NCBI GenBank assembly: GCA_947503715.1
Contig: CANNER010000001.1
Coordinates: 434,001-498,000 of the forward strand
DNA length: 64,000 nt
From: an uncultured Caulobacterales bacterium
Lineage (GTDB): Bacteria; Pseudomonadota; Alphaproteobacteria; Caulobacterales; Maricaulaceae
Direction: 5' to 3'
Position 1 is the first letter of the stretch. Every line of letters starts with the position of its first letter. The translations under genes and the position numbers were made by a program. The notes under the pieces are model-generated. The model was not told where the DNA came from. It saw only the letters and a program-made list of their open reading frames with translations, and did not search any database. Positions 1 to 64,000 of the stretch are shown in pieces.

Positions 1-650
1 CCGGAGCAATCAACAAAGAGATCGGCTTCAATCGTCTGTCCGCTTTCCAAAGTAATGGAACTTATGAAGCCACTTTCAGGGTCGCGTGACGCTTTGACGG
101 CTTTCCCTTCCGTACGCGTGACGCCGTTTTTCTCAGAATATTGGCGAAGCAACACCGCATAGCGGCTGGAGTCAAATTGATAGGCATATCCGAAATTAGA
201 GCCGATTTTACTGACATCCTTGCCTGGAAGTTGGAACTTCCCGGCTTCTGCGGCGAGAATCGGATAGGAGTAATCATCCAGTCTGGAATTGTGTCCATTC
301 TGCAACAGTCGCAGCCAAAAATGATGGAAGTCCACACCGTCAATTGGCTCGCCATAATCACCGAACGGGTGGATATAACGATCACCCTGACGGCCCCAAT
401 CGCAAAACTCGATCCCTAATTTGAAAGTTGCGCGGGTCGCTTTCATAAATTCCCGCTCATCGATTCCGAGGCTTTGATTGAAAAAACGAATATGCGGCAG
501 GGTGGCCTCGCCGACGCCCACAGTGCCGATTTGCTCTGACTCCACCAACTCTATCTCTATACCCAAGCTTTTGTATTTATTGGATAATCCGGCAGCTGTC
601 ATCCAGCCGCTCGTCCCGCCGCCGAGTATGCATATTTTTCGAAGTCTCAT
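1..650 (-). CDS. Tryptophan halogenase family flavoprotein (3' part beyond the window)
   Basis: At least 216 residues are visible, starting at ATG 650; the C-terminus lies off the left edge, so this is a window truncation and not a broken gene. The N-terminus has the FAD-binding loop GGGTSGWM (residues 10-17), then VGVGEAT (44-50), and the segment ATFKLGI whose lysine (K77) aligns with the catalytic lysine of flavin-dependent tryptophan halogenases such as PrnA. A DCSG motif ends the visible part. Family members sitting beside TonB receptors and glycosidases are common in Caulobacter and Xanthomonas relatives, where the substrate is unknown; a tryptophan substrate should not be assumed. The gene is divergent from the TonB receptor at 923 and shares a LacI-type operator with it. 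On its strand a TTGACA (834-829) and TAACAT (810-805), 18 nt apart, could be its promoter. Confidence 0.9.
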   Translation of the reverse strand, partial: MRLRKICILGGGTSGWMTAAGLSNKYKSLGIEIELVESEQIGTVGVGEATLPHIRFFNQSLGIDEREFMKATRATFKLGIEFCDWGRQGDRYIHPFGDYGEPIDGVDFHHFWLRLLQNGHNSRLDDYSYPILAAEAGKFQLPGKDVSKIGSNFGYAYQFDSSRYAVLLRQYSEKNGVTRTEGKAVKASRDPESGFISSITLESGQTIEADLFVDCS

Positions 651-817
651 AAATTCCCCTGAACTCATGCAAAATCATGTGTGTCATATGCTATGTCGAG
701 ACAAGGCTTCTCTCCATCCTGCGACGTTTAGTGCGGCCTAGGCTTTCGAACATTGTGATTGGGAGGAGCTCAGAAAAACCTGTACTGATAAAAACGTTAT
801 ATGAATGTTAGATCGTG

Positions 818-835
818 TTTGACAGCGCTGTCAAA
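818..835. promoter_or_regulatory. LacI-family operator palindrome in the halogenase/TonB receptor divergent promoter
   Basis: TTTGACAGCGCTGTCAAA is a perfect 18-bp palindrome with the central CG-type dyad (GC|GC step) usual for LacI-family operators. The core TGACAGCGCTGTCA recurs exactly at 8028-8041 before zwf. A consensus-like -35 (TTGACA) is embedded in it in both directions; for the minus-strand halogenase a -10-like TAACAT follows 18 nt away. For the receptor, the best -10 I see (TACAAT, 862-867) is further downstream, so the operator might instead lie at about -47 of that start. The LacI gene at 6969 is the obvious candidate binder; this is inference. Confidence 0.8.
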
Positions 836-891
836 CTCCGCTTATGACGATTCCGTAACACTACAATAATAGCTCATAATGGGCAGTAACA

Positions 892-905
892 TGCCAAAAT
901 TGGCA
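892..905. promoter_or_regulatory. Small palindrome abutting the receptor ribosome binding site
   Basis: TGCCAAAATTGGCA is a palindrome ending at the A-run that leads into the Shine-Dalgarno AAGGGGA of the TonB receptor (GTG 923). It could be a second protein-binding site or a short leader hairpin. No second copy was noticed in the window. Confidence 0.35.
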
Positions 906-922
906 AAAAAGGGGATACGATC

Positions 923-3900
923 GTGAAATCACACTCGAGCACAGCTGTAGATCGGCTTAGCAAATTATCACTGTTGGGAACGACAGCATTGATTGCCAGT
1001 TTTGGCTTTGCGCCAATGGCCTTTGCGCAGGACAATACAACATCTGTTGATGACGAAGATGTCGTCGTTTCAACCGGTATTCGTCAGTCTCTCAAGGAGG
1101 CTCGTGATCTGAAGCGCGATGCAGATACGGCTGTTGACTCGATCACGGCATCTGATGTCGGTGCTCTACCGGATCTTTCTGTCGCTGAAGCTCTGTCTCG
1201 CATCCCGGGTGTTGTGGCCCAGCGTTTTGATATCAACAATGATAATGGAGGGGATTTTCCGTCCCCCGAAGGTGGGGGTAACCTGATTCGTGGTCTGACA
1301 TTGGTGAGAACCGAGTTTAATGGTCGAGATGCTTTCTCCGCAAATGGAGGGCGCGCGCTTGATTTTGGCACAATTCCGCCTGAACTTATCGGTGCTGTTG
1401 ATGTTTTCAAAAACACCACGGCGGACATGATTGAAGGTGGTATTGGCGGTACAATCAATCTTCGCACGCTTGAGCCATTTGATCGTCAAGGGTTGGTTGC
1501 TGTCGCATCAATTGATGGCACTTATACAGACCTCAGAAAAGAATGGAGCCCAGATTTCAGTGCTGTCCTCGGCAACCGTTGGGACACAAGTGCGGGCGAG
1601 TTTGGCCTCCTGGGTTCGTTCTCATCCTCAGAGCTTCAATCTGAGTTGCACGGTTTTCAAATCGGTCAGGTCATTCCTTTCAATACAGGCGACCAGATAA
1701 TCGCCTTGCCCAATGGTTTTCAATTGCGGACCAATGAGGTCGACCGTGAGCGTGAAAGTTACTATATAGCCGGTCAGTGGCAGGACCCGTCGGGTGATCT
1801 CAGGTTGACGGCAAAATATTCCCGTATCGACAACGAGACAGAAGGGAATGAGCGAACACTTGAATTCTTTGGGGATGGTGAGAGCTTCGGAGCATACAGT
1901 GTTGATGGCCTCACGACGACGCCATTTTCTTCATCGGGTATTGCGCAATGCAATGGGTCCAACGATCCTTCCCCTACAAACCCGACTTGCGAAATTACTG
2001 TCCCTGTAACGGGTCTCTACGAAACGGGTGTTATCAATAACAGCCTCAGAGACTGGACGGGTGCACGCGGTGCTAACTTTACGAATTTGGGGATTAATCA
2101 GGTTGATAAATCCACAACAGATGACATTAGTTTGAATCTGAAGTGGCGCCCATCCGATCAATGGTATGTTCAACTTGATGGGCATAGAACCACAGCTGAA
2201 TCAACCCGGGAACGTCTGTGGGCCGGATCACGTTTCTTCTCAGATTTTACAATTAATGCAGACCTCGACAACCCGAGTGTCGGGCTTCTTCCCAGAACGG
2301 ACAGTAATCCTATCCGCCGTGCTGGTGGCGGTGCTCCGACGAGCGGCATTCTTTCGGATCCATCAAACTCTTTCCTTCTTTTTGCGGCTGATGAATTCCG
2401 CGATAACGAAGGCGACATGTATGCACTTCGTGGTGATATTGAGTATGAATTCGACAATGATGGTTGGTTTGACTCTGTGAAGTTCGGCGCTCGATATGCC
2501 GAACGTGATCAGGTCAATCGTCAGGCTGGCTTGAATTGGGCGGGTGTAGCTCCGCCTTGGACGGGTGCAGTGGAAAGTAATGGCTTCCAAGGTGGATATC
2601 TACCTTACACAGAGCTTAATACTCCCGGTTTTGAAGTGGTTGACTTTGCCGGTTTCTTCAGAGGTGGAGTCGTTCAAGGCGCTAATTCTTCCGTTGTTTT
2701 TGCCGATCGTGAACTCATTCAAGATTACGATGCCTTCGTCGCTGCTATCTTTAGTGATATTAACATCTCCAATCCCGACGAGGGTTTGAATCCTGACTGG
2801 AATCCATTGCGCGACACTAACGGAGTAGTAGCGGCTAATACGGCGTTTGGTGGTGACGGCGTGACCCCATATAGTAGTGATCGGGGGTCTATCGGTGATG
2901 TTACCGAGAAAACACAGAATTATTATGCCAGGCTTGATTTTGGCAACGAGTTTAACAACGGTATGTCAATCGAAGGAAATGTCGGTGTCCGTTACACAAA
3001 ATCAGATGTGAGCGGTGTTGGGGGGTTGAACTTCGGAAATCTACTCTCCGCCGAGGGGCAAGCTGGTAATCTTACGGCGAATGATCTGAGGTTGCTCAAC
3101 TTTATTCCGGATGCGGTAGCGTTTTCGCAACAAGAAAGCACTGTGAGGGAAGGTACCTTCAGTTCAACCGATTTCTGGCTTCCATCTTTGAATGTAAAAT
3201 GGAACTTGAATGACAGCAGCTTAATTCGATTTGCGGCAAGCGAAACTATTACCCGACCTCGAATTGACCAACTCAATGGAGCTCAGTTTGCCAATGTTCA
3301 AAATCTCTTTATCTCCACTGATGATCTCGATGTGCCCGAAGATGAGCGGATTATTGACATCACGACACAACAGATTGTAATCAGTGGTGGCAATCCAGAT
3401 CTGCAGCCGATTGAATCAACAAACCTGGACCTCTCTTTTGAGCATTACTTTGGTGATAATAACTCACTGACTTTGTCTCTGTTTAATAAAGATATACGCA
3501 ACAATATCGTGAATGGTGCGATTACACTCGATACAGTCAGTCTTGACGGTGACGATATTTCCATTCGCTTTGCAGGTGATTTGAATCAGGATGAGGCGAC
3601 TATCCGAGGTCTTGAGCTGGCATATCAGCAATTTTATGACGGGTTGCCGGGGTTCTTGGGGAACTTGGGTGTTCAAGCTAACTATACCTATATCGATGCT
3701 GATACGAATGCGCCAATTCCGTTTCTTGACTCGGACCAAGATGGTAATCCGGATGGGCCACAGGATGTCTTACGTTTCGGTGTAACTGACTTTCTCGGTC
3801 TTTCCGAGCATGCGGCTAACCTGATCGGTATTTATCAAGATGATAGATTGGAGATGCGTCTCGCTTACAATTGGCGCTCAGAATATTTGGGGTCCTATCG

Positions 3901-4126
3901 TGATTTTGTCTCTGGAAACCCGATCTTCCAGCAACCGACAGGTTACCTCGATGGATCAATCAAGTATGATTTGACAGAAAATTTCCAAATTCGGGCTCAG
4001 ATCGCAAACATCACGGATGAGAAAGCCAATTCCGAACAGCAAATCGATGCTGATGGAACGCGCTTTGGTCGAACAAGTTTTGTTGGTGACCGTCGTATTC
4101 GGATTGGTGCGCGTTACGCATTCTAA
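923..4126 (+). CDS. TonB-dependent outer-membrane receptor, sugar-uptake type
   Basis: 1067 residues. GTG start at 923 is preceded by AAAAAAGGGGA with 7-nt spacing. Residues 1-35 form a signal peptide ending MAFA|Q; an acidic TonB-box-like stretch DEDVVVSTG (about 44-52) follows, then a plug domain (to about residue 190; SVAEALSRIPGV, GGNLIRGL, DMIEGGIGGTINLRT) and a long beta-barrel ending in the aromatic residue GARYAF expected for BAM-dependent insertion. It matches the large Caulobacter-type receptors linked to carbohydrate loci. Its neighbours (divergent halogenase, downstream GH3 glucosidase, LacI) suggest uptake of a beta-glucan oligosaccharide or similar glucoside; the exact ligand cannot be read from sequence. 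An intrinsic terminator at 4154-4180 separates it from the glucosidase. The operator at 818-835 suggests control by LacI. Confidence 0.95.
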   Translation: MKSHSSTAVDRLSKLSLLGTTALIASFGFAPMAFAQDNTTSVDDEDVVVSTGIRQSLKEARDLKRDADTAVDSITASDVGALPDLSVAEALSRIPGVVAQRFDINNDNGGDFPSPEGGGNLIRGLTLVRTEFNGRDAFSANGGRALDFGTIPPELIGAVDVFKNTTADMIEGGIGGTINLRTLEPFDRQGLVAVASIDGTYTDLRKEWSPDFSAVLGNRWDTSAGEFGLLGSFSSSELQSELHGFQIGQVIPFNTGDQIIALPNGFQLRTNEVDRERESYYIAGQWQDPSGDLRLTAKYSRIDNETEGNERTLEFFGDGESFGAYSVDGLTTTPFSSSGIAQCNGSNDPSPTNPTCEITVPVTGLYETGVINNSLRDWTGARGANFTNLGINQVDKSTTDDISLNLKWRPSDQWYVQLDGHRTTAESTRERLWAGSRFFSDFTINADLDNPSVGLLPRTDSNPIRRAGGGAPTSGILSDPSNSFLLFAADEFRDNEGDMYALRGDIEYEFDNDGWFDSVKFGARYAERDQVNRQAGLNWAGVAPPWTGAVESNGFQGGYLPYTELNTPGFEVVDFAGFFRGGVVQGANSSVVFADRELIQDYDAFVAAIFSDINISNPDEGLNPDWNPLRDTNGVVAANTAFGGDGVTPYSSDRGSIGDVTEKTQNYYARLDFGNEFNNGMSIEGNVGVRYTKSDVSGVGGLNFGNLLSAEGQAGNLTANDLRLLNFIPDAVAFSQQESTVREGTFSSTDFWLPSLNVKWNLNDSSLIRFAASETITRPRIDQLNGAQFANVQNLFISTDDLDVPEDERIIDITTQQIVISGGNPDLQPIESTNLDLSFEHYFGDNNSLTLSLFNKDIRNNIVNGAITLDTVSLDGDDISIRFAGDLNQDEATIRGLELAYQQFYDGLPGFLGNLGVQANYTYIDADTNAPIPFLDSDQDGNPDGPQDVLRFGVTDFLGLSEHAANLIGIYQDDRLEMRLAYNWRSEYLGSYRDFVSGNPIFQQPTGYLDGSIKYDLTENFQIRAQIANITDEKANSEQQIDADGTRFGRTSFVGDRRIRIGARYAF

Positions 4127-4153
4127 ATCTAGTCCAGATTTTCTTAGACAATG

Positions 4154-4180
4154 AAAAAGGGGCCTTTGGGCCCCTTTTTT
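4154..4180 (+). terminator. Intrinsic terminator after the TonB receptor
   Basis: GGGGCC (4159-4164) pairs with GGCCCC (4169-4174) over a 4-nt loop, extended by five A:T pairs, and followed by a run of six T. It lies 27 bp after the receptor stop and directly before the GH3 gene, so the glucosidase depends on read-through or its own weak promoter. Confidence 0.9.
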
Positions 4181-4208
4181 GAACCCTCAGCTCACAAAAG
4201 GCTTTTAC

Positions 4209-6740
4209 ATGATCCGCTCCCTTTCCTTGAAAACAGTCTCTCTTGCCGCTTTATCCCTCGCGCTCGTCGCCTGTGGTGGAGAGGCTGTGAATGAAGCTGC
4301 AAGCACGACATCGGATGCGCGTGTGCCGGGTACGGTTAATCCCGCAATTTGGCCAAAGGTAGAAAGTCCTGTTGGCCTCGATCCGGCGATGGAGCAACGC
4401 ATCACAAATATCATGGCGCAGATGACGCTTCGTCAAAAGGTGGGGCAGATTATTCAGGCCGATGTAGGCTCCATTTCACCGGAAGATGTGAAAATTTATC
4501 CCTTGGGTTCAATTCTGAACGGCGGAAACTCTGCGCCAAATGGCGATAACCGCTCGCCGGCTTCGGCTTGGGTTGAGCTTGCCGATGAATTTTATGAAGC
4601 GTCAAAAGAAGCCTATGGAGATAATCTGTTTATCCCAATGATCTGGGGCACGGATGCGGTTCACGGTCATAACAACATCCCCGGCGCGACGGTTTTTCCG
4701 CATAATATCGGGCTTGGCGCGACACGAAACCCGTCATTGCTCGGCCAAATCGGCGCGATCACAGCGCAGGAAATTCGTGTCGGTGGGCAGGAATGGACAT
4801 TTGCCCCGACCATCGCCGTTGTGCGTGATGATCGCTGGGGCCGGACTTATGAGGGTTACTCTGAAAACCCGGATGTGACAGCGTCTTATGCGGGCGAACT
4901 TATTCGCGGCATTCAGGGCGAGGTCGGCAGTGATGACTGGTTGAAGGGCGATCACGTGATTGCGACGGCAAAACATTTTCTTGCGGATGGCGGGACGGAG
5001 CAGGGCCGCGATCAGGGTAATTCCATCGAATCTGAGGAAGAAATCCGCGACATTCATGGTGCGGGTTACCCACCTGCATTGGAAGCTGGCGTGCAAACGG
5101 TCATGGCGAGTTTCTCCAGCTGGCAGGGCCGTAAACTGACGGGGCATAAGGGGCTTTTGACGGATGTTCTCAAGGGTCAAATGGGTTTTGACGGTTTCAT
5201 CGTTGGCGATTGGAATGCGCATGGACAGCTCGATAGCTGTACGAATACGGATTGTCCCGAAGCCCTCCATGCCGGGCTCGACATGTATATGGCGCCGGAC
5301 AGTTGGAAAGGGTTGTTCGAAACGACTCTGAAACAGGCGGAAAATGGCGAAATCCAAATGGACCGTTTGGATGATGCGGTCCGTCGTATTCTCCGCGTGA
5401 AGTTACGATCCGGTCTCTTTGAAGCGGGCAAACCATCTACACGCGGCGTTGCGGGAAAGTACGACCTCTTGCAAGACCCGAAATCGAAAGAGGTCGCTCG
5501 TCAGGCTGTCCGCGAATCGCTCGTGCTTCTTAAAAATGACGGTGTTCTGCCATTATCAAAAGACGCAACGATTGTGGTTGCGGGCGATGGCGTCGACAAT
5601 ATCGGGAAACAATCCGGGGGTTGGACACTCTCTTGGCAGGGCACGGGGAATGAGAACTCAGACTTCCCCGGAGGCTCCTCGATGCTGGACGGAATTGAAC
5701 GTCATTTGGCGTCTGGATCCGGCACGGTCATTCAGGCAGATGATGACGGTATCTATACAGGGAACCCCACGGTTGCCGTTGTCGTTTTCGGTGAAGACCC
5801 TTATGCCGAATTCAAAGGCGATATTGATACGCTGGCTTACAAGCCGGGTGATGATAGTGATCTGAATTTGCTCAAGAAATTCCAAGCGGATGGCATTCCA
5901 ACTGTCGCGGTGTTCCTGTCCGGTCGTCCTATGTGGATGAACCGCGAGATTAATGCGTCTAACGCATTTGTCGCGGCATGGTTGCCGGGCTCCGAGGGCG
6001 GCTATGCGATGGATGTCTTATTTGGCGATGCAGATTTTAAAGGTACACTGCCTTATAGTTGGCCACGCACGGCCATCCAGACACCGCTAAATTATGATGA
6101 CGAGGATTATGATCCGCTCTTCGCATATGGTTATGGCATGACCTATGCGGCTGAGAACATTCTAGGCGTATTGCCCGAAGAGGCGGGCATTGAGCTTTCG
6201 CAGAAGAATGAGAGTGAGTTCTTCAAAGCCGGTAAAGCCGTTTTCCCGTGGTCCATGAGTGTTGGGGACGCGGAGGGAAGAACGACAGTTAACACATCCA
6301 GAGCGACCAGCCCGGCCGGGACAGTAGAAATTATCTCTGCCGATGATGGTGTTCAGGAAAATATCCGAACTTTGTCGTTTAAGGGTCCCGGACGTTTCGA
6401 GGTGCGCGGCACGCCAATTGATTTGCGACGTCAAAATACAGGCGATATGGCGATTTATATGCGCCTCCGTCCGGAAGACGGAGCGGTTGAGGGTGTCCGT
6501 ATGGGACTGGATTGCGGCGGCGATAGCTGTGCGGTTGACCAAAATCTCTCAAGCGTTCTTTTGGCGGGTAAAGCCGGTGAGTGGAGCGAAGTTTCTGTGA
6601 AACTCTCCTGCGTCGCACCCGCTGCAAATATGGAATATGTCAGGTCCCCGATTGTCATTGAAACGGATGGCCCTGCAAAGTTCAGTCTCTCAGATATTCG
6701 TCTTGTTTCTAATGAAGGACAGGCTGTCTGTCTGGATTAA
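4209..6740 (+). CDS. Glycoside hydrolase family 3 lipoprotein (ExoP-type beta-glucosidase)
   Basis: 843 residues from ATG 4209, chosen because it gives a clean lipoprotein signal (lipobox LVAC, Cys22) and follows AAAAGG; an upstream in-frame TTG at 4179 lies in the terminator and is unlikely. The N-terminal TIM barrel has WGTDAVHG, the KHF motif (ATAKHFLADGG) and the nucleophile aspartate D334 in IVGDWNAHG. The second domain has GEDPYAEFKGD, which carries the likely acid/base glutamate. A C-terminal beta-sandwich of about 170 residues resembles the extra domain of exo-1,3/1,4-beta-glucanases such as ExoP. The family removes glucose from the non-reducing end of beta-glucans or cello-oligosaccharides. 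Being lipid-anchored, it acts in the envelope, feeding the adjacent glucose catabolic operon. Confidence 0.93.
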   Translation: MIRSLSLKTVSLAALSLALVACGGEAVNEAASTTSDARVPGTVNPAIWPKVESPVGLDPAMEQRITNIMAQMTLRQKVGQIIQADVGSISPEDVKIYPLGSILNGGNSAPNGDNRSPASAWVELADEFYEASKEAYGDNLFIPMIWGTDAVHGHNNIPGATVFPHNIGLGATRNPSLLGQIGAITAQEIRVGGQEWTFAPTIAVVRDDRWGRTYEGYSENPDVTASYAGELIRGIQGEVGSDDWLKGDHVIATAKHFLADGGTEQGRDQGNSIESEEEIRDIHGAGYPPALEAGVQTVMASFSSWQGRKLTGHKGLLTDVLKGQMGFDGFIVGDWNAHGQLDSCTNTDCPEALHAGLDMYMAPDSWKGLFETTLKQAENGEIQMDRLDDAVRRILRVKLRSGLFEAGKPSTRGVAGKYDLLQDPKSKEVARQAVRESLVLLKNDGVLPLSKDATIVVAGDGVDNIGKQSGGWTLSWQGTGNENSDFPGGSSMLDGIERHLASGSGTVIQADDDGIYTGNPTVAVVVFGEDPYAEFKGDIDTLAYKPGDDSDLNLLKKFQADGIPTVAVFLSGRPMWMNREINASNAFVAAWLPGSEGGYAMDVLFGDADFKGTLPYSWPRTAIQTPLNYDDEDYDPLFAYGYGMTYAAENILGVLPEEAGIELSQKNESEFFKAGKAVFPWSMSVGDAEGRTTVNTSRATSPAGTVEIISADDGVQENIRTLSFKGPGRFEVRGTPIDLRRQNTGDMAIYMRLRPEDGAVEGVRMGLDCGGDSCAVDQNLSSVLLAGKAGEWSEVSVKLSCVAPAANMEYVRSPIVIETDGPAKFSLSDIRLVSNEGQAVCLD

Positions 6741-6763
6741 GTCTACCGGATGCTAAAAATACG

Positions 6764-6792
6764 CCCGTCCAGTGAAAACCGGACGGGTTTTT
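6764..6792 (+). terminator. Intrinsic terminator after the GH3 gene
   Basis: CCCGTCC (6764-6770) pairs with GGACGGG (6781-6787) over a 10-nt loop and is followed by five T. It separates the glucosidase from lacI. Confidence 0.85.
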
Positions 6793-6968
6793 AAATCCGG
6801 GGGCGGGCAGCGCCTCCTGCCTGTGTATTTTACAGCTTAATCTTTGATTTAAATAAGCTTCATTGGGTTTATTTCATAAAAATATGGCTTTTTGTCACAC
6901 CATTTCATATGGGTGTCTTGTATGACTGCGACGGAGATCGCGGCTGAGAAGGGGACGCGAGGTATCGC

Positions 6969-7991
6969 ATGAAAGCTACGATAACAGATGTTGCGAAACG
7001 CGCAGGCGTCTCAATGAAAACGGTTTCCCGTGTTCTAAACAATGAACCAAATGTAGCGGAGAAAACGCGGGAGCGTGTAAAAGCGATTGCGCTGGAACTG
7101 CGTTATTCCCCTAATCTGGCGGCCAGAGGCTTGGCGACCTCAAAATCCTATCTTGTCGCGCTGATGTATGACAATCCGTCGCCAAATTATATAGCCCATA
7201 TGCAACGTGGTGCCATCGATGCCTGCCGTGAGGTTGGGTATCATCTCGTCGTAGAGCCTCTGTCGCTCGGTTCAGCAAAAACTCAGGATGAGAAAGCACA
7301 AGCGATACGGACGGTGTTAGACCAACTTCCGGTCGACGGTGTCATTTTGACACCGCCGCTCTGTGATAGTGCCACAGTGCTCGAAACGCTTTCTGAACTC
7401 CGAATTGATTGTGTGCGCGTTGCCCCTAAAAACGGGGGTTTGCAGCCTTTTGTGGCCATGGATGACGAAGCTGCGGCCTATCAAATGACTCAATATTTGA
7501 TTCAACAAGGCCATAAACGGATTGGTTTTGTTAAAGGTCATGTTGGCCATTCTGCCACCGTTTGGCGCTATCAAGGTTATATGAAGGCGATGGAAGAAGC
7601 TGGAGTTGAGGCTTCACCGAAAATTGTCGCGCAGGGCGATTTCTCGTTTGAGTCCGGTGCGACCGCTGCGCGGGACCTTTTATCCTTGGACGCGAAAGAG
7701 CGGCCAACAGCAATTTTTGCATCAAATGACGATATGGCGGCGGCGATTTTTTCTGTAGCCGGGCAATTTGGTATTGATGTCCCGCGTGAACTTTCCGTTT
7801 GTGGTTTTGATGATACGCCATTGGCGCAAGTTATCTTTCCTGCACTCACGACTGTGCGTCAGCCGATATATAAAATGGGGTATGAGGCCGCCAGACAACT
7901 TGTGGCGTCAAAAAAGGTCGGCCTAGAGCCGGAACAGATTCTCGACTTTGAGATTATGATCCGGGATTCTGTGGCGTCGCCTGCATCTTAA
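6969..7991 (+). CDS. LacI-family transcriptional regulator
   Basis: 340 residues, the usual length. Residues 1-25 form the LacI helix-turn-helix (ITDVAKRAGVSMKTVSRVLN), with the hinge region after it (YSPNLAARGLAT), then a periplasmic-binding-protein-like effector domain (VDGVILTPP, AIFASNDDMAAAI, LSVCGFDDTPLA). The start ATG 6969 follows a GAGG-type ribosome binding site. It lies between the glucosidase and zwf, and the palindrome TGACAGCGCTGTCA occurs 37 bp after its stop and again before the TonB receptor, so it most likely represses both the uptake and the Entner-Doudoroff genes. The effector may be glucose, glucose 6-phosphate or KDPG; sequence does not tell. No copy of the palindrome lies upstream of lacI itself, so autoregulation is not evident. 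Confidence 0.95.
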   Translation: MKATITDVAKRAGVSMKTVSRVLNNEPNVAEKTRERVKAIALELRYSPNLAARGLATSKSYLVALMYDNPSPNYIAHMQRGAIDACREVGYHLVVEPLSLGSAKTQDEKAQAIRTVLDQLPVDGVILTPPLCDSATVLETLSELRIDCVRVAPKNGGLQPFVAMDDEAAAYQMTQYLIQQGHKRIGFVKGHVGHSATVWRYQGYMKAMEEAGVEASPKIVAQGDFSFESGATAARDLLSLDAKERPTAIFASNDDMAAAIFSVAGQFGIDVPRELSVCGFDDTPLAQVIFPALTTVRQPIYKMGYEAARQLVASKKVGLEPEQILDFEIMIRDSVASPAS

Positions 7992-8027
7992 TGCCCAAGT
8001 TTTCAGCCTCAAACCTACTGTGATGAT

Positions 8028-8041
8028 TGACAGCGCTGTCA
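8028..8041. promoter_or_regulatory. LacI-family operator upstream of the Entner-Doudoroff operon
   Basis: TGACAGCGCTGTCA is a perfect palindrome identical to the core of the site at 818-835. A TTGACA hexamer (8027-8032) overlaps its left arm, so binding would be expected to occlude the promoter -35 region. The -10 partner is weak (TACCTG at 8050 with 17-nt spacing). Confidence 0.8.
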
Positions 8042-8125
8042 CGTAGACTTACCTGTTAGAAAACCGCATGAGACGGTGACTTTAAACGACAGGCGGGGAT
8101 CGCGTCTGATAAAAGGGAACCCGTT

Positions 8126-9670
8126 GTGGAAGATATGAATATCGAATCCGCCGATAAAGCTGAACATATTGAGAGTGCCGCTGGCGAAAGTGCCGGAGAA
8201 ATGAGTTCGACTTTTGTCCCCGTTGAGCCCTTCGAAATCGTTGTTTTCGGGGGGACGGGTGACTTGGCGAGACGCAAGCTAATACCCTCACTTTACCACA
8301 GATTTTGTGATGGTCAGATCCCGGCGCAATCAAAAATTATCGGGGCGTCCCGTTCAGTTATGTCACGCGACGATTATCTTGAGATGATCCAGACAGCTTA
8401 TCTGCAATTCAGCAATGATGACCAATTCTCGGAAGAAAAATGGGCGAGTTTTTGTAATTTGGTTGATTATGTCTCCGTTGACGTCACGAAAGATGATGAC
8501 TGGGCCGATCTGGGTAAAGCCTTGGATAAGTCAAATAAGCTCATTCGGGTCTTCTATCTGGCCATGCCGCCAGGACTGTTTTCCGATATTTGTCAGGGGC
8601 TGAAAAAAGCGAAATTGGCACATAAGCAGAGCCGTGTTGTTCTCGAAAAACCATTGGGGCGGGACTTTGAGTCTGCGAATGAAATTAATGAGGCCGTTGG
8701 GCGCGTGTTCTCTGAAAACCGGATTTACCGGATTGATCATTTCCTCGGAAAGGAAACTGTTCAGAATTTGCTCGTCTTACGTTTCGGCAACGTCCTGCTA
8801 GAACCGCTCTGGGATAAAAACAGTATTGAACATATCGAGATTACGGTTGCCGAGGATATCGGGGCAGGCGGACGCGGGGCCTATTACGACAAATCCGGGG
8901 CGCTGCGCGACATGGTTCAGAACCATCTGCTCCAACTGCTCTGCCTGACGATGATGGAAGCACCGGGATCAACGGATGCGGATGATTTACGGTTAGAAAA
9001 AATCAAAGTCCTCAGGGCGTTAAGCCCGATTGACGCATCAAATGTCAAAGAGAAAACGGTTCGCGGACAATATGTTAAGGGTCGCGTCAAAGATGCATCT
9101 GTTCCCGATTATCTCAGCGATGTTGAATTTGATGAGAGCACGACCGAGACCTATGTTGCCCTGCATGCCGAGGTGAATAATTGGCGCTGGGCGGGTGTTC
9201 CGATCTATATCCGAACGGGCAAACGCATGAGCGCGAGACGCTCCGAAATTATCATCCAGTTCAAACCCGTGCCGCATTCTATTTTTGGCCCTGAAATCAA
9301 GGTCAATCCGAACAAGCTCGTCATTCGCTTGCAGCCCGATGAAGCGGTAAATCTCTGGATGGAGATTAAAGAGCCGGGGGCGGGTGGTTTGCGGTTGAAA
9401 ACGCTGCCACTAAACCTGTCTTACGCCGATAATTTCACCGTGCGTTATCCCGATGCCTATGAACGTCTTCTCATGGATGTTGTGCGGGGTAATCTCTCGC
9501 TCTTCATGCGACGGGACGAAGTTGACGCCGCTTGGCGCTGGTGTGACGGTATTTTGGAAGCTTGGGAGTCCACAGGACAGCCTGTCTCCTATTATCCCGC
9601 GGGGTCTGATGGACCTGATGCTGCCGACCGCATGCTCGCAGAGCAGGGCGATGAATGGTCGGCCATCTGA
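8126..9670 (+). CDS. zwf: Glucose-6-phosphate 1-dehydrogenase
   Basis: 514 residues. It oxidises glucose 6-phosphate to 6-phosphogluconolactone with NAD(P)+, the entry into the Entner-Doudoroff route. The coenzyme loop GGTGDLARRKL lies at about residues 42-51, and the substrate motif RIDHFLGKE at about 202-210, where the histidine and lysine are catalytic. The GTG start at 8126 follows AAGGGA; ATG 8135 is an alternative. The first 35 residues are an acidic extension before the core. It is the first gene of zwf-pgl-edd-glk, behind the LacI-type operator at 8028-8041, and its stop overlaps the pgl start (TGATG). Confidence 0.97.
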   Translation: MEDMNIESADKAEHIESAAGESAGEMSSTFVPVEPFEIVVFGGTGDLARRKLIPSLYHRFCDGQIPAQSKIIGASRSVMSRDDYLEMIQTAYLQFSNDDQFSEEKWASFCNLVDYVSVDVTKDDDWADLGKALDKSNKLIRVFYLAMPPGLFSDICQGLKKAKLAHKQSRVVLEKPLGRDFESANEINEAVGRVFSENRIYRIDHFLGKETVQNLLVLRFGNVLLEPLWDKNSIEHIEITVAEDIGAGGRGAYYDKSGALRDMVQNHLLQLLCLTMMEAPGSTDADDLRLEKIKVLRALSPIDASNVKEKTVRGQYVKGRVKDASVPDYLSDVEFDESTTETYVALHAEVNNWRWAGVPIYIRTGKRMSARRSEIIIQFKPVPHSIFGPEIKVNPNKLVIRLQPDEAVNLWMEIKEPGAGGLRLKTLPLNLSYADNFTVRYPDAYERLLMDVVRGNLSLFMRRDEVDAAWRWCDGILEAWESTGQPVSYYPAGSDGPDAADRMLAEQGDEWSAI

Positions 9671-10380
9671 TGATTGACACTTACGTTATGAACGATTGCG
9701 GCGACCCTGTTGCTGCCGCTGCGGAGGCGATTGAGACGGCCCTGCGCACTGCCCTGGCTGAAAGAGGTAAAGCGTCACTTATGGTGTCGGGTGGAAGCTC
9801 TCCACGACCGGTCTATGAGAGACTATCAAACGCGGATTTGGGCTGGTCAAAAGTATCCGTAGGCCTCGTCGATGAACGTTGGGTCGATCCGGGGCAGGCA
9901 GGTTCAAATGAGGATTTTATCCGTGAGACACTCATTCAAAATGCTGCCAGTGATGCAAAATATGTCGGGTTGAAAACATCCGCTAAGACGGTTGAAGCAG
10001 GTCTGAAAGAGGCTGAAAACCGTCTCGCCAGTTTCGCAAGTCCTTTCGATATTTGCGTCATGGGGATGGGGACGGACGGTCATACGGCCTCCTGGTTCCC
10101 GAATGCAGGCGGTTTGGATGCAGCTCTCTCCCTGACGAATGAGAAAACGCTCTGTTATGTTGACGCCACAGGCTGTCCTGTCGCGGGCGACCATACAGAC
10201 CGGATCAGTTTGACCCTGAAGGCTGTCTTAGAGTCCCATAATATTATCCTGTTCATCCCGGGTGAGGCAAAGCGCAAAGTCTTTGACAAAGCGACGGATA
10301 AACCTCTTTCAGAGGCTCCTGTGCAAGCGCTTCTTCGCGCGGGATCTAAACTCCATGTCTATGCGAGTCCTGCATCATGA
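9670..10380 (+). CDS. pgl: 6-phosphogluconolactonase
   Basis: 236 residues from ATG 9670, which overlaps the zwf stop by 1 nt; an upstream in-frame ATG at 9655 lies inside zwf and is less likely. It hydrolyses 6-phosphogluconolactone to 6-phosphogluconate in the cytoplasm. Recognisable family motifs are MVSGGSSP near the N-terminus and GMGTDGHTASWFP in the middle (typical GxGxDGHxASLFP of the DevB/SOL type, here with Trp for Leu). Its stop overlaps edd by ATGA, which implies translational coupling. Confidence 0.95.
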   Translation: MIDTYVMNDCGDPVAAAAEAIETALRTALAERGKASLMVSGGSSPRPVYERLSNADLGWSKVSVGLVDERWVDPGQAGSNEDFIRETLIQNAASDAKYVGLKTSAKTVEAGLKEAENRLASFASPFDICVMGMGTDGHTASWFPNAGGLDAALSLTNEKTLCYVDATGCPVAGDHTDRISLTLKAVLESHNIILFIPGEAKRKVFDKATDKPLSEAPVQALLRAGSKLHVYASPAS

Positions 10381-12245
10381 CCCATTCTGTCATTAAAAAA
10401 GTCACGGACCGTGTCATTGAACGGTCCAAAGCGTCACGCCAAGGCTATCTCGCCGCGTGCGAAGCGCAGATGCGTGAAGGCCCGCGACGCAAGCGTTTGT
10501 CCGAAGGTAATATCGCTCATGCCTCAGCAGGCTGTGCTGTGCTTGAGAAGACCGAACTGCTCGGCGCGAAATGGCCAAATATCGGCATTGTGACGGCTTA
10601 TAACGATATGCTTTCGGCGCATCAGCCGTTTGAGCGTTTTCCCGAACTGATCCGCCATGCCGCGCGTCGCAACGGTGCGACGGCGCAGGTCGCAGGCGGA
10701 GTACCCGCCATGTGCGATGGTGTGACTCAGGGACGTGAGGGGATGGAACTCTCGCTATTCTCCCGTGATAATATTGCGCAGGGGGCCGCGATTGCACTGT
10801 CTCACGATATGTTTGATGCTGCGATTTATTTGGGTGTCTGTGACAAAATCGTACCGGGCCAGCTTATTGCGGCGCTCCGCTTTGGCTGGATCCCACAGAT
10901 TTTCGCACCTGCGGGGCCAATGCCATCTGGCATTACAAATCCCGAAAAAGCGCGCGTGCGTCAGGCTTTTGCGGCGGGCGAAGCGACCCGCGCTGAGCTC
11001 CTTGCAGCTGAAGCTGCCAGCTATCACGCACCGGGTACATGCACATTTTACGGCACGGCCAATACGAACCAGATGCTGATGGAAGTCATGGGAATGCAAC
11101 TCCCGGGGTCCAGCTTTGTCCATCCCAATACGCCGCTTCGAGACGCTTTGACGGCGCAAACAACGCGCCGTGCGACACAAATCACCAGCCTTGCTAAAGG
11201 TGACAATGCCGCCTTTACCCCGGCCTGCAACGTCATTTCGGAAAAGAGCATCGTCAACGGACTCGTTGGCCTGATGGCGACGGGCGGCTCCACCAATCTC
11301 ACCATTCACATGGCGGCAATTGCGCGGGCCGCGGGCATCATCATTGATTGGGATGACTACGCGGAAATTTCCAAAGCCGTCCCGCTGATCTGCAAAATCT
11401 ATCCGAATGGTATCATGGATGTGAACCATTTCCACGCGGCGGGGGGGATGGCCTATCTCATTCGCGAATTGCTGGACGGTGGTTTGCTGCAAGAGGATGT
11501 CGTTACCGTCGCAGGCGGAAACGGGCTTCGTGAGTATACAAAAGAGCCCATGAAGAACCTCCATGCCGAAGCCGATACTGTGCTCTGGCGCGACGGCCCA
11601 ACGGAGAGCCTTGATAAAGAGATTCTGACGACCGTTAATAATCCCATGCGCCCTGATGGTGGACTGGCTCTCCTGACTGGAAATTTGGGTCGAGCCGTCA
11701 TGAAGGTCTCCGCCGTGAAACGCGAGAACTGGCTGGTAGAAGCGCCTGCCATTGTCATCGAGGATCAGAACGAATTGATTGCGATGCACAAAGCCGGAGA
11801 GTTGGAGCGTGACTTTGTTGTCGTGCTACGCTTCCAGGGGCCGCGCGCGAATGGTATGCCGGAACTTCATAAGCTCACGCCGATTTTGGGCTTGTTACAG
11901 GATAAAGGTTTCCGTGTTGCAATGGTCACGGACGGTCGTATGTCCGGCGCATCCGGTAAAATTCCGGCGGCTATTCACATGCATCCGGAAGCCCTCATGG
12001 GCGGTGCTATCGCGCGGGTTCAGACAGGCGACATTGTCTGTGTTGATCCGGAAAACGGCTCGGTTGAAGTTCTAGATGTTGATCTTTCAACGCGCACGCC
12101 TTCGCAACAACCATCGCAGCCACAGCATGCGGCGCTGGGTATGAATATGTTTGCGGCCCAGCGCGCGATTGCAACTGACGCCGAAAGCGGCGCGTCCACA
12201 CTCGGCGAAATGCCGTGGATGCCGGCGAATCGGGAGTGTAGCTAA
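10377..12245 (+). CDS. edd: Phosphogluconate dehydratase
   Basis: 622 residues, close to the usual 600-610. It dehydrates 6-phosphogluconate to 2-keto-3-deoxy-6-phosphogluconate using an iron-sulfur cluster. IlvD/Edd family motifs are present: MCDGVTQG and GVCDKIVPG (cluster cysteines), [24 protein letters not shown] and the C-terminal [11 protein letters not shown]. The start overlaps pgl by ATGA and the stop overlaps glk (TAATG). The partner aldolase gene eda is absent from the window, although in many relatives it is linked to this operon. Confidence 0.97.
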
Positions 12246-13225
12246 TGGCTTTAAATGGGGGAGCAAACGGGTTGACGCTTGTTGGCGATGTCGGCGGGAC
12301 GAATTGTCGTTTGGCTTTGGCAGAACGCAACGCGTCCGGCGAGATCGAACTGCATCATTCCGAGCGTTACGCGGTCGCGAAGTTCAAACATTTTAACGAT
12401 GTCGTCGCCAGCTATCTCGACAAACATTCCATTAGTGCACGTCAGGGCGCCTTCGCTTTTGCAGGCCCAAAATTTGATGATGAAATCCGGATGACGAATA
12501 TTAACTGGATTGTCTCAGAAGATGAGCTGCGGAAAACCTTCCATCTGGAAACCGCAGTCGTGCTCAATGATTTTGTCGCCATGGCCAATGGCGCGACAGT
12601 GATCCCAGATGATGGATTTGATGTCCTGATTCCGGGTAAAGTTAATTATAACAAACCTGTTGCGGTGCTTGGACCGGGAACAGGGATGGGTTTGTCATGT
12701 ATCCTGCCCGGAACGCCTTTACAAATCGTGCCGACAGAAGGTGGCCATACAGGGTTTGCTCCGATGGATGCGCTGGAACGCGATATTCTGGCCTATTGGT
12801 CAGAGCGATTACCATTTGTCTCTGCTGAAGCATTACTGTCAGGACCGGGCCTCGTTCGCCTTTATACTGCAATCTGCGCGATCCACGGAGAGGCTTGCAA
12901 CGATCTCACAGCGCCCGAAATCGTTGCGGCGGCGGAGCTTTCGGCCAGATCACTCGCGAGGAAAACGGTCAATCAATTCTGTTCCATGCTGGGTGGCTTT
13001 GCCGGGAACGCGGCGGTCACCCAAGGCGCATCCGGCGGCGTTGTTGTGGGCGGCGGAGTGTCCCGACACATTGCGCCCTTTATCGGCGCATCTGACTTTG
13101 TTTCCCGCTTCAAAGATCGTGGCCCGGGCAGTTGGTATGTTAAAGACATCCCCGTCCGCCTTATCCAGGCGGATTTTGTGCCGCTTTACGGTGCCGCCGC
13201 GATGGTGCTTCAAAAGCCGAATTAA
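12245..13225 (+). CDS. glk: Glucokinase (bacterial Glk type)
   Basis: 326 residues. It phosphorylates glucose with ATP. The N-terminal phosphate loop LVGDVGGTNCRLAL, the catalytic-aspartate segment VLNDFVAMA, and GPGTGMGLS and GGVVVGGGVS are all present, matching the E. coli Glk rather than the ROK family. Start ATG overlaps the edd stop by one base. As last gene of the operon it shows that free glucose, not only phosphorylated sugar, reaches the cytoplasm, in agreement with a receptor and glucosidase upstream and no PTS genes nearby. Confidence 0.95.
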   Translation: MALNGGANGLTLVGDVGGTNCRLALAERNASGEIELHHSERYAVAKFKHFNDVVASYLDKHSISARQGAFAFAGPKFDDEIRMTNINWIVSEDELRKTFHLETAVVLNDFVAMANGATVIPDDGFDVLIPGKVNYNKPVAVLGPGTGMGLSCILPGTPLQIVPTEGGHTGFAPMDALERDILAYWSERLPFVSAEALLSGPGLVRLYTAICAIHGEACNDLTAPEIVAAAELSARSLARKTVNQFCSMLGGFAGNAAVTQGASGGVVVGGGVSRHIAPFIGASDFVSRFKDRGPGSWYVKDIPVRLIQADFVPLYGAAAMVLQKPN

Positions 13226-13236
13226 AAGGTTCTATT

Positions 13237-14253
13237 ATGCGTTATGCTCTCTCGACCCTCGCGGTGTTAATGCTCACGGCTTGCGCGGCCGGGGAGAGTT
13301 TTGAGGCACCAGTCTATGAAACGGTTGGTGCCATTACGACGACGCGCACGGACTTAATTTCACCGCGGACGAAGATCGAAAAACTCGGGGGAGAATATGG
13401 CTGGTCCGAAGGTCCGGTCTGGGTGGAGAAGTTGGGAGCCGTTCTCTTTACAGATGTGCCCGGTAACACGATCCATAAGTTCAAAGACGGTGAGGGTTTG
13501 TCCGTCTGGATGAAGCCCTCCGGCGCGGTCCCGCCTCTGCCGGATTACACGTCCAGTCCCGGTGCGAATGGCCTCATCATGTTTGACGCAGACCACATCA
13601 TTGTGCCCGATCACGGCAGTCGAACCCTCTGGAAACAGAATATTGAGACTCTAGAGCGAACCGTCTTGGCTGATAATTTTGAGGGCAAGCGCTTGAACAG
13701 CCCGAATGATGCGGCCCTGCACAGTTCCGGCCTCATCTTTTTCACAGATCCGCCTTATGGTCTAAAGGGGCAGGATGAAAACCCGGTCAAGGAATTGGAT
13801 TTTAATGGTGTTTTCGCTCTTGCACCTGACGGGGCTATGACACTCATAGATGACACTATCGTCCGTCCCAACGGTGTCATTCTCTCGCCGGATGAGCGGA
13901 CACTCTATGTCGCGAATTCCGATCCGGCGACAGCGAATTGGATTGCTTATGATGTGTCGCCATCAGGTGAAGTGTCTAACCGCCGCGTGATTGCTGAAGC
14001 GTTTCAGGATTTACAAGCGGGACTGCGCGGTAATCCGGATGGTATGGCCATGGCCGCGGATGGAACAATTTTTGCCACGGGGCCGGGCGGTGTGCTGATC
14101 TTATCGCCAACCGGAGAAAAACTGGGCCTCATCTCAACTGGAACTGCCATTGCGAACGTCACTTTTGGCGGTGAGGACGGACGCGATCTCTATATGACAT
14201 CGCACACATTCCTCGCGCGGACACGCACCGAGGTAAAAGGCCACGGCTTTTAG
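13237..14253 (+). CDS. SMP-30/gluconolactonase-family lipoprotein
   Basis: 338 residues with a lipoprotein signal peptide (lipobox LTAC, Cys16), so it acts in the periplasm. The six-bladed propeller core has the family metal-site signatures YGWSEGPVW, LNSPNDAA, VRPNGVILSPD and GNPDGMAM. The family hydrolyses sugar lactones such as glucono-1,5-lactone. It starts 11 bp after glk and probably belongs to the same transcript, which suggests a side route in which glucose is oxidised in the periplasm and the lactone opened there; no glucose dehydrogenase is seen in the window, so this is a guess. Its stop interlocks with the convergent ABC transporter (TTAG, 14250-14253). Confidence 0.85.
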   Translation: MRYALSTLAVLMLTACAAGESFEAPVYETVGAITTTRTDLISPRTKIEKLGGEYGWSEGPVWVEKLGAVLFTDVPGNTIHKFKDGEGLSVWMKPSGAVPPLPDYTSSPGANGLIMFDADHIIVPDHGSRTLWKQNIETLERTVLADNFEGKRLNSPNDAALHSSGLIFFTDPPYGLKGQDENPVKELDFNGVFALAPDGAMTLIDDTIVRPNGVILSPDERTLYVANSDPATANWIAYDVSPSGEVSNRRVIAEAFQDLQAGLRGNPDGMAMAADGTIFATGPGGVLILSPTGEKLGLISTGTAIANVTFGGEDGRDLYMTSHTFLARTRTEVKGHGF

Positions 14254-16133
14254 TCTACTGATAATCCATTCGATTGATCGAACTGAATTTTGGCGAGGCG
14301 GGCATAGAGTCCGCCTTTTTCTATGAGCTCACCATGTGTGCCCGTCTCCACAATGCGCCCGTTTTCCAACACGAGAATGCGGTCGGCTTTCAGGACAGTC
14401 GAGAGGCGATGCGCGATAACGAGTGTCGTCCGACCATCTGACGCGCCCTCAAAGGCTTTTTGCACGGCTTGCTCGCTCTCAGAGTCGAGGGCGGAGGTCG
14501 CCTCATCCAGCAGGAGAATGGGGGCATCGCGTAAAATAGCCCGTGCTATGGCGATGCGCTGTTTCTGCCCCCCGGACAGCGTTGCGCCCTGTTCGCCTAA
14601 ATCACTGTCATATCCATCGGGCAAGGCCATGATGAAATCATGCGCATAGGCTGCTTTCGCGGCAGCTTCGATCTCAGCTTGTGTCGCACTGTCTTTGCCA
14701 TAAGCGATGTTCTCAGCGGGGGAGCCGGAGAAGAGCGGCGTGTTCTGCTGCACAACCGCGATTTGCTGCCGCAGGCTCTGTGGGTTGAGATCGCGAATAG
14801 GGTTGTCATCCACCGAAATAACGCCGGATTGGATATCGTAGAAGCGGAGCAGGAGTTGGAAGACCGTCGTTTTGCCCGCGCCGGACGGTCCGACCAAGGC
14901 CACGCTCTCACCGGGGTGAACCTGAAAGGACACATCGGTCAGAGCGGGAGCATCTTGCCGCGTGGGATAGGTGAAACTGACGGAGTCAAAGCTAATTTCG
15001 CCCGTCGCACGGGTGAGTGAGACAGCATTATCTGCGGCCGTAATGATGGGTGTTTCGTCCAGAATGTCGACCAAACGGTCTGCCGCACCTGCCGCGCGCA
15101 GGAGGTTGGTGAAGGTTTCGGTTAGCGAACTCGCGCCGCCAATTGCTAGGAAGGAGAAGAAGACAAAGGCCGTAATATCCCCACCTGTCATCCGGCCATT
15201 GAGAACTGACCACGCCCCAAAGTTTAGAATACCAATGATACCGACAAAGGCGATCATGAACATGAGGGCCGTCAGCATGGACTGGACCAGAATGCGTTTA
15301 CGCTGCGCAGTATAGCTGGCTTCAATATCTTCGCCGAACCGCCTGCGTTCTCCGTCTTCCTGCGTATAGGCTTGGACTGTTTGTATGCCGCCAATGGCTT
15401 CGCCGGCGCGGGCGGATGCGTCCGCCAGACGGTCCTGTCCGTCACGGGAAAAGCGTTTGATTTTCTTGCCCGTCAGGATGAGCGGCAAAATCATCGCGGG
15501 CGCAATTGCAACCACCATCAGTGCAAGTTTCCATGACAGGAAAAACATCATGATGATGGAGCCCGTAATTGTCGCCAGTGACCGCAGGGCGAAACTGACG
15601 GATCCTGTAATGACGGTTTCGACCAACGTCGTGTCTGTCGTCAGGCGCGAGAGAACTTCACCCGTCCGCACGCGTTCAAAATAGGCGGGCGAGAGCAGGG
15701 TTAGGCGATCAAAAACAGCCTTACGAATATCCGCAATAACGCGCTGCCCCAGTCGCGTGATGAAAAAGAACCGCAACGCGCCCGTAATCGCGAAGAGAAT
15801 TGCGAAAACGGCCGCGAAAAGGAAGTAGCGATTGAGATTGCCATCTCCCTCAACATCAATTGACTCACATATCGCAATTGACGTTGTTCCGTCACCAAAG
15901 CCGCAATCAATGATGAGTTTGACGATCCAGGGCATAGCCAAGCTGCCTAGGGCCGATAGCGTCAGGAAAATCAGAAAGGCAATTAACTGGCCCGGATAAC
16001 GTCCGATAAAGGGCCAGAGTTTAGCGAGGGGACGTAGTGAGCGGGCTTTGCTCCGCCCGGCTTTGTCTTGGTCCATTTGCGCGGCAAAGGCCGCACCGGA
16101 ACTGCGGGAAGGGTCTGTTGAAACGTCAGCCAT
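14250..16133 (-). CDS. ABC exporter, fused permease-ATPase (MsbA/BmrA type)
   Basis: 627 residues. The N-terminal six-helix exporter domain (about 50-340) is followed by a nucleotide-binding domain with Walker A GPSGAGKTT, signature LSGGQKQR, Walker B ILLLDEATSALD and the H-loop IAHRLST. It is a half-transporter that should work as a homodimer. A soluble stretch of about 45 residues precedes the first helix. Homologues are annotated as lipid A or multidrug exporters; substrate is not readable from sequence. It is divergent from recQ and convergent with the gluconolactonase, sharing 4 nt at the stops. Confidence 0.93.
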   Translation of the reverse strand: MADVSTDPSRSSGAAFAAQMDQDKAGRSKARSLRPLAKLWPFIGRYPGQLIAFLIFLTLSALGSLAMPWIVKLIIDCGFGDGTTSIAICESIDVEGDGNLNRYFLFAAVFAILFAITGALRFFFITRLGQRVIADIRKAVFDRLTLLSPAYFERVRTGEVLSRLTTDTTLVETVITGSVSFALRSLATITGSIIMMFFLSWKLALMVVAIAPAMILPLILTGKKIKRFSRDGQDRLADASARAGEAIGGIQTVQAYTQEDGERRRFGEDIEASYTAQRKRILVQSMLTALMFMIAFVGIIGILNFGAWSVLNGRMTGGDITAFVFFSFLAIGGASSLTETFTNLLRAAGAADRLVDILDETPIITAADNAVSLTRATGEISFDSVSFTYPTRQDAPALTDVSFQVHPGESVALVGPSGAGKTTVFQLLLRFYDIQSGVISVDDNPIRDLNPQSLRQQIAVVQQNTPLFSGSPAENIAYGKDSATQAEIEAAAKAAYAHDFIMALPDGYDSDLGEQGATLSGGQKQRIAIARAILRDAPILLLDEATSALDSESEQAVQKAFEGASDGRTTLVIAHRLSTVLKADRILVLENGRIVETGTHGELIEKGGLYARLAKIQFDQSNGLSVD

Positions 16134-16225
16134 AATTGCCGCGTTATGACATTTTGCGAGCCACCTGTAAAAGCCTGTTTATGACGCAGAGCGCATGGCT
16201 TGCAGTCATCCGCGAACCGCGTCAG

Positions 16226-18028
16226 ATGACGGCTATGACGAGTCCTCATACAGTCCTCGAACAACAGTTCGGCCATAAGGCATTCCGTCCGGGACAGGCC
16301 GATATTATCGACCATATCATGGCGGGCCGGAATGTCTTGGCGGTCATGCCAACGGGTGCCGGTAAATCATTGTGCTACCAAGTGCCGAGCCAACTTCTGG
16401 ACCGTCCCACCGTCGTTGTCAGTCCGCTCGTGGCTCTCATGGATAACCAAGCGGCAGGCCTGCGCGCCAACGGTGTGCCCGTCGCTTGTATTCATTCCGG
16501 ACAATCGCGTGAGGAGAATGTCGCGCAGTGGCGGGATATCGCGTCGGGTCGGGCCAAACTCGTCTATCTCTCACCGGAACGGTTGATGACGGGGCGCATG
16601 CTGGCCGCGATGAAAGCGCTCGACCCCGCGCTCTTCGTCGTGGATGAGGCGCATTGCGTTTCCAAATGGGGGCCGGCCTTCCGGCCAGAATATGCGGACC
16701 TGACACGTTTGCGCGATATGTTCCCGGAGGCGAGAATCGCGGCCTTCACCGCGACGGCGGACGATGCGACGCGGAAAGATATTGCGCAGCGATTATTCGC
16801 GGGGCAGGGCGAGGTTATCGTGCACGGCTTTGACCGACCTAACCTCTCGCTCAACGTCGCGCCGCTGACAAACCGCACGCAGCAACTTTTGGGGTGGATG
16901 GAAAACCAGCGTGGCAATTCGGGAATCGTGTACTGCCTGTCGCGGAAGAATACTGAGAAATATGCGCAAGTCCTCTGCGATGCTGGCTATAAAGCGCTGC
17001 CCTATCACGCGGGTTTATCTGCGGATGTCCGGTTCGAAAACCAGGAACGATTTCTGGCCGAACCCGCCACTATCATCGTTGCGACAATTGCGTTCGGGAT
17101 GGGGATCGATAAATCCGATGTACGCTTTGTCTATCACCTGAACCTACCCAGCTCATTAGAAGCTTATTATCAGGAAATCGGCCGCGCGGGACGGGACGGC
17201 GCGGAGTCAGAGACCGCCATGGTCTATGGTCTCGACGATATCAGAATGCGTCGACAATTCATCAGTGATGATGGCTCTGATGCGGACCACCAACTCCGCG
17301 AACATAAACGGCTCGACGCGTTGCTCGGCTATTGCGAAGCCGCACAATGCCGCCGTCAAATCCTGATGTCTTATTTCGGTGAAGATGCGCCGGTCTGTGG
17401 AAATTGCGATGTTTGCGAAAACCCGCCCGTCCTGATTGATGTAACGGACACAGCGACGGCGCTATTCGGCGCGATTGAGGAAACGGGGCAACGTTTCGGC
17501 GCGACCCATGTCATTGCCGTGGCGAGGGGAGAGGAGACGCCGCGCATCCTGCAATTCAACCACGATAAAGTCCCGTCATTCGGGGCTGCGGATTTACCTA
17601 AACCTTATTTCCAAGGTCTCCTCAGACAGGCTGTGGCACTGCAATATATCCACGTGGATATGGAAAATTACGGTCGGCTGGAATTGCTGCCCAAAGCCTT
17701 AGAGGTTTTGCAAGGCGGAGAGGCCTTCATGTGCAAAGACCCCACGGTAAAAAAGACGAAGACAAAAACCACCACGCGGCAGAGACAAATAAAGAGCGCG
17801 TCATTAAGCTCGGATGATACCGATCTTCTAACCCGTCTCAAATCCCTGCGCATGGATTTTGCGCGGGAACTCGGAAAGCCTGCCTTTGTCGTATTCTCTG
17901 ATGCGACCCTGATGGATATGGTCATGAAGCGTCCGCAAACGCGCGACGGCATGATGGATGTGAGTGGTGTCGGGCCCAGCAAATATGAGCGGTTTGGAGA
18001 AGCGTTCCTCGCAGAGATTGCGGGTTAG
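16226..18028 (+). CDS. recQ: ATP-dependent DNA helicase RecQ
   Basis: 600 residues from ATG 16226. In-frame starts also exist at 16136 (TTG), 16181 and 16235; none has a strong ribosome binding site, and I chose 16226 because homologues begin just before the helicase core. Helicase motifs are complete: MPTGAGKSLCYQ (I), DEAH (II), FTATAD (III) and QEIGRAGRDG (VI). The zinc-binding cysteines (ending CGNCDVC), the winged RQC segment and a C-terminal HRDC domain (about 525-600) follow, so this is the full-length E. coli-like form. It unwinds DNA in recombination and fork repair. Its stop is interlocked with the convergent gene at 18025. Confidence 0.93.
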   Translation: MTAMTSPHTVLEQQFGHKAFRPGQADIIDHIMAGRNVLAVMPTGAGKSLCYQVPSQLLDRPTVVVSPLVALMDNQAAGLRANGVPVACIHSGQSREENVAQWRDIASGRAKLVYLSPERLMTGRMLAAMKALDPALFVVDEAHCVSKWGPAFRPEYADLTRLRDMFPEARIAAFTATADDATRKDIAQRLFAGQGEVIVHGFDRPNLSLNVAPLTNRTQQLLGWMENQRGNSGIVYCLSRKNTEKYAQVLCDAGYKALPYHAGLSADVRFENQERFLAEPATIIVATIAFGMGIDKSDVRFVYHLNLPSSLEAYYQEIGRAGRDGAESETAMVYGLDDIRMRRQFISDDGSDADHQLREHKRLDALLGYCEAAQCRRQILMSYFGEDAPVCGNCDVCENPPVLIDVTDTATALFGAIEETGQRFGATHVIAVARGEETPRILQFNHDKVPSFGAADLPKPYFQGLLRQAVALQYIHVDMENYGRLELLPKALEVLQGGEAFMCKDPTVKKTKTKTTTRQRQIKSASLSSDDTDLLTRLKSLRMDFARELGKPAFVVFSDATLMDMVMKRPQTRDGMMDVSGVGPSKYERFGEAFLAEIAG

Positions 18029-18552
18029 CCAATATTCAAGTTGCAGTTTTTTGGCGGCAAGGCTCCTTCCGTTCCGGGTTTGAAGACGAAAGTCGGCGCT
18101 GCGCTTGCGTCATACCGAAATTCAAAAATCACGGCCTGATCGACCACCTCTCCCGGTTCCATTGCTGTTTTGCGGGTGGCGGCATAAATCGGGCTGCCCA
18201 AGGCGCTATAACTCTCCGCACAGAGGGATGCTTTACCGGGAAGTTGTGCGGCCTCGCCAAATCGACTCACGTCTGAGAGGGATCCGCTTTTTCGGACTTC
18301 AATATTGATGACCCCAATGAGGTCGATCGCGTCAACACCGAAACCGTCATTGGACGTGACGAGGAAGCGTGACAGTCCCGCTTCGTCTGTCGGAATTTCT
18401 ACCGCAACAACCCTTGGCTTGATCTCGAACACGGCCCGATGGACGATTTGCGCAGCGGCGGGAAGGGAGAGAAGTTCCACACCGATAATCGCCATCGCGA
18501 TATAGCGTTTCTTGCCGTTCAACATGGTTAATGATTTGAGACGATTCTTCAT
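18025..18552 (-). CDS. Exported protein of unknown function
   Basis: 175 residues if it starts at ATG 18552; an ATG at 18525 would give a tighter signal peptide ([18 protein letters not shown], cleavage near AAAQ). The mature part is about 140 residues of mixed beta-rich sequence with two cysteines near the C-terminal half ([10 protein letters not shown] and KNCNLNIG) that could form a disulfide. I do not recognise a family. It lies divergent from queC with very little space, and convergent with recQ, sharing the TTAG stop overlap. Confidence 0.7.
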
Positions 18553-18657
18553 CAGGGAATAGGTGCAAACCTCATGCCGGATAACAGAGGCCGGATGGCG
18601 GGGGTCAAATGGGTTCGCGACTTGGCGACGGCGGGACAATCCGCTATGCGCCCCGCC

Positions 18658-19359
18658 ATGACGCAAAGCTCACATATTGCAGGTCTCCTTTTTTCGGGGG
18701 GGCAGGACTCGGCCACATGTTTAGCTTGGGCGCTGGACCGGTTTGACCGTGTTGAGACGATTGGGTTTGATTATGGTCAGCGCCATGATGTCGAGATGCG
18801 ATGTCGGTTAGAGGTACGAGAGGCTGTCCGTGACGCCTTTCCGCAGTGGGCAGAAAAGCTCGGCGAAGACCACGTGATTAATCTCGCAGGGTTGGGACAG
18901 ATCAGTGAAACTTCCCTCACGCGCGATGTTGAAATCGGTGTGCATGAGAACGGATTGCCGACGACATTTGTGCCGGGACGCAATCTGATTTTTCTAAATT
19001 ACGCGGCGGCGCTGGGATGGCGACGCGGTTATACCGATCTCGTCGCAGGCATGTGCGAGGCTGATTTTTCCGGCTATCCCGATTGTCGCAAGGAAACTTT
19101 GGACACGCAGATGAAGGCGATCTCGCTGGGCTTGGACAAGCCCTTTAAACTTCACACACCGCTGATGCATTTATCAAAAGCGGGAGCTTGGAACTTGGCC
19201 GAAGACTTAGGGGGTAATACCCTTATCGAGATAATCCGAACAAAAAGTCATACATGTTACAAAGGGATACATGATAGACTTCACGCATGGGGCTACGGGT
19301 GTGGAACCTGTCCGGCCTGTGAATTACGCGCCAATGGTTGGACGGAATACAGCGCGTAA
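18658..19359 (+). CDS. queC: 7-cyano-7-deazaguanine synthase
   Basis: 233 residues from ATG 18658; in-frame upstream starts (18574, 18646) would add sequence not seen in the family. It converts 7-carboxy-7-deazaguanine to preQ0 with ATP and ammonia in queuosine synthesis. The PP-loop [12 protein letters not shown] is at residues 11-22, and the zinc-binding cysteines lie in the C-terminal [13 protein letters not shown]. It overlaps queE by one base (TAATG), so the two are a coupled pair; other queuosine genes (queD, queF, tgt) are not in the window. Confidence 0.95.
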
Positions 19360-20003
19360 TGACCTATGCCGTCAAAGAAATATTTCTGACTGTTCAAGGT
19401 GAAGGCGTGCGCGCCGGAACGGTAGCGGTCTTCCTGCGTTTTGCGGGATGTAATCTCTGGAGCGGACTTGAGAAGGATCGCGCCAGTGCCGTTTGCAAAT
19501 TTTGTGATACAGATTTTGTTAAAACAGATGGCTTGAATGGCGGCAAATTCGCGACGGCGAAAGCGCTCGCAGATAAGGTTGCGAGTCTTTGGATCGGTGA
19601 AGGTGAACGCTGGGTTGTCTGCACGGGTGGTGAGCCGCTGCTCCAACTTGATGATGACATGATTGCTGCGCTACACGCGAATGGCTTCAAAATCGCCGTC
19701 GAAACGAATGGGACTGTCTTCGCGCCGAAGGGCATAGATTGGCTCTGCGTTTCACCAAAAGCGAATGCTGAAGTCGTTCAAACATCCGGTGACGAGTTGA
19801 AACTCGTCTATCCTCAGGTCGAAAATGAACCGTCTGATTTCATTGATCTGGACTTCACGCATTTCTGCCTACAGCCCCGCGATGATAGCTATCTCGGTGC
19901 AAAAGAAAAGGCGACGCATTCCGACGCCGCCTTTCAATATTGCCTCAAAAATCCGCTTTGGCGTCTATCTGTGCAGACGCATAAGACGATTAATGTACCT
20001 TAG
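19359..20003 (+). CDS. queE: 7-carboxy-7-deazaguanine synthase, CX14CX2C type
   Basis: 214 residues. A radical-SAM enzyme that contracts 6-carboxytetrahydropterin to 7-carboxy-7-deazaguanine. The cluster cysteines are spaced CX14CX2C (C at GCNLWSG, then CKFCDTDF), the variant known from Burkholderia QueE, instead of the classical CX3CX2C. TGGEPLLQ is the SAM-binding GGE motif. Start ATG 19359 overlaps the queC stop; an ATG at 19338 inside queC is less likely. The stop interlocks with the convergent gene at 20000. Confidence 0.95.
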   Translation: MTYAVKEIFLTVQGEGVRAGTVAVFLRFAGCNLWSGLEKDRASAVCKFCDTDFVKTDGLNGGKFATAKALADKVASLWIGEGERWVVCTGGEPLLQLDDDMIAALHANGFKIAVETNGTVFAPKGIDWLCVSPKANAEVVQTSGDELKLVYPQVENEPSDFIDLDFTHFCLQPRDDSYLGAKEKATHSDAAFQYCLKNPLWRLSVQTHKTINVP

Positions 20004-20629
20004 CTATTTCCACCTGCGCCGAGCGCGGCGAGCTTTTTGGACGCCTTTTTAGAAAAACGTGAAATTGACCGATCCGCATCCGTCCAAGTTCCAACAGCGT
20101 TTGGCGCAATTGGACGATTGGCTAAGCTCGAATAATAATCATATTCCATTGTGCCGAGAACGTCTCCGCCCGCACTAATAACTTCCGCCGTAATTTCCGC
20201 ACCGCCAATGCCGAAGCTCTGGAAGGACAGGCTGACATCTTCTGATAATTGATTGAAAGTGGGACGGTTCGGTTTGGCCATTTCGAGCGTGACGCGTAAC
20301 AAGGTCGGCGCATTGTCCGCGCTTGCAATACCATATTTTTCGAAATCATCGGCGAGTTCTTCATTCATCTCTTCGACGAGGCGATCTATGTCTTTCTGCC
20401 CATAGTGCCCATTATTCGAGAAGGAGCCGTTCAATCGACCCGAGCCGCGATCTGAGAGTTTTTTCGGCAGGTTTTCCGCACGATGGGCAAGGTCCTCAGA
20501 AACAAGGACTTCAACTTTAATTGGGCCTGTAATTGTGCTCGCGAGATTAGAGTCGAAGCCGTTTGCATTTGCAAAGGCTGGCAGGCTCAAAGCCAAGGCA
20601 GTCGCTAAAATAGGGGTCAGTTTACGCAT
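20000..20629 (-). CDS. Secreted protein of unknown function
   Basis: 209 residues from ATG 20629, which follows GGAG by a good distance. Signal peptide: MRKLTPILATALALSLP, cleavage probably at FANA or close to it. The mature protein is predicted soluble, with a central helix-rich segment (KDIDRLVEEMNEELADDFEKYG) and a C-terminal basic patch (RFSKKASKKLAALG). The overall pattern resembles the DUF3313-like envelope proteins, but I cannot confirm the family. It follows the lipoprotein at 20719 on the same strand. Confidence 0.7.
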   Translation of the reverse strand: MRKLTPILATALALSLPAFANANGFDSNLASTITGPIKVEVLVSEDLAHRAENLPKKLSDRGSGRLNGSFSNNGHYGQKDIDRLVEEMNEELADDFEKYGIASADNAPTLLRVTLEMAKPNRPTFNQLSEDVSLSFQSFGIGGAEITAEVISAGGDVLGTMEYDYYSSLANRPIAPNAVGTWTDADRSISRFSKKASKKLAALGAGGNS

Positions 20630-20718
20630 GTCATCACTCCATCTTTTGGAATTGTATAACACAAATTTGCCCCAACGCCAAAACACGACGCTGTGTTCAC
20701 TCTAAAATCAAGGTGAAC

Positions 20719-21150
20719 TTAACCTCTGGCAACGTCCACAACGACTGACAGAATGTTCCTTGCGCGCTTCACATTTTTTAACTCCGCATCCAACTGCATG
20801 GCGGAAATGTCACGGGAAACGGTCACGACCTTACCGGTCAGGTCGACCATTTGCGTTGTGATTGTGAGCATTTTTGAAGTTGTATCCAGCGCCGCATCCG
20901 TAATTTTGACGGGAACAGACCCAATATAATAAACGCCTTTGCCCGTGGCCCAGACACCTTTGCCGACCATTTTCGTGGTCCCAACAGCCGCTTTCCCCGT
21001 GAGTTTCGTGGCTCCGACTGCGGTTTTGCCCGCAAATTTCGTCGTTTCATAGACGCCTTTGGCGGGAACGGTGACGACTTTATGGACGCCACAACCGGAT
21101 AAAACCGTGGCCGCGAGGCATGTGGAAAGGATGAGTTTTGTAGTCCGCAT
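20719..21150 (-). CDS. Small lipoprotein with VGxTK repeats
   Basis: 143 residues with a lipobox (VLSGC, Cys20). Residues about 30-72 are a degenerate repeat of about 8-11 residues (KTAVGATKLTG, KAAVGTTKMVG, KGVWATGKGV), rich in Gly, Lys and Thr, followed by a helical C-terminal region. No known domain recognised. A repetitive basic segment in an envelope lipoprotein might contact peptidoglycan or another anionic polymer; that is speculation. It is encoded upstream of, and on the same strand as, the secreted protein at 20000. Confidence 0.7.
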   Translation of the reverse strand: MRTTKLILSTCLAATVLSGCGVHKVVTVPAKGVYETTKFAGKTAVGATKLTGKAAVGTTKMVGKGVWATGKGVYYIGSVPVKITDAALDTTSKMLTITTQMVDLTGKVVTVSRDISAMQLDAELKNVKRARNILSVVVDVARG

Positions 21151-21239
21151 GGCGAATGTTCCTAAACGTCGCGATGATTTGAGCTCAATCTATACAACAC
21201 CGTCATTGAACAAAGCTTAAATGACAGGGCAGGCCTTCA

Positions 21240-23330
21240 TTAACGTCCCTCGCGACGCCAGCCCCAAGCGATAAAGAGGAAGAACAGCCCGAAGATAAAG
21301 ATACCAGGCGCAAGGGGTGTTCTGCGGCTTTGCGTGACGGTATAGGCCTCATGCGCGACTAAACCTATCCAATTTGATCCGCTCGCCGTGCGACCCAATT
21401 TCGTCCTGCGGAGATTGGGCAGATTGGTCGCGTCCAGTTCAACACTTTTGACAAACCCGCCTGTCGCGTCTGAGACCGGACCGAGCGTCTCTTCTGTCGG
21501 GAGGAGGTTCGAATATTCGCGTGGGTTTAGCGCACCCACCGCTGTAACAGCGGAGATATCCTCATTCGAGAGCCGATATGCGCCCTGTCCGGCGAGTGGG
21601 ACAACAGCGCGGTAGAGACCGTCCGAGATACGGTCCAGCGATGCGCGACTGCGTGTGCCGTCCGGGGCAATAATTTCGACGGGTGTGTCGACATCATCGA
21701 GCGAACGCCGTGTGATGACGAGTTGGTCGCCATTTCTCACAGCAGACAAGGTATCCGCATCCAGTTCCGGCTCGCCCATCAACCAATGGGCGGTCCGGCG
21801 GAACATTTCGCGATAGGGGCCGCCGCCTTCATGGCCTTTCGCCCAGAGCCAAGCGTGGTCACTCATCAACATGGCGACGCGACCTTGGCCGACCTTGTCG
21901 ATGACGAAGAGCGGGACGCCTTCCGGTCCGTCCATCAACACGTCTCCATCTACGGGATCATTATCAATCGCGCGGTACCAGGGCCCCCAGCTTTCCGACG
22001 TTTCGCCGACGAAATCCGATGTAATGGGATGGCGGCGGCCTTTGGTGTTCAACTCCGGCTTGAACGCACCCGTCAAAACATCTCCCGTCGGGCGTGAGGG
22101 GAGGATGGTGACGAGTGGTGTGCGGTAGAGGCTGGCATTGGTCGCAAATGCGGGACCGGTGGCGAGGAGCAGGGCACCACCATCCTCGACATAATTTGCG
22201 ATATTCTGGAAATATTGTGGCGGAATTGTCGGGCTGGACCGGCCTGCGCGGCGGGAGAGGGACCGACGTTCATATTGATCGAAAATCACGAGATCGAATT
22301 CGTCCAGTTTTTCCTCGAAGAGTTGGCGAGTCGGGAATTGGATGAGGGAAAGCTCTCGCTCACCCGCATTTACATATTTCGCGCGGCTGGTCAGAATGGT
22401 GAATTGAACGAGGTCCAGCGCCGGATCGGATTTCAGGAGGTTTCGCCAAGCCCGCCCGCCGGAATGGGGTTCTCCCGTCACGAGAAGAACGCGAAGGCGA
22501 TCCCGCACACCCTGTATCTCTGAGACGAAGAGATTATTGTTGAGCGTGAGTTCTCCGGCGACGCCCTCCACCACGAGTTCGACCGTATTGCTGCCGCGTT
22601 GTTCAATTTCCAGTGGGACCGAGAGCGGGCGTCCGATAGTGATAGGGAAACGGGCTTTCACCGTGCCGTTCAATTTCAACTCGATACGGGCGCGCTCACC
22701 TTCAAAGCCGAGGTCTTCGACGAGGATTTCGAACTCCGCCTGTTCACCGACAACACCAAATTTCGGCGCTTTTGTCGCGAGGATACGGCGGTCGCGGGCA
22801 TTGGGTTTGCCAATGATCAGGCTGTGGAATGGGATGTCTTCAGGTAAGAGAGCTGCGGTTGCTTCGGCCACATCATGCGCCCGCCCATCCGTGAGCGCGA
22901 CAACGCCTGCTAAACGACCGGACGGTGCTGCGGCGAGGGCATCACTTAATGCAGCGGCTAGAAGTGTACCGTCACCCGCTTGCGGGACATTGACCGTGAT
23001 AATGTCGAGATCTTCGCTTGCGCGGAATTCAGCTTTTAGTGCAGCAGACATGGCGTCCAACGCTTCGGTCCGCCCGCCAAAACTCATACTATCAGAGCGG
23101 TCTTCTATGACGATAACTGTGTCAGGGAGCGTCTGGCGTGCTTCTTCCACAATTTGCGGATTGAGGAGGCCGAGTAGCAGAAATAGCCCTGCCGTTAGAC
23201 GCGTGAACTGACTACGCAGACGTCCTGCTCCTGCGGCCAGTGAAGCGATGAAGACTGCCGCACCAAGGACATAGACCCATGGCATCGGCAGCAGCGGGTC
23301 AAAGGCGATATTTCCGAATAGCGCGTCCAT
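21240..23330 (-). CDS. Membrane protein with VWA-like and amidotransferase-like regions
   Basis: 696 residues. Two N-terminal membrane helices (about 17-60), then a VWA-like domain with the metal-site motif DRSDS (VIEDRSDSMSFGG), a beta-rich linker, a glutamine-amidotransferase-like domain in the middle, and a single C-terminal helix (IFIFGLFFLFIAWGW). It is the last gene of the minus-strand moxR-DUF58-DUF4159 cluster; its ATG overlaps the DUF4159 stop by one base. The cluster type is conserved in alphaproteobacteria, but its biochemical role is not established; MoxR/VWA pairs usually act in assembly or maturation of other protein complexes. Confidence 0.85.
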   Translation of the reverse strand: MDALFGNIAFDPLLPMPWVYVLGAAVFIASLAAGAGRLRSQFTRLTAGLFLLLGLLNPQIVEEARQTLPDTVIVIEDRSDSMSFGGRTEALDAMSAALKAEFRASEDLDIITVNVPQAGDGTLLAAALSDALAAAPSGRLAGVVALTDGRAHDVAEATAALLPEDIPFHSLIIGKPNARDRRILATKAPKFGVVGEQAEFEILVEDLGFEGERARIELKLNGTVKARFPITIGRPLSVPLEIEQRGSNTVELVVEGVAGELTLNNNLFVSEIQGVRDRLRVLLVTGEPHSGGRAWRNLLKSDPALDLVQFTILTSRAKYVNAGERELSLIQFPTRQLFEEKLDEFDLVIFDQYERRSLSRRAGRSSPTIPPQYFQNIANYVEDGGALLLATGPAFATNASLYRTPLVTILPSRPTGDVLTGAFKPELNTKGRRHPITSDFVGETSESWGPWYRAIDNDPVDGDVLMDGPEGVPLFVIDKVGQGRVAMLMSDHAWLWAKGHEGGGPYREMFRRTAHWLMGEPELDADTLSAVRNGDQLVITRRSLDDVDTPVEIIAPDGTRSRASLDRISDGLYRAVVPLAGQGAYRLSNEDISAVTAVGALNPREYSNLLPTEETLGPVSDATGGFVKSVELDATNLPNLRRTKLGRTASGSNWIGLVAHEAYTVTQSRRTPLAPGIFIFGLFFLFIAWGWRREGR

Positions 23331-26005
23331 TAATCAATCTCTGTCGGGAGCGGTTGATTGCCCTGACCCAGACGTTCGACAAGGGCAGCGGCATGAACCT
23401 GATCGGCTTTGTAATTGCCGGAGAGTGTATACATCGCGACATTCACGCCAAACCGGATGGCCATTTCGCGTTGGCGTGGAATGTCTTTTTCAAGATCGAC
23501 CAGCGCGCCCTCCGCATAGGTCACGGCCCAACCCGCCGCCCAATCATTGGACCCAATAATCACGGGGGAGACACCGTCCCGTCCGCCCGCACTATTCTCG
23601 GCGGCTTGGACATAAACGGGGCCATTAGCCCAACGACCGGGATAGACCTGGAGGAGGTAGAAGGATTTCGTCAGCACGTGATCGGTTGGAACTTCGGCGA
23701 GGCGCGGGATGTCCAGACCTTCGGAGACACGCTGCAATCCGGGATGGGGCTGTCCTGCACGCAGGGCACGGTCACCTTCATCGCCGGTGTCAAACACAAC
23801 GGTCCCGCCCGCATTCATATAGGCGTTGATATTCGCGCGGGCTTCCGGTGTCAGGGCGGCGCTGTCGCGGCGGATAGGCCAGTATAGGAATGGGTACATT
23901 TCCAAACCTTTCGCGTCCGGTGTAACGCCGTGGACGCCTGCGGGTTCAATTGTCGTGCGGCCGTTTAATTGTTCTTTCAGACCCTCCAGCGCGACGCGGG
24001 AGAGTTCATCCCGTTGGACATCCCCTGTTTCTATATAGGCGAGGTGGAGACCGTTGGCAGCTTCCAAGATGCGTGTCTCATCCTGCGCAAAACTGTCGAC
24101 GGGAAAGAAGAGTAATCCTGCCAGCAGAAGCGGTGCTACGCTTTGCGGTTTGAGATAGGCGAGACGTCCGGACGCCATAAGAGCAAAGAGCGCATCCAGC
24201 GCGAGGGCGGCGAGGGCAAAGCCGAGCAGTTTCCCCGTCAGGGAGCGATCCGCTGTCTCGCCGTAACTGCGTCGCGTGGAGGCAGAAGAAATTGGGATAT
24301 CCTTGACAGATCCCGCATCGCGGATGACGGGTAGGGCGCTTTGTCGTGTCCCTTGGCGATAATATCCTGGCGGCGTGTCGGCGGAGGCTGTCACCGTCGC
24401 AAAGGCGATGTCAGAGACAGGCGCGAGGCCGGGAGTTGGGCTCTGCAAACGGCCAAAGGCGTCCAACTCGCGGTCCAACTGCCAGTCGGCGGCGCTCTCT
24501 GTGGGTTCAACCGCACGACCCTTGGCGAGGGGAAGGATGCGTTGCAACATATCGACATAGAGACCGGATAGGGCGAGATTTGACCAATCGGGTCCAGCCG
24601 TGACGTGAAACAGGACGACGCGACCCTGACCGAATGGTGCACTCGTCACGATGGGACTACCATCTTCTAGCCGCGCCCAGGTGCGCGTATCCGTTTCGAT
24701 ACCGGGTTCGGCCATGACCTGTTTGGACACGGTCACATCTTCCGGCACAGCCAACCCTGAAAATGGACTGTCACCGGAAAATTCGGCCAGCATTTGTGGA
24801 TCTTCCCATGCCAAAGCGCCGCCAATCCCGCGCTCGCCGTCGCGTAGGGTGACAGGCAGAAGACTGTCATTGCGTTTCGCGAGGCGCGGTCCGGCAAAGC
24901 GGATCAACACGCCGCCCGACTCGACAAATTCACGCACGGCGTCGCCATCATCGCGTTGCGAGTCCGGCATAACGAGGATGGAGGGTTGCACGGCTAGCAT
25001 AGAGTCGAGGTCGCCTTCAAAGACATCGGCGAAGGGTTCCAAGGCTTGCTTGGCGTAGAAGGGCTCTGACAGAAGCGGGCTGGACGTATCGGCTGTGGCG
25101 CGGAGGACGGCGACAAGCGGGCGTCCGAAACTGTCATCGAGCAATTTAACTGACACCGCAGAGCGTACACCCGCCACGCGGAGCCGTGCCACACGAGACC
25201 GGAGTTGCGCGGGAAGCGTGAAGCTGACGGTCGCGAGGTCCGCACCGGGGGCGAAGCTAATATCTTCCGCCGCAATCACGCCGCCGCCTTGGCCGAGCGC
25301 TTCAATCGTCTGCGTGCCCGCGCCACGGCTGGAGGGACGGAACCAGTCAGAGTCGAAGCCTTGTGCCGTCTCGCGGACATCTCCGGGTATGAGGATCGTT
25401 TGGACGGCGGGGATAAAGATGTCACCGCGTTCGACCAGTGCCGTCTCGTTGTTGGAAATACCTGAAGTTAGAAAGGCGATATCAGAGTTTTCAATGAGGT
25501 CAGGGTCGAGCGTAAAATCCTCAATCAGATAATTGACGGGTTGCAGCGTTTTCAAGATCTCAATCGCTTCCCGAGCGGGTTTGAACATCGGTGTTTCATC
25601 ACTGGCCGTCGGGATGAGTTGGACCTCCAAATTATTGCGCTGGGCTTCGCGGGCGATGACTTCGGCCTCGTCAATCATGTCCTCCCAGATCGGAGCGCTC
25701 AAAACGCTCTGGTCTATGATGATCGTCGGACGTTGCGCCGTCACACCTTCTGCGGCCTGAATGATCGGACGGGCCAGAGCAATGGCCACGAGGGCAACCA
25801 TGAGCAGGCGGAAGAGCAGCAGCCAGAGCGGAGTCCCTGCAGGTGTTTCTTCTTCGGCCTGTACGCCTTCCAAAATCCGCAAGGGCGGGAAAATTTGTTC
25901 GCGGGGTTTGGGCGGGCTGATGCGCAATATCCACCAGACGATGGGCAGGGTCAGCAAGCCCAACAAGACGAGCGGTGTCAGGAATGTGAGCCCTGCGAAA
26001 CTCAT
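23330..26005 (-). CDS. BatA-type N-terminal and DUF4159 domain membrane protein
   Basis: 891 residues. It begins with the BatA/aerotolerance-type double hairpin (LTFLTPLVLLGLLTLPIVWW and a second helix near 65-82), has a long periplasmic or cytoplasmic mixed domain, another pair of helices near 595-640, and a C-terminal DUF4159 domain (about 660-890) with FDTGDEGDRAL. It overlaps DUF58 upstream by 4 nt and the VWA protein downstream by 1 nt, so the three are translated together. It likely forms a membrane complex with the MoxR ATPase; function unknown. Confidence 0.87.
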   Translation of the reverse strand: MSFAGLTFLTPLVLLGLLTLPIVWWILRISPPKPREQIFPPLRILEGVQAEEETPAGTPLWLLLFRLLMVALVAIALARPIIQAAEGVTAQRPTIIIDQSVLSAPIWEDMIDEAEVIAREAQRNNLEVQLIPTASDETPMFKPAREAIEILKTLQPVNYLIEDFTLDPDLIENSDIAFLTSGISNNETALVERGDIFIPAVQTILIPGDVRETAQGFDSDWFRPSSRGAGTQTIEALGQGGGVIAAEDISFAPGADLATVSFTLPAQLRSRVARLRVAGVRSAVSVKLLDDSFGRPLVAVLRATADTSSPLLSEPFYAKQALEPFADVFEGDLDSMLAVQPSILVMPDSQRDDGDAVREFVESGGVLIRFAGPRLAKRNDSLLPVTLRDGERGIGGALAWEDPQMLAEFSGDSPFSGLAVPEDVTVSKQVMAEPGIETDTRTWARLEDGSPIVTSAPFGQGRVVLFHVTAGPDWSNLALSGLYVDMLQRILPLAKGRAVEPTESAADWQLDRELDAFGRLQSPTPGLAPVSDIAFATVTASADTPPGYYRQGTRQSALPVIRDAGSVKDIPISSASTRRSYGETADRSLTGKLLGFALAALALDALFALMASGRLAYLKPQSVAPLLLAGLLFFPVDSFAQDETRILEAANGLHLAYIETGDVQRDELSRVALEGLKEQLNGRTTIEPAGVHGVTPDAKGLEMYPFLYWPIRRDSAALTPEARANINAYMNAGGTVVFDTGDEGDRALRAGQPHPGLQRVSEGLDIPRLAEVPTDHVLTKSFYLLQVYPGRWANGPVYVQAAENSAGGRDGVSPVIIGSNDWAAGWAVTYAEGALVDLEKDIPRQREMAIRFGVNVAMYTLSGNYKADQVHAAALVERLGQGNQPLPTEID

Positions 26006-26877
26006 CGCTCACCTGCCAATGTTTGGTATAACGCGTTCAGCGCCGTCGTTGCAGGTTCATCCGTGCGGTGGCGGATGAGGGTCCAGCCCAGTCGGGCGGC
26101 CGTGTTCGCAATCCGCTCATTATGTGCAGCCAAGCGGGCTTGGTATTCTTCGCGGGCGGTCTCGGCGCGACCAAGCAGGAATTTTTTCGCCCCGCCGGGC
26201 AAGCGCATATCAAGGCGGCCTTTGAAGGGGAAACTCTCCTCTGCCGGATCAATGATTTGCATCATGACACCTGTCACCGGACGGCCTGACAGACGGGAAA
26301 GTCGGACCCGCCAATCCTCCACGGGATCCAGAAAGTCCGATGTAATCACAAATCTTGCATGGGCGGCAATATCTGCGTTCAACGCGTCGACATCCGGCGT
26401 GCCACGCATCATTGTCTCGGCCAGTCGTTCATATCCGACCCGTCCCGACCGCGCGCGGTCCTGTGCGCCGACAAGGGCGCAGCGCTCGCCCGCTTTCATC
26501 AGGAGATTGGCGATAGCAAGGGTGAGCACGCGCCCTCGATCTGCTTTTGTCGGGAGGCTTTTATCGCTACCCCATTCCATACCCGCACGGGTATCGGGCC
26601 AGAGATAGACCGTATTGGCAGCTTCCCATTCATTGTCGCGGACAAAGATCTGATCGCCACGGGCCGAGCGCCGCCAGTCAATCTGGTTCGCCGCATCTGT
26701 GGTTTGATAATTCCGATATTGCCAGAACGTTTCGCCCTGACCCGCCCGGCGGCGACCATGGACGCCCGACGCGACAACAGCAGCCACGCGCTCCGCCTCG
26801 GCAAGGAGCGCCGGATAGCCTTGGCTGAGGGAAAGGGCCTCGCGGCGAATATCGCGTTTGCGGGAGAGAAGAGCCAT
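26002..26877 (-). CDS. DUF58 domain protein
   Basis: 291 residues. The DUF58 signature lies in the first third (YRNYQTTDAANQIDWRRS, then DQIFVRDNEWE), with a VWA-like fold after it. It lies 2 bp from moxR and overlaps the downstream DUF4159 gene by 4 nt (ATGA). In MoxR systems the DUF58 protein is the usual partner of the ATPase. Confidence 0.92.
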   Translation of the reverse strand: MALLSRKRDIRREALSLSQGYPALLAEAERVAAVVASGVHGRRRAGQGETFWQYRNYQTTDAANQIDWRRSARGDQIFVRDNEWEAANTVYLWPDTRAGMEWGSDKSLPTKADRGRVLTLAIANLLMKAGERCALVGAQDRARSGRVGYERLAETMMRGTPDVDALNADIAAHARFVITSDFLDPVEDWRVRLSRLSGRPVTGVMMQIIDPAEESFPFKGRLDMRLPGGAKKFLLGRAETAREEYQARLAAHNERIANTAARLGWTLIRHRTDEPATTALNALYQTLAGER

Positions 26878-26879
26878 TC

Positions 26880-27914
26880 CTACCGGATGCGGTCTTTCAG
26901 GGTTTCAATCACAGAGCCTACCGTTTGCCCATCCGCGCGTGCGGCGAAGTTCAGGGCCATACGGTGTTTCAAGACGGGTTCTGCCAGAGCGAGGACATCA
27001 TCAATAGAGGGCGAGAGGCGACCATCAATTAGCGCTCTCGCACGGCTGGCCAGCATCAGGGCTTGGCCAGCCCGTGGTCCCGGTCCCCAAGAGACTGATT
27101 CGCGCACGCTCTCGATCTCGCTCTGCGCGGGACGCGCATTTCGGACGAGGGTTAGAATGGCGTCGAGCACATTCTCCCCGACGGGTAATTTCCGGACGAG
27201 AGCCTGCATATCCATCAGCTGCTTAGGCGTGATCGCTTTCTTCGCGCCGGCCGTCTCGGTCCCCGTCGTGCGGACGAGGATGTTGCGCTCCGTTTCCAGC
27301 GTTGGAAAATCGACATCAATGCGCAGGAGGAAACGGTCAAGCTGTGCCTCGGGCAGGGGGTAAGTCCCTTCCTGTTCAATCGGGTTTTGCGTCGCGAGGA
27401 CGTGGAACGGTTTGGGCAGATCGTGGCGCACACCCGCAACGGTTACGAATTTCTCCTGCATCGCCTGCAGAAGCGCGGATTGTGTACGCGGCGAGGCACG
27501 GTTGATTTCATCCGCCATGAGAAGTTGCGTGAAGACCGGACCCGGAATGAACCGGAATTCGCGTTTGCCCTTCGCGTTTTCTTCCAGAACCTCAGACCCT
27601 AGAATGTCTCCCGGCATCAGGTCCGGCGTAAACTGCACGCGTTTATCATCCAGTCCTAAAACCGTGCCGAGTGTTTCAACCAACAATGTCTTCGCCAAAC
27701 CCGGCACGCCAACCAGCAGCGCATGACCGCCCGACAGGATCGCGGCGAGGGCGAGCTCGACCACGGCATCCTGTCCGTAAACCACTCTGCCGATATTGGC
27801 TCGGGCGGTGCTGAGTTTTTCGCTGGCCGCGCCTGCGGCTTTTTCGATATTGGCGGGAATGTCTTGCATCAATTTCTTGGCCTGTGGAATACTGTCAGGG
27901 AGTCGTTCGTTCAC
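26880..27914 (-). CDS. MoxR-family AAA+ ATPase
   Basis: 344 residues from GTG 27914; an ATG at 27869 would give an N-terminus closer to typical MoxR proteins, and the GTG has no clear ribosome binding site, so the start is unsure. Walker A is GVPGLAKTLL, Walker B LLMADEINRASP, with sensor ATQNPIEQEGTYPLPEAQLDRF. MoxR ATPases act as chaperone-like remodelers with DUF58/VWA partners, here encoded just downstream. Divergent from the DUF1285 gene. Confidence 0.93.
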   Translation of the reverse strand: MNERLPDSIPQAKKLMQDIPANIEKAAGAASEKLSTARANIGRVVYGQDAVVELALAAILSGGHALLVGVPGLAKTLLVETLGTVLGLDDKRVQFTPDLMPGDILGSEVLEENAKGKREFRFIPGPVFTQLLMADEINRASPRTQSALLQAMQEKFVTVAGVRHDLPKPFHVLATQNPIEQEGTYPLPEAQLDRFLLRIDVDFPTLETERNILVRTTGTETAGAKKAITPKQLMDMQALVRKLPVGENVLDAILTLVRNARPAQSEIESVRESVSWGPGPRAGQALMLASRARALIDGRLSPSIDDVLALAEPVLKHRMALNFAARADGQTVGSVIETLKDRIR

Positions 27915-27995
27915 TCCGCATGAAAGTTGATAAACACCTTGTCCAGTCCAAACACCTTAAATGGCGGTAAGTCGCAGTTCTCTCTCGAAGATTTG

Positions 27996-28544
27996 ATGAC
28001 GGCTTTGGCGGATACATCCGATGATCGGCGGCCCGTAGAACGCTGGAAGCCTGATCACTGCGGGGAAATCGACATCGTCATCAAAGCGGACGGATCCTGG
28101 TGGCATGAGGGCGGGAAGATCAACCGCAAGGGCATGGTCGAATTGTTCGCATCCGTGTTACGCAAGGACGAGGACGGTGTGACCTATCTCGTCACGCCTG
28201 TTGAGAAACTGTCCATCACGGTGGAGCGCGGGCATTTCGTCGCCATACGCCTGGATGCGAAAGGAGAGGGGCAAGACCAGCGTTTGTTCTTCACGACCAA
28301 TCTCGGCGATGTTGTCGAGGCTGGACCGGAAAACCGTTTACGGATTGAGACGGATGCAGAGACGGGCGAACCCGACCCTTACGTTAATGTGTGGGGGCGG
28401 TTGGAAGCGTCGCTCTCCCGTCCCGTTTTTTACGAGTTAGTTGATTTGGCCGTGGAACGTCAAACGCCGGACGGAGCGCAGCTCGGCGTTTGGGGCGGGG
28501 GTGAGTTTTTCCCGCTTGGCCCGGCGGGCAGTCATAATGTCTGA
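27996..28544 (+). CDS. DUF1285 domain protein
   Basis: 182 residues from ATG 27996; an in-frame TTG at 27927 would add 23 residues and is less likely. The DUF1285 core shows GSWWHEGGKINRKGMVELFASVL and later DPYVNVWGRLEASLSRP. The function of the family is unknown. It starts the plus-strand operon with a NUDIX hydrolase, a deacetylase-like lipoprotein and the CCA transferase, and overlaps the NUDIX start by 8 nt. Confidence 0.88.
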   Translation: MTALADTSDDRRPVERWKPDHCGEIDIVIKADGSWWHEGGKINRKGMVELFASVLRKDEDGVTYLVTPVEKLSITVERGHFVAIRLDAKGEGQDQRLFFTTNLGDVVEAGPENRLRIETDAETGEPDPYVNVWGRLEASLSRPVFYELVDLAVERQTPDGAQLGVWGGGEFFPLGPAGSHNV

Positions 28545-29136
28545 TAAAATGATGACATCCATCAAACGCGCGGTTTTGCCCCTGCCGATTCTCGACGGGA
28601 CGGACAAGGTCACGCGGGAAGGACAGCGAAAGGCGGCCGTTCTGTTTCCGCTCGTCATGCGGGATGACTGGCATGTTATCCTGACACAGCGTCCTGAAAC
28701 CATGCCGTCCCACCCCGGGCAAATCTCCTTTCCCGGCGGTAAGGCGGAAGCGGGCGAGACGATTGCGCAGACGGCCCTGCGGGAGACGGAAGAAGAAATC
28801 GGCGTGGGGGCGAAGGATATCCAGCTTATCGGGCGCTTGCCCAGCTTCGACGCGGTCAGCAAATTCCGCGTCACGCCCTATGTCGGAGTCGTCTCTTCTC
28901 ACGCGACCATCACGCCCGACCCGCGCGAAGTGGAAAGCGTGTTTGAAGTGCCGATGTCCTTCCTGATGAACCCGGACAATCACATCCGCCGCGAAGTCTT
29001 TTTCGACGAAAAAACGCATGTCCTCTTCGACATGCCTTATGACGAGCCTGACGGGACGCATCGCAATATCTGGGGTATGACGGCGATGACGATTTACCGG
29101 ATGTGGCAGCGCGGATTTGAGGCAAAAGCGGCATGA
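28537..29136 (+). CDS. NUDIX hydrolase, coenzyme A pyrophosphatase type
   Basis: 199 residues from ATG 28537 (8-nt overlap with the DUF1285 gene). The NUDIX box is complete (GGKAEAGETIAQTALRETEE then EIGV), and the family-specific motif before it, LTQRPETMPSHPGQISFPGG, is the UPF0035 signature of CoA pyrophosphatases. It should hydrolyse CoA derivatives to 4'-phosphopantetheine and adenosine 3',5'-bisphosphate. The stop overlaps the next start (ATGA). Confidence 0.92.
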   Translation: MSDKMMTSIKRAVLPLPILDGTDKVTREGQRKAAVLFPLVMRDDWHVILTQRPETMPSHPGQISFPGGKAEAGETIAQTALRETEEEIGVGAKDIQLIGRLPSFDAVSKFRVTPYVGVVSSHATITPDPREVESVFEVPMSFLMNPDNHIRREVFFDEKTHVLFDMPYDEPDGTHRNIWGMTAMTIYRMWQRGFEAKAA

Positions 29137-30062
29137 TGGATCGACGCGGATTTCTGATGGGGGCAGCGGCGGTCGCTGGCTTGACCGCTTGTTCTGTGAA
29201 ACCGCAGGGATCTGCGATCGATCAAAAGCGCATGGCGATTACCATGGACGATTTCACACAAACTTTCGATATCGGCCTCAGCCTCGAACAGCGTAATGCC
29301 AATATTCTCGACGCTTTTGACGCCGTCGGTCACAAAGCGGCAGGCTTTGTCACGGGCAGTTTCGTCGAGAGCGAATGGGGAGAGCAGGTCGTCGAGAGCT
29401 GGACATCTCGCGGTCATCTAATTGGAAATCACACATGGACCCACCCTCATGCGAATGAAACACCGACACAGGATTATCTCGCTGACATAAAGCGAAATAG
29501 CGATTATCTGCGTTCGCTCGGTCATCGCACAGACTATTTCCGTTTCCCATTTTTGGATGACGGGCGGGACCGCGCACAGCAGGTTGCTCTATTTGAAGGC
29601 CTGAATGAACAAGGACTTCTCAATGCGCCCGTGACGTTCGATACAGTCGATTGGTACACGACGAGCCGGATGGAAGCCCGCCTTCGCGATAACCCACAAA
29701 CCGATCTCGCGCCCTATCGCGAATATTACGTCGACATGTGTGTGACCCTTGCCAATTACTGGGAAGAGACGTCGCGCATGTTGGGAAATATCGGTCTGCC
29801 GCATCTGACGCTAATGCATCATAATGTCCTCAACGGGCATTTCCTGAAGGATGTTTTGCTGGCTTTGAAAGCCGACGGTTGGGCCTTTGTGGATGCGGCG
29901 GATGCGCTGGACATGACTGCCTATCACGACCTGCCACCGGAACCCACAATGGGCCGAAATTGGCTGACCTTGAAACGGCGTGAGATGGGAATAGAGGCCC
30001 TGCCTTATCCGCAGGATTACCTGCAATTCGGTAAGCCGGGAATGGATGCACGCGGATTATGA
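29133..30062 (+). CDS. Tat-exported polysaccharide deacetylase-like lipoprotein
   Basis: 309 residues. The N-terminus carries a twin-arginine motif (DRRGFLMGAAAVAGLTAC) ending in a lipobox, so it is probably folded, metal-loaded and Tat-exported before lipidation. NodB-homology motifs are visible: MDDFTQTFD (motif 1) and GNHTWTHPHANE (the HxxxH metal pair), then TDYFRFPF (motif 3). The substrate is unknown: peptidoglycan, another amino sugar or a non-sugar amide are all possible. It is coupled on both sides (4-nt overlaps with the NUDIX gene and the CCA gene), so it is a built-in operon member and not a loose insertion, but its role beside RNA and CoA enzymes is not obvious. Confidence 0.85.
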   Translation: MMDRRGFLMGAAAVAGLTACSVKPQGSAIDQKRMAITMDDFTQTFDIGLSLEQRNANILDAFDAVGHKAAGFVTGSFVESEWGEQVVESWTSRGHLIGNHTWTHPHANETPTQDYLADIKRNSDYLRSLGHRTDYFRFPFLDDGRDRAQQVALFEGLNEQGLLNAPVTFDTVDWYTTSRMEARLRDNPQTDLAPYREYYVDMCVTLANYWEETSRMLGNIGLPHLTLMHHNVLNGHFLKDVLLALKADGWAFVDAADALDMTAYHDLPPEPTMGRNWLTLKRREMGIEALPYPQDYLQFGKPGMDARGL

Positions 30063-31291
30063 CCGATCTCAACCCTCAACAATTTCCGTGGATGCGAAGT
30101 GAGGCTGTGACGCAACTCTTCGCAGCTTTGCCGGAAGGCTCGCTTCGTTTCGTCGGCGGCTGTGTCCGCAATGCGCTCTGGGGTGAACCTGTCAGCGATA
30201 TTGATCTGGCCTGCCAGTTGGAACCGGAAGCCGTGATTGCGGCCTTGAAAGCGGCGGATATCCGCTTCGTCCCAACGGGCATTGACCACGGGACTGTGAC
30301 CGCTGTGATTGACGGGCAGCCTTACGAGGTCACCAGTCTGCGCCGCGATGTCGAAACTGATGGCCGTCGTGCGACGGTTGCCTATACCACGGATTGGGCG
30401 GAAGATGCGCAGCGTCGCGATCTTACGATTAATGCGCTTTACGCCGATTTTGACGGTGTGATTTATGACCCGACGGGGCAGGGCTTGGATGATATCAAAT
30501 CCCGTAAATTTCGTTTCGTCGGGGACGCCGCAATGCGCGTTCAGGAGGATTATCTGCGTATCCTGCGATTTTTCCGATTCCTCGCCCATTATGGCGGGCA
30601 GGAGAAAGTGGATGCGGCTTCGCTTCGCGCGTGTCGGGAACATCGTCGTGGTTTGAAACAACTCTCCGCTGAAAGGGTTTGGTCAGAGATCAAGAAACTC
30701 CTCTCCGCCCGCAACCCGGTCCGTGCGACCCGCATCATGCTGACCAACGAAATCCTCGATACGCTCCTACCGGAGGCCAGCAATGTTGACGGTCTGGACG
30801 CGATTGTCCGCTTGGAAGCCCGTGAGGGGATCAAACCCGACCCGCTCCTCCGTCTCATGGCGATGAGTGCGCGGGAACCGTTGCAAATGGCGCTGCTGAC
30901 GAAGCGGTTGAAAATGAGCAAGGCCGAAACCATGCGCCTGCGCAACTGGTCGGATGATGATGCACAGCTCTCCACCGATATGCCGGAGCGTGAGCGCCTC
31001 GCTGCGATTTACCGCTCCGGAAAGCAAACTATTCTCGACCGCGCCAGATTGCGGGCGGCGGGTGAGGCGGACCCCATCCAAAGCTCCCGCTGGATGGTGC
31101 TCGCCGACCTCGCCATGGGCTGGCAACCGCCGGACTTTCCGGTTACGGGCAAGGACCTCGCCAAAGCGGGTGTTCCCAAAGGCCCCGGCATGGGAAAGGC
31201 CTTGAAAGCGCTGGAGGCGTTATGGATACGTTCCGGCTTCGCAACAGAAAAACCGCAGCTCCTCGCGGCTCTAAAATTGATGGGTTATTAG
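30059..31291 (+). CDS. CCA tRNA nucleotidyltransferase / poly(A) polymerase family
   Basis: 410 residues. Class II nucleotidyltransferase: RFVGGCVRNALWG, the catalytic DID in VSDIDLAC, then RRDLTINALY and GLDDI; the RNA-binding region lies around residues 165-230. In alphaproteobacteria this gene next to DUF1285 and the CoA NUDIX enzyme is the usual tRNA CCA-adding enzyme. The start overlaps the preceding stop (ATGA) and the GST gene follows with no gap. Confidence 0.93.
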   Translation: MTDLNPQQFPWMRSEAVTQLFAALPEGSLRFVGGCVRNALWGEPVSDIDLACQLEPEAVIAALKAADIRFVPTGIDHGTVTAVIDGQPYEVTSLRRDVETDGRRATVAYTTDWAEDAQRRDLTINALYADFDGVIYDPTGQGLDDIKSRKFRFVGDAAMRVQEDYLRILRFFRFLAHYGGQEKVDAASLRACREHRRGLKQLSAERVWSEIKKLLSARNPVRATRIMLTNEILDTLLPEASNVDGLDAIVRLEAREGIKPDPLLRLMAMSAREPLQMALLTKRLKMSKAETMRLRNWSDDDAQLSTDMPERERLAAIYRSGKQTILDRARLRAAGEADPIQSSRWMVLADLAMGWQPPDFPVTGKDLAKAGVPKGPGMGKALKALEALWIRSGFATEKPQLLAALKLMGY

Positions 31292-31939
31292 ATGTCCAAC
31301 CTCACGCTCTACATTGGCAATTACAATTATTCGAGCTGGTCGCTCCGCGCGTGGCAAATCCTGCGGAAGACGGAATTGCCGTTTGAATCCGTGATGATCG
31401 ATCTCGATATTCCGGGTTACAAGCAGAAGCTTCTTCAAGTCAGCGACGCCGGAACAGTTCCTGTTTTGAACGTCAATGGCGATGTTATTCCGGATAGTCT
31501 CGCCATCGCGGAATTCTGTGCGAAAGCCGTCCCAAACCTCTGGCCGAAAGACCCGAAAGACTTTGCTGAGGCCAAACGTATCGTCCGAAAAATGCACGAA
31601 GGGTTTGACGCCATCCGCCGCGAAGCCCCGATGAATCTACGCCGTCGGACGGAAGGCCCTATGCCTGATGATTGCTTGAAGGAAGCGGAAGAAATTTCCG
31701 CGATGTGGGATGAGCTTTTAGGTCGTCATAATGGTCCGTTCCTCTTCGATGACTGGACAATTGCGGATGCGTTTTACACGCCCGTCGCGACACGATTTGC
31801 GAGTTATGGCCTCCCGCGTTCCGTCCGTTCCGACACTTATATTTCGGAACTCATGGCGGATTATCATTTCCTCGAATGGGAAGCGTTGGCCTTTACGGAA
31901 ACGCATATCCTGCCGGAAACGGACGCGGTGAACGCTTAG
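31292..31939 (+). CDS. Glutathione S-transferase family protein
   Basis: 215 residues. Thioredoxin-like N-terminal domain with the serine-type catalytic motif (NYNYSSWSLRAWQ; the catalytic Ser is near residue 14) and GTVPVLNV as the cis-proline glutathione-binding loop, followed by DSLAIAEF and an all-helical C-terminal domain. It starts directly after the CCA enzyme stop and likely shares its transcript. Substrate unknown. Confidence 0.9.
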   Translation: MSNLTLYIGNYNYSSWSLRAWQILRKTELPFESVMIDLDIPGYKQKLLQVSDAGTVPVLNVNGDVIPDSLAIAEFCAKAVPNLWPKDPKDFAEAKRIVRKMHEGFDAIRREAPMNLRRRTEGPMPDDCLKEAEEISAMWDELLGRHNGPFLFDDWTIADAFYTPVATRFASYGLPRSVRSDTYISELMADYHFLEWEALAFTETHILPETDAVNA

Positions 31940-31941
31940 GC

Positions 31942-33912
31942 CTATTTGATCTCCGCGATGACGATGACTTCGGCAACGCCACCAATCGGCACGTCACCGC
32001 CACTGAACCGCACGACGCAAGGCGTGACGCCGCAATCCTGATTGGTCGCGGGGAGGTCGGGCGTGCCAAAACTGCCGCCCGTAAATCCGGTTGTTGAAGC
32101 GGAAATGAATTTCAGATTGGGCGGGAGCGTGTCCTGAATATCGACATCTTGTGCGCTGGCCGTTGCGGTTGCGGCATTTGTCGCCGTAATTTTGTAAAGC
32201 ACTTCATTTCCGGGCGTCATGTAAAGACCAAGCCCGCCCGGGTCATTCACCTCAACCGTTTTGACGGCTGACAATTCTGCTGCCGTGCGCGGGCACATTG
32301 CAAAATCATGAACGGAAATGATTTGGAAAGCCGGATTAGTACCAACATCGGGATGATTGTCATAAACGAATTGCAGGCTGTCTATGGGGTTCAAAAAAGT
32401 AACGTCCACATTGCCGTTAGCTGTGGTGTTATCAGCTGTCACATTGCCAATGGCGGCATTGCCGCTAATGAAGTTTGCGCCGCTCCGCGTAAGTGTAACA
32501 GGTTGGTTCGTCCCATCCAGCGACCCGGTAACGGTGATACGGTCAATCCATCCGCCAAGATCAACATCGAAAATTGAAAACTGTAAGGAATCAACGCCCA
32601 CCCCCGGCTCTCCGACATCAATCGCCATGGTGAGTGATTGAGACTGTAAGGCGTAATCCACTGCAATATGTAAACTCGGGTCAGCAGGCGATATGCCTCC
32701 CGTGACATTGCTTTGCACGACGGGTGTATTCGTCCCGGCAGAAGCCCCCAATCGCGCCGTATCGCCTGTTAGGGTAAAGACGAGCCGTTCTTCGCCTGCC
32801 GGTACAGCAGTCCCTGTCGGCGGATAAGATTGCGGATTGGCTGCGCCGGATACCCCGGTCGGCCAGCTATTGGTGCCTGTCGCTGCCCACTCAAAAACAA
32901 ATTGATCCGTCATCGAGCAAGTCAGGCTGGGTTTAATAGGAGAAGATTGTCCTATTACGGTCACCGTCGCATCGTCATCTTCTGTCGTCGAGCTATTGCC
33001 GGGGGTCGAGTCCGGGTCCGGGCGATTAGACGTCAGAACTTCAGCCTCGATCGTGTAGCTCGTCTGAGTTGTGACAATCACATCCAGAATAATCGTTGCG
33101 CTGGCCCCATCTGCGATATTTGCTGGCGGCGTCCAAATCCCAGTGGCGTCATCATAAGTGCCGTCTCCGGATTGCGCGTCATAGGTGACGCCCGCGGGGA
33201 GTGGGATCGAGACCGTGCTGGTCGCGGAGAGGGCACCACCATTCGTCAACGTGACCGTCAAGGGAACGATGGTGCCAGCCTCCGGGAAATTTGTTCCCGC
33301 CGTCATGGCGAGAGAAAGGTCGGCAGCGTTAGCAGCCTGAAAAATCAATTCTGATCGACGGTAAACGCCGCTTTGACCTTGAAAATCATCACAAATATCC
33401 AAGGTCCAAGTGCCGTTCGGATTAATGCCATCAAAATTGTCTAAATTCCCATCCGGACGCACACGCCATACATAGGGGGCGTCATTGACATCATGCGGCC
33501 CGCCGGAATCCGTGGTGCCTGTATTGACGTCAATCGGGCCTTCATCGTCCAACTCGATATTGTAATTATCAACATTCCCGGCATTGGATGTGTCCTCATT
33601 AATGAGAACAATCGGTCCCACACCCGTTCCCGCTGGCGGAGTCAGGGTGACACGCATATCGCCCCGCCAAGAATGGTCAGCAATCAACCCCAAATTAACG
33701 TCGCTGACAGCCGATAGACCTGTCACATTGAAGGTCCGCGATACATTCGCGGTCGTGCCTGTGCCCGTTGCACCCGGGCAGAGAGTGGCATCGCCAATTG
33801 CAATTGTCGCCGTATCAACAAAGCTCTGGGCTTGGGCTGTACTGGCCAGCGCAAATAAGCCCGTTGCAAGACAGGCGCTTTTGAATATCGATAATCTCTT
33901 CAGGAGACCCAT
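31942..33912 (-). CDS. Exported P-domain/DUF11 repeat surface protein
   Basis: 656 residues from ATG 33912 (an in-frame start at 33927 would add five residues). Signal peptide ends near ASTAQAQ. Residues about 25-195 form a proprotein-convertase P-domain (SWRGDMRVTLTPPAGT, NPNGTWTLDICDD). DUF11-type Ig-like repeats follow at about 200-310 (TVTLTNGGALSATSTV) and again at the C-terminus (ITATNAATATASAQDV). A central beta-rich segment is unassigned. P-domains usually follow a protease; here none is present, so this is probably an adhesin or surface-layer protein. No sorting signal or membrane anchor is evident at the C-terminus. Confidence 0.82.
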   Translation of the reverse strand: MGLLKRLSIFKSACLATGLFALASTAQAQSFVDTATIAIGDATLCPGATGTGTTANVSRTFNVTGLSAVSDVNLGLIADHSWRGDMRVTLTPPAGTGVGPIVLINEDTSNAGNVDNYNIELDDEGPIDVNTGTTDSGGPHDVNDAPYVWRVRPDGNLDNFDGINPNGTWTLDICDDFQGQSGVYRRSELIFQAANAADLSLAMTAGTNFPEAGTIVPLTVTLTNGGALSATSTVSIPLPAGVTYDAQSGDGTYDDATGIWTPPANIADGASATIILDVIVTTQTSYTIEAEVLTSNRPDPDSTPGNSSTTEDDDATVTVIGQSSPIKPSLTCSMTDQFVFEWAATGTNSWPTGVSGAANPQSYPPTGTAVPAGEERLVFTLTGDTARLGASAGTNTPVVQSNVTGGISPADPSLHIAVDYALQSQSLTMAIDVGEPGVGVDSLQFSIFDVDLGGWIDRITVTGSLDGTNQPVTLTRSGANFISGNAAIGNVTADNTTANGNVDVTFLNPIDSLQFVYDNHPDVGTNPAFQIISVHDFAMCPRTAAELSAVKTVEVNDPGGLGLYMTPGNEVLYKITATNAATATASAQDVDIQDTLPPNLKFISASTTGFTGGSFGTPDLPATNQDCGVTPCVVRFSGGDVPIGGVAEVIVIAEIK

Positions 33913-33974
33913 TTGTCGTTCCCACAATCTTTCGCCACAGTAAAAGGGACGGATTTTGAATTGGTTAATTTTCC

Positions 33975-34472
33975 TTAGCGGTCAGAGTTTTGGGGGCGTA
34001 ATTTCAAACGACTGTCTGACGTAGAGGCCTCAGGTGTTGGCGACAGGCGAGAACTGCGAAATTGCACCCCGATGGGCACAGGTGTCTGTGCCTTTCTCTC
34101 TATATCCGGTGCATTTGCGGGCAGTCTGCCATCAATCGAAATTTGAATTTTTCCATCTTCAATCCCGCAAGTAATTGTGATTTTATCAGCGGTATTCGGA
34201 CCGTGATCCGGATTAGCGATTTCCCAGACTTTCAGGCCACTTCGCTGGATTTCCGGATCACCAAATCTTGATGTGATCGCGGCATCAATTTCCTTTGCCG
34301 TTGCCATATCCAAACTCTCAGAGAGCTTGATATAGCGGCTATCGCTGACAGCCCGCGATTGACCTTCGGTCAGGGCGAGGGCCTCTGTGAAGACATCAGC
34401 GGCAGAGGCCGTTGACGCGGTACCGAGTAAAACAGCCGCTATGATTGCGGCTTTGAATGTAGAGCCAGACAT
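33975..34472 (-). CDS. Secreted protein of unknown function
   Basis: 165 residues from ATG 34472, which follows CCGGAGG. Signal peptide ends at ASA|AD. The mature protein has a central segment (ADKITITCGIEDGKIQISIDG) that reads as beta strands, and a basic Pro/Ser-rich C-terminal tail (SSRLSPTPEASTSDSR). I do not recognise a family. It is followed by the P-domain protein on the same strand. Confidence 0.65.
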   Translation of the reverse strand: MSGSTFKAAIIAAVLLGTASTASAADVFTEALALTEGQSRAVSDSRYIKLSESLDMATAKEIDAAITSRFGDPEIQRSGLKVWEIANPDHGPNTADKITITCGIEDGKIQISIDGRLPANAPDIERKAQTPVPIGVQFRSSRLSPTPEASTSDSRLKLRPQNSDR

Positions 34473-34567
34473 GCGGCCTCCGGTGTTAAACTGAAGGCGC
34501 ACTGTCGTCGACTAATGTTAATAGAGTCAGAATCCCGCCTCGCGACGAAATTCTGTTCATAGCGCGT

Positions 34568-35665
34568 TCAGACGTTGAATTTGAACAACATGATATCGCC
34601 GTCCTTGACGAGATAGTCCTTGCCCTCCTGCCGGACTTTTCCGGCCTCTTTGGCCCCGGATTCGCCGCCATTGGCGACATAGTCGTCATAGGCTGTGGTT
34701 TCGGCACGGATGAAGCCTTTTTCGAAATCGCCGTGAATGACGCCCGCACATTTCGGCGCGGTCCACCCGTCGCGGAAGGTCCAAGCCCGGGCCTCTTTCG
34801 GGCCAACGGTGAAATAGGTCTGTAGACCCAGCAGGGCATAGCCCGCCCGGATGAGGCGGTTGAGCCCGGGCTCTTCCAAGCCAATCGCGTCCAGATATTC
34901 CGCCTGTTCTTCGTCTTCCAGCACGGCCATTTCCGACTCGATCTGCGCGGAAATGACGACGGCCTGCGCACCCTCGGATTTGGCATGTTCCAGAACTTTG
35001 GCGGAGAAATCATTGCCCTCCGCCGCGCTGTCTTCATCGACATTGGCGACATAGAGGACGGGTTTGGAGGTCAGGAGCTGAAGCATGCGCCACGCTTTCT
35101 TGTCGTCCTCATCAATCTCGGCGACGCGGGCAGGTTGGCCTTCTTCGAGCAGGGCGATGGCTGTTTCGATCAGGCGCATGGTTTGCAGCGCGTCGGCATC
35201 CTTCTGCTTGATCTTCTTTTCCAGTCCCGGCTTGCGCTTCTCTAAGCTCTCCAAATCGGCCAGCATCAGCTCCGTCTCGATGGTCTCGTAATCCGCCATC
35301 GGATCAATCCGACCTTCGACATGGGTGATGTCCTCATCCTCGAAACAGCGCAGGACATAGACGATAGCATCCGTCTCGCGGATATTGGCGAGGAATTGAT
35401 TGCCCATGCCTTCGCCCTTTGACGCGCCCTTCACGAGGCCCGCAATATCAACGAAGTTCATCCGAGCGGGGATGCGCGTGGCGGATTTTCCGATATCGGC
35501 AATGACGTCAAGACGGGCTTCCGGCACGGCGACATCGCCGACATTGGGCTCAATCGTGCAGAACGGATAATTCGCCGCTTGCGCATTTGCCGTCTTGGTC
35601 AGCGCGTTGAAAAGCGTCGATTTCCCGACATTGGGAAGACCGACAATACCGCATTTGAAACCCAT
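34568..35665 (-). CDS. ychF: Ribosome-binding ATPase YchF
   Basis: 365 residues from ATG 35665, preceded by CCGGAG; longer upstream readings are not supported. Obg-family domain order: P-loop GLPNVGKSTLFNAL (9-22), switch region, G3 DIAGLVKGASKGEG, a coiled-coil hairpin (about 130-195), the YchF-specific NVDE in place of the usual NKxD (explaining its ATP preference), and a C-terminal TGS-like domain ending in LFKFNV. It binds the 70S ribosome and is highly conserved. Confidence 0.97.
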   Translation of the reverse strand: MGFKCGIVGLPNVGKSTLFNALTKTANAQAANYPFCTIEPNVGDVAVPEARLDVIADIGKSATRIPARMNFVDIAGLVKGASKGEGMGNQFLANIRETDAIVYVLRCFEDEDITHVEGRIDPMADYETIETELMLADLESLEKRKPGLEKKIKQKDADALQTMRLIETAIALLEEGQPARVAEIDEDDKKAWRMLQLLTSKPVLYVANVDEDSAAEGNDFSAKVLEHAKSEGAQAVVISAQIESEMAVLEDEEQAEYLDAIGLEEPGLNRLIRAGYALLGLQTYFTVGPKEARAWTFRDGWTAPKCAGVIHGDFEKGFIRAETTAYDDYVANGGESGAKEAGKVRQEGKDYLVKDGDIMLFKFNV

Positions 35666-35746
35666 GAGATTGGCTCCGGAAGGAAGTGTGAGTGTTGGCG
35701 CGGGACGTGGAGAATTGTACGGGAAATTGCAAGGGCGAAACGCTTG

Positions 35747-35830
35747 CATTTGACCCAGTGGGTCAAATGCAGTGCAGCGCCGAAACGCCATGCGTTTCGA
35801 TTCCTCGATATTTGAATGACAATTAAATGC
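35747..35830 (+). repeat. Three-hairpin element, copy 1
   Basis: Stem A 35747-35757/35759-35769 around one base (the perfect repeat is one base longer each side), stem B CGAAACGC-CAT-GCGTTTCG at 35781-35799, and imperfect stem C at 35808-35830. It aligns without gaps over 84 positions to the complement of 35926-36009 (66 of 84 identical by hand), with paired changes that keep base-pairing. Confidence 0.8.
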
Positions 35831-35833
35831 CGC

Positions 35834-35921
35834 TGTGACCCCGCACTTGTTGCAGGGCCTGACGTTTGTGAACGCAGGTTGAGACCGCAGCCGATAGGTC
35901 CCGCATCACGTGCGGGATGAC
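35834..35921. repeat. REP-like repeat, copy A
   Basis: About 88 bp with two small hairpins and inverted ends (TGTGACCCC ... GGGATGAC); the right hairpin is TCCCGCA-tcacg-TGCGGGA (35899-35917). It resembles the widespread alphaproteobacterial REP-like sequence GTCAYCCCGG. A second copy is at 36455-36543. It lies between the two inverted hairpin elements. Confidence 0.75.
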
Positions 35922-35925
35922 GAAA

Positions 35926-36009
35926 GCATTTGATTGATAATCAAATGCTGAGGAACCGAACCGCATGGCGGTTCGGCGCGACACTGCAATCGACTCACCG
36001 GGTCGATTG
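35926..36009 (-). repeat. Three-hairpin element, copy 2 (inverted)
   Basis: Read on the minus strand: stem A arms CAATCGAC and GTCGATTG (36009-35987), stem B CCGAACCGC-CAT-GCGGTTCGG (35976-35956), stem C GCATTTGATT/AATCAAATGC (35948-35926). All three stems are perfect or nearly so here, whereas stem C is degraded in copy 1. Confidence 0.8.
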
Positions 36010-36091
36010 TGGGCGTTCCGCGCCTCGGAGGCTCTTACCTCCTGTATCTCTTAGTTTTCCGTTTTGTTTCATTCAAAATAAAACGGGGTGT

Positions 36092-36163
36092 CCGCGTGGT
36101 CGTCTGGGTTCTGGTCGCAAACCAAATATAAGCTATGTTTTCGAACCTTCCGGTCCCACGCGG
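36092..36163. other. Long stem-loop, possible small RNA
   Basis: CCGCGTGG (36092-36099) and CCACGCGG (36156-36163) form an 8-bp closing stem; inside it GGGTTC and GAACC offer a second helix around a loop of about 40 nt. No promoter, poly-T or family match is clear, so it could be a small RNA, a decayed sequence or chance. Confidence 0.25.
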
Positions 36164-36454
36164 CGATGCCTTTCTGCGCTACCGGCCGAACCATTCAGTC
36201 TGGGAACGATCAGCTCTCGATAGGCCACCCAACTCGACTGACATTACCCAGTTCCGTCCAATGACAAGCACCTCTTCTTTCCAATCAAGTCAATGTGCAC
36301 ATGACCGCCCGTGAAAGAAGACAGCTTTAAAATGACACATGTCCAAGGGGGTGTGGATACGATTGTCGAAATTTAGCTTATACCATTGAAATCATTGAGG
36401 TCTGACAGACGCTTAAACGGGGATATAGTTTTGAAGATTGCAAAATGCCCCGTA

Positions 36455-36543
36455 TGTCACCCCGCACGTGATGCGGGGCCCGTCATTTGTGAACGCCAGC
36501 CTAAGAGAGTGGCCGACAGGTCCCGGATCAAGCCCGGGATGAC
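36455..36543. repeat. REP-like repeat, copy B
   Basis: About 89 bp, similar to 35834-35921 at both ends and in the middle GACGTTTGTGAACGC/GTCATTTGTGAACGC. Hairpins CCCCGCA-cgtga-TGCGGGG and TCCCGG-atcaag-CCCGGGA. A shorter relative is at 36599-36637 (TGTCACCCTGCA ... TGCGGGATGAC). Confidence 0.75.
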
Positions 36544-36598
36544 ATCGAGAGAGGGTTGGAATTTAGATTTTCACGAAAGTCTCGCTACAATCCCTATT

Positions 36599-36637
36599 TG
36601 TCACCCTGCATCTCCGCTACGCTGCGTGCGGGATGAC
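36599..36637. repeat. REP-like partial copy
   Basis: Half-length element with the same ends (TGTCACCC and GGGATGAC) and an internal hairpin made of GCATCTCCGC-type arms. It lies 55 bp after copy B. Confidence 0.55.
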
Positions 36638-36717
36638 TTTGGAGGTATTGAGTGAAGTTCGATAATTAGCCCTAGATCCTGAGATGACCCGGTCTCTGCT
36701 AAGGATAATTTACAGCC

Positions 36718-37269
36718 TCAATCACACTCCGCATCGGGCAGTTCCAACCGGTCGCCAACATCAATCATATTCGCACGTCCCAAACCGTTCAGCCGCGAAA
36801 TCGCCTTCACACTCGTGCAATGCTCGCGCGCGATATCCCAAACCGTGTCGCCGCGTTGGACCACATAGGTGAGATTGCGTTTGCGCGTGCGGGTTTTCTT
36901 TTCAGGTTCCGGTTCGACATAGCGGGTGGAACTGCGGATGACTTTGGGCTCTGTCGGATAGACGGATTTGCGCAGGAAATAGTCGCGGCAATTGACTTCA
37001 ACTTCGTGGAGCACGCGACTGCCGCTTTCCTCGTCCTGGACGATCATCACGCGGGCCATGTCATTATCGACATCGCGGTCGAGGGCTTTGGTCCGCATAT
37101 CGTCATTCTCGCAGATCATGGAGGCCTCACTCGGCATTTCGTCCATGACATAGCTGGCGGATTGAACAGATTTGCGTTTCTCAATCTTAACGGTCGGAAT
37201 GCTTTCAGATACAGAACCACAGCCTGCGAGCAGGGCGGCGGTACTTATCAGAATAAAAATGCGTTTCAT
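36718..37269 (-). CDS. LysM-domain lipoprotein
   Basis: 183 residues from ATG 37269 (follows AAGGG). Lipobox LLAGC at the N-terminus. Residues about 60-110 are acidic and hold two cysteines; a Lys/Arg-rich linker follows (EPEKKTRTRKRNL). The last 50 residues are a LysM domain (YVVQRGDTVWDIAREH, then MIDVGDRLELP), which binds peptidoglycan. It is a cell-wall-tethered envelope protein without a visible catalytic domain. Divergent from the PepSY gene at 37352. Confidence 0.85.
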   Translation of the reverse strand: MKRIFILISTAALLAGCGSVSESIPTVKIEKRKSVQSASYVMDEMPSEASMICENDDMRTKALDRDVDNDMARVMIVQDEESGSRVLHEVEVNCRDYFLRKSVYPTEPKVIRSSTRYVEPEPEKKTRTRKRNLTYVVQRGDTVWDIAREHCTSVKAISRLNGLGRANMIDVGDRLELPDAECD

Positions 37270-37351
37270 GGTCTCAGCCCTTGAGAGAATTGACTGCAAA
37301 CTGGCATGAACAGGGTTAGCAAAGCCTTAAATTAACCTTTAAAGCGCGGGG

Positions 37352-38068
37352 ATGAGACGGGTTTTGAATAAATATCTGACGCGGGCGCATAAATGGGCGG
37401 GGCTGGTTCTGGCGTTCCAGATATTGCCGTGGTTCGGGTCGGGCTTCTTCATGACGCTCTTCCCCATTGATGAAGTGCGCGGGCGGCATTTGGTGGATCA
37501 ACAGGTGTTTTCCCTGACGGATGAGGACCTGATTCCAATTGAAATTGCGATGACCGCCTATGAGGGTCCGCTGACGGGGGCGCGTCTCGCCAATATTGCG
37601 GGGCGGCCTGCTTATATCCTCTTGGGTGGAAACGGCACGATCATGCTGGATGCACGCACGGGGGAGGGTTGGGACGGCGTGGGCGAGACGGATATCCGGC
37701 AGGTCGCCGTGTCGAGTTATAAGGGTGAGGGCGTCATTTCGACGATGACGAAACTGGACGTAAAACCAAAAGATTATGCAGGGCCGCTCCTCGTCTGGCA
37801 GGTTCGCTTTGACGATAAAGCCCGCACCCGCCTCTATATCGACCCCGACACGGCGGCCATTCGGTCGACACGCACACGGCTCTGGCGCGTCTTCGATCTC
37901 GCATGGAAATTCCACATCATGGACGTCACGGGCGAGGATAATTTCAACAGCTGGTGGCTGAGATTGGCTAGCGGTGCAGCGTTGTTGTTCGCGCTGAGTG
38001 GGGTAGGGCTGTTGTGGTTCCGGCTTTTGGGACGACCGCGGCGGCGAAGAGCGCTCGCCAAAATCTGA
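37352..38068 (+). CDS. PepSY-type membrane protein
   Basis: 238 residues. The N-terminal helix (HKWAGLVLAFQILPWFGSGF) is typical of PepSY-associated membrane proteins, which often sit with iron/TonB systems. Then a periplasmic domain with two PepSY-like beta units (TAYEGPLTGARLANIAG, WQVRFDDKARTRLYIDPDT) and a final helix (GAALLFALSGVGLLWF). Exact role unknown; heme or iron-handling has been proposed for relatives. Convergent with the SDR remnant 2 bp downstream. Confidence 0.82.
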   Translation: MRRVLNKYLTRAHKWAGLVLAFQILPWFGSGFFMTLFPIDEVRGRHLVDQQVFSLTDEDLIPIEIAMTAYEGPLTGARLANIAGRPAYILLGGNGTIMLDARTGEGWDGVGETDIRQVAVSSYKGEGVISTMTKLDVKPKDYAGPLLVWQVRFDDKARTRLYIDPDTAAIRSTRTRLWRVFDLAWKFHIMDVTGEDNFNSWWLRLASGAALLFALSGVGLLWFRLLGRPRRRRALAKI

Positions 38069-38070
38069 GC

Positions 38071-38887
38071 CTATTTCAGCATATTCATAACAGCTTTGTC
38101 GAAGGCTTTATCATTCAACCAACGCCGCATGAACAAAGTCATTTTCGCCAATTTTCCGGCGGCATAGCGTGTCTTTGGGTTTTTGGCATTTATCGCCTTT
38201 GAGATAACGTTCGCGATGACTTGCGGTGAATTGGACGGCGCATTTGTGTAATATTTACTGTTTCCACTATCGACACCTTTGGCGATGTCTTCATAGGGGC
38301 CGCCTTTGGAGAGTTCCAACATTGGACCTGTCATGACATCGCTAAACTCGGTCTGGATGGCGCCAGGTTCAATAATGCTGACTTTAATGCCAAAGCCTGC
38401 TGTCTCAACGCGAAGCGAGTCGCCCAGCCTCCAAGCGCATGTTTTGTAGCGTGATACCATGCGCCAAGCGGTGTGTAGACTTTGCCGCCGATGGATGTGA
38501 AATTAATAATGTGGCCTGAGCCTCGCGTCCGCATATGCGGCAGAATTTTCTGGGTCAGGGAGGCGAGGCCAAAGAGGTTAACGTCAAATTGTCGTCGCGC
38601 ATCGTCGAGCGAAACTTGCTCTACCGCGCCGTAAACCGCGTAGCCCGCATTATTGACCAAGACGTCAATATGGCCGTGCTCTGATAATATTCTGTCGACA
38701 GTGCTCTGGACTTGCGCTTCATCCGTGATGTCCATGGCGATGGCGTGTCCGCCCATCTCCACGAGGTCTTGCATCTTTCGACGCGGCGGGTCGCCCCGTA
38801 AACGATGTGACTCTCAGTGATGAGAGTCTTGGCCGTTACTTTGCCCATGCCGGACGACGCGCCCGTGATCAGAATGACTTTTGGCAT
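38071..38887 (-). pseudogene. Short-chain dehydrogenase/reductase with two frameshifts
   Basis: Read on the minus strand, three reading-frame segments together make one SDR: MPKVILITGASSGMGKVTAKTL (Rossmann, to about 38775), then MQDLVEMGGHAIAMDITDEA through YHATKHALGGW (with NNAGYAVYG and catalytic S..Y..K residues), then GDSLRVETAGFGIKVSIIEPG to the end at 38071. Each break is consistent with one missing base: GTCGAAAGATG near 38780 (an A run) and TGGGCGACTCG near 38425. Both are minus one. Either a real recent pseudogene or homopolymer/assembly error. Confidence 0.85.
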
Positions 38888-38899
38888 GGGCCAGATTTC

Positions 38900-39550
38900 C
38901 TAAATGCTCTGACCTGTCGCCGCCCAGTCCTTCATGAATGCTGCCAAGCCTTTATCCGTGAGCACGTGGTTCGCTAGCGATTTCACGACACCCGGCGGTG
39001 CGGTGATCACATCCGCACCGACCAGTGCGCAGTCTTTGACGTGGTTCACATTACGGATGGAGGCGGCGAGAATTTCCGTCTCGAACCCGTAATTGTCATA
39101 GATCGTGCGGATATCCTCAATCAGCTCCAACCCGTCCAGCGTGATGTCGTCCAGACGTCCGATGAAGGGTGAGATGTAAGTTGCGCCGACTTTCGCGGCG
39201 AGGAGAGCTTGGTTCGGGGAGAAGCAGAGCGTGACATTTGTCGGTACTTCTTCTTTGGACAGCGTGTTACAGGCTTTCAGCCCATCCATTGTCAGCGGAA
39301 GCTTTACGCAGACATTATCGGCGATCTTGCGAAGGATGCGGCCTTCGTTGATCATATCGTCCGCTTTTGTCGCGACGACTTCGGCGGAGACGTGACCGGG
39401 TGTGAGTTTGCAGATTTCCGCGATGACTTCTTTGAAATCGCGTCCGGATTTGGCGATGATGGAGGGGTTCGTCGTCACCCCGTCCACGAGGCCGATATCG
39501 GCGAGTTCGGAAATGGCGTCGATGTCAGCGCTGTCAATGAAGAATTTCAT
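38900..39550 (-). CDS. Small transaldolase / fructose-6-phosphate aldolase family
   Basis: 216 residues, the length of the short TalC/Fsa subfamily and much shorter than classical TalB. The N-terminal [15 protein letters not shown] and [11 protein letters not shown], the catalytic lysine segment VCVKLPLT and [25 protein letters not shown] are all conserved. It makes or cleaves sugar phosphates in the pentose-phosphate network. Start ATG 39550; priA follows divergently. Confidence 0.93.
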
Positions 39551-39623
39551 GGCGGTTATGTCCCCTGATATTTAGCAGATGCATGAGGTGTTGAAGTCAT
39601 GCGTCTGCTATCACGTCCCTATC

Positions 39624-41780
39624 GTGAATCAAACCGCCCAAATTCTATTCCCTGTGAATGTGCCGACGGCCTTTGACTATGCCGTGCCCGCGGGCCTGTC
39701 CGTCTCGCGCGGGGATTTCGTCTATGCGCCGGTTGGCAAGCAGATGAAACTGGGCGTTGTCTGGTCGGTGGGGGCCGCGCAGACGGAGAAGACGCTGAAA
39801 GAGATTGTCGATGTGAAGGCGACGCGGCCGCTCTCGACGGACATGCTGGATTTCGTCGATTGGACCGCGCGCTATAATGGGGCGTCACCGGGCAATGTGC
39901 TGCGTATGGTCATTCGGAATTACAAGGCGCTCGATCCGTCTGCGATTGTAACTTTATATAAGCCGAGTGGCGAAACGCCGAAAAACCTGACACCGTCTCG
40001 GGCGGCGGTCCTGCGCGAAGGCGGGCCTTGGCCTGCTCGGGCGAGTGAGGCGGCGGCGCGGGCGGGCGTGTCATCCGGCGTTGTGAAGGGTTTGGTCAAA
40101 GCGGGTGGATTGATTGCGCAGGAAGGTCCTGTTGACCCGCCCTTTGACAGGCCCGACCCTGACCATCCCGGACGCGACTTGACGGCGGGTCAGGACGAAG
40201 CCGCGCAGGACCTTGTCGCGCAGGTGCGGGCAGGGTCGTTCAATGTCTCACTCCTCGACGGGGTGACGGGATCAGGTAAAACCGAAGTCTATTTCGAAGC
40301 TGTCGCCGAAGCGCTGCGGCGCGGGCAGCAATGCCTCATCCTCGTGCCGGAAATCGCACTGACCCAAGCGGGCTTGCGGCGATTCAAGGAACGGTTCGGC
40401 GCAGAACCCGCAAGCTGGCATTCGCAGATGGGCGAAGCGGCGCGGCGTCGGGTCTGGCGCGAAGTGGCGCAGGGACGGTGCAAACTTGTCGTCGGAGCCC
40501 GGTCGGCGCTTTATCTGCCCTTTCCCAACCTCGGCTTAATTGTTGTCGATGAGGAACATGACACATCCTATAAGCAGGAAGAGGGTGTCATATATAATGC
40601 CCGCGATATGTCTGTCGTGCGGGGACATTTGAGCGGTCATAGCGTCATTCTCGCCTCGGCCACGCCAAGCCTTGAGTCCCTTCATAACGCGCGGACGGGG
40701 AAGTTCGCGCATATTATATTGCCCGAACGTCCGGGCGCGGCGGTCCTGCCCGACATCGCATTGGTCGATTTGAAAGATAACATTCCTGAGAAGGGGAAGT
40801 TCCTCTCGCAACCCCTGTTGGATGCCGTGGGGGAAGTTACCTCACGGAGGGAGCAGGCGCTACTCTATCTCAACAGACGTGGCTATGCGCCCCTCATTAT
40901 ATGCCGGAATTGCGGGGAGAAGTTGAAATCGCCGGATACAGACAGCTGGCTGGTCCAACATAAGCGAACGGGACGGGCGATGTGCCATCTGACGGGGTTC
41001 TCCATGCGGATGCCGCGCGAGTGTCCGAATTGCAAAGCCGACGACAGTCTGACAAGTGTCGGCCCCGGCGTGGAACGGATTGCCGAAGAAGCGCAAGACG
41101 CCTTCCCGGACGCCCGCGTGGAAATCCTGTCTTCCGACACGGCGGGCAATCCGGCGGAACTCGCCGAGCGGATGCGGCGAATGGAGCAGGGCGAGATTGA
41201 TATTCTCGTCGGGACGCAGATGGTCGTGAAGGGTCATAACTTCCCGCGACTTACATTTGTTGGTGTTGTTGACGGAGATCTGGGGCTGGCAGGCGGCGAC
41301 CCGCGAGCGGGGGAGCGGACCTATCAGACATTGGTACAGGTCGCGGGCCGTGCCGGGCGGGCGGATAAACCTGGGCATGCCCTCATCCAAACGCATCAGC
41401 CCGAACATGAAGCGCTTCAAGCCCTCGCTGCGGGGGATCGCGAGATGTTTATCAGTGTCGAACTGGCCATGCGCGAAATGCTGGGCCTGCCGCCTTTTGG
41501 AAAACTCGCGGCCGTCATTTTCTGGGGTCCGGACCCAAAGAAAGTTGACGCGCTGGCCAAAAAATTCCTGTCCGCCGCGCCACGTGCAGATGGCATTGAC
41601 ATTCTGGGGCCATCAGAAGCCCCAATTGGCAGATTACGTGGCCTATACCGCCGCCGCCTCTTCATTCAGGCGGAATCAGGGGTGAATCTCTCAAAATATA
41701 TGTCGATCTGGCGCCAAAAGGTCCGTCCGCCTACAAAATATAAGATTCAAATCGACATCGACCCGCAAAGTTTCATGTAA
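39624..41780 (+). CDS. priA: Primosomal protein N' (replication restart helicase)
   Basis: 718 residues from GTG 39624. An ATG at 39579 would add 15 residues unlike the family, whose N-terminus begins a few residues before ILFPVNVPTAFDYAVP; neither start has a strong ribosome binding site. DEXH helicase: GVTGSGKTEVYFEA (Walker A), VDEEHD (II), ASATPSLES (III); the zinc cysteines are CRNCGEKL, C984-type MCHLTGF and CPNCKAD. C-terminal helicase motifs DILVGTQMVVKGHNFP and QVAGRAGRADKPG close it. PriA reloads the replisome at stalled forks. Confidence 0.95.
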   Translation: MNQTAQILFPVNVPTAFDYAVPAGLSVSRGDFVYAPVGKQMKLGVVWSVGAAQTEKTLKEIVDVKATRPLSTDMLDFVDWTARYNGASPGNVLRMVIRNYKALDPSAIVTLYKPSGETPKNLTPSRAAVLREGGPWPARASEAAARAGVSSGVVKGLVKAGGLIAQEGPVDPPFDRPDPDHPGRDLTAGQDEAAQDLVAQVRAGSFNVSLLDGVTGSGKTEVYFEAVAEALRRGQQCLILVPEIALTQAGLRRFKERFGAEPASWHSQMGEAARRRVWREVAQGRCKLVVGARSALYLPFPNLGLIVVDEEHDTSYKQEEGVIYNARDMSVVRGHLSGHSVILASATPSLESLHNARTGKFAHIILPERPGAAVLPDIALVDLKDNIPEKGKFLSQPLLDAVGEVTSRREQALLYLNRRGYAPLIICRNCGEKLKSPDTDSWLVQHKRTGRAMCHLTGFSMRMPRECPNCKADDSLTSVGPGVERIAEEAQDAFPDARVEILSSDTAGNPAELAERMRRMEQGEIDILVGTQMVVKGHNFPRLTFVGVVDGDLGLAGGDPRAGERTYQTLVQVAGRAGRADKPGHALIQTHQPEHEALQALAAGDREMFISVELAMREMLGLPPFGKLAAVIFWGPDPKKVDALAKKFLSAAPRADGIDILGPSEAPIGRLRGLYRRRLFIQAESGVNLSKYMSIWRQKVRPPTKYKIQIDIDPQSFM

Positions 41781-41960
41781 TTTCAGCAAGGCCCGCTTCA
41801 TCTTCATGGCATAAATGCACAATTGTGGTGCAGATTTAACACACTTGCGTAAAAAATATTGATTTTTGTCCATCTCACAGCGTTTTCAAATTGAACAGGT
41901 TAAAAGACTGTCATAGCTCCCTTCGCTAATTACGTCAGGTAGAGAAGCCTAGACGTAGAT

Positions 41961-41977
41961 GTCTGCAATTCGCAGAC
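41961..41977 (+). promoter_or_regulatory. Hairpin in the leader of the second TonB receptor
   Basis: GTCTGC-aattc-GCAGAC, a perfect 6-bp stem with a 5-nt loop, 26 bp before the receptor start (ATG 42004). A TTGAAC-N17-TAGCTC promoter-like pair is at 41891-41919. The hairpin may stabilise the leader or regulate translation. Confidence 0.4.
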
Positions 41978-42003
41978 GCCAATTTAAAGGGAATCTTTCA
42001 AAC

Positions 42004-44991
42004 ATGAGAATGTCCACAAAATCCAGACTGCTACTGTCAGCTGTCACTGCGGCTTCGATCGCGGCAACAGCTGCGCCGACTTTTGCGCAAGATAATGACG
42101 ATTTTGAAGGCGACGTCGTCGTCACAACGGGTTCGCGTATTCAGAACGCCAACATCGTTTCTTCATCCCCTGTCACCACATTGGACGCCGACGCATTTGA
42201 GCGTGTTGGTGTGATTGATGCGGTTGACGTTCTTAATCGTCTGCCATCCGTTACTGCGGCTCAGGACTCTAATGTCTCCAACGGTGCAACAGGTACATCT
42301 TCGCTGAACCTTCGTGGTTTGGGTACAATCCGGAACCTCGTTCTCATCGACGGCAAACGTCTCGGCCCTGGTCGTCCAGACATCGCGTCTGCTGACTTGA
42401 ACCAGATCCCGACACCGCTCATCGAGCGCGCAGAAGTTGTGACAGGTGGTGCATCCGCCGTGTACGGTTCCGATGCGATTGCCGGTGTTGCCAACTTCAT
42501 TCTCAAGCGTGACTTTGAAGGTCTTGAAATCAATGCGCAGTTTGGCGCTTTCTTGGATAAGAACACGAACGATTTCGCTCAGGACGTCACGGACCTCTCC
42601 TCAACAGACGGTATCACACCAAGCGATACACAGTTTGATGGTGAGACAATCGACATCTCCGCTGTTTTCGGTACAAATTTCGCCAATGATCGCGGTAACG
42701 TCACAGGTTATGTTCGTTACGTAAATCAGGGCGAAGTCCTGCAGGGGACACGCGATATCTCACGTTGTGCGATTGTTGACTTTGGACCATTGGCGGGCGA
42801 CGATAACTTCTGTGTCGGTTCGAACTTCGGTCCTAACCCAACAACTCTTACGCTCGGTGCTATCCGCGGCGCAGATGGCCTGCCTTTGGATCCTCAGCCA
42901 GGTATCACAGGTGTTATCTCGCTAGACGCAAACGGTAACATCCCGCGCGCAGGCGATGATATCGTCACAGGTAGTTCCAACGCCTTTAACTTTAACCCAA
43001 CAAACTTCTTCCAGCGCCCAACAGAGCGTATTCAGGGTGGTTTCCTCGCGAATTATGATATCACGAACCAAATGGAAGTCTATTTGGATGGTTTGTTCTT
43101 CCGGAACACAACTGATGCGCAAATTGCGCCATCTGCTACGTTTGGTGAAGTTCAAAGCATTAACTGTAACAACCCGTTCCTGACAGACGAACTCGTCGAC
43201 GTTATTTGTACGCAGCGCGGTTTCACTGGTGCGGATGAAGCCCAGGTTCAAATCAACCGTCGTTTTGTTGAGGCCGGTGGTCGTAACAGCTTTATCGAAC
43301 TGGATAATATCCGTTTGGTGGGTGGTGTTCGCGGTGATTTCACAACTGGTGAAAATAGCTGGTCCTATGACGTCTTTGGTCAGTATTCCACAACATCCCA
43401 AACTGACACGAACACAAATGATGGTAACATCAACCTGCTTCAGGAAGCTCTGCTTGTTGAAGAGTTGGCTGATGGTACCCTCGCTTGTACATCCGGTCGT
43501 GATGGCTGTTTGCCACTTAACCTTCTTGGAACAACGCCTGTTGACACAACAGCACTGGCTGCGATCCTGACGCCAACTATTCTGGCAGGTGAAGTCACAC
43601 AGCAAATTCTCGGTGGTACAACACAGGGTGAGCTTTCATTCCTGAAGTCCCCGATGTCAGATACAGCTGCAAACCTCCTCTTTGGTTTCGAAGTTCGTAA
43701 AGACTCACTGCGCAGTCAGCCTGACTCAATCTTGTCAGTCGGCGGCGCAACAGGTCTGGGTGGCGCGGCTCTTCCTGTTGAAGCGTCTACAACTGTTCAG
43801 GAAGTTTACGGCGAGATCGCTTTGCCTTTGGCAACAGAGCAGGCCTTTGCTCAGGATCTGACACTGACAGGTCAAATTCGTTATTCCGACTATGATTACA
43901 CCAACGATGTTGCGGGTGGTCTTCAGGCGGATGGAACGTCTTCCACAGCCTACTCGGTAGGCCTTTCTTGGACGCCAATCGATGATATCCGTCTCCGTGG
44001 TCAGTATCAGCGTGCTGTTCGCGCACCAAACGTGTTTGAACTCTTTGATCCACAGGGCTTCAGCCTCTTTAGTGCGTCAGACCCTTGTTCCGGTGCGGTT
44101 GGAAGTGACAACTTGACAGCGACACAAGCGCAGTGTGCGGCGACAGGTCTTCCTGCCTCACTCTTCGGTTTTGTTGCAGAAGATGCCGGTCAGCTTCAGC
44201 AGTTCGGTGGTGGTAACACGACATTGTCACCTGAGAAGTCAGATACGTTCACATTGGGTGCCGTTATTCGCCCAACAGCAGTGCCAGGTTTGTCTGTCTC
44301 TGTTGACTATTTTGACATCCAGATTGATGACTTCATCACAAACATTCCTTCGACAGCGATTTTGAGTGGATGTGTTGATGGAACTCAGCCTGATTTCTGT
44401 GGTTTCATTAATCGTGACGCTTTGGGTACGCTGCAGGTCGATGGTTTCATCGAAGCAACAATCCAGAATATCGCGCAACGCTCCTCCAAAGGTTTCGATT
44501 TGGCCGTGAACTACGGTATCAATGATGTACCTTTCTTGGGTGACGTTGATGTGAACTACATCTCCACAATCTACACAGAACTTGAGCAGCAAAGCTTCCC
44601 GGGTGCGGATGTTGATGATTGTTTGGGCTTCTGGGGTGGTGCTTGTTTCACAGGCGAGCCAAACCCAGAATATGCGCATAATGCTTCAATGGGCTTCTCA
44701 CCGCTTGACGGTCTGAATGTCACAGCGACATGGCGTTATATCGGATCCACTGAATCTCTCGATACTGGTGAAGAAGCTCGTGGCTTCACATTCGGTGATG
44801 AGAACTTCTTTGATCTCTTTATGAGCTATGATGTGCGTGAAAACCTCACAATCAATGCCGGTGCGAACAATATCTTTGATAATGATCCGCCAATCACTGA
44901 CTTCCGCTTCACTGCGAACGGTAACACATTCCCGTCGACATATGACTCGGCTGGTTCTTACCTCTTCGTTGGTGCGAAGCTGAAGCTGTAA
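42004..44991 (+). CDS. TonB-dependent outer-membrane receptor
   Basis: 995 residues from ATG 42004, after AAAGGGA; an ATG at 41959 would add 15 residues before a normal signal peptide. Signal peptide (LLLSAVTAASIAATAAPTFAQ), a short TonB-box-like VVVTTGSRI, the plug domain (LRGLGTIRNLVLIDGKR, GGASAVYGSDAIAGVANF) and a C-terminal barrel ending in SYLFVGAKLKL. It belongs to a different subfamily from the receptor at 923, closer to receptors with RIQNANIVSSSPV-type N-termini. Threonine is mostly coded by ACA, and the gene ends at a strong terminator, which suggests a highly expressed transcript, but ligand is unknown. No substrate genes are adjacent. Confidence 0.95.
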   Translation: MRMSTKSRLLLSAVTAASIAATAAPTFAQDNDDFEGDVVVTTGSRIQNANIVSSSPVTTLDADAFERVGVIDAVDVLNRLPSVTAAQDSNVSNGATGTSSLNLRGLGTIRNLVLIDGKRLGPGRPDIASADLNQIPTPLIERAEVVTGGASAVYGSDAIAGVANFILKRDFEGLEINAQFGAFLDKNTNDFAQDVTDLSSTDGITPSDTQFDGETIDISAVFGTNFANDRGNVTGYVRYVNQGEVLQGTRDISRCAIVDFGPLAGDDNFCVGSNFGPNPTTLTLGAIRGADGLPLDPQPGITGVISLDANGNIPRAGDDIVTGSSNAFNFNPTNFFQRPTERIQGGFLANYDITNQMEVYLDGLFFRNTTDAQIAPSATFGEVQSINCNNPFLTDELVDVICTQRGFTGADEAQVQINRRFVEAGGRNSFIELDNIRLVGGVRGDFTTGENSWSYDVFGQYSTTSQTDTNTNDGNINLLQEALLVEELADGTLACTSGRDGCLPLNLLGTTPVDTTALAAILTPTILAGEVTQQILGGTTQGELSFLKSPMSDTAANLLFGFEVRKDSLRSQPDSILSVGGATGLGGAALPVEASTTVQEVYGEIALPLATEQAFAQDLTLTGQIRYSDYDYTNDVAGGLQADGTSSTAYSVGLSWTPIDDIRLRGQYQRAVRAPNVFELFDPQGFSLFSASDPCSGAVGSDNLTATQAQCAATGLPASLFGFVAEDAGQLQQFGGGNTTLSPEKSDTFTLGAVIRPTAVPGLSVSVDYFDIQIDDFITNIPSTAILSGCVDGTQPDFCGFINRDALGTLQVDGFIEATIQNIAQRSSKGFDLAVNYGINDVPFLGDVDVNYISTIYTELEQQSFPGADVDDCLGFWGGACFTGEPNPEYAHNASMGFSPLDGLNVTATWRYIGSTESLDTGEEARGFTFGDENFFDLFMSYDVRENLTINAGANNIFDNDPPITDFRFTANGNTFPSTYDSAGSYLFVGAKLKL

Positions 44992-45013
44992 GGCTTGATT
45001 ACATAAGTTTCAG

Positions 45014-45041
45014 AAAGCGGTCCTTCGGGGCCGCTTTTTTT
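45014..45041 (+). terminator. Intrinsic terminator after the second TonB receptor
   Basis: AGCGGTCC (45016-45023) pairs with GGGCCGCT (45028-45035) over a UUCG tetraloop (one T.G pair), followed by a run of T. Confidence 0.92.
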
Positions 45042-45068
45042 ATGCCCTCTGCTGAAGGTGACTTACGC

Positions 45069-45437
45069 TTATATCTCTGACTGAGCGTCAGGTTTTTGAA
45101 ACCGGTTCAATTGGTTGCTCACGCTTAGTTTTGTCATCTCGCTCACGCGCTCCACGCCCGCATTGATACCTCGCCAAATCCGAATGATTCCGTAAATCAG
45201 CCCGCCCGAGAGCACTGTTGGGAGGGCCACGCTCCAATGTGAGACGGAGGCGAGCCACAGAAATAGGAGTGTGAAAAGCGTCAGGACGATAAGGGCGACC
45301 GCCATCCAGAATTTCGCAATCCTGATTGGCCAGCTTGCATATTCGACGGCGCCATCTACGGCAAATTCTCCCGCGATTTGAGAGGCAAGCGCCCGATCAT
45401 TGCGGGCTTTGAAAAGTTTTATAGCTGTGTTGAACAT
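45069..45437 (-). CDS. Small inner-membrane protein of unknown function
   Basis: 122 residues from ATG 45437 (an upstream in-frame start at 45515 is possible). Two membrane helices, WMAVALIVLTLFTLLFLWLA and a second around VALPTVLSGGLIYGIIRI, flank a short periplasmic turn; the N-terminal 35 residues and the C-terminal tail are soluble. No family recognised. It lies between the receptor terminator and the atp promoter region, on the opposite strand. Confidence 0.6.
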   Translation of the reverse strand: MFNTAIKLFKARNDRALASQIAGEFAVDGAVEYASWPIRIAKFWMAVALIVLTLFTLLFLWLASVSHWSVALPTVLSGGLIYGIIRIWRGINAGVERVSEMTKLSVSNQLNRFQKPDAQSEI

Positions 45438-45658
45438 ATCTATAAAAGGCGTCTCATTTCGACGTCTGTCAAGCGTAATCCGGTCGCGCCAGTTGCCGCG
45501 ACATCGCGACTGCACGCTGTCGGGATTCTAACCTTGGCATCCTGTTTTTTCCCTGCTATGGCCCGCGCGACTGAGGGCAGGGGTGTGTTTTCACCTGCTC
45601 TATAACACCCATTCACAACGGTTTTACCGCCGTTTCAGCAGATTAGGATCGACCCGTT

Positions 45659-46216
45659 TTGTCCGATACCGACGTCATCACAGGTGAAGCCCCCACGCGC
45701 TATGCGCTTGCTCTTCTCGATCTGGCGGAAGAGGCGAAATCCATTCCCCGGGTTGAAAAAGATCTTAAATCTTTCAAAGCGATATATGAATCCAGCGCGG
45801 ATTTAAAGCATCTCGCCGAGAGCCCCGTTTTTGCGACTGAGGATAAGGTTGCAGCTCTGACCGCCGTCGCGAAAAAGGCAAAGCTCTCCGTACTCACAAC
45901 GCAATTTATTGGGACTGTCGCGGGCAATCGTCGCGCAGATGAGCTGCCGGGAATCATTTCTGCCTTCACTGAAATGCTCGCCCGCCGTCGTGGCACTCAG
46001 GTCGCTAAAGTGACGAGCGCGTCAAAACTGACCGCCGCTCAGGTCACATCCATCAAATCAAATCTGAAAAAGACGCTCGGCCGCACGGTCGATGTTGAAA
46101 CGTCTGTCGACCCCGACTTGCTCGGTGGATTCGTCGTGCGGATCGGCTCGCGTCTTTATGACAGCTCACTCAAGACAAAACTCGAAGACATGCGTCTCGC
46201 GCTCAAAGAAGCATAG
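45659..46216 (+). CDS. atpH: ATP synthase F1, delta subunit
   Basis: 185 residues. The stalk subunit that links F1 to F0. Family pattern: [12 protein letters not shown] near the N-terminus and the C-terminal [25 protein letters not shown]. The only suitable start is TTG 45659, with AGGATC about 10 nt upstream. It heads the F1-only operon atpHAGDC; F0 genes (atpI, B, E, F) are elsewhere, as in most alphaproteobacteria. Confidence 0.95.
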
Positions 46217-46227
46217 AGGACCCTATT

Positions 46228-47760
46228 ATGGACATTCGCGCAGCAGAGATCTCCACGATCCTCAAAAAACAAATCAAGGGCTTTGGTAAAGAAGCCAAAG
46301 TCTCCGACGTCGGGCAAGTCCTGTCCGTCGGTGATGGTATCGCCCGTATCTATGGTCTGGACAATGTCCGCGCCGGTGAGATGGTTGAATTCCCGGGTGG
46401 TATTAAGGGTATGGCCCTGAACCTCGAAACCGACAATGTCGGTGTCGTTATCTTTGGTGATGACCGCGGTATTAAAGAAGGCGACACAGTTAAGCGTCTC
46501 GGCGAAATCGTTGACGTTCCTGTCGGTAAAGGTCTTCTCGGCCGCGTCGTGAACCCGCTGGGTGAGCCGATTGACGGCAAGGGCCCGATTGAAGCGACAG
46601 AGCGTCGTCGTGTTGACGTCAAAGCGCCGGGCATCATGCCGCGTAAAGGTGTGCACGAGCCGGTCCAGACAGGTATTAAAGCGATTGACGCCCTGATCCC
46701 AGTTGGCCGTGGCCAGCGCGAACTCATCATTGGTGACCGTCAGACGGGTAAGACAGCCGTCGCCGTAGACGCCATCCTGAACCAGAAAGCGGCCTTTGAT
46801 GAGGACCGTGAGAACGACAAGCTCTATTGTATCTATGTCGTGATCGGCCAGAAGCGCTCCACTGTTGCGGGCCTCGTCAAGACCCTCGAAGAGAACGGTG
46901 CAATGGATTACTCCATCATCGTTGTGGCTTCCGCATCCGAGCCTGCGCCACTGCAATATCTTGCACCTTTTGCCGGTTGCGCGATGGGCGAATATTTCCG
47001 CGATAACGGCATGCACGGCCTTATCATCTATGATGATCTTTCCAAGCAAGCGGTTGCTTATCGTCAGATGTCCCTCCTGCTGCGTCGTCCTCCGGGCCGC
47101 GAAGCTTATCCGGGTGACGTTTTCTATCTTCACTCCCGTCTGCTCGAACGTGCGGCGAAGCTGAATGAAGATAATGGCTCCGGCTCTCTGACGGCTCTGC
47201 CTATCATTGAGACACAGGGTAACGATGTCTCGGCCTTTATCCCGACCAACGTGATTTCCATTACGGATGGCCAAATCTTCCTCGAAACTGATTTGTTCTT
47301 CCAAGGCATCCGTCCGGCGCTGAACGTCGGCCTCTCCGTCTCGCGTGTGGGCTCATCGGCCCAGATCAAGGCGATGAAGCAGGTCGCGGGTCCGATTAAA
47401 GGTGAGCTGGCGCAATACCGCGAAATGGCGGCCTTTGCGCAGTTTGGTTCCGATCTGGATGCGTCCACACAGGCTCTTCTGGCTCGTGGTGAGCGTCTGA
47501 CAGAGCTTCTGAAACAGCCGCAATTCTCTCCACTCCAAGTGGAAGAGCAGGTTGTCGTTCTCTATGCGGGTACGCGTGGCTATCTCGACGGCATTCCTGC
47601 GAAATCGGTTCAGGCCTATGAAGAACAGCTTCTGACGCATCTTCGCGGTGAGCAGAAAGCACTCCTCTCTGAGATCGCGACAGGTAAGAAATTGACTGAC
47701 GAGATCGAAGAGAAGATCAAAACAGTGCTGAAATCCTTCACGGATAATTTCGCGGCTTAA
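46228..47760 (+). CDS. atpA: ATP synthase F1, alpha subunit
   Basis: 510 residues. Forms the hexamer with beta. The nucleotide loop [13 protein letters not shown] and the segments [12 protein letters not shown] and [11 protein letters not shown] are conserved. It starts 11 bp after atpH. A long antisense open frame (46156-47304, minus) runs through it but has no supporting features. Confidence 0.98.
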
Positions 47761-47772
47761 GGAACTCGTCTC

Positions 47773-48672
47773 ATGGCGTCTTTGAAAGAGCTAAAAAACC
47801 GGATCGGCAGCGTTAAGAACACGCAGAAGATCACGAAGGCCATGCAGATGGTTGCTGCAGCAAAGCTGCGGAAAGCCCAAGAGGCTGCCGAAGCGTCACG
47901 TCCATATTCTGAGCGTTTGGGGTCGATTATCAGTAATCTGGCGACATCTATGGTTGGGTCTGCTGGCGGACCCGAACTGCTTGTCGGGAATGGCCAATCT
48001 GATACAGTTCTGCTCGTCATTGCGACGGCGGATCGCGGTCTTTGCGGTGGTTTCAACACCAATATTGTGCGCAAGGCGCGCGAGGAAATTGTTGCGCTGG
48101 AACGTGAAGGCAAGACGGTCAAACTCTACCTGATTGGTAAAAAAGGCTATGACCAGCTCAAGCGCCTTTACGCTGACCAGATTGTGAAATTCATCTCGCT
48201 CAAAGAAGAGCGTAAACTTCATGCGGGTATCGCGCAGAATATTGGCGAAGAAATTACCGGCATGTTTGAAGCTGGCGATTTTGATATCTGTAAACTTGTC
48301 TTCTCTGAATTCGTCAATGTGATGCAGCAGGATGCTGTCGCTAAGACACTTATCCCCGCGATGGAAGGCATGACCGACCTACCGGAGGGCGGCGAGACGA
48401 CCCAAGATCTTGACGGTGCAATCTACACCTATGAGCCGGACGAGGCGGGTATCCTTCGCGTTCTCCTCCCGCGTAATATCAATACGCAAATCTTTTCGGC
48501 TCTGCTGGAAAATCAAGCGGGCGAGATGGGCTCTAAAATGTCGGCCATGGATAATGCGACGCGCAATGCGGGCGAGATGATCGACAAGCTGACAATGACA
48601 TTCAACCGGACGCGTCAGGCACAGATCACGTCCGAACTTATCGAGATTATTTCCGGCGCGGAAGCGTTGTAA
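47773..48672 (+). CDS. atpG: ATP synthase F1, gamma subunit
   Basis: 299 residues. The rotor shaft: N-terminal long helix SLKELKNRIGSVKNTQKITK and C-terminal helix NATRNAGEMIDKLTMTFNR are both intact, with the Rossmann-like body between. Start is 12 bp after atpA. Confidence 0.97.
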   Translation: MASLKELKNRIGSVKNTQKITKAMQMVAAAKLRKAQEAAEASRPYSERLGSIISNLATSMVGSAGGPELLVGNGQSDTVLLVIATADRGLCGGFNTNIVRKAREEIVALEREGKTVKLYLIGKKGYDQLKRLYADQIVKFISLKEERKLHAGIAQNIGEEITGMFEAGDFDICKLVFSEFVNVMQQDAVAKTLIPAMEGMTDLPEGGETTQDLDGAIYTYEPDEAGILRVLLPRNINTQIFSALLENQAGEMGSKMSAMDNATRNAGEMIDKLTMTFNRTRQAQITSELIEIISGAEAL

Positions 48673-48690
48673 GAGACTTTAGAAGGCTAG

Positions 48691-50241
<1,551 letters not shown>

Positions 50242-50264
50242 AGCCACTTAAGGGTTAGGCAATC

Positions 50265-50663
50265 ATGGCTGACAAACTCAAATTCTCTCTCGTTTCTCCG
50301 GAACGTGAACTCTATTCCGGTGATGTTGACCAAGTCGATATGCCGGGTACAGAGGGTGATCTTGGCATTTTGCCGAACCACAGCCCGCTCATGGCGGCAC
50401 TGAGCACGGGTTTGATTACGGTCTATAAGGACGGTGTCGAGGATCAATATTTTGTCCAAGGCGGCTTTGCCGATGTAACGCCTGCGGGTTTGACGATATT
50501 GGCGGAACGATCCGTTCACATGGACGAGCTTGATCATGATGATTTGAGATCACGGATCGAACGTGCCCAAAAACAGGTCGCGAGTCTCGAAGGTGACGCG
50601 CATGTCGCCTTGTCCCGCGATATCGATGCGATGCTCCGTATTTTGGGCGGGAAAGCGGCTTAA
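50265..50663 (+). CDS. atpC: ATP synthase F1, epsilon subunit
   Basis: 132 residues. N-terminal beta sandwich (KFSLVSPERELYSGDVDQVD, TEGDLGILPNHSPL) and a C-terminal helical hairpin (AQKQVASLEGDAHVAL). Last gene of the operon, 23 bp after atpD, followed by a terminator. Confidence 0.96.
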   Translation: MADKLKFSLVSPERELYSGDVDQVDMPGTEGDLGILPNHSPLMAALSTGLITVYKDGVEDQYFVQGGFADVTPAGLTILAERSVHMDELDHDDLRSRIERAQKQVASLEGDAHVALSRDIDAMLRILGGKAA

Positions 50664-50686
50664 TCTCACAATCATTTGACTTTAGA

Positions 50687-50720
50687 ATGGCCTCTTACCT
50701 TCGGGTGAGGGGCCGTTTTA
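50687..50720 (+). terminator. Intrinsic terminator of the atp operon
   Basis: GGCCTCTTACC (50689-50699) pairs with GGTGAGGGGCC (50704-50714) across a UUCG tetraloop, with two small mismatches, followed by GTTTTA. Confidence 0.85.
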
Positions 50721-50791
50721 GTTTAGCCTAATCAATAGCGTTAACTTTGAACGACTGTAAAACCGTAACAAAGTTTTGCTAGTCGCAAAGC

Positions 50792-51343
50792 ATGAATTAC
50801 CGTTTCGAAAATACTTACACATATGCTGATTTTGTCAGTTGGGGCTTAGAGGTTAGAAATATTCTCAATTCTGCGGGTAGCGGACCACAACTGATTTGGG
50901 CGGCTTACGTTGTTCAATTTTGCCTTTGGGCCCCGATCTCGTATTTCCTTTTGACCTTGGATATCCCGTTTGCTCTTCAAACGATCTTGCTTTTCGGAGC
51001 TCTGGTCTTGGCGGGGCGCTTTTATGAGACTTTTATTTTCTCTAAGCTTTCAGCCCATCTTGACCGCAAGTCTGGAAATGAGCTTCCGCAAAAATTCTCA
51101 TCAATTATCGAAGTTGATGATACCGGTATCAAAGTCTCTGACCGTGCCCGGGAGATAAGTTATTCTTGGGATGCGTTTTATGCTGTGCGGGATACGGAGA
51201 AAAATGTCATATTTATCTCCGATACAATTCACTGTGTGATACCAGCTGGATGCTTTCCCGGTTTTCTTGAGAAAGATGCCTTTGTGAGGGCGTGCTCAAT
51301 GAAAGTTGAAGCCACAACACCTCAAGGGCAAGCCTTCACTTAA
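50792..51343 (+). CDS. YcxB-like membrane protein
   Basis: 183 residues. Two N-terminal helices (around 34-55 and 60-82) and a soluble C-terminal half with the YcxB-like pattern (VDDTGIKVSDRAREISYSWDAF, IPAGCFPG). The function of this family is unknown. It is a single gene between the atp terminator and the MOSC gene. Confidence 0.72.
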   Translation: MNYRFENTYTYADFVSWGLEVRNILNSAGSGPQLIWAAYVVQFCLWAPISYFLLTLDIPFALQTILLFGALVLAGRFYETFIFSKLSAHLDRKSGNELPQKFSSIIEVDDTGIKVSDRAREISYSWDAFYAVRDTEKNVIFISDTIHCVIPAGCFPGFLEKDAFVRACSMKVEATTPQGQAFT

Positions 51344-51368
51344 GACGCGAAGCGTCTATAGCTGATGA

Positions 51369-51911
51369 ATGTCCTCACCCAAAGTTATCGCCGTTGCCGC
51401 AGATGATAAGCACAATATCGTCAAACCCGTTCGCGAACATATTAAACTCATCGCAGGGTGGGGTGTTGAAGGCGACGCGCATGCGGGTAAGACGGTGCAG
51501 CATCGCTATGACAAGCGCCGCAACCCTGACGCACCGAACTTGCGGCAGGTGCATCTCATGCATGCGGAGCTCTTTGATGAGGTCGCGGAGCACGGTATGA
51601 ATGTCGAACCCGGACAGATGGGCGAGAATATTACAACGCGAGGTCTCAATATTTTACATCTTCCGCGTGGGACCCATCTCAAAATTGGCGATGCGGTTAT
51701 TGAAGTGACCGGGCTGCGTAACCCTTGCAAATACTTAAACCGGATCGCGCCGGGCTTAATGAAAGCGACCCTGTCGAAAGACGAATCGGGTCAGCCTTTC
51801 CCAAAGTCTGGTGTGATGGGCGTTATTTTAACGGGCGGAGAGGTGAAAGCGTGTGATGCGATAGAGGTTATTCTCCCTGATACGCCGCATGAACGGCTCA
51901 GACCTGTCTAA
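51369..51911 (+). CDS. MOSC domain protein
   Basis: 180 residues, nearly all MOSC domain (KVIAVAADDKHNIVKPVRE, GDAHAGKTVQHR, MGENITTRGL). The conserved cysteine is in VTGLRNPCKYLNRI. MOSC proteins deliver or handle sulfur and the molybdenum cofactor. A stand-alone form of this size resembles YiiM, which reduces N-hydroxylated bases in other bacteria; the assignment is by size only. Confidence 0.85.
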   Translation: MSSPKVIAVAADDKHNIVKPVREHIKLIAGWGVEGDAHAGKTVQHRYDKRRNPDAPNLRQVHLMHAELFDEVAEHGMNVEPGQMGENITTRGLNILHLPRGTHLKIGDAVIEVTGLRNPCKYLNRIAPGLMKATLSKDESGQPFPKSGVMGVILTGGEVKACDAIEVILPDTPHERLRPV

Positions 51912-51920
51912 GCAGAGCTT

Positions 51921-52754
51921 ATGAAGCGCGTCATTTTTAAATCCATAGTCGCGCTAGCCGTAATTTCGCTGGCCTGTGTGCTTTACGGTCTCCTTATTGA
52001 ACCCCGCCAGTTGAAAATCCGGCAGGTCGCGTTTGTTTCTGATAAATATTCCGGCCCTGAAGTCAGGATAGGGCTCATCACCGATATCCATATTGGCGGG
52101 ATGCATGTTCCGCCGGACCGCGTCGCGAAATTGGTGCGGGATATGAATGCCCTCAATCCCGACATTGTTCTCCTGCCCGGTGATTTCATCGATGGGCACA
52201 TCCCTCATGAAGATAAGTCAGACGCGTTTAATGACGTCGTGATGAGCGGTATGTCCCATCTGGGGGCGTTACAAGCCCCGGCTTTTGCGACTCTCGGTAA
52301 TCACGATGCTTGGTATGGGGCCGCAAAGGTCCAAGAACTTTTAGCGGATGCAGACATCTCAATTCTTGAGAATAGCGTCGCGATATTTGAGGGGCTTTGC
52401 CTCGTCGGATTGGCCGATTATGACACGGCCACGCCGGATAAATCCGCGTTTTTAGAGTGTCCGCAAGATGTACATCCGCTCGTTTTCACGCACTCACCAC
52501 AAGCCTATGAGAGTTTTCGGTCTGATACTGTACTTGCCGTCGCAGGCCATACGCATGGCGGGCAGGTCAACCTGCCGCTCATCGGGCGACGGGTGAATTC
52601 AACACGATTAAGCGCGGAACATAGTTATGGTTTCTCAGAACTCCGTGGAGTCGATGTTTTTGTGAGTGCAGGAGTAGGGACATCCATCCTGCCTGTCCGC
52701 TTTCGCAGTCCGCCTGAGATCGTTTTGATTACACTACAGCCGGCACCGGAATAG
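51921..52754 (+). CDS. Metallophosphoesterase, membrane-anchored
   Basis: 277 residues. An N-terminal helix (FKSIVALAVISLACVLYGLL) anchors it. The calcineurin-like motifs are complete: GLITDIHIGG, LLPGDFIDG, TLGNHDAWYG, VFTHSP and AGHTHGGQVNLP. Relatives include UDP-diacylglucosamine hydrolase-like and YaeI-type phosphodiesterases; substrate unknown. Its 3' end overlaps the convergent MFS gene by 26 bp. Confidence 0.9.
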   Translation: MKRVIFKSIVALAVISLACVLYGLLIEPRQLKIRQVAFVSDKYSGPEVRIGLITDIHIGGMHVPPDRVAKLVRDMNALNPDIVLLPGDFIDGHIPHEDKSDAFNDVVMSGMSHLGALQAPAFATLGNHDAWYGAAKVQELLADADISILENSVAIFEGLCLVGLADYDTATPDKSAFLECPQDVHPLVFTHSPQAYESFRSDTVLAVAGHTHGGQVNLPLIGRRVNSTRLSAEHSYGFSELRGVDVFVSAGVGTSILPVRFRSPPEIVLITLQPAPE

Positions 52755-54102
52755 AGCCGTCTTCCTGAATATCTGAGTCCGCGTTGTCCGGCGCGTAGCG
52801 CGCGTCGCGATCTGTTTTATTGGTCACGAGTAAGAAGGTGATGAGTGCCAGCAGGGATAGTCCTGCCGCTAGGAGGAAGGGCGACCCCGGAATATAGGGC
52901 GTCTGCGTCATGCCAAACATATATCGTCCGACGCCAATTAGGTTCTCTGGAAAGCCCTGCATCTGACGCAGGGCGCGATTGGCGGTTTCGCCAAAGATTG
53001 AGAAAGCCCCGGTCATGGCGAGTGGCCCCGCCATCAGGGCAAGACCCTGCGCTGCACCGATGGCCCCCTGTAACTCGCCCTGTTCGCTCTCGCTGACGCG
53101 GCTGCTCATCATATTGGTCAGGGCGGGGCCGTATAGTCCGGCCAGTGCTGCGAATGGGCCGGCCGCATAAATGATCCAGCCCGCATCCGCGCTGCCCATC
53201 ATTGTATACCCTATAACCGCAGAGACGATGCCAATGAAGCCCGCCCAGAATAGGCCAATCTTCGGAATGATAATTCGAATCAATCCGCCTTGCACAATCA
53301 TAGAGGCAACCGCAAATGCGCCTAGGGAGAAGCCGACATCGCCGGGCGTCCAGCCCAATCCTTCCATCGTCGAAAATGTATAGGTCGTTGGGTAAACTGT
53401 GTGAGCTGTTGCTAAAACGAACATTACAAAGATGAGGCTCTTCACGCCTTTAATTCGCCCGAGTGATACCAGCGATCCAATCGGGTTGGAGCGTTTCATG
53501 GAGAAGGCACGACGCTTGGTTTTGGCCAGTGTTTCCGGCAGAAAAAACAGGCCGTAAATGACGTTGATGAGCGAGATGATACCTGCGGCGTAGAACGGGA
53601 CCCGCGTGCCATATTCGCCCAATATTCCGCCAATGACGGGACCAAGGAGGAAGCCAACGCCAAAGCTCGCACCGATTAGACCAAAGTTCTGCGCGCGTTT
53701 TTCAGGCGGGCTTACATCCGCGACATAGGCATTGGCGGTCGAGAAGGTTGCGCCGAACATGCCTGAAAAGGCGCGGCCCAGATAGAGCCACGCGATTGTT
53801 GGGGCGAGGGCGATGAGGAAATAGTCGAATGCTAATCCGGCGAGGGAAATCAGCATGATGGGTTTGCGCCCAAATCGATCTGATAATCCGCCAACAATCG
53901 GCATGCAGATGAATTGCAGGAACGCATATGTCAGGGTGAGATAGCCACTATGCCAAACGGCCTCGCTATTTTCTAACCCCGTCAGTTCTTTGATGAGGTT
54001 TGGCAGTACGGGAATCATGATCCCGAAGCCGACGGAATTGATCATCACCGTGATCAGAACGAATATCAATGCGTTCTTTGAATTTGGAGCTGTCCCAGCC
54101 AT
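52729..54102 (-). CDS. MFS transporter, TetA-like
   Basis: 457 residues with 12 membrane helices. The first cytoplasmic loop has motif [13 protein letters not shown]-terminal half shows [20 protein letters not shown], as in Tet-type drug:H+ antiporters. It follows rppH by 14 bp on the same strand and may be co-transcribed with the envelope-gene train. Convergent overlap with the phosphoesterase. Confidence 0.9.
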
Positions 54103-54116
54103 GCGTCGGACCTAAG

Positions 54117-54611
54117 CTATTGGATAGGCTTTGCGAAGGGAGCAAATTCGACGATGAGTCGTTCATAAACCTCGCGCTTAAACGGCACGATTGTATCCGC
54201 AATTGTATTGAGGTCTGCCCAGCGCCAGTCAGAGAATTCCTGTTCGCCATGCGCGGTCAGGTCCACGTCCGCGCCATCCCCGTGATATCGAAAGGCAAAC
54301 CATTTCTGACGCTGTCCAATATTATTAAATCGCTTCCGTTTCTGCGCCAGCAGTTCCGGTGGGAAATCGTAATAGAGCCACCCTTTAATCCGACCGAGAT
54401 AGTCCATCCTGTCAGCTTTTAGGCCCGTTTCTTCGAATAACTCTCTTTTGGCGGCAGCTTTGGGTTTTTCGCCCTTATCCATACCGCCCTGCGGGAATTG
54501 CCAGCAATGAGGGCCGTCTTCTCCGAAACGTTTGCCCAGCCAGACTTGGCCTTGCGGGTTGAAAATTACGACGCCGACATTGCGGCGATAGTCTTTTTTG
54601 TTGCGGGACAT
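54117..54611 (-). CDS. rppH: RNA pyrophosphohydrolase
   Basis: 164 residues. It removes pyrophosphate from 5'-triphosphate mRNA ends, triggering decay. The N-terminus YRRNVGVVIFNPQGQVWLGKR and the NUDIX box GGMDKGEKPKAAAKRELFEE are typical of RppH/NudH. It lies 4 bp after the deacetylase-like gene and closes the ctpA train. Confidence 0.93.
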   Translation of the reverse strand: MSRNKKDYRRNVGVVIFNPQGQVWLGKRFGEDGPHCWQFPQGGMDKGEKPKAAAKRELFEETGLKADRMDYLGRIKGWLYYDFPPELLAQKRKRFNNIGQRQKWFAFRYHGDGADVDLTAHGEQEFSDWRWADLNTIADTIVPFKREVYERLIVEFAPFAKPIQ

Positions 54612-54615
54612 ATCG

Positions 54616-55749
54616 TTACTTTAGAGCGGCAGAGGCTGGCGTGAGTTGAAGGCCTTGCCCGTCGAGGCTCGCAATCCATGCCTGTGCTTCCTGTAACGTT
54701 TCGGCATAGGCATAGCCGACGCCAACCGGATGCCCCCCCGATTTCGCTGCACCCGCCAGCTCAGTCAGTCGCGCTTGGATAACGGGTTCAACCGGGCTGG
54801 GGTCGATCAATCCGTGACCGGCTTTGAAGGGTTGATTGACAGAGATCGCCAGCGCGCCAAGTGTCGGCGTCTCGAAGTCTCCGTCTGTAATAAAGCCCAG
54901 ACCCGTCGCGGCGAGGGCGTCCATAAACGGCGCGGCCACATCTGTGCGGGTCAGGAAGGCATCGCCGTTAAAATTGGTGACACCGAAATAACCTTGCGAT
55001 CGGGAGAGCAGCCAATCGAGATTGCGCGCATTTTCCTGCGCTGTCGCCTCCAGCCGCAGCGCGCGATCTGCGCCGGGCTCGAGCGGATTAAAGTTTGTCG
55101 ACTCGAGTGGAATTTCGATCAGGACTTCATGACCGGCCCGTCTGGCCGCATCGACCCAGCGCTGCAAGCCTGTGGCATGGGCGGCGAAAGACAGGGTCAC
55201 ATCGGGGGGTAATTCATCAATGGCGCGTTGCGTCAGGATGCGGTTCAGGCCAAGCCCACCAATGATGAGGGAGACGGGTTCGCGGTTAGACTTCGCACGG
55301 AATGGGCGTTTATATTCTGTCAGTGCGGATCTCGCGCCGGATTTCGGGACCGGACCAAACCGTCCCTGTCGCGTCAGGCCCGCAATTGGGGCAGGAGGCA
55401 GGGCCGCAGAGACGACCTTGGGTAATGCTGGGGATGGTGTATCTGCTGCGGGGGTTGCGGGTTCAGGCGACAAGGTTTCCGTCGGATTTGCCCCGTCAGG
55501 AACTTCTCCCGCCAGTAGGTCCGGCGTGTCCAGTGTTTCGTTATCCAAGGCCGAAACAGGTTCAGCAGGCGGTAATTGGACGACAGCCACTGTGCCGCCT
55601 GCAACGGCGTCCATGGGGTCACCCAATAAACGGGCGGCTAAAACGGGAATGGCAAAACCAAGCAGTAAAACAGTTCCTGCCAATACAAGGTGATTGCGGC
55701 GGGAGGGCAGCTTTAGCGGGGCGCGGCGAGTCGGGGACGAGGTCGGCAT
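54616..55749 (-). CDS. Divergent polysaccharide deacetylase-family protein
   Basis: 377 residues. An N-terminal membrane helix (VLAGTVLLLGFAIPVLAARLL) and a long Pro/Ala-rich linker (to about 125) precede a NodB-like domain related to the YibQ/DUF610 group (PVSLIIGGLGLNRILTQRAI, PDVTLSFAAHATG, EVLIEIPLES). Family members lack the usual catalytic metal histidines and their chemistry is unknown. The gene sits between two S41 peptidases and rppH, the normal arrangement in alphaproteobacteria. Confidence 0.88.
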   Translation of the reverse strand: MPTSSPTRRAPLKLPSRRNHLVLAGTVLLLGFAIPVLAARLLGDPMDAVAGGTVAVVQLPPAEPVSALDNETLDTPDLLAGEVPDGANPTETLSPEPATPAADTPSPALPKVVSAALPPAPIAGLTRQGRFGPVPKSGARSALTEYKRPFRAKSNREPVSLIIGGLGLNRILTQRAIDELPPDVTLSFAAHATGLQRWVDAARRAGHEVLIEIPLESTNFNPLEPGADRALRLEATAQENARNLDWLLSRSQGYFGVTNFNGDAFLTRTDVAAPFMDALAATGLGFITDGDFETPTLGALAISVNQPFKAGHGLIDPSPVEPVIQARLTELAGAAKSGGHPVGVGYAYAETLQEAQAWIASLDGQGLQLTPASAALK

Positions 55750-55802
55750 GACTCGCTCTTATGGGGAAAAAGGGGCGGCGTAAACGCGCGACCCGCGATC
55801 AA

Positions 55803-57104
55803 TTAAAACCGCTCATCCTGCGCGTCTAATATTGTTTGATATTGCGATGTCTTGAGGATTTCGATCGTCTTATTGAGTTGAAAATCCTCATCATCCGGAT
55901 GATCTTCTGGCGGATAGATGATGTCCTCGTATTTCTCCTCATAATCAGTTTCATCAGGATTGATGAGGAAATTGCGGAGACTGTCTTCGCGGAAGCGGGA
56001 CCGGATCTCGCCTGTATCCTCGACAAAGGCGACGAGAACATCCGGCAAGATGCCTCGTCCCTGAATGGATTTGCCTGAGGGTGTGTAATATTTCTGCGTT
56101 GTCAGACGGAGTGCGCCTTCACTCTGGCCCAACGGGATGACGGATTGAACCGACCCTTTCCCGAAACTGCGGCGGCCCACCACAATCGCGCGTCCACGGT
56201 CCTGCAATGCGCCCGCCACGATTTCAGCGGCAGAGGCGGAGCCAGGGCTCATCAGCACGGCGATTTTCATATCGGGATAAAGCTCGCCGCGTTCGGCGTT
56301 GTAGCGTTGATGATCGCTTCCATCCCGACCACGGGCGGAGAGGACCTCACCACCATCGAGGAAGAGGCCGGAAATGCTCACGCTTTCTGTCAGCAGTCCA
56401 CCCCGATTGCCCCTTAGGTCGATCACAAGGGCCGGAATATCACCGCCGAGTTGACGTTCTATATCCGCGAGCGCACGTTTCGTGTCGCGTGTCAGATTAT
56501 CATTTGTGAAGGTTTCGATCTGGATATAGCCAACGCCTTGTTCGACACGGTGACGTACGGCACGGCCGCGCACAATCGCGCGTGTGACGACCACATCGCG
56601 CTGGATTTCACCCGGGGAGAGGACCGTGACCGTCACGGGTTCACCTTCTGGTCCGCGCATGCCGGAGACGGCTTCATCCAGTGATTTGTCCTTGATAACG
56701 ACTCCGTCGACCGCAGAAATGAGGTCGCCCGACCGAATACCGGCTTCATAGGCAGGACCATCTTCAAGCGCATGATTGACTTTGACATATCCATCCTCGG
56801 ACACGACCTCGATCCCCAATCCGCCATATTCACGGCGGGCAGATTCGCGCTGTTCGACAAATTGAACGGGCGGGACGTAGGAGGAATGCGGATCCAGCGA
56901 TGACAGCGCCCCGTTTAAGGCGTTTTCAATCAAGGACGCCGTATCGACCTCCTCGACATAATTCTCCTGAACAATCGATAGGACGTTCGCGAAAACCTCC
57001 ATTTGATCGTAAATAGCTTCAGGCTTTTTCTCATCATCCGCAGTCGCAGAGAGCGGTAGTGCCAAACAGGTTGCCAGCAATATCCCTTTCAGGGCCTTAT
57101 GCAT
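55803..57104 (-). CDS. C-terminal processing protease, S41 family (downstream copy)
   Basis: 433 residues with a signal peptide (GILLATCLALPLSATA). PDZ domain about 85-160 (GGLGIEVVSEDGYVKV, AGIRSGDLISAVDG). The Ser/Lys dyad is intact: GSASAAEIVAGA and FGKGSVQSVIPL. It starts 2 bp after the upstream S41 gene, so the two form a tandem pair; its ribosome binding site AGGG lies inside the end of the neighbour. The C-terminal tail is short and acidic. Confidence 0.93.
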   Translation of the reverse strand: MHKALKGILLATCLALPLSATADDEKKPEAIYDQMEVFANVLSIVQENYVEEVDTASLIENALNGALSSLDPHSSYVPPVQFVEQRESARREYGGLGIEVVSEDGYVKVNHALEDGPAYEAGIRSGDLISAVDGVVIKDKSLDEAVSGMRGPEGEPVTVTVLSPGEIQRDVVVTRAIVRGRAVRHRVEQGVGYIQIETFTNDNLTRDTKRALADIERQLGGDIPALVIDLRGNRGGLLTESVSISGLFLDGGEVLSARGRDGSDHQRYNAERGELYPDMKIAVLMSPGSASAAEIVAGALQDRGRAIVVGRRSFGKGSVQSVIPLGQSEGALRLTTQKYYTPSGKSIQGRGILPDVLVAFVEDTGEIRSRFREDSLRNFLINPDETDYEEKYEDIIYPPEDHPDDEDFQLNKTIEILKTSQYQTILDAQDERF

Positions 57105-57106
57105 GT

Positions 57107-58420
57107 CTAACCCTGAACCTCTGCCAGTTTTTCTGCATAAGTGCCGGATTTCAGAAGCTCGATCGCTTTTTGAAGCTGATAATCATCAGACACGTCAAAA
57201 TCTTCCGGCGGATAATCAATCGTTAGCTCTTCTGCGAGATTGGCTTCGTCATCCTCATTGGCAATCGCATTGGGGAGGCTGGATTCTGAAAAACGCTGGC
57301 GTTCCTCTCCATCATCCGGAATGGCAGAAACAGCAATATCTGGCGCGATACCGCCGCCCTGGATACTGCGACCCTGCGGCGTATAATAACGCTGTGTCGT
57401 GATTTTCAATGCACCGTCTCGACCGCCACGAAGGGGAATGACGTCTTGGACAGAGCCTTTGCCGAACGTCGTCATACCCATCAGGATACCACGCCCACGA
57501 TCTTGGACCGCACCAGCCACGATTTCAGAGGCGGACGCAGACGCACCGTCCACGAGAACGACGAGGGGAACGCCCTTCGCCATCTGACCTTTTTCGCCAT
57601 TATAAACGTTTACATCATCGGCACGACGTCCGCGGGTCGAGACAACTTCTCCGCCATCCAGAAAGACGGAGGAGACTTGTACAGACTGAGTCAGGAGGCC
57701 GCCGGGGTTTCCGCGCAAGTCCAGGACGAGGCCGGGAATCTTCCCGCCATATTCCTGCTGAAGTGACGCAATCGCGTCTTTCAGGCCGTTTGCCGCTTTT
57801 TCGTTAAATTGGGAAATGCGGATATAGCCGATACCGTCTTTGTCTTCGAATTTCACAATCTGGCGTTTGATAACTTCGCGGGTGATGTCGAGCGTGATCG
57901 GGTCTTCGCCTTCGCGGACAATTGTGATGTTTATTGGCTCACCTGGTTTGCCGCGCATCTGACCCACGGCTTCAGAGAGTGTCGCGCCAAGCAAGGACTT
58001 GCCTTCGATTTCCGTGATGAAATCTCCGGCTAAAATGCCGGCTTCTTTGGCGGGGGTATTGTCAATCGGTGAGATGACTTTGACAAAGCCGTCTTCCATT
58101 GTGACTTCCATGCCGAGGCCGCCATATTCACCTTTGGTGTCCATGCGCATATCGCGAAAGGCTTCCGCGTTGATATAGGAGGAATGCGGATCTAGCGAGG
58201 CCAGCATCCCGTTCATCGCATCCTCAATCAGCTCGCTATCATCGACATCAACAACATATTGACTGCGGACGCGGGCGAGGACATCAGCGAAGAGTTCCAA
58301 CTGCTCGAATGTGTCGTCATAGGCGGGGCGTTCAACGGCAACAGCGGATTGCTGCGTTGTCGAAAAGGCAAACAGGGCCACTGCGGCGACAGAACCAAGG
58401 GCGGGTAGAACAAATTTCAC
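57107..58420 (-). CDS. ctpA: Carboxy-terminal processing protease CtpA
   Basis: 437 residues from GTG 58420, chosen because GGAG lies 7 nt upstream and a signal peptide follows directly (KFVLPALGSVAAVALFAFS); a GTG at 58447 is a weaker alternative. Contains a PDZ domain (GGLGMEVTMEDGFVKVI, AGILAGDFITEIEG) and the S41 dyad, ASASASEIVAGA and FGKGSVQDVIPL. Such tail-specific proteases trim periplasmic or cell-wall proteins. It lies downstream of envC, as is usual in alphaproteobacteria. Confidence 0.94.
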   Translation of the reverse strand: MKFVLPALGSVAAVALFAFSTTQQSAVAVERPAYDDTFEQLELFADVLARVRSQYVVDVDDSELIEDAMNGMLASLDPHSSYINAEAFRDMRMDTKGEYGGLGMEVTMEDGFVKVISPIDNTPAKEAGILAGDFITEIEGKSLLGATLSEAVGQMRGKPGEPINITIVREGEDPITLDITREVIKRQIVKFEDKDGIGYIRISQFNEKAANGLKDAIASLQQEYGGKIPGLVLDLRGNPGGLLTQSVQVSSVFLDGGEVVSTRGRRADDVNVYNGEKGQMAKGVPLVVLVDGASASASEIVAGAVQDRGRGILMGMTTFGKGSVQDVIPLRGGRDGALKITTQRYYTPQGRSIQGGGIAPDIAVSAIPDDGEERQRFSESSLPNAIANEDDEANLAEELTIDYPPEDFDVSDDYQLQKAIELLKSGTYAEKLAEVQG

Positions 58421-58501
58421 ACGATTACTCCAGCTAGTCCTCAACACTTAGACAGGCGATTTGCGCTTTGCCAGTCAAATTACTGCGATTAAGTGACATG
58501 C

Positions 58502-59659
58502 TTAACCAGATTTAACGTCATTCGGGGCGAGCCAGGGCGCTGGATCAACGGGGGAGCCGTTTTTGCGGAGTTCGATATAGATCTCGGCTTGGCTGTCGCC
58601 GGGTAGGGCACCCACGGGTTCACCACGCCGCACATCATCGCCCGCACCGACATTTAGGCGTTCCAGCCCCGTTAGAAGGACGAAATAACCATCCCCGACA
58701 TTCAGGATGATGACATTATCATAATTCTTAAAAGGTCCGGAAAATTCCACGCGTCCGGCATAGGGTGCAAGGACCTGTCCATTGGCGCGACCCGCAATGG
58801 TGAGCCCTTTTTCCCCGCGACCGTATTTTTTGATAATCTGTCCCGAAACCGGACGGATCATCCCGCCCTTGGCTTCCGCAAAGCGCTTTGTGCCTTTGGG
58901 CAGGGTCACGGGGGCAGCAGGCGCTGCGCCACGCCCCGGCTTCGCACGGGGGACCACGCGCATGGCCTCGGCTTCCAGTTTTGCAATGAGGTCGAGGAGG
59001 GATTTTGACTCTGCGGCCAACCGGTCCGCTTCTTTCGCCGCGGCGGAGCGTTCATCGGAAAGTTTGGCCTCCAATTGCCCTTTGGATTTCAGTCCCGTCT
59101 CAACCTCGGCCTGACGCCGTGCGAGGCGATCCTGTACCGTGCCAAGTTCTGCCTGTTTGATTGCGAGTTGCGATTGCGTCACGTCCAAAGCTGTTAGGTT
59201 CAGAGCTAGTGCTTCCGCTCTCTCTTTTAACTGAGCCGATAAATTAGCCATCAGCCGCCCGGCCATAGCGGCCTCTCTCGCATCGCGCGGGGAGAGAGCG
59301 AGGGTTGGCGGGGGGGTGGCTTCCAAGCGCTGGAGGGCCGCAAGGAGCTCGGTATATTTGGCTTTATCCGCCGATATACGAGACTGTAGAGACGCGGCGC
59401 GGGATGTCAGCTCTTCTGTCTGGCTTTCCAATGCGCTCAGCTCCGCTTCGACAGACTGGGCTTCTCTGGCTGTCTTTGAGAGTTGTTGTTTGAGGCTTGA
59501 AATATCTTTCCGAACCTCTTGACGCTCCGCTTCCAACTGTTTCGTTTTATCCCGTGCCGCTTGTTCCTTCTTGGTCAGAACATCCAGATCGCTCGCGCTC
59601 TGCGCGATAGCGGCAGGCGTGAAGAGCAGGACAAAGCATATGGCGAGGGCAAAGCGCAT
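58502..59659 (-). CDS. envC: Murein hydrolase activator EnvC-like protein
   Basis: 385 residues. Signal peptide ends at AIAQ; residues about 25-245 form long coiled coils, rich in Glu, Lys and Ala. The C-terminal M23/LytM domain has lost its zinc ligands: the HxG and HxH positions read LTIAGRA and IYIELRKNG. A degenerate LytM with coiled coils is the hallmark of EnvC-type activators of amidases at division. Its SD (ATAGGAG) is inside a 16-bp palindrome (59665-59680). Confidence 0.92.
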   Translation of the reverse strand: MRFALAICFVLLFTPAAIAQSASDLDVLTKKEQAARDKTKQLEAERQEVRKDISSLKQQLSKTAREAQSVEAELSALESQTEELTSRAASLQSRISADKAKYTELLAALQRLEATPPPTLALSPRDAREAAMAGRLMANLSAQLKERAEALALNLTALDVTQSQLAIKQAELGTVQDRLARRQAEVETGLKSKGQLEAKLSDERSAAAKEADRLAAESKSLLDLIAKLEAEAMRVVPRAKPGRGAAPAAPVTLPKGTKRFAEAKGGMIRPVSGQIIKKYGRGEKGLTIAGRANGQVLAPYAGRVEFSGPFKNYDNVIILNVGDGYFVLLTGLERLNVGAGDDVRRGEPVGALPGDSQAEIYIELRKNGSPVDPAPWLAPNDVKSG

Positions 59660-59664
59660 AAGCT

Positions 59665-59680
59665 CCTATCGCGCGATAGG
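59665..59680. promoter_or_regulatory. Palindrome overlapping the envC ribosome binding site
   Basis: CCTATCGCGCGATAGG is a perfect 16-bp palindrome. On the minus strand its 3' arm runs into the Shine-Dalgarno (ATAGGAG), 5-6 nt before ATG 59659. Folded in RNA it would need a tight loop (for example GCGC unpaired), partly hiding the SD. As DNA it may bind a dimeric protein. Confidence 0.5.
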
Positions 59681-59707
59681 CTTTACTTGGCGTTAACCGC
59701 GATGCGA

Positions 59708-60190
59708 TCAGTCCCGATGATAGGGCGTCCCTGCGAGGATTGAGAGGGCGCGGTAAATTTGTTCTGCCGCCATAACGCGGACCATTTTATGGGGCCAAGT
59801 TTGTGACCCAAAGCTCCAACGTGTGATGCGACCGGGGCGTAAATCCTTGATCGTCGCAGGATCAAACCCATCCGCGCCGCCAATGAGGATATAGGTTGAC
59901 CCAATCCCGTCATCGCGGAGGTTGGAGAAATGTTTCGCAATCTCTCTGGATTTCGGACTCCTGCCGCGTTCGTCGAGTATTATCAGTTCGTCAGACGGGC
60001 CAATACCGGAGAGGAGTTTTGCAGTTTCCGCCGCGCGGTCATGCTGACCTTTTAAGTCAACACCCTGTTCTTCGACGGCGAGGAACCCTGTGCCTCTCGC
60101 AAGGCCCTGGGCCCGCGTGATGTAATCCTTCACGAGGTCATATTCGGGACCGTTCCGTAAAACGCCGCCCGCGCGAAGGATGATCTTCAT
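59708..60190 (-). CDS. rlmH: 23S rRNA (pseudouridine1915-N3)-methyltransferase RlmH
   Basis: 160 residues. SPOUT methyltransferase; LIILDERGRSPKSREIAKH, STYILIGGADGFDP and the C-terminal MVRVMAAEQIYRALSILAG with final PYHRD are the family signature. It methylates the pseudouridine in helix 69 of 23S rRNA on the 70S ribosome. Starts 2 bp after rsfS. Confidence 0.97.
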   Translation of the reverse strand: MKIILRAGGVLRNGPEYDLVKDYITRAQGLARGTGFLAVEEQGVDLKGQHDRAAETAKLLSGIGPSDELIILDERGRSPKSREIAKHFSNLRDDGIGSTYILIGGADGFDPATIKDLRPGRITRWSFGSQTWPHKMVRVMAAEQIYRALSILAGTPYHRD

Positions 60191-60192
60191 GA

Positions 60193-60618
60193 TTAGCCTT
60201 GAGGCAGAGGCGTGTCGTCGGGCGCTTCCTGTCTCACATTCTGCAGCCCTTCGGGGAGGGGAACGGACCAGATTTTCTCGAGATTATAGAAGACGCGGAC
60301 TTCGGGGCGGAAGACGTGCAAAATGACGTCACCGGCATCGATCAGGACCCAGTCGCTGGCTTGTTGCCCCTCAACGCCGAGATCTTTCAGACCGCGTTCT
60401 TTCAGTCCGCGCTGAACATAGTCAGCCAAAGCCGAGACATGACGATTGGACCGACCGGAGGCGACAATGAGATAATCCGCAATGGAGGACTTTCCGCGAA
60501 CATCAATTTCAATGACATCCTGTGCGGAATTTTCATCCAGCACGCTTTGAATAAAGTCGGAGAGCGCCCGTGAGTCCGGATTGTCTTTGACCGTGACGGT
60601 CGCAGGCGTTTCGGGCAC
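60193..60618 (-). CDS. rsfS: Ribosomal silencing factor RsfS
   Basis: 141 residues from GTG 60618. The RsfS core is complete: IEIDVRGKSSIADYLIVASG, SNRHVSALADYVQRGLKE, DWVLIDAGDVILHVFRPE. It binds uL14 and blocks subunit joining in starvation. The GTG has no ribosome binding site, but an upstream in-frame CTG at 60645 follows AGGAGAG by a good spacing and would give MTTSNSKPF before the GTG; that start is possible. Confidence 0.95.
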   Translation of the reverse strand: MPETPATVTVKDNPDSRALSDFIQSVLDENSAQDVIEIDVRGKSSIADYLIVASGRSNRHVSALADYVQRGLKERGLKDLGVEGQQASDWVLIDAGDVILHVFRPEVRVFYNLEKIWSVPLPEGLQNVRQEAPDDTPLPQG

Positions 60619-60731
60619 GAATGGCTTGGAATTAGAGGTGGTCAGAGGTCTCTCCTGGAGATGAAATCATGGTCTTAATATTGGCTAGCATAGATAGTGG
60701 CCTGTGGCCAACTCTGCAATTTTAAACGCAG

Positions 60732-61295
60732 CTATGCTCTGCGGGCGCGTATAGCGGAAGAACTGCGTTTATCCAGCGGTAGAGTCAGGTAGGTCCAAGC
60801 GGGCGCTGTGCAGTCTTTTAGTGCGTGGGCCTGATCTTCCGGTAGACGCGCAAAGTCATATTTACGGGCCGCTTGGCTCAAGCGGGCTTTGATGGGGGAG
60901 CCCGGTCTGGCAATCACCGCAATCGGGATGGTTTCCACAATCTCTCGCCAGCCTTTCCATTTTGGCAATTGCGCTAAATTATCCGCGCCCATCATAAACA
61001 CGAAGCGTTTATCGGGCTGGCGTGTTTTTAGGGTTCGCAGCAGGTCGACCGTATATTGCGTCTCATATTGGCGTTCGACATCACTAACCTTCATGCGTGG
61101 CGGCAGAGGCAGGTTACCGACTGTTTGTGCGCGACTCTCCCAACTGGGCTGTTCAGGCTTGAGCGGATTTTGCGGACTGACGAGCCACCAGATTTCGTCC
61201 AACTGAAGCTCGCGCAGACCCGCCCGCGCGACATGAAGATGTCCGCCATGAGCCGGGTTGAAGGACCCGCCGAAAAGTCCGACCGAGATAGTTAT
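60732..61295 (-). CDS. nadD: Nicotinate-nucleotide adenylyltransferase, non-canonical start
   Basis: 187 residues if started at ATA 61295; 185 if at ATC 61289. It joins nicotinate mononucleotide and ATP in NAD synthesis. The frame contains VGLFGGSFNPAHGGHLHVA (nucleotidyl-transfer HxGH motif) at the N-terminus and SSSAIRARR near the C-terminus. Between the in-frame TGA upstream and the HxGH motif there is no ATG, GTG or TTG; the first is a TTG at 61202, which would delete the active site. GAGGG lies 7 nt before ATA 61295. The proA stop is 10 bp away. Confidence 0.85.
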   Translation of the reverse strand: MTISVGLFGGSFNPAHGGHLHVARAGLRELQLDEIWWLVSPQNPLKPEQPSWESRAQTVGNLPLPPRMKVSDVERQYETQYTVDLLRTLKTRQPDKRFVFMMGADNLAQLPKWKGWREIVETIPIAVIARPGSPIKARLSQAARKYDFARLPEDQAHALKDCTAPAWTYLTLPLDKRSSSAIRARRA

Positions 61296-61305
61296 AGTCT
61301 GACCC

Positions 61306-62565
61306 TCATGGTCTGGCTTGGCCAGTCCCGCGCACCTGATATTTATAAGTCGTCAAATGTTCCGCGCCCACAGGCCCGCGCGCATGAAGGCGGCCCGTCG
61401 CAATGCCGATTTCAGCGCCAAACCCAAATTCGCCGCCATCTGCATATTGCGTGGAGGCATTGTGGAGGACGATGGCGCTATCAACGGAATCGAGGAAGGT
61501 TTGCGCGGCACCGGCGTCTTCTGTGATGATCGCATCCGTGTGCCCGCTGCCATATTTTGCGATATGGGCGAGGGCGTCGTTCAGGCCGTCGACAACCGCG
61601 ATGTTAAGGATAGCCGCCAGATGCTCCGTCGCAAAATCTGCGTCTGTTGCGGGGGTGATTCCGGGCAAAACCTTCTGTGCGCGACTGTCACCGCGCAATT
61701 CACAGTGTTCGCCAATTTGACCTTTCAGCAGCGGTAAAAAAGAGTCAGCAATTAAATAATCGACTAAGAGTGTTTCGGTCGAACCGCAAACACCTGTGCG
61801 GCGAAGTTTAGCATTTTCAATGAGTTGCAATGCCATCTTCATGTTTGCGTCGGTATGGACATAACTGTGATTCAATCCTTCCAAATGCGCGAGGACCGGG
61901 ACGCGGGCATCTTCCTGCACACGGGCTACAAGGCCTTTCCCGCCGCGTGGGATGATAATATCGATCGTCTCATTCAGGCCACGCAACATTTCGCCGACAG
62001 CCGCGCGGTCCGTTGTGTTGACGAGATTAATTGACGTTTCGGGGAGCCTGGCTTGTGTTAATCCAGCTTGCAGGGCCGCGTGAATGGCGGCGTTGGACCT
62101 TGCGCTTTCCGACCCACCGCGCAGAACACAGGCATTGCCGGATTTCACGCAGAGCCCGCCCGCATCCGCCGTCACATTTGGACGCGACTCATAGATCATG
62201 CCGATCACACCGATGGGGACGCGGACCTTGTGAAAAATGAGGCCATTGGGCTGTGTCCAGCTTTTTTCGACTGCGCCAACGGGGTCCGATAGGGCGGCAA
62301 TGTCGTCGAGCCCTTTGGCAATACCGGCAACTCTATCCGCGTCGAGTTTAAGGCGGTCAAGCATGGCCGCCGAGAGACCTTTGCTTTCCGCAGCGCTCAT
62401 ATCTGCCGTATTGGCCGAGAGAATATCCGCCTCATAAGCGCGAATTTCTTCTGCCATTGCGTTTAGGGCCATATTACGTTGGGCTTCACTCGCGAGTCGT
62501 AACGTAGCCGACGCGGCTTTCGCCTGCGTGCCGAGCTCACCCATATATTTTTGAAGATCAGTCAT
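61306..62565 (-). CDS. proA: Gamma-glutamyl phosphate reductase
   Basis: 419 residues. Reduces gamma-glutamyl phosphate to glutamate semialdehyde for proline. Conserved aldehyde-dehydrogenase-like motifs: GMIYESRPNVTADA, IDIIIPRGGKGLV, RRTGVCGSTETLLVD (catalytic Cys) and STQYADGGEFGFGAEIGIAT. Overlaps the proB stop by one base, so the two steps are coupled. Confidence 0.97.
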   Translation of the reverse strand: MTDLQKYMGELGTQAKAASATLRLASEAQRNMALNAMAEEIRAYEADILSANTADMSAAESKGLSAAMLDRLKLDADRVAGIAKGLDDIAALSDPVGAVEKSWTQPNGLIFHKVRVPIGVIGMIYESRPNVTADAGGLCVKSGNACVLRGGSESARSNAAIHAALQAGLTQARLPETSINLVNTTDRAAVGEMLRGLNETIDIIIPRGGKGLVARVQEDARVPVLAHLEGLNHSYVHTDANMKMALQLIENAKLRRTGVCGSTETLLVDYLIADSFLPLLKGQIGEHCELRGDSRAQKVLPGITPATDADFATEHLAAILNIAVVDGLNDALAHIAKYGSGHTDAIITEDAGAAQTFLDSVDSAIVLHNASTQYADGGEFGFGAEIGIATGRLHARGPVGAEHLTTYKYQVRGTGQARP

Positions 62566-63668
62566 CAGAGCATTACCAAATTATCGCGGTGGATGAGCGC
62601 CGCTCCATTTTCATATCCAAGAACGGCGGAGATTTCACCCGATTTCAGCCCTTTAATCCGGTCGGCTTGCGGATGATCATAGGCGATGAGCCCGCGTGCG
62701 ATTTCCTGTCCATCGGATAGAATAGAGACGGCGTCACCTTTTTCAAACGTGCCTGAGACCGAGGTCACACCGGCGGGCAGAAGACTGCTTCCGTCGCGCA
62801 AGGCTTTCAGCGCACCTTTATCAATCGTGACGCAACCACAGGGCTTCAACGTCCCGCCAATCCATTGTGCGCGGGCTTTCCTTGGGTTGTCTTTGGCTTT
62901 GAACAGTGAATGGCGCCCACCAGACCAAAGCTTTGCCAGCGCACCGGGCTCTCGCCCGTCACAAATCACCATGTCAGATCCGGCGGAGGTTGCGATGTCA
63001 GCCGCCGCGAGTTTTGTGGCCATGCCGCCCGTGCCCATGCCTGTTGCGGCATTGGGTTCGCCGCCCATGGCTTTGATCTCATCCGTGAGAGACGTGATGA
63101 CCGGGAGATGTTTTGCCCCCGCATCCTTGCGCGGGTCCGCCGTGTAGAGGCCGTCAATATCGGAGAGCAAAATCAGCATGTCCGCGCCAATCATCTGCGC
63201 CGTCCGCGCGGCGAGGCGATCATTATCGCCATACCTAATCTCATCCGTCGCAACGGTATCGTTTTCATTGATGATCGGGATGGCTTTCAAGTCCAGCAAT
63301 GTTTCCAAGGTGGACCGCGCGTTCAGCCAGCGGCGGCGATGTTCCGTATCATTCAGCGTCAGCAGGGCTTGCGCCGTGACAATCCCACGCGCGCCTAACG
63401 CATCCTCATAGGCGCGTGTGAGCCGAGATTGCCCCGCTGCCGCGCAAGCTTGTTTTTGTGCCAGTGTGAGAGATTTTCCAAATAGTCCGAGCCTCTGCCG
63501 TCCTAAGGCAATGGCACCTGAAGACACGAGGATGATGCGCTTATCCTGTAAAGCGGAGAGGTCAAGCGCGAGGGCCTCCAGCCAGTCTTCTCGCAAACGG
63601 CTTGTCTCCGCGTCCACAAGGATGGCAGAGCCAATTTTGATGACGAGTGTCTCGACATCCGTCAGCAT
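62565..63668 (-). CDS. proB: Glutamate 5-kinase
   Basis: 367 residues. Amino acid kinase domain (VIKIGSAILVD, IILVSSGAIALGRQRL, IPIINENDTVATDE, GDNDRLAARTAQMI) followed by a C-terminal PUA domain (VTIDKGALKALRDGSSLLPAG). It phosphorylates glutamate, first step of proline synthesis. Starts directly after the obgE stop. Confidence 0.97.
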   Translation of the reverse strand: MLTDVETLVIKIGSAILVDAETSRLREDWLEALALDLSALQDKRIILVSSGAIALGRQRLGLFGKSLTLAQKQACAAAGQSRLTRAYEDALGARGIVTAQALLTLNDTEHRRRWLNARSTLETLLDLKAIPIINENDTVATDEIRYGDNDRLAARTAQMIGADMLILLSDIDGLYTADPRKDAGAKHLPVITSLTDEIKAMGGEPNAATGMGTGGMATKLAAADIATSAGSDMVICDGREPGALAKLWSGGRHSLFKAKDNPRKARAQWIGGTLKPCGCVTIDKGALKALRDGSSLLPAGVTSVSGTFEKGDAVSILSDGQEIARGLIAYDHPQADRIKGLKSGEISAVLGYENGAALIHRDNLVML

Positions 63669-64000
63669 TTATGGCGTCCAGCCTTTGACATCTTCGATTT
63701 CACCACTCGCGACGGCTTGAAGGCGGCGTTTTTCCGCGCGTTCATCTTCTTCGTCCGCTCGCCGAATTTCGACATGCTGATAGAGGGCCGCGAGGACAGG
63801 GGTGAGCCCTTGTTGCGCAACGGAGGACATCGGGAGAGGGCGTTGGCCACATTTGGCCTCCATCTCGTCCTGTAATTCCGCAATCCTGTCCGCGCTTAAC
63901 GCGTCGCATTTGGACAGGGCGATGACTTCGGGTTTGTCCTCGAAGCTCTCATCATACTCTTCCAACTCTTTACGGATCGCCAGGTAATCGCCAACCGGGT
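63669..64000 (-). CDS. obgE: GTPase ObgE, C-terminal part (window edge)
   Basis: About 110 C-terminal residues; the remainder is beyond the right edge. Recognised from the G4 motif IALSKCDALSADRI (the NKxD position reads SKCD), the final SSVAQQGL (G5, SS/A-type) and the position just before proB, the usual order in alphaproteobacteria. It ends with an acidic/basic tail (RADEEDERAEKRR). Essential GTPase of ribosome assembly and stress control. Confidence 0.9.
   Translation of the reverse strand, partial: PVGDYLAIRKELEEYDESFEDKPEVIALSKCDALSADRIAELQDEMEAKCGQRPLPMSSVAQQGLTPVLAALYQHVEIRRADEEDERAEKRRLQAVASGEIEDVKGWTP

Follow-up and report, generated by a model that had tools for sequence, protein, structure and literature searches.

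REPs are described in the available text of Di Nocera et al. 2013 (PMC3733652) as single hairpins of 20-40 bp, many of them within 20 bp of the 3′ ends of open reading frames, mostly between converging or codirectional genes and often as inverted pairs. According to the same text, REPs of the GTAG type often supply a TAG stop codon, and those of the CGTC type are predominant in alphaproteobacteria and have no dedicated transposase. A CGTC REP is defined there by a CGTC tag at one end, a stem of 8-9 bp that almost always starts with AT, a loop of 4-5 nt, and a short CCA-like tail. MITEs, in the same available text, carry terminal inverted repeats of 15-30 bp.

Our study concerned a repeat found twice in the window, the whole 64,000-nucleotide stretch of DNA analyzed, from an uncultured Caulobacterales bacterium whose genome is called the host genome below. 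A folded, mobile-looking repeat, enriched at gene ends and overlapping their stop codons, was well supported. As far as REPs and BIMEs are described in the available text of PMC3733652, the element resembled them as an interspersed palindromic repeat at gene 3′ ends with stop overlap and inverted pairs, and differed as a multi-helix fold of 77-104 nt with a closing helix, a stop-holding internal loop, and a conserved linker. It was small, non-coding, modular, and structured, as are MITEs and BOX-like modular repeats, but the long terminal repeats given for MITEs in the available source were absent, its ends agreeing only as GTAACG versus GTGACG, 6 bp by eye. The palindromic elements of Rickettsia are likewise alphaproteobacterial repeats that touch coding sequence, and the available description in PMC3733652 sets them apart, as many lie in frame inside genes whereas our element favored gene ends. 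The families of Rfam 15 include similar covarying multi-helix motifs; none matched the window at gathering score, and all matches in 17 further loci (9 + 8; E up to 1) fell under it, the only one touching the motif being a weak overlap with the rnk leader in locus L204 (31.8 bits versus 55). No description of the element was found in the open-access literature, which is weak evidence, as most subscription journals lie outside it.

The two copies faced each other across a REP dimer, head to head, in the interval between a gene that we take to encode a LysM-type lipoprotein and one that presumably encodes a ychF-like GTPase (Table 1). Neither copy lay at a stop codon; both were upstream of the presumed ychF gene and fused to the CGTC ends of the REP dimer, and the CGTCA of the dimer's right unit doubled as the end of copy 2. 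Five of six named loci with relatives of the LysM protein were from Hellea, at 31-36% identity (a loose kinship), and no ychF match was seen beside the relatives among those six. Among ten loci of the LysM gene within the genus, ychF adjoined it only in the host locus, and therefore an empty-site comparison for the insertion in the window was impossible.

Table 1. Positions of the repeat copies and neighboring features in the window.
Feature	Position	Strand	Details
Copy 1 of the folded repeat (three-hairpin form)	35735..35838	+	R1 match, 101.3 bits; R2 match at 35727-35803, 78.4 bits
Copy 1, hairpin A	35747..35769	+	
Copy 1, hairpin B	35781..35799	+	
Copy 1, hairpin C, decayed	35809..35829	+	
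REP dimer between the copies	35834..35922	.	
Right unit of this REP dimer	35922-35897	-	CGTC-ATCCCGCA-CGTGA-TGCGGGA-CC; CGTC-type by the definition in the available text of PMC3733652
Copy 2 of the folded repeat (three-hairpin form)	35918..36021	-	R1 match, 116.4 bits; R2 match at 36029-35953, 85.5 bits
Copy 2, hairpin A	35987..36009	-	
Copy 2, hairpin B	35956..35976	-	
Copy 2, hairpin C, intact	35927..35947	-	
Core, a separate multi-copy element of ~300 nt	36017..36357	-	3′ end (GAGG) abuts copy 2
Second REP dimer, beyond the core	36455..36543	.	
Downstream gene, presumed ychF-like GTPase	34568..35665	-	Start taken at MGFKCGIVGLPNVGKST
Upstream gene, presumed LysM-type lipoprotein	36718..37299	-	NCBIfam matches weak, all under cut-off

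The earlier note had aligned copy 1 (35747-35830, plus strand) with copy 2 (36009-35926, minus strand) without gaps and counted 66 of 84 positions as identical, a count that we confirmed. The inverted pair that it described, with a REP-like unit between the copies, is real; its extent was understated, an imperfect inversion with 75% complementarity running from 35735-35860 against 35896-36021. Stem C, which it called decayed in copy 1, was indeed weak in the RNA fold of that copy. The predicted RNA fold of copy 1 had a z-score of -2.65 (4 of 200 shuffles were at least as good) and that of copy 2 a z-score of -4.86 (none of 200); the whole 287 nt folded as single-stranded DNA gave -10.25. The compensatory changes proposed from these two copies held beyond them, with 10 of 29 pairs changed on both sides among 15 full-length copies from four genomes, and covariation reached 0.270 versus 0.124 when shuffled (0/500) and at most 0.072 with slid partners.

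The family to which these folded repeats belong is real. In a BLAST search with the 263-bp region, 42 matches were obtained in the host genome, and many of these covered the REP alone. Fifteen copies (nine from the host genome, four from G047, and one each from G052 and G053) were the basis of R1, a covariance model of the entire element; it matched the 3.15-Mb host genome 30 times, or at 23 places once seven opposite-strand echoes were removed, and 15 of the 18 genomes of the genus, the host included. Most R1 places were taken into a copy set in which 87 sources gave 120 matches and, without echoes, 98 copies (23 from the host genome), not all independent or certain, as some sites are double (L194 and L195 appear to be a single locus present at two contig ends) and the lowest scores are ~29 bits. 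A second model, R2, of the shared 77-nt part was made from an alignment of 49 sequences selected among the 98 for clear structure. Across the order, under strict filters (E up to 1e-4) that miss weaker carriers, R2 matched 18 of 348 genomes, all within the window's own family, in 7 of 55 genera. No R2 match was found in five loci from Hellea, which together cover 48 kb and not whole genomes, and none for copy 2 in plasmid and phage collections. An exact pattern match in a viral contig was rejected, as it lay inside a 627-aa open frame where R2 had no match. The earlier note had named outcomes that would speak against it, namely no further copies and no conserved pairing, or copies only within coding genes. 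Neither occurred: further copies with conserved pairing were found, and 13 of the 98 were enclosed by an open frame of 100 aa or more. Several of those 13 frames are probably spurious, and at least two of the copies (L213 and L216) stand at the stop of a Rid-like gene, the overlapping frame being spurious.

The core beside copy 2 is a different repeat, of ~300 nt, with long invariant blocks (L091-L103). Its 24 matches in the host genome were read as 14 places, and it also occurred in 10 other genomes of the family. The fold predicted from nine host copies had 79 pairs, 16 of them with changes on both sides, and the core matched no Rfam family at gathering score; it looks like a candidate undescribed repeated structured RNA. 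A core copy had no match in the plasmid collection. Core copies at L091:1647-1985 and L092:2416-2754 were followed by a near-identical open frame of 112 aa, with 667 of 690 bases agreeing between the loci; this frame had no Pfam or PHROG match and was present in 2 of 137 genomes. An insert of ~85 bp with inverted ends, another nested repeat, was present in three of the 14 core copies (L100, L101, and L102). By eye, the folded element replaced ~20 bp within the core repeat at one host copy (L099), and hairpins A and B lay inside core-like sequence in G052 and G053. A weak Rfam match to Wolbachia sRNA 46 (L013:1038-1184; 37.2 bits versus a gathering score of 65.3, E 0.00013) adjoined the 5′ end of a core copy.

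By structure, copies of the folded element comprised RGGACGCGNAACGYCC, then hairpin A, whose stem varies, then AGTGNAGCGCC, and finally hairpin B, bounded by CCGAA...TTCGG, and a closing helix, P1, joined the 5′ end of the element to the linker after hairpin A. The reading as a three-hairpin unit needed correction: the shared part is the 77-nt unit of P1, a small helix P2a, and hairpins A and B, and hairpin C with CGTCA belongs to an optional tail. Among the 49 aligned copies, 21 of 23 pairs showed changes on both sides (24 of 26 with P2a included), and covariation was 0.471 versus 0.162 when shuffled and at most 0.141 with slid partners. In a second set of 25 matches (23 distinct rows) from other genera and orthologous sites, it was 0.589 versus 0.178, a value from sequences fitted to R2, which leans the alignment toward its structure. 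A local P1 hairpin around the stop (GGACG/CGTCC) was rejected and the long-range P1 used, as the local form was barely above shuffled sequence (69.4% paired versus 68.0%; covariation 0.189 versus 0.163, attained in 44/500); one of six copies folded alone, L216, preferred it over P1.

Selection is not the only possible source of compensatory changes: template switching, as it corrects quasi-palindromes, can create them too, and simple hairpins such as A, B, and C, with stem sequences that vary freely, are its expected products. Yet P1, a 3-bp helix that encloses a further hairpin plus an internal loop, still covaries by itself (0.357 versus 0.164, 0/500; e.g., CGC/GCG to CAC/GTG), and unpaired linker and loop positions are conserved; both observations count against such an origin. 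We regard this origin of the pairing as very unlikely.

Helix P2a was first indicated by single-sequence folds. Pairing was seen in 92.5% of its cells, and covariation was modestly above that of shuffles (0.409 versus 0.340, 0/500), but only 5 cells were changed on both sides against 1.6 expected from shuffles, a number attained by 59 of 500. Its wobble cells were G-U or U-G in 56 cases and A-C or C-A in 1, a preference that favors the sense strand but rests partly on conserved letters. A general excess of G-U was sought outside P2a and was absent (33 versus 48 A-C over the 23 R2 pairs of 49 copies). Without the apex of hairpin A, the counts were 32 versus 29, in the second set 9 versus 16, and in the first 15 copies 12 versus 10; P1 plus lower A gave 17 versus 8 (p 0.054) and the base of B 9 versus 12. 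P1 and P2a argued for action in mRNA, and the missing orientation bias and general G-U excess argued against it. Action of the fold in mRNA is likely but unproven.

The context of stop codons was the telling feature missed in the first reading. Counting open frames of at least 100 aa with a stop within -5 to +18 bases of one copy end, 31 of the 98 copies lay at a stop codon; 200 random draws of same-length stretches from the same loci, overlapping such frames by at most 20 bases, gave a mean of 9.1 and a maximum of 17. These 31 copies, eleven of them in the host genome, had a sense stop at the 5′ end in 22 cases and an antisense stop at the 3′ end in 13, with 4 having both; the other 67, including both window copies, were away from any stop. 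The sense stop fell exactly at model positions 4-6 (GCG-TAA or similar) in 10 copies. Among these, clpA in three species, a gene presumed to be rpoN in two, and a Rid-like gene recurred, so they do not represent ten unrelated genes. The CGTCA end contained the TGA of an opposite-strand gene in five copies. In other genera, 15 loci from 10 genomes of 6 genera were read: the sense stop was at the motif in six (L221, L238, L222, L239, L242, and L230), one copy lay inside a 945-aa open frame (L223, in G005), one adjoined an apparent tRNA (L231), and the remaining loci had neither a stop at the motif nor an open frame nor a tRNA. By gene context, 51 of the 98 copies were between codirectional, 24 between convergent, and 13 between divergent genes, with 10 undetermined, and no significant strand preference was seen between codirectional genes (28 sense versus 23 antisense, p 0.29). 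At L157:4992-8168, three copies lay at gene ends within 3.2 kb, beside genes that we take to be dksA and a moxR-like ATPase.

The same gene ends could be compared with and without the element. The clpA gene (NCBIfam ClpA, E 7e-105 for a 250-aa fragment) gave 16 loci from 18 genomes, 14 of them readable; the motif was present in G000, G053, G057, and, weakly (27.8 bits), G056, and absent in ten, two of which (G052 and G045) were checked with R2 and eight by eye. All 14 readable ends had Asp-Ala-stop, with or without the motif, so the stop there was not brought by the element, and GACGCG occurred at 4 of 4 ends with the motif versus 2 of 10 without. In a clpA tree with 2 of 13 inner branches well supported, the four motif species fell in one clade of eight that also held two species without it. 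The Rid-like gene (TIGR00004, 47.9 bits, under its cut-off of 106) was present in 42 of 136 genomes, and 29 of the 30 loci taken were readable. The motif lay at the stop in four (G018, G060, G045, and G056), all of which had one additional codon ahead of the stop; among the 25 motif-free ends, 22 stopped right after a conserved glycine and three (L270, L286, and L292) had an extra codon. Seven of these 25 were checked with R2, without a match, and the others by eye; at L282 and L295, a hairpin was present that R2 did not accept. In the host genome, a REP took the place of the motif at this gene end. The occurrence of motif, REP, or neither at the same gene ends indicated that gene ends trade such repeats.

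Ends of both genes with and without the motif showed no clear target-site duplication by eye. Copies at orthologous ends were in most groups no closer to one another than to other copies, and they often had less in common than unrelated copies do (clpA, 0.54 to 0.62). Exceptions were the Rid-like gene copies of G045 and G056 (0.82) and L176, which was slightly nearer to its partner in the host genome (0.81) than to other copies. This pattern fits recurrent insertion or very fast turnover, and the coexistence of orthologous ends with and without the motif suggests an insertion-like turnover. Two places in G047 were alike at 158 of 163 bases, and a third matched the first at 106 of 117; the likeness started at the element's 5′ end (ACGCGT or ACGCAT) and on the far side ran ~56 and 10 bases past the element. 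Two other copies, L167 and L168 of the single-contig genome G046, lay in a duplicated stretch with 562 of 592 bases identical. The earlier note had proposed a kept fold and a non-autonomous mobile unit; conservation of the fold holds, and the element resembles such a unit in being multi-copy and patchy, with the list of parts and the context now corrected.

Patchy presence at orthologous ends and near-identical units in different places would also suit pure selfish DNA, in which the fold would be needed only as a single-stranded DNA hairpin substrate of an HUH-type transposase acting in trans and gene ends would be the sites of least harm. REP/RAYT and IS200/IS605 are the models for such a transposase. 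Selfish DNA is also consistent with the absence of an orientation bias and of any general G-U excess, and the short pairing of the terminus with the foot of the hairpin is similar to the guide pairing of IS605. The expected partner was missing, however: the earlier note had pointed to a REP-associated Y1 transposase, and PF01797 (Y1/IS200-type transposase) had no match in the host genome, which is 99.97% complete, while the control matched in 5 of 14 known genomes. The G-U bias of P2a also speaks against a DNA-only role, but G-T pairs in single-stranded DNA would look alike and part of the bias is letter conservation. Of 25 nearby sense stops, 18 were in the frame of model positions 4-6, again to the detriment of selfish DNA. 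The open-frame copy at L223 and the fold of L216 moved our assessment very slightly from the RNA reading toward the DNA one, which we hold to be possible but on balance doubtful.

The relation to REPs was close in position. A CGTC REP, whole or partial, was fused at the CGTCA (or GTGAC) end of the element in 8 of 23 host places, so that the association in the earlier note was common in this genome and not required. Fusions at window 35917-35922 and at L096, L159, L093, and L094 looked as if REPs had inserted at the CGTCA word. An ordinary CGTC-tagged REP variant would share the genome, the gene 3′ end position, and CGTC-like letters at both ends, and REPs are reported by the 3′ ends of open reading frames, the GTAG type often giving the stop, in the available text of PMC3733652. 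By the CGTC definition in that text, the right unit of the REP dimer between the copies fits, the first pair of its stem being mismatched, but the element does not: its stem A is 9-11 bp, usually starts with GC, and is followed by AGTGNAGCGCC, and it has two or three hairpins and a closing helix. Its 5′ end is ACGCGNAACG, with GTAG there in some copies only, and the host genome had no Y1 tyrosine transposase gene as for a GTAG REP or REPIN with RAYT. The element works like a REP by position, given its enrichment at gene 3′ ends, and is not a member of the REP definitions published in the available text of PMC3733652; that it is simply a REP variant is most improbable.

The reading toward which we lean, as somewhat probable, is a small interspersed folded repeat acting at mRNA 3′ ends, in which fold, spread, and a REP-like trailer role are combined. 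The transcript would fold into P1 (5′ CGC with the linker GCG), an internal loop (G-NAA / NA), P2a, hairpin A, and hairpin B, and many host copies have in addition a tail that contains hairpin C and has CGTCA at its end. The element would spread via a trans-acting route. In 10 of the 98 copies, the NAA of the internal loop is the stop codon of the gene, and a copy at a gene end may, like a REP or BIME, serve as a structured mRNA trailer or as a spacer between cistrons and modulate mRNA ends. A bolder possibility, which we consider unlikely, is a stop-codon RNA device, in which the stop lies in the P1/P2a internal loop, a terminating ribosome would open the fold, and its departure would let the RNA refold.

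Simple hairpins are the usual picture of short repeats at the ends of bacterial genes. The repeat described here has a multi-helix fold, a closing helix that covaries, and, in some of its copies, a stop codon inside a conserved loop. With gene ends that carry the repeat and gene ends that do not, parasite and working mRNA end could be told apart by swapping one gene end. If the stop-codon device were true, translation termination would be coupled to the fate of the mRNA 3′ end or to restart at the next gene, and a spreading "end-of-gene" module would be traded between gene ends within one family.
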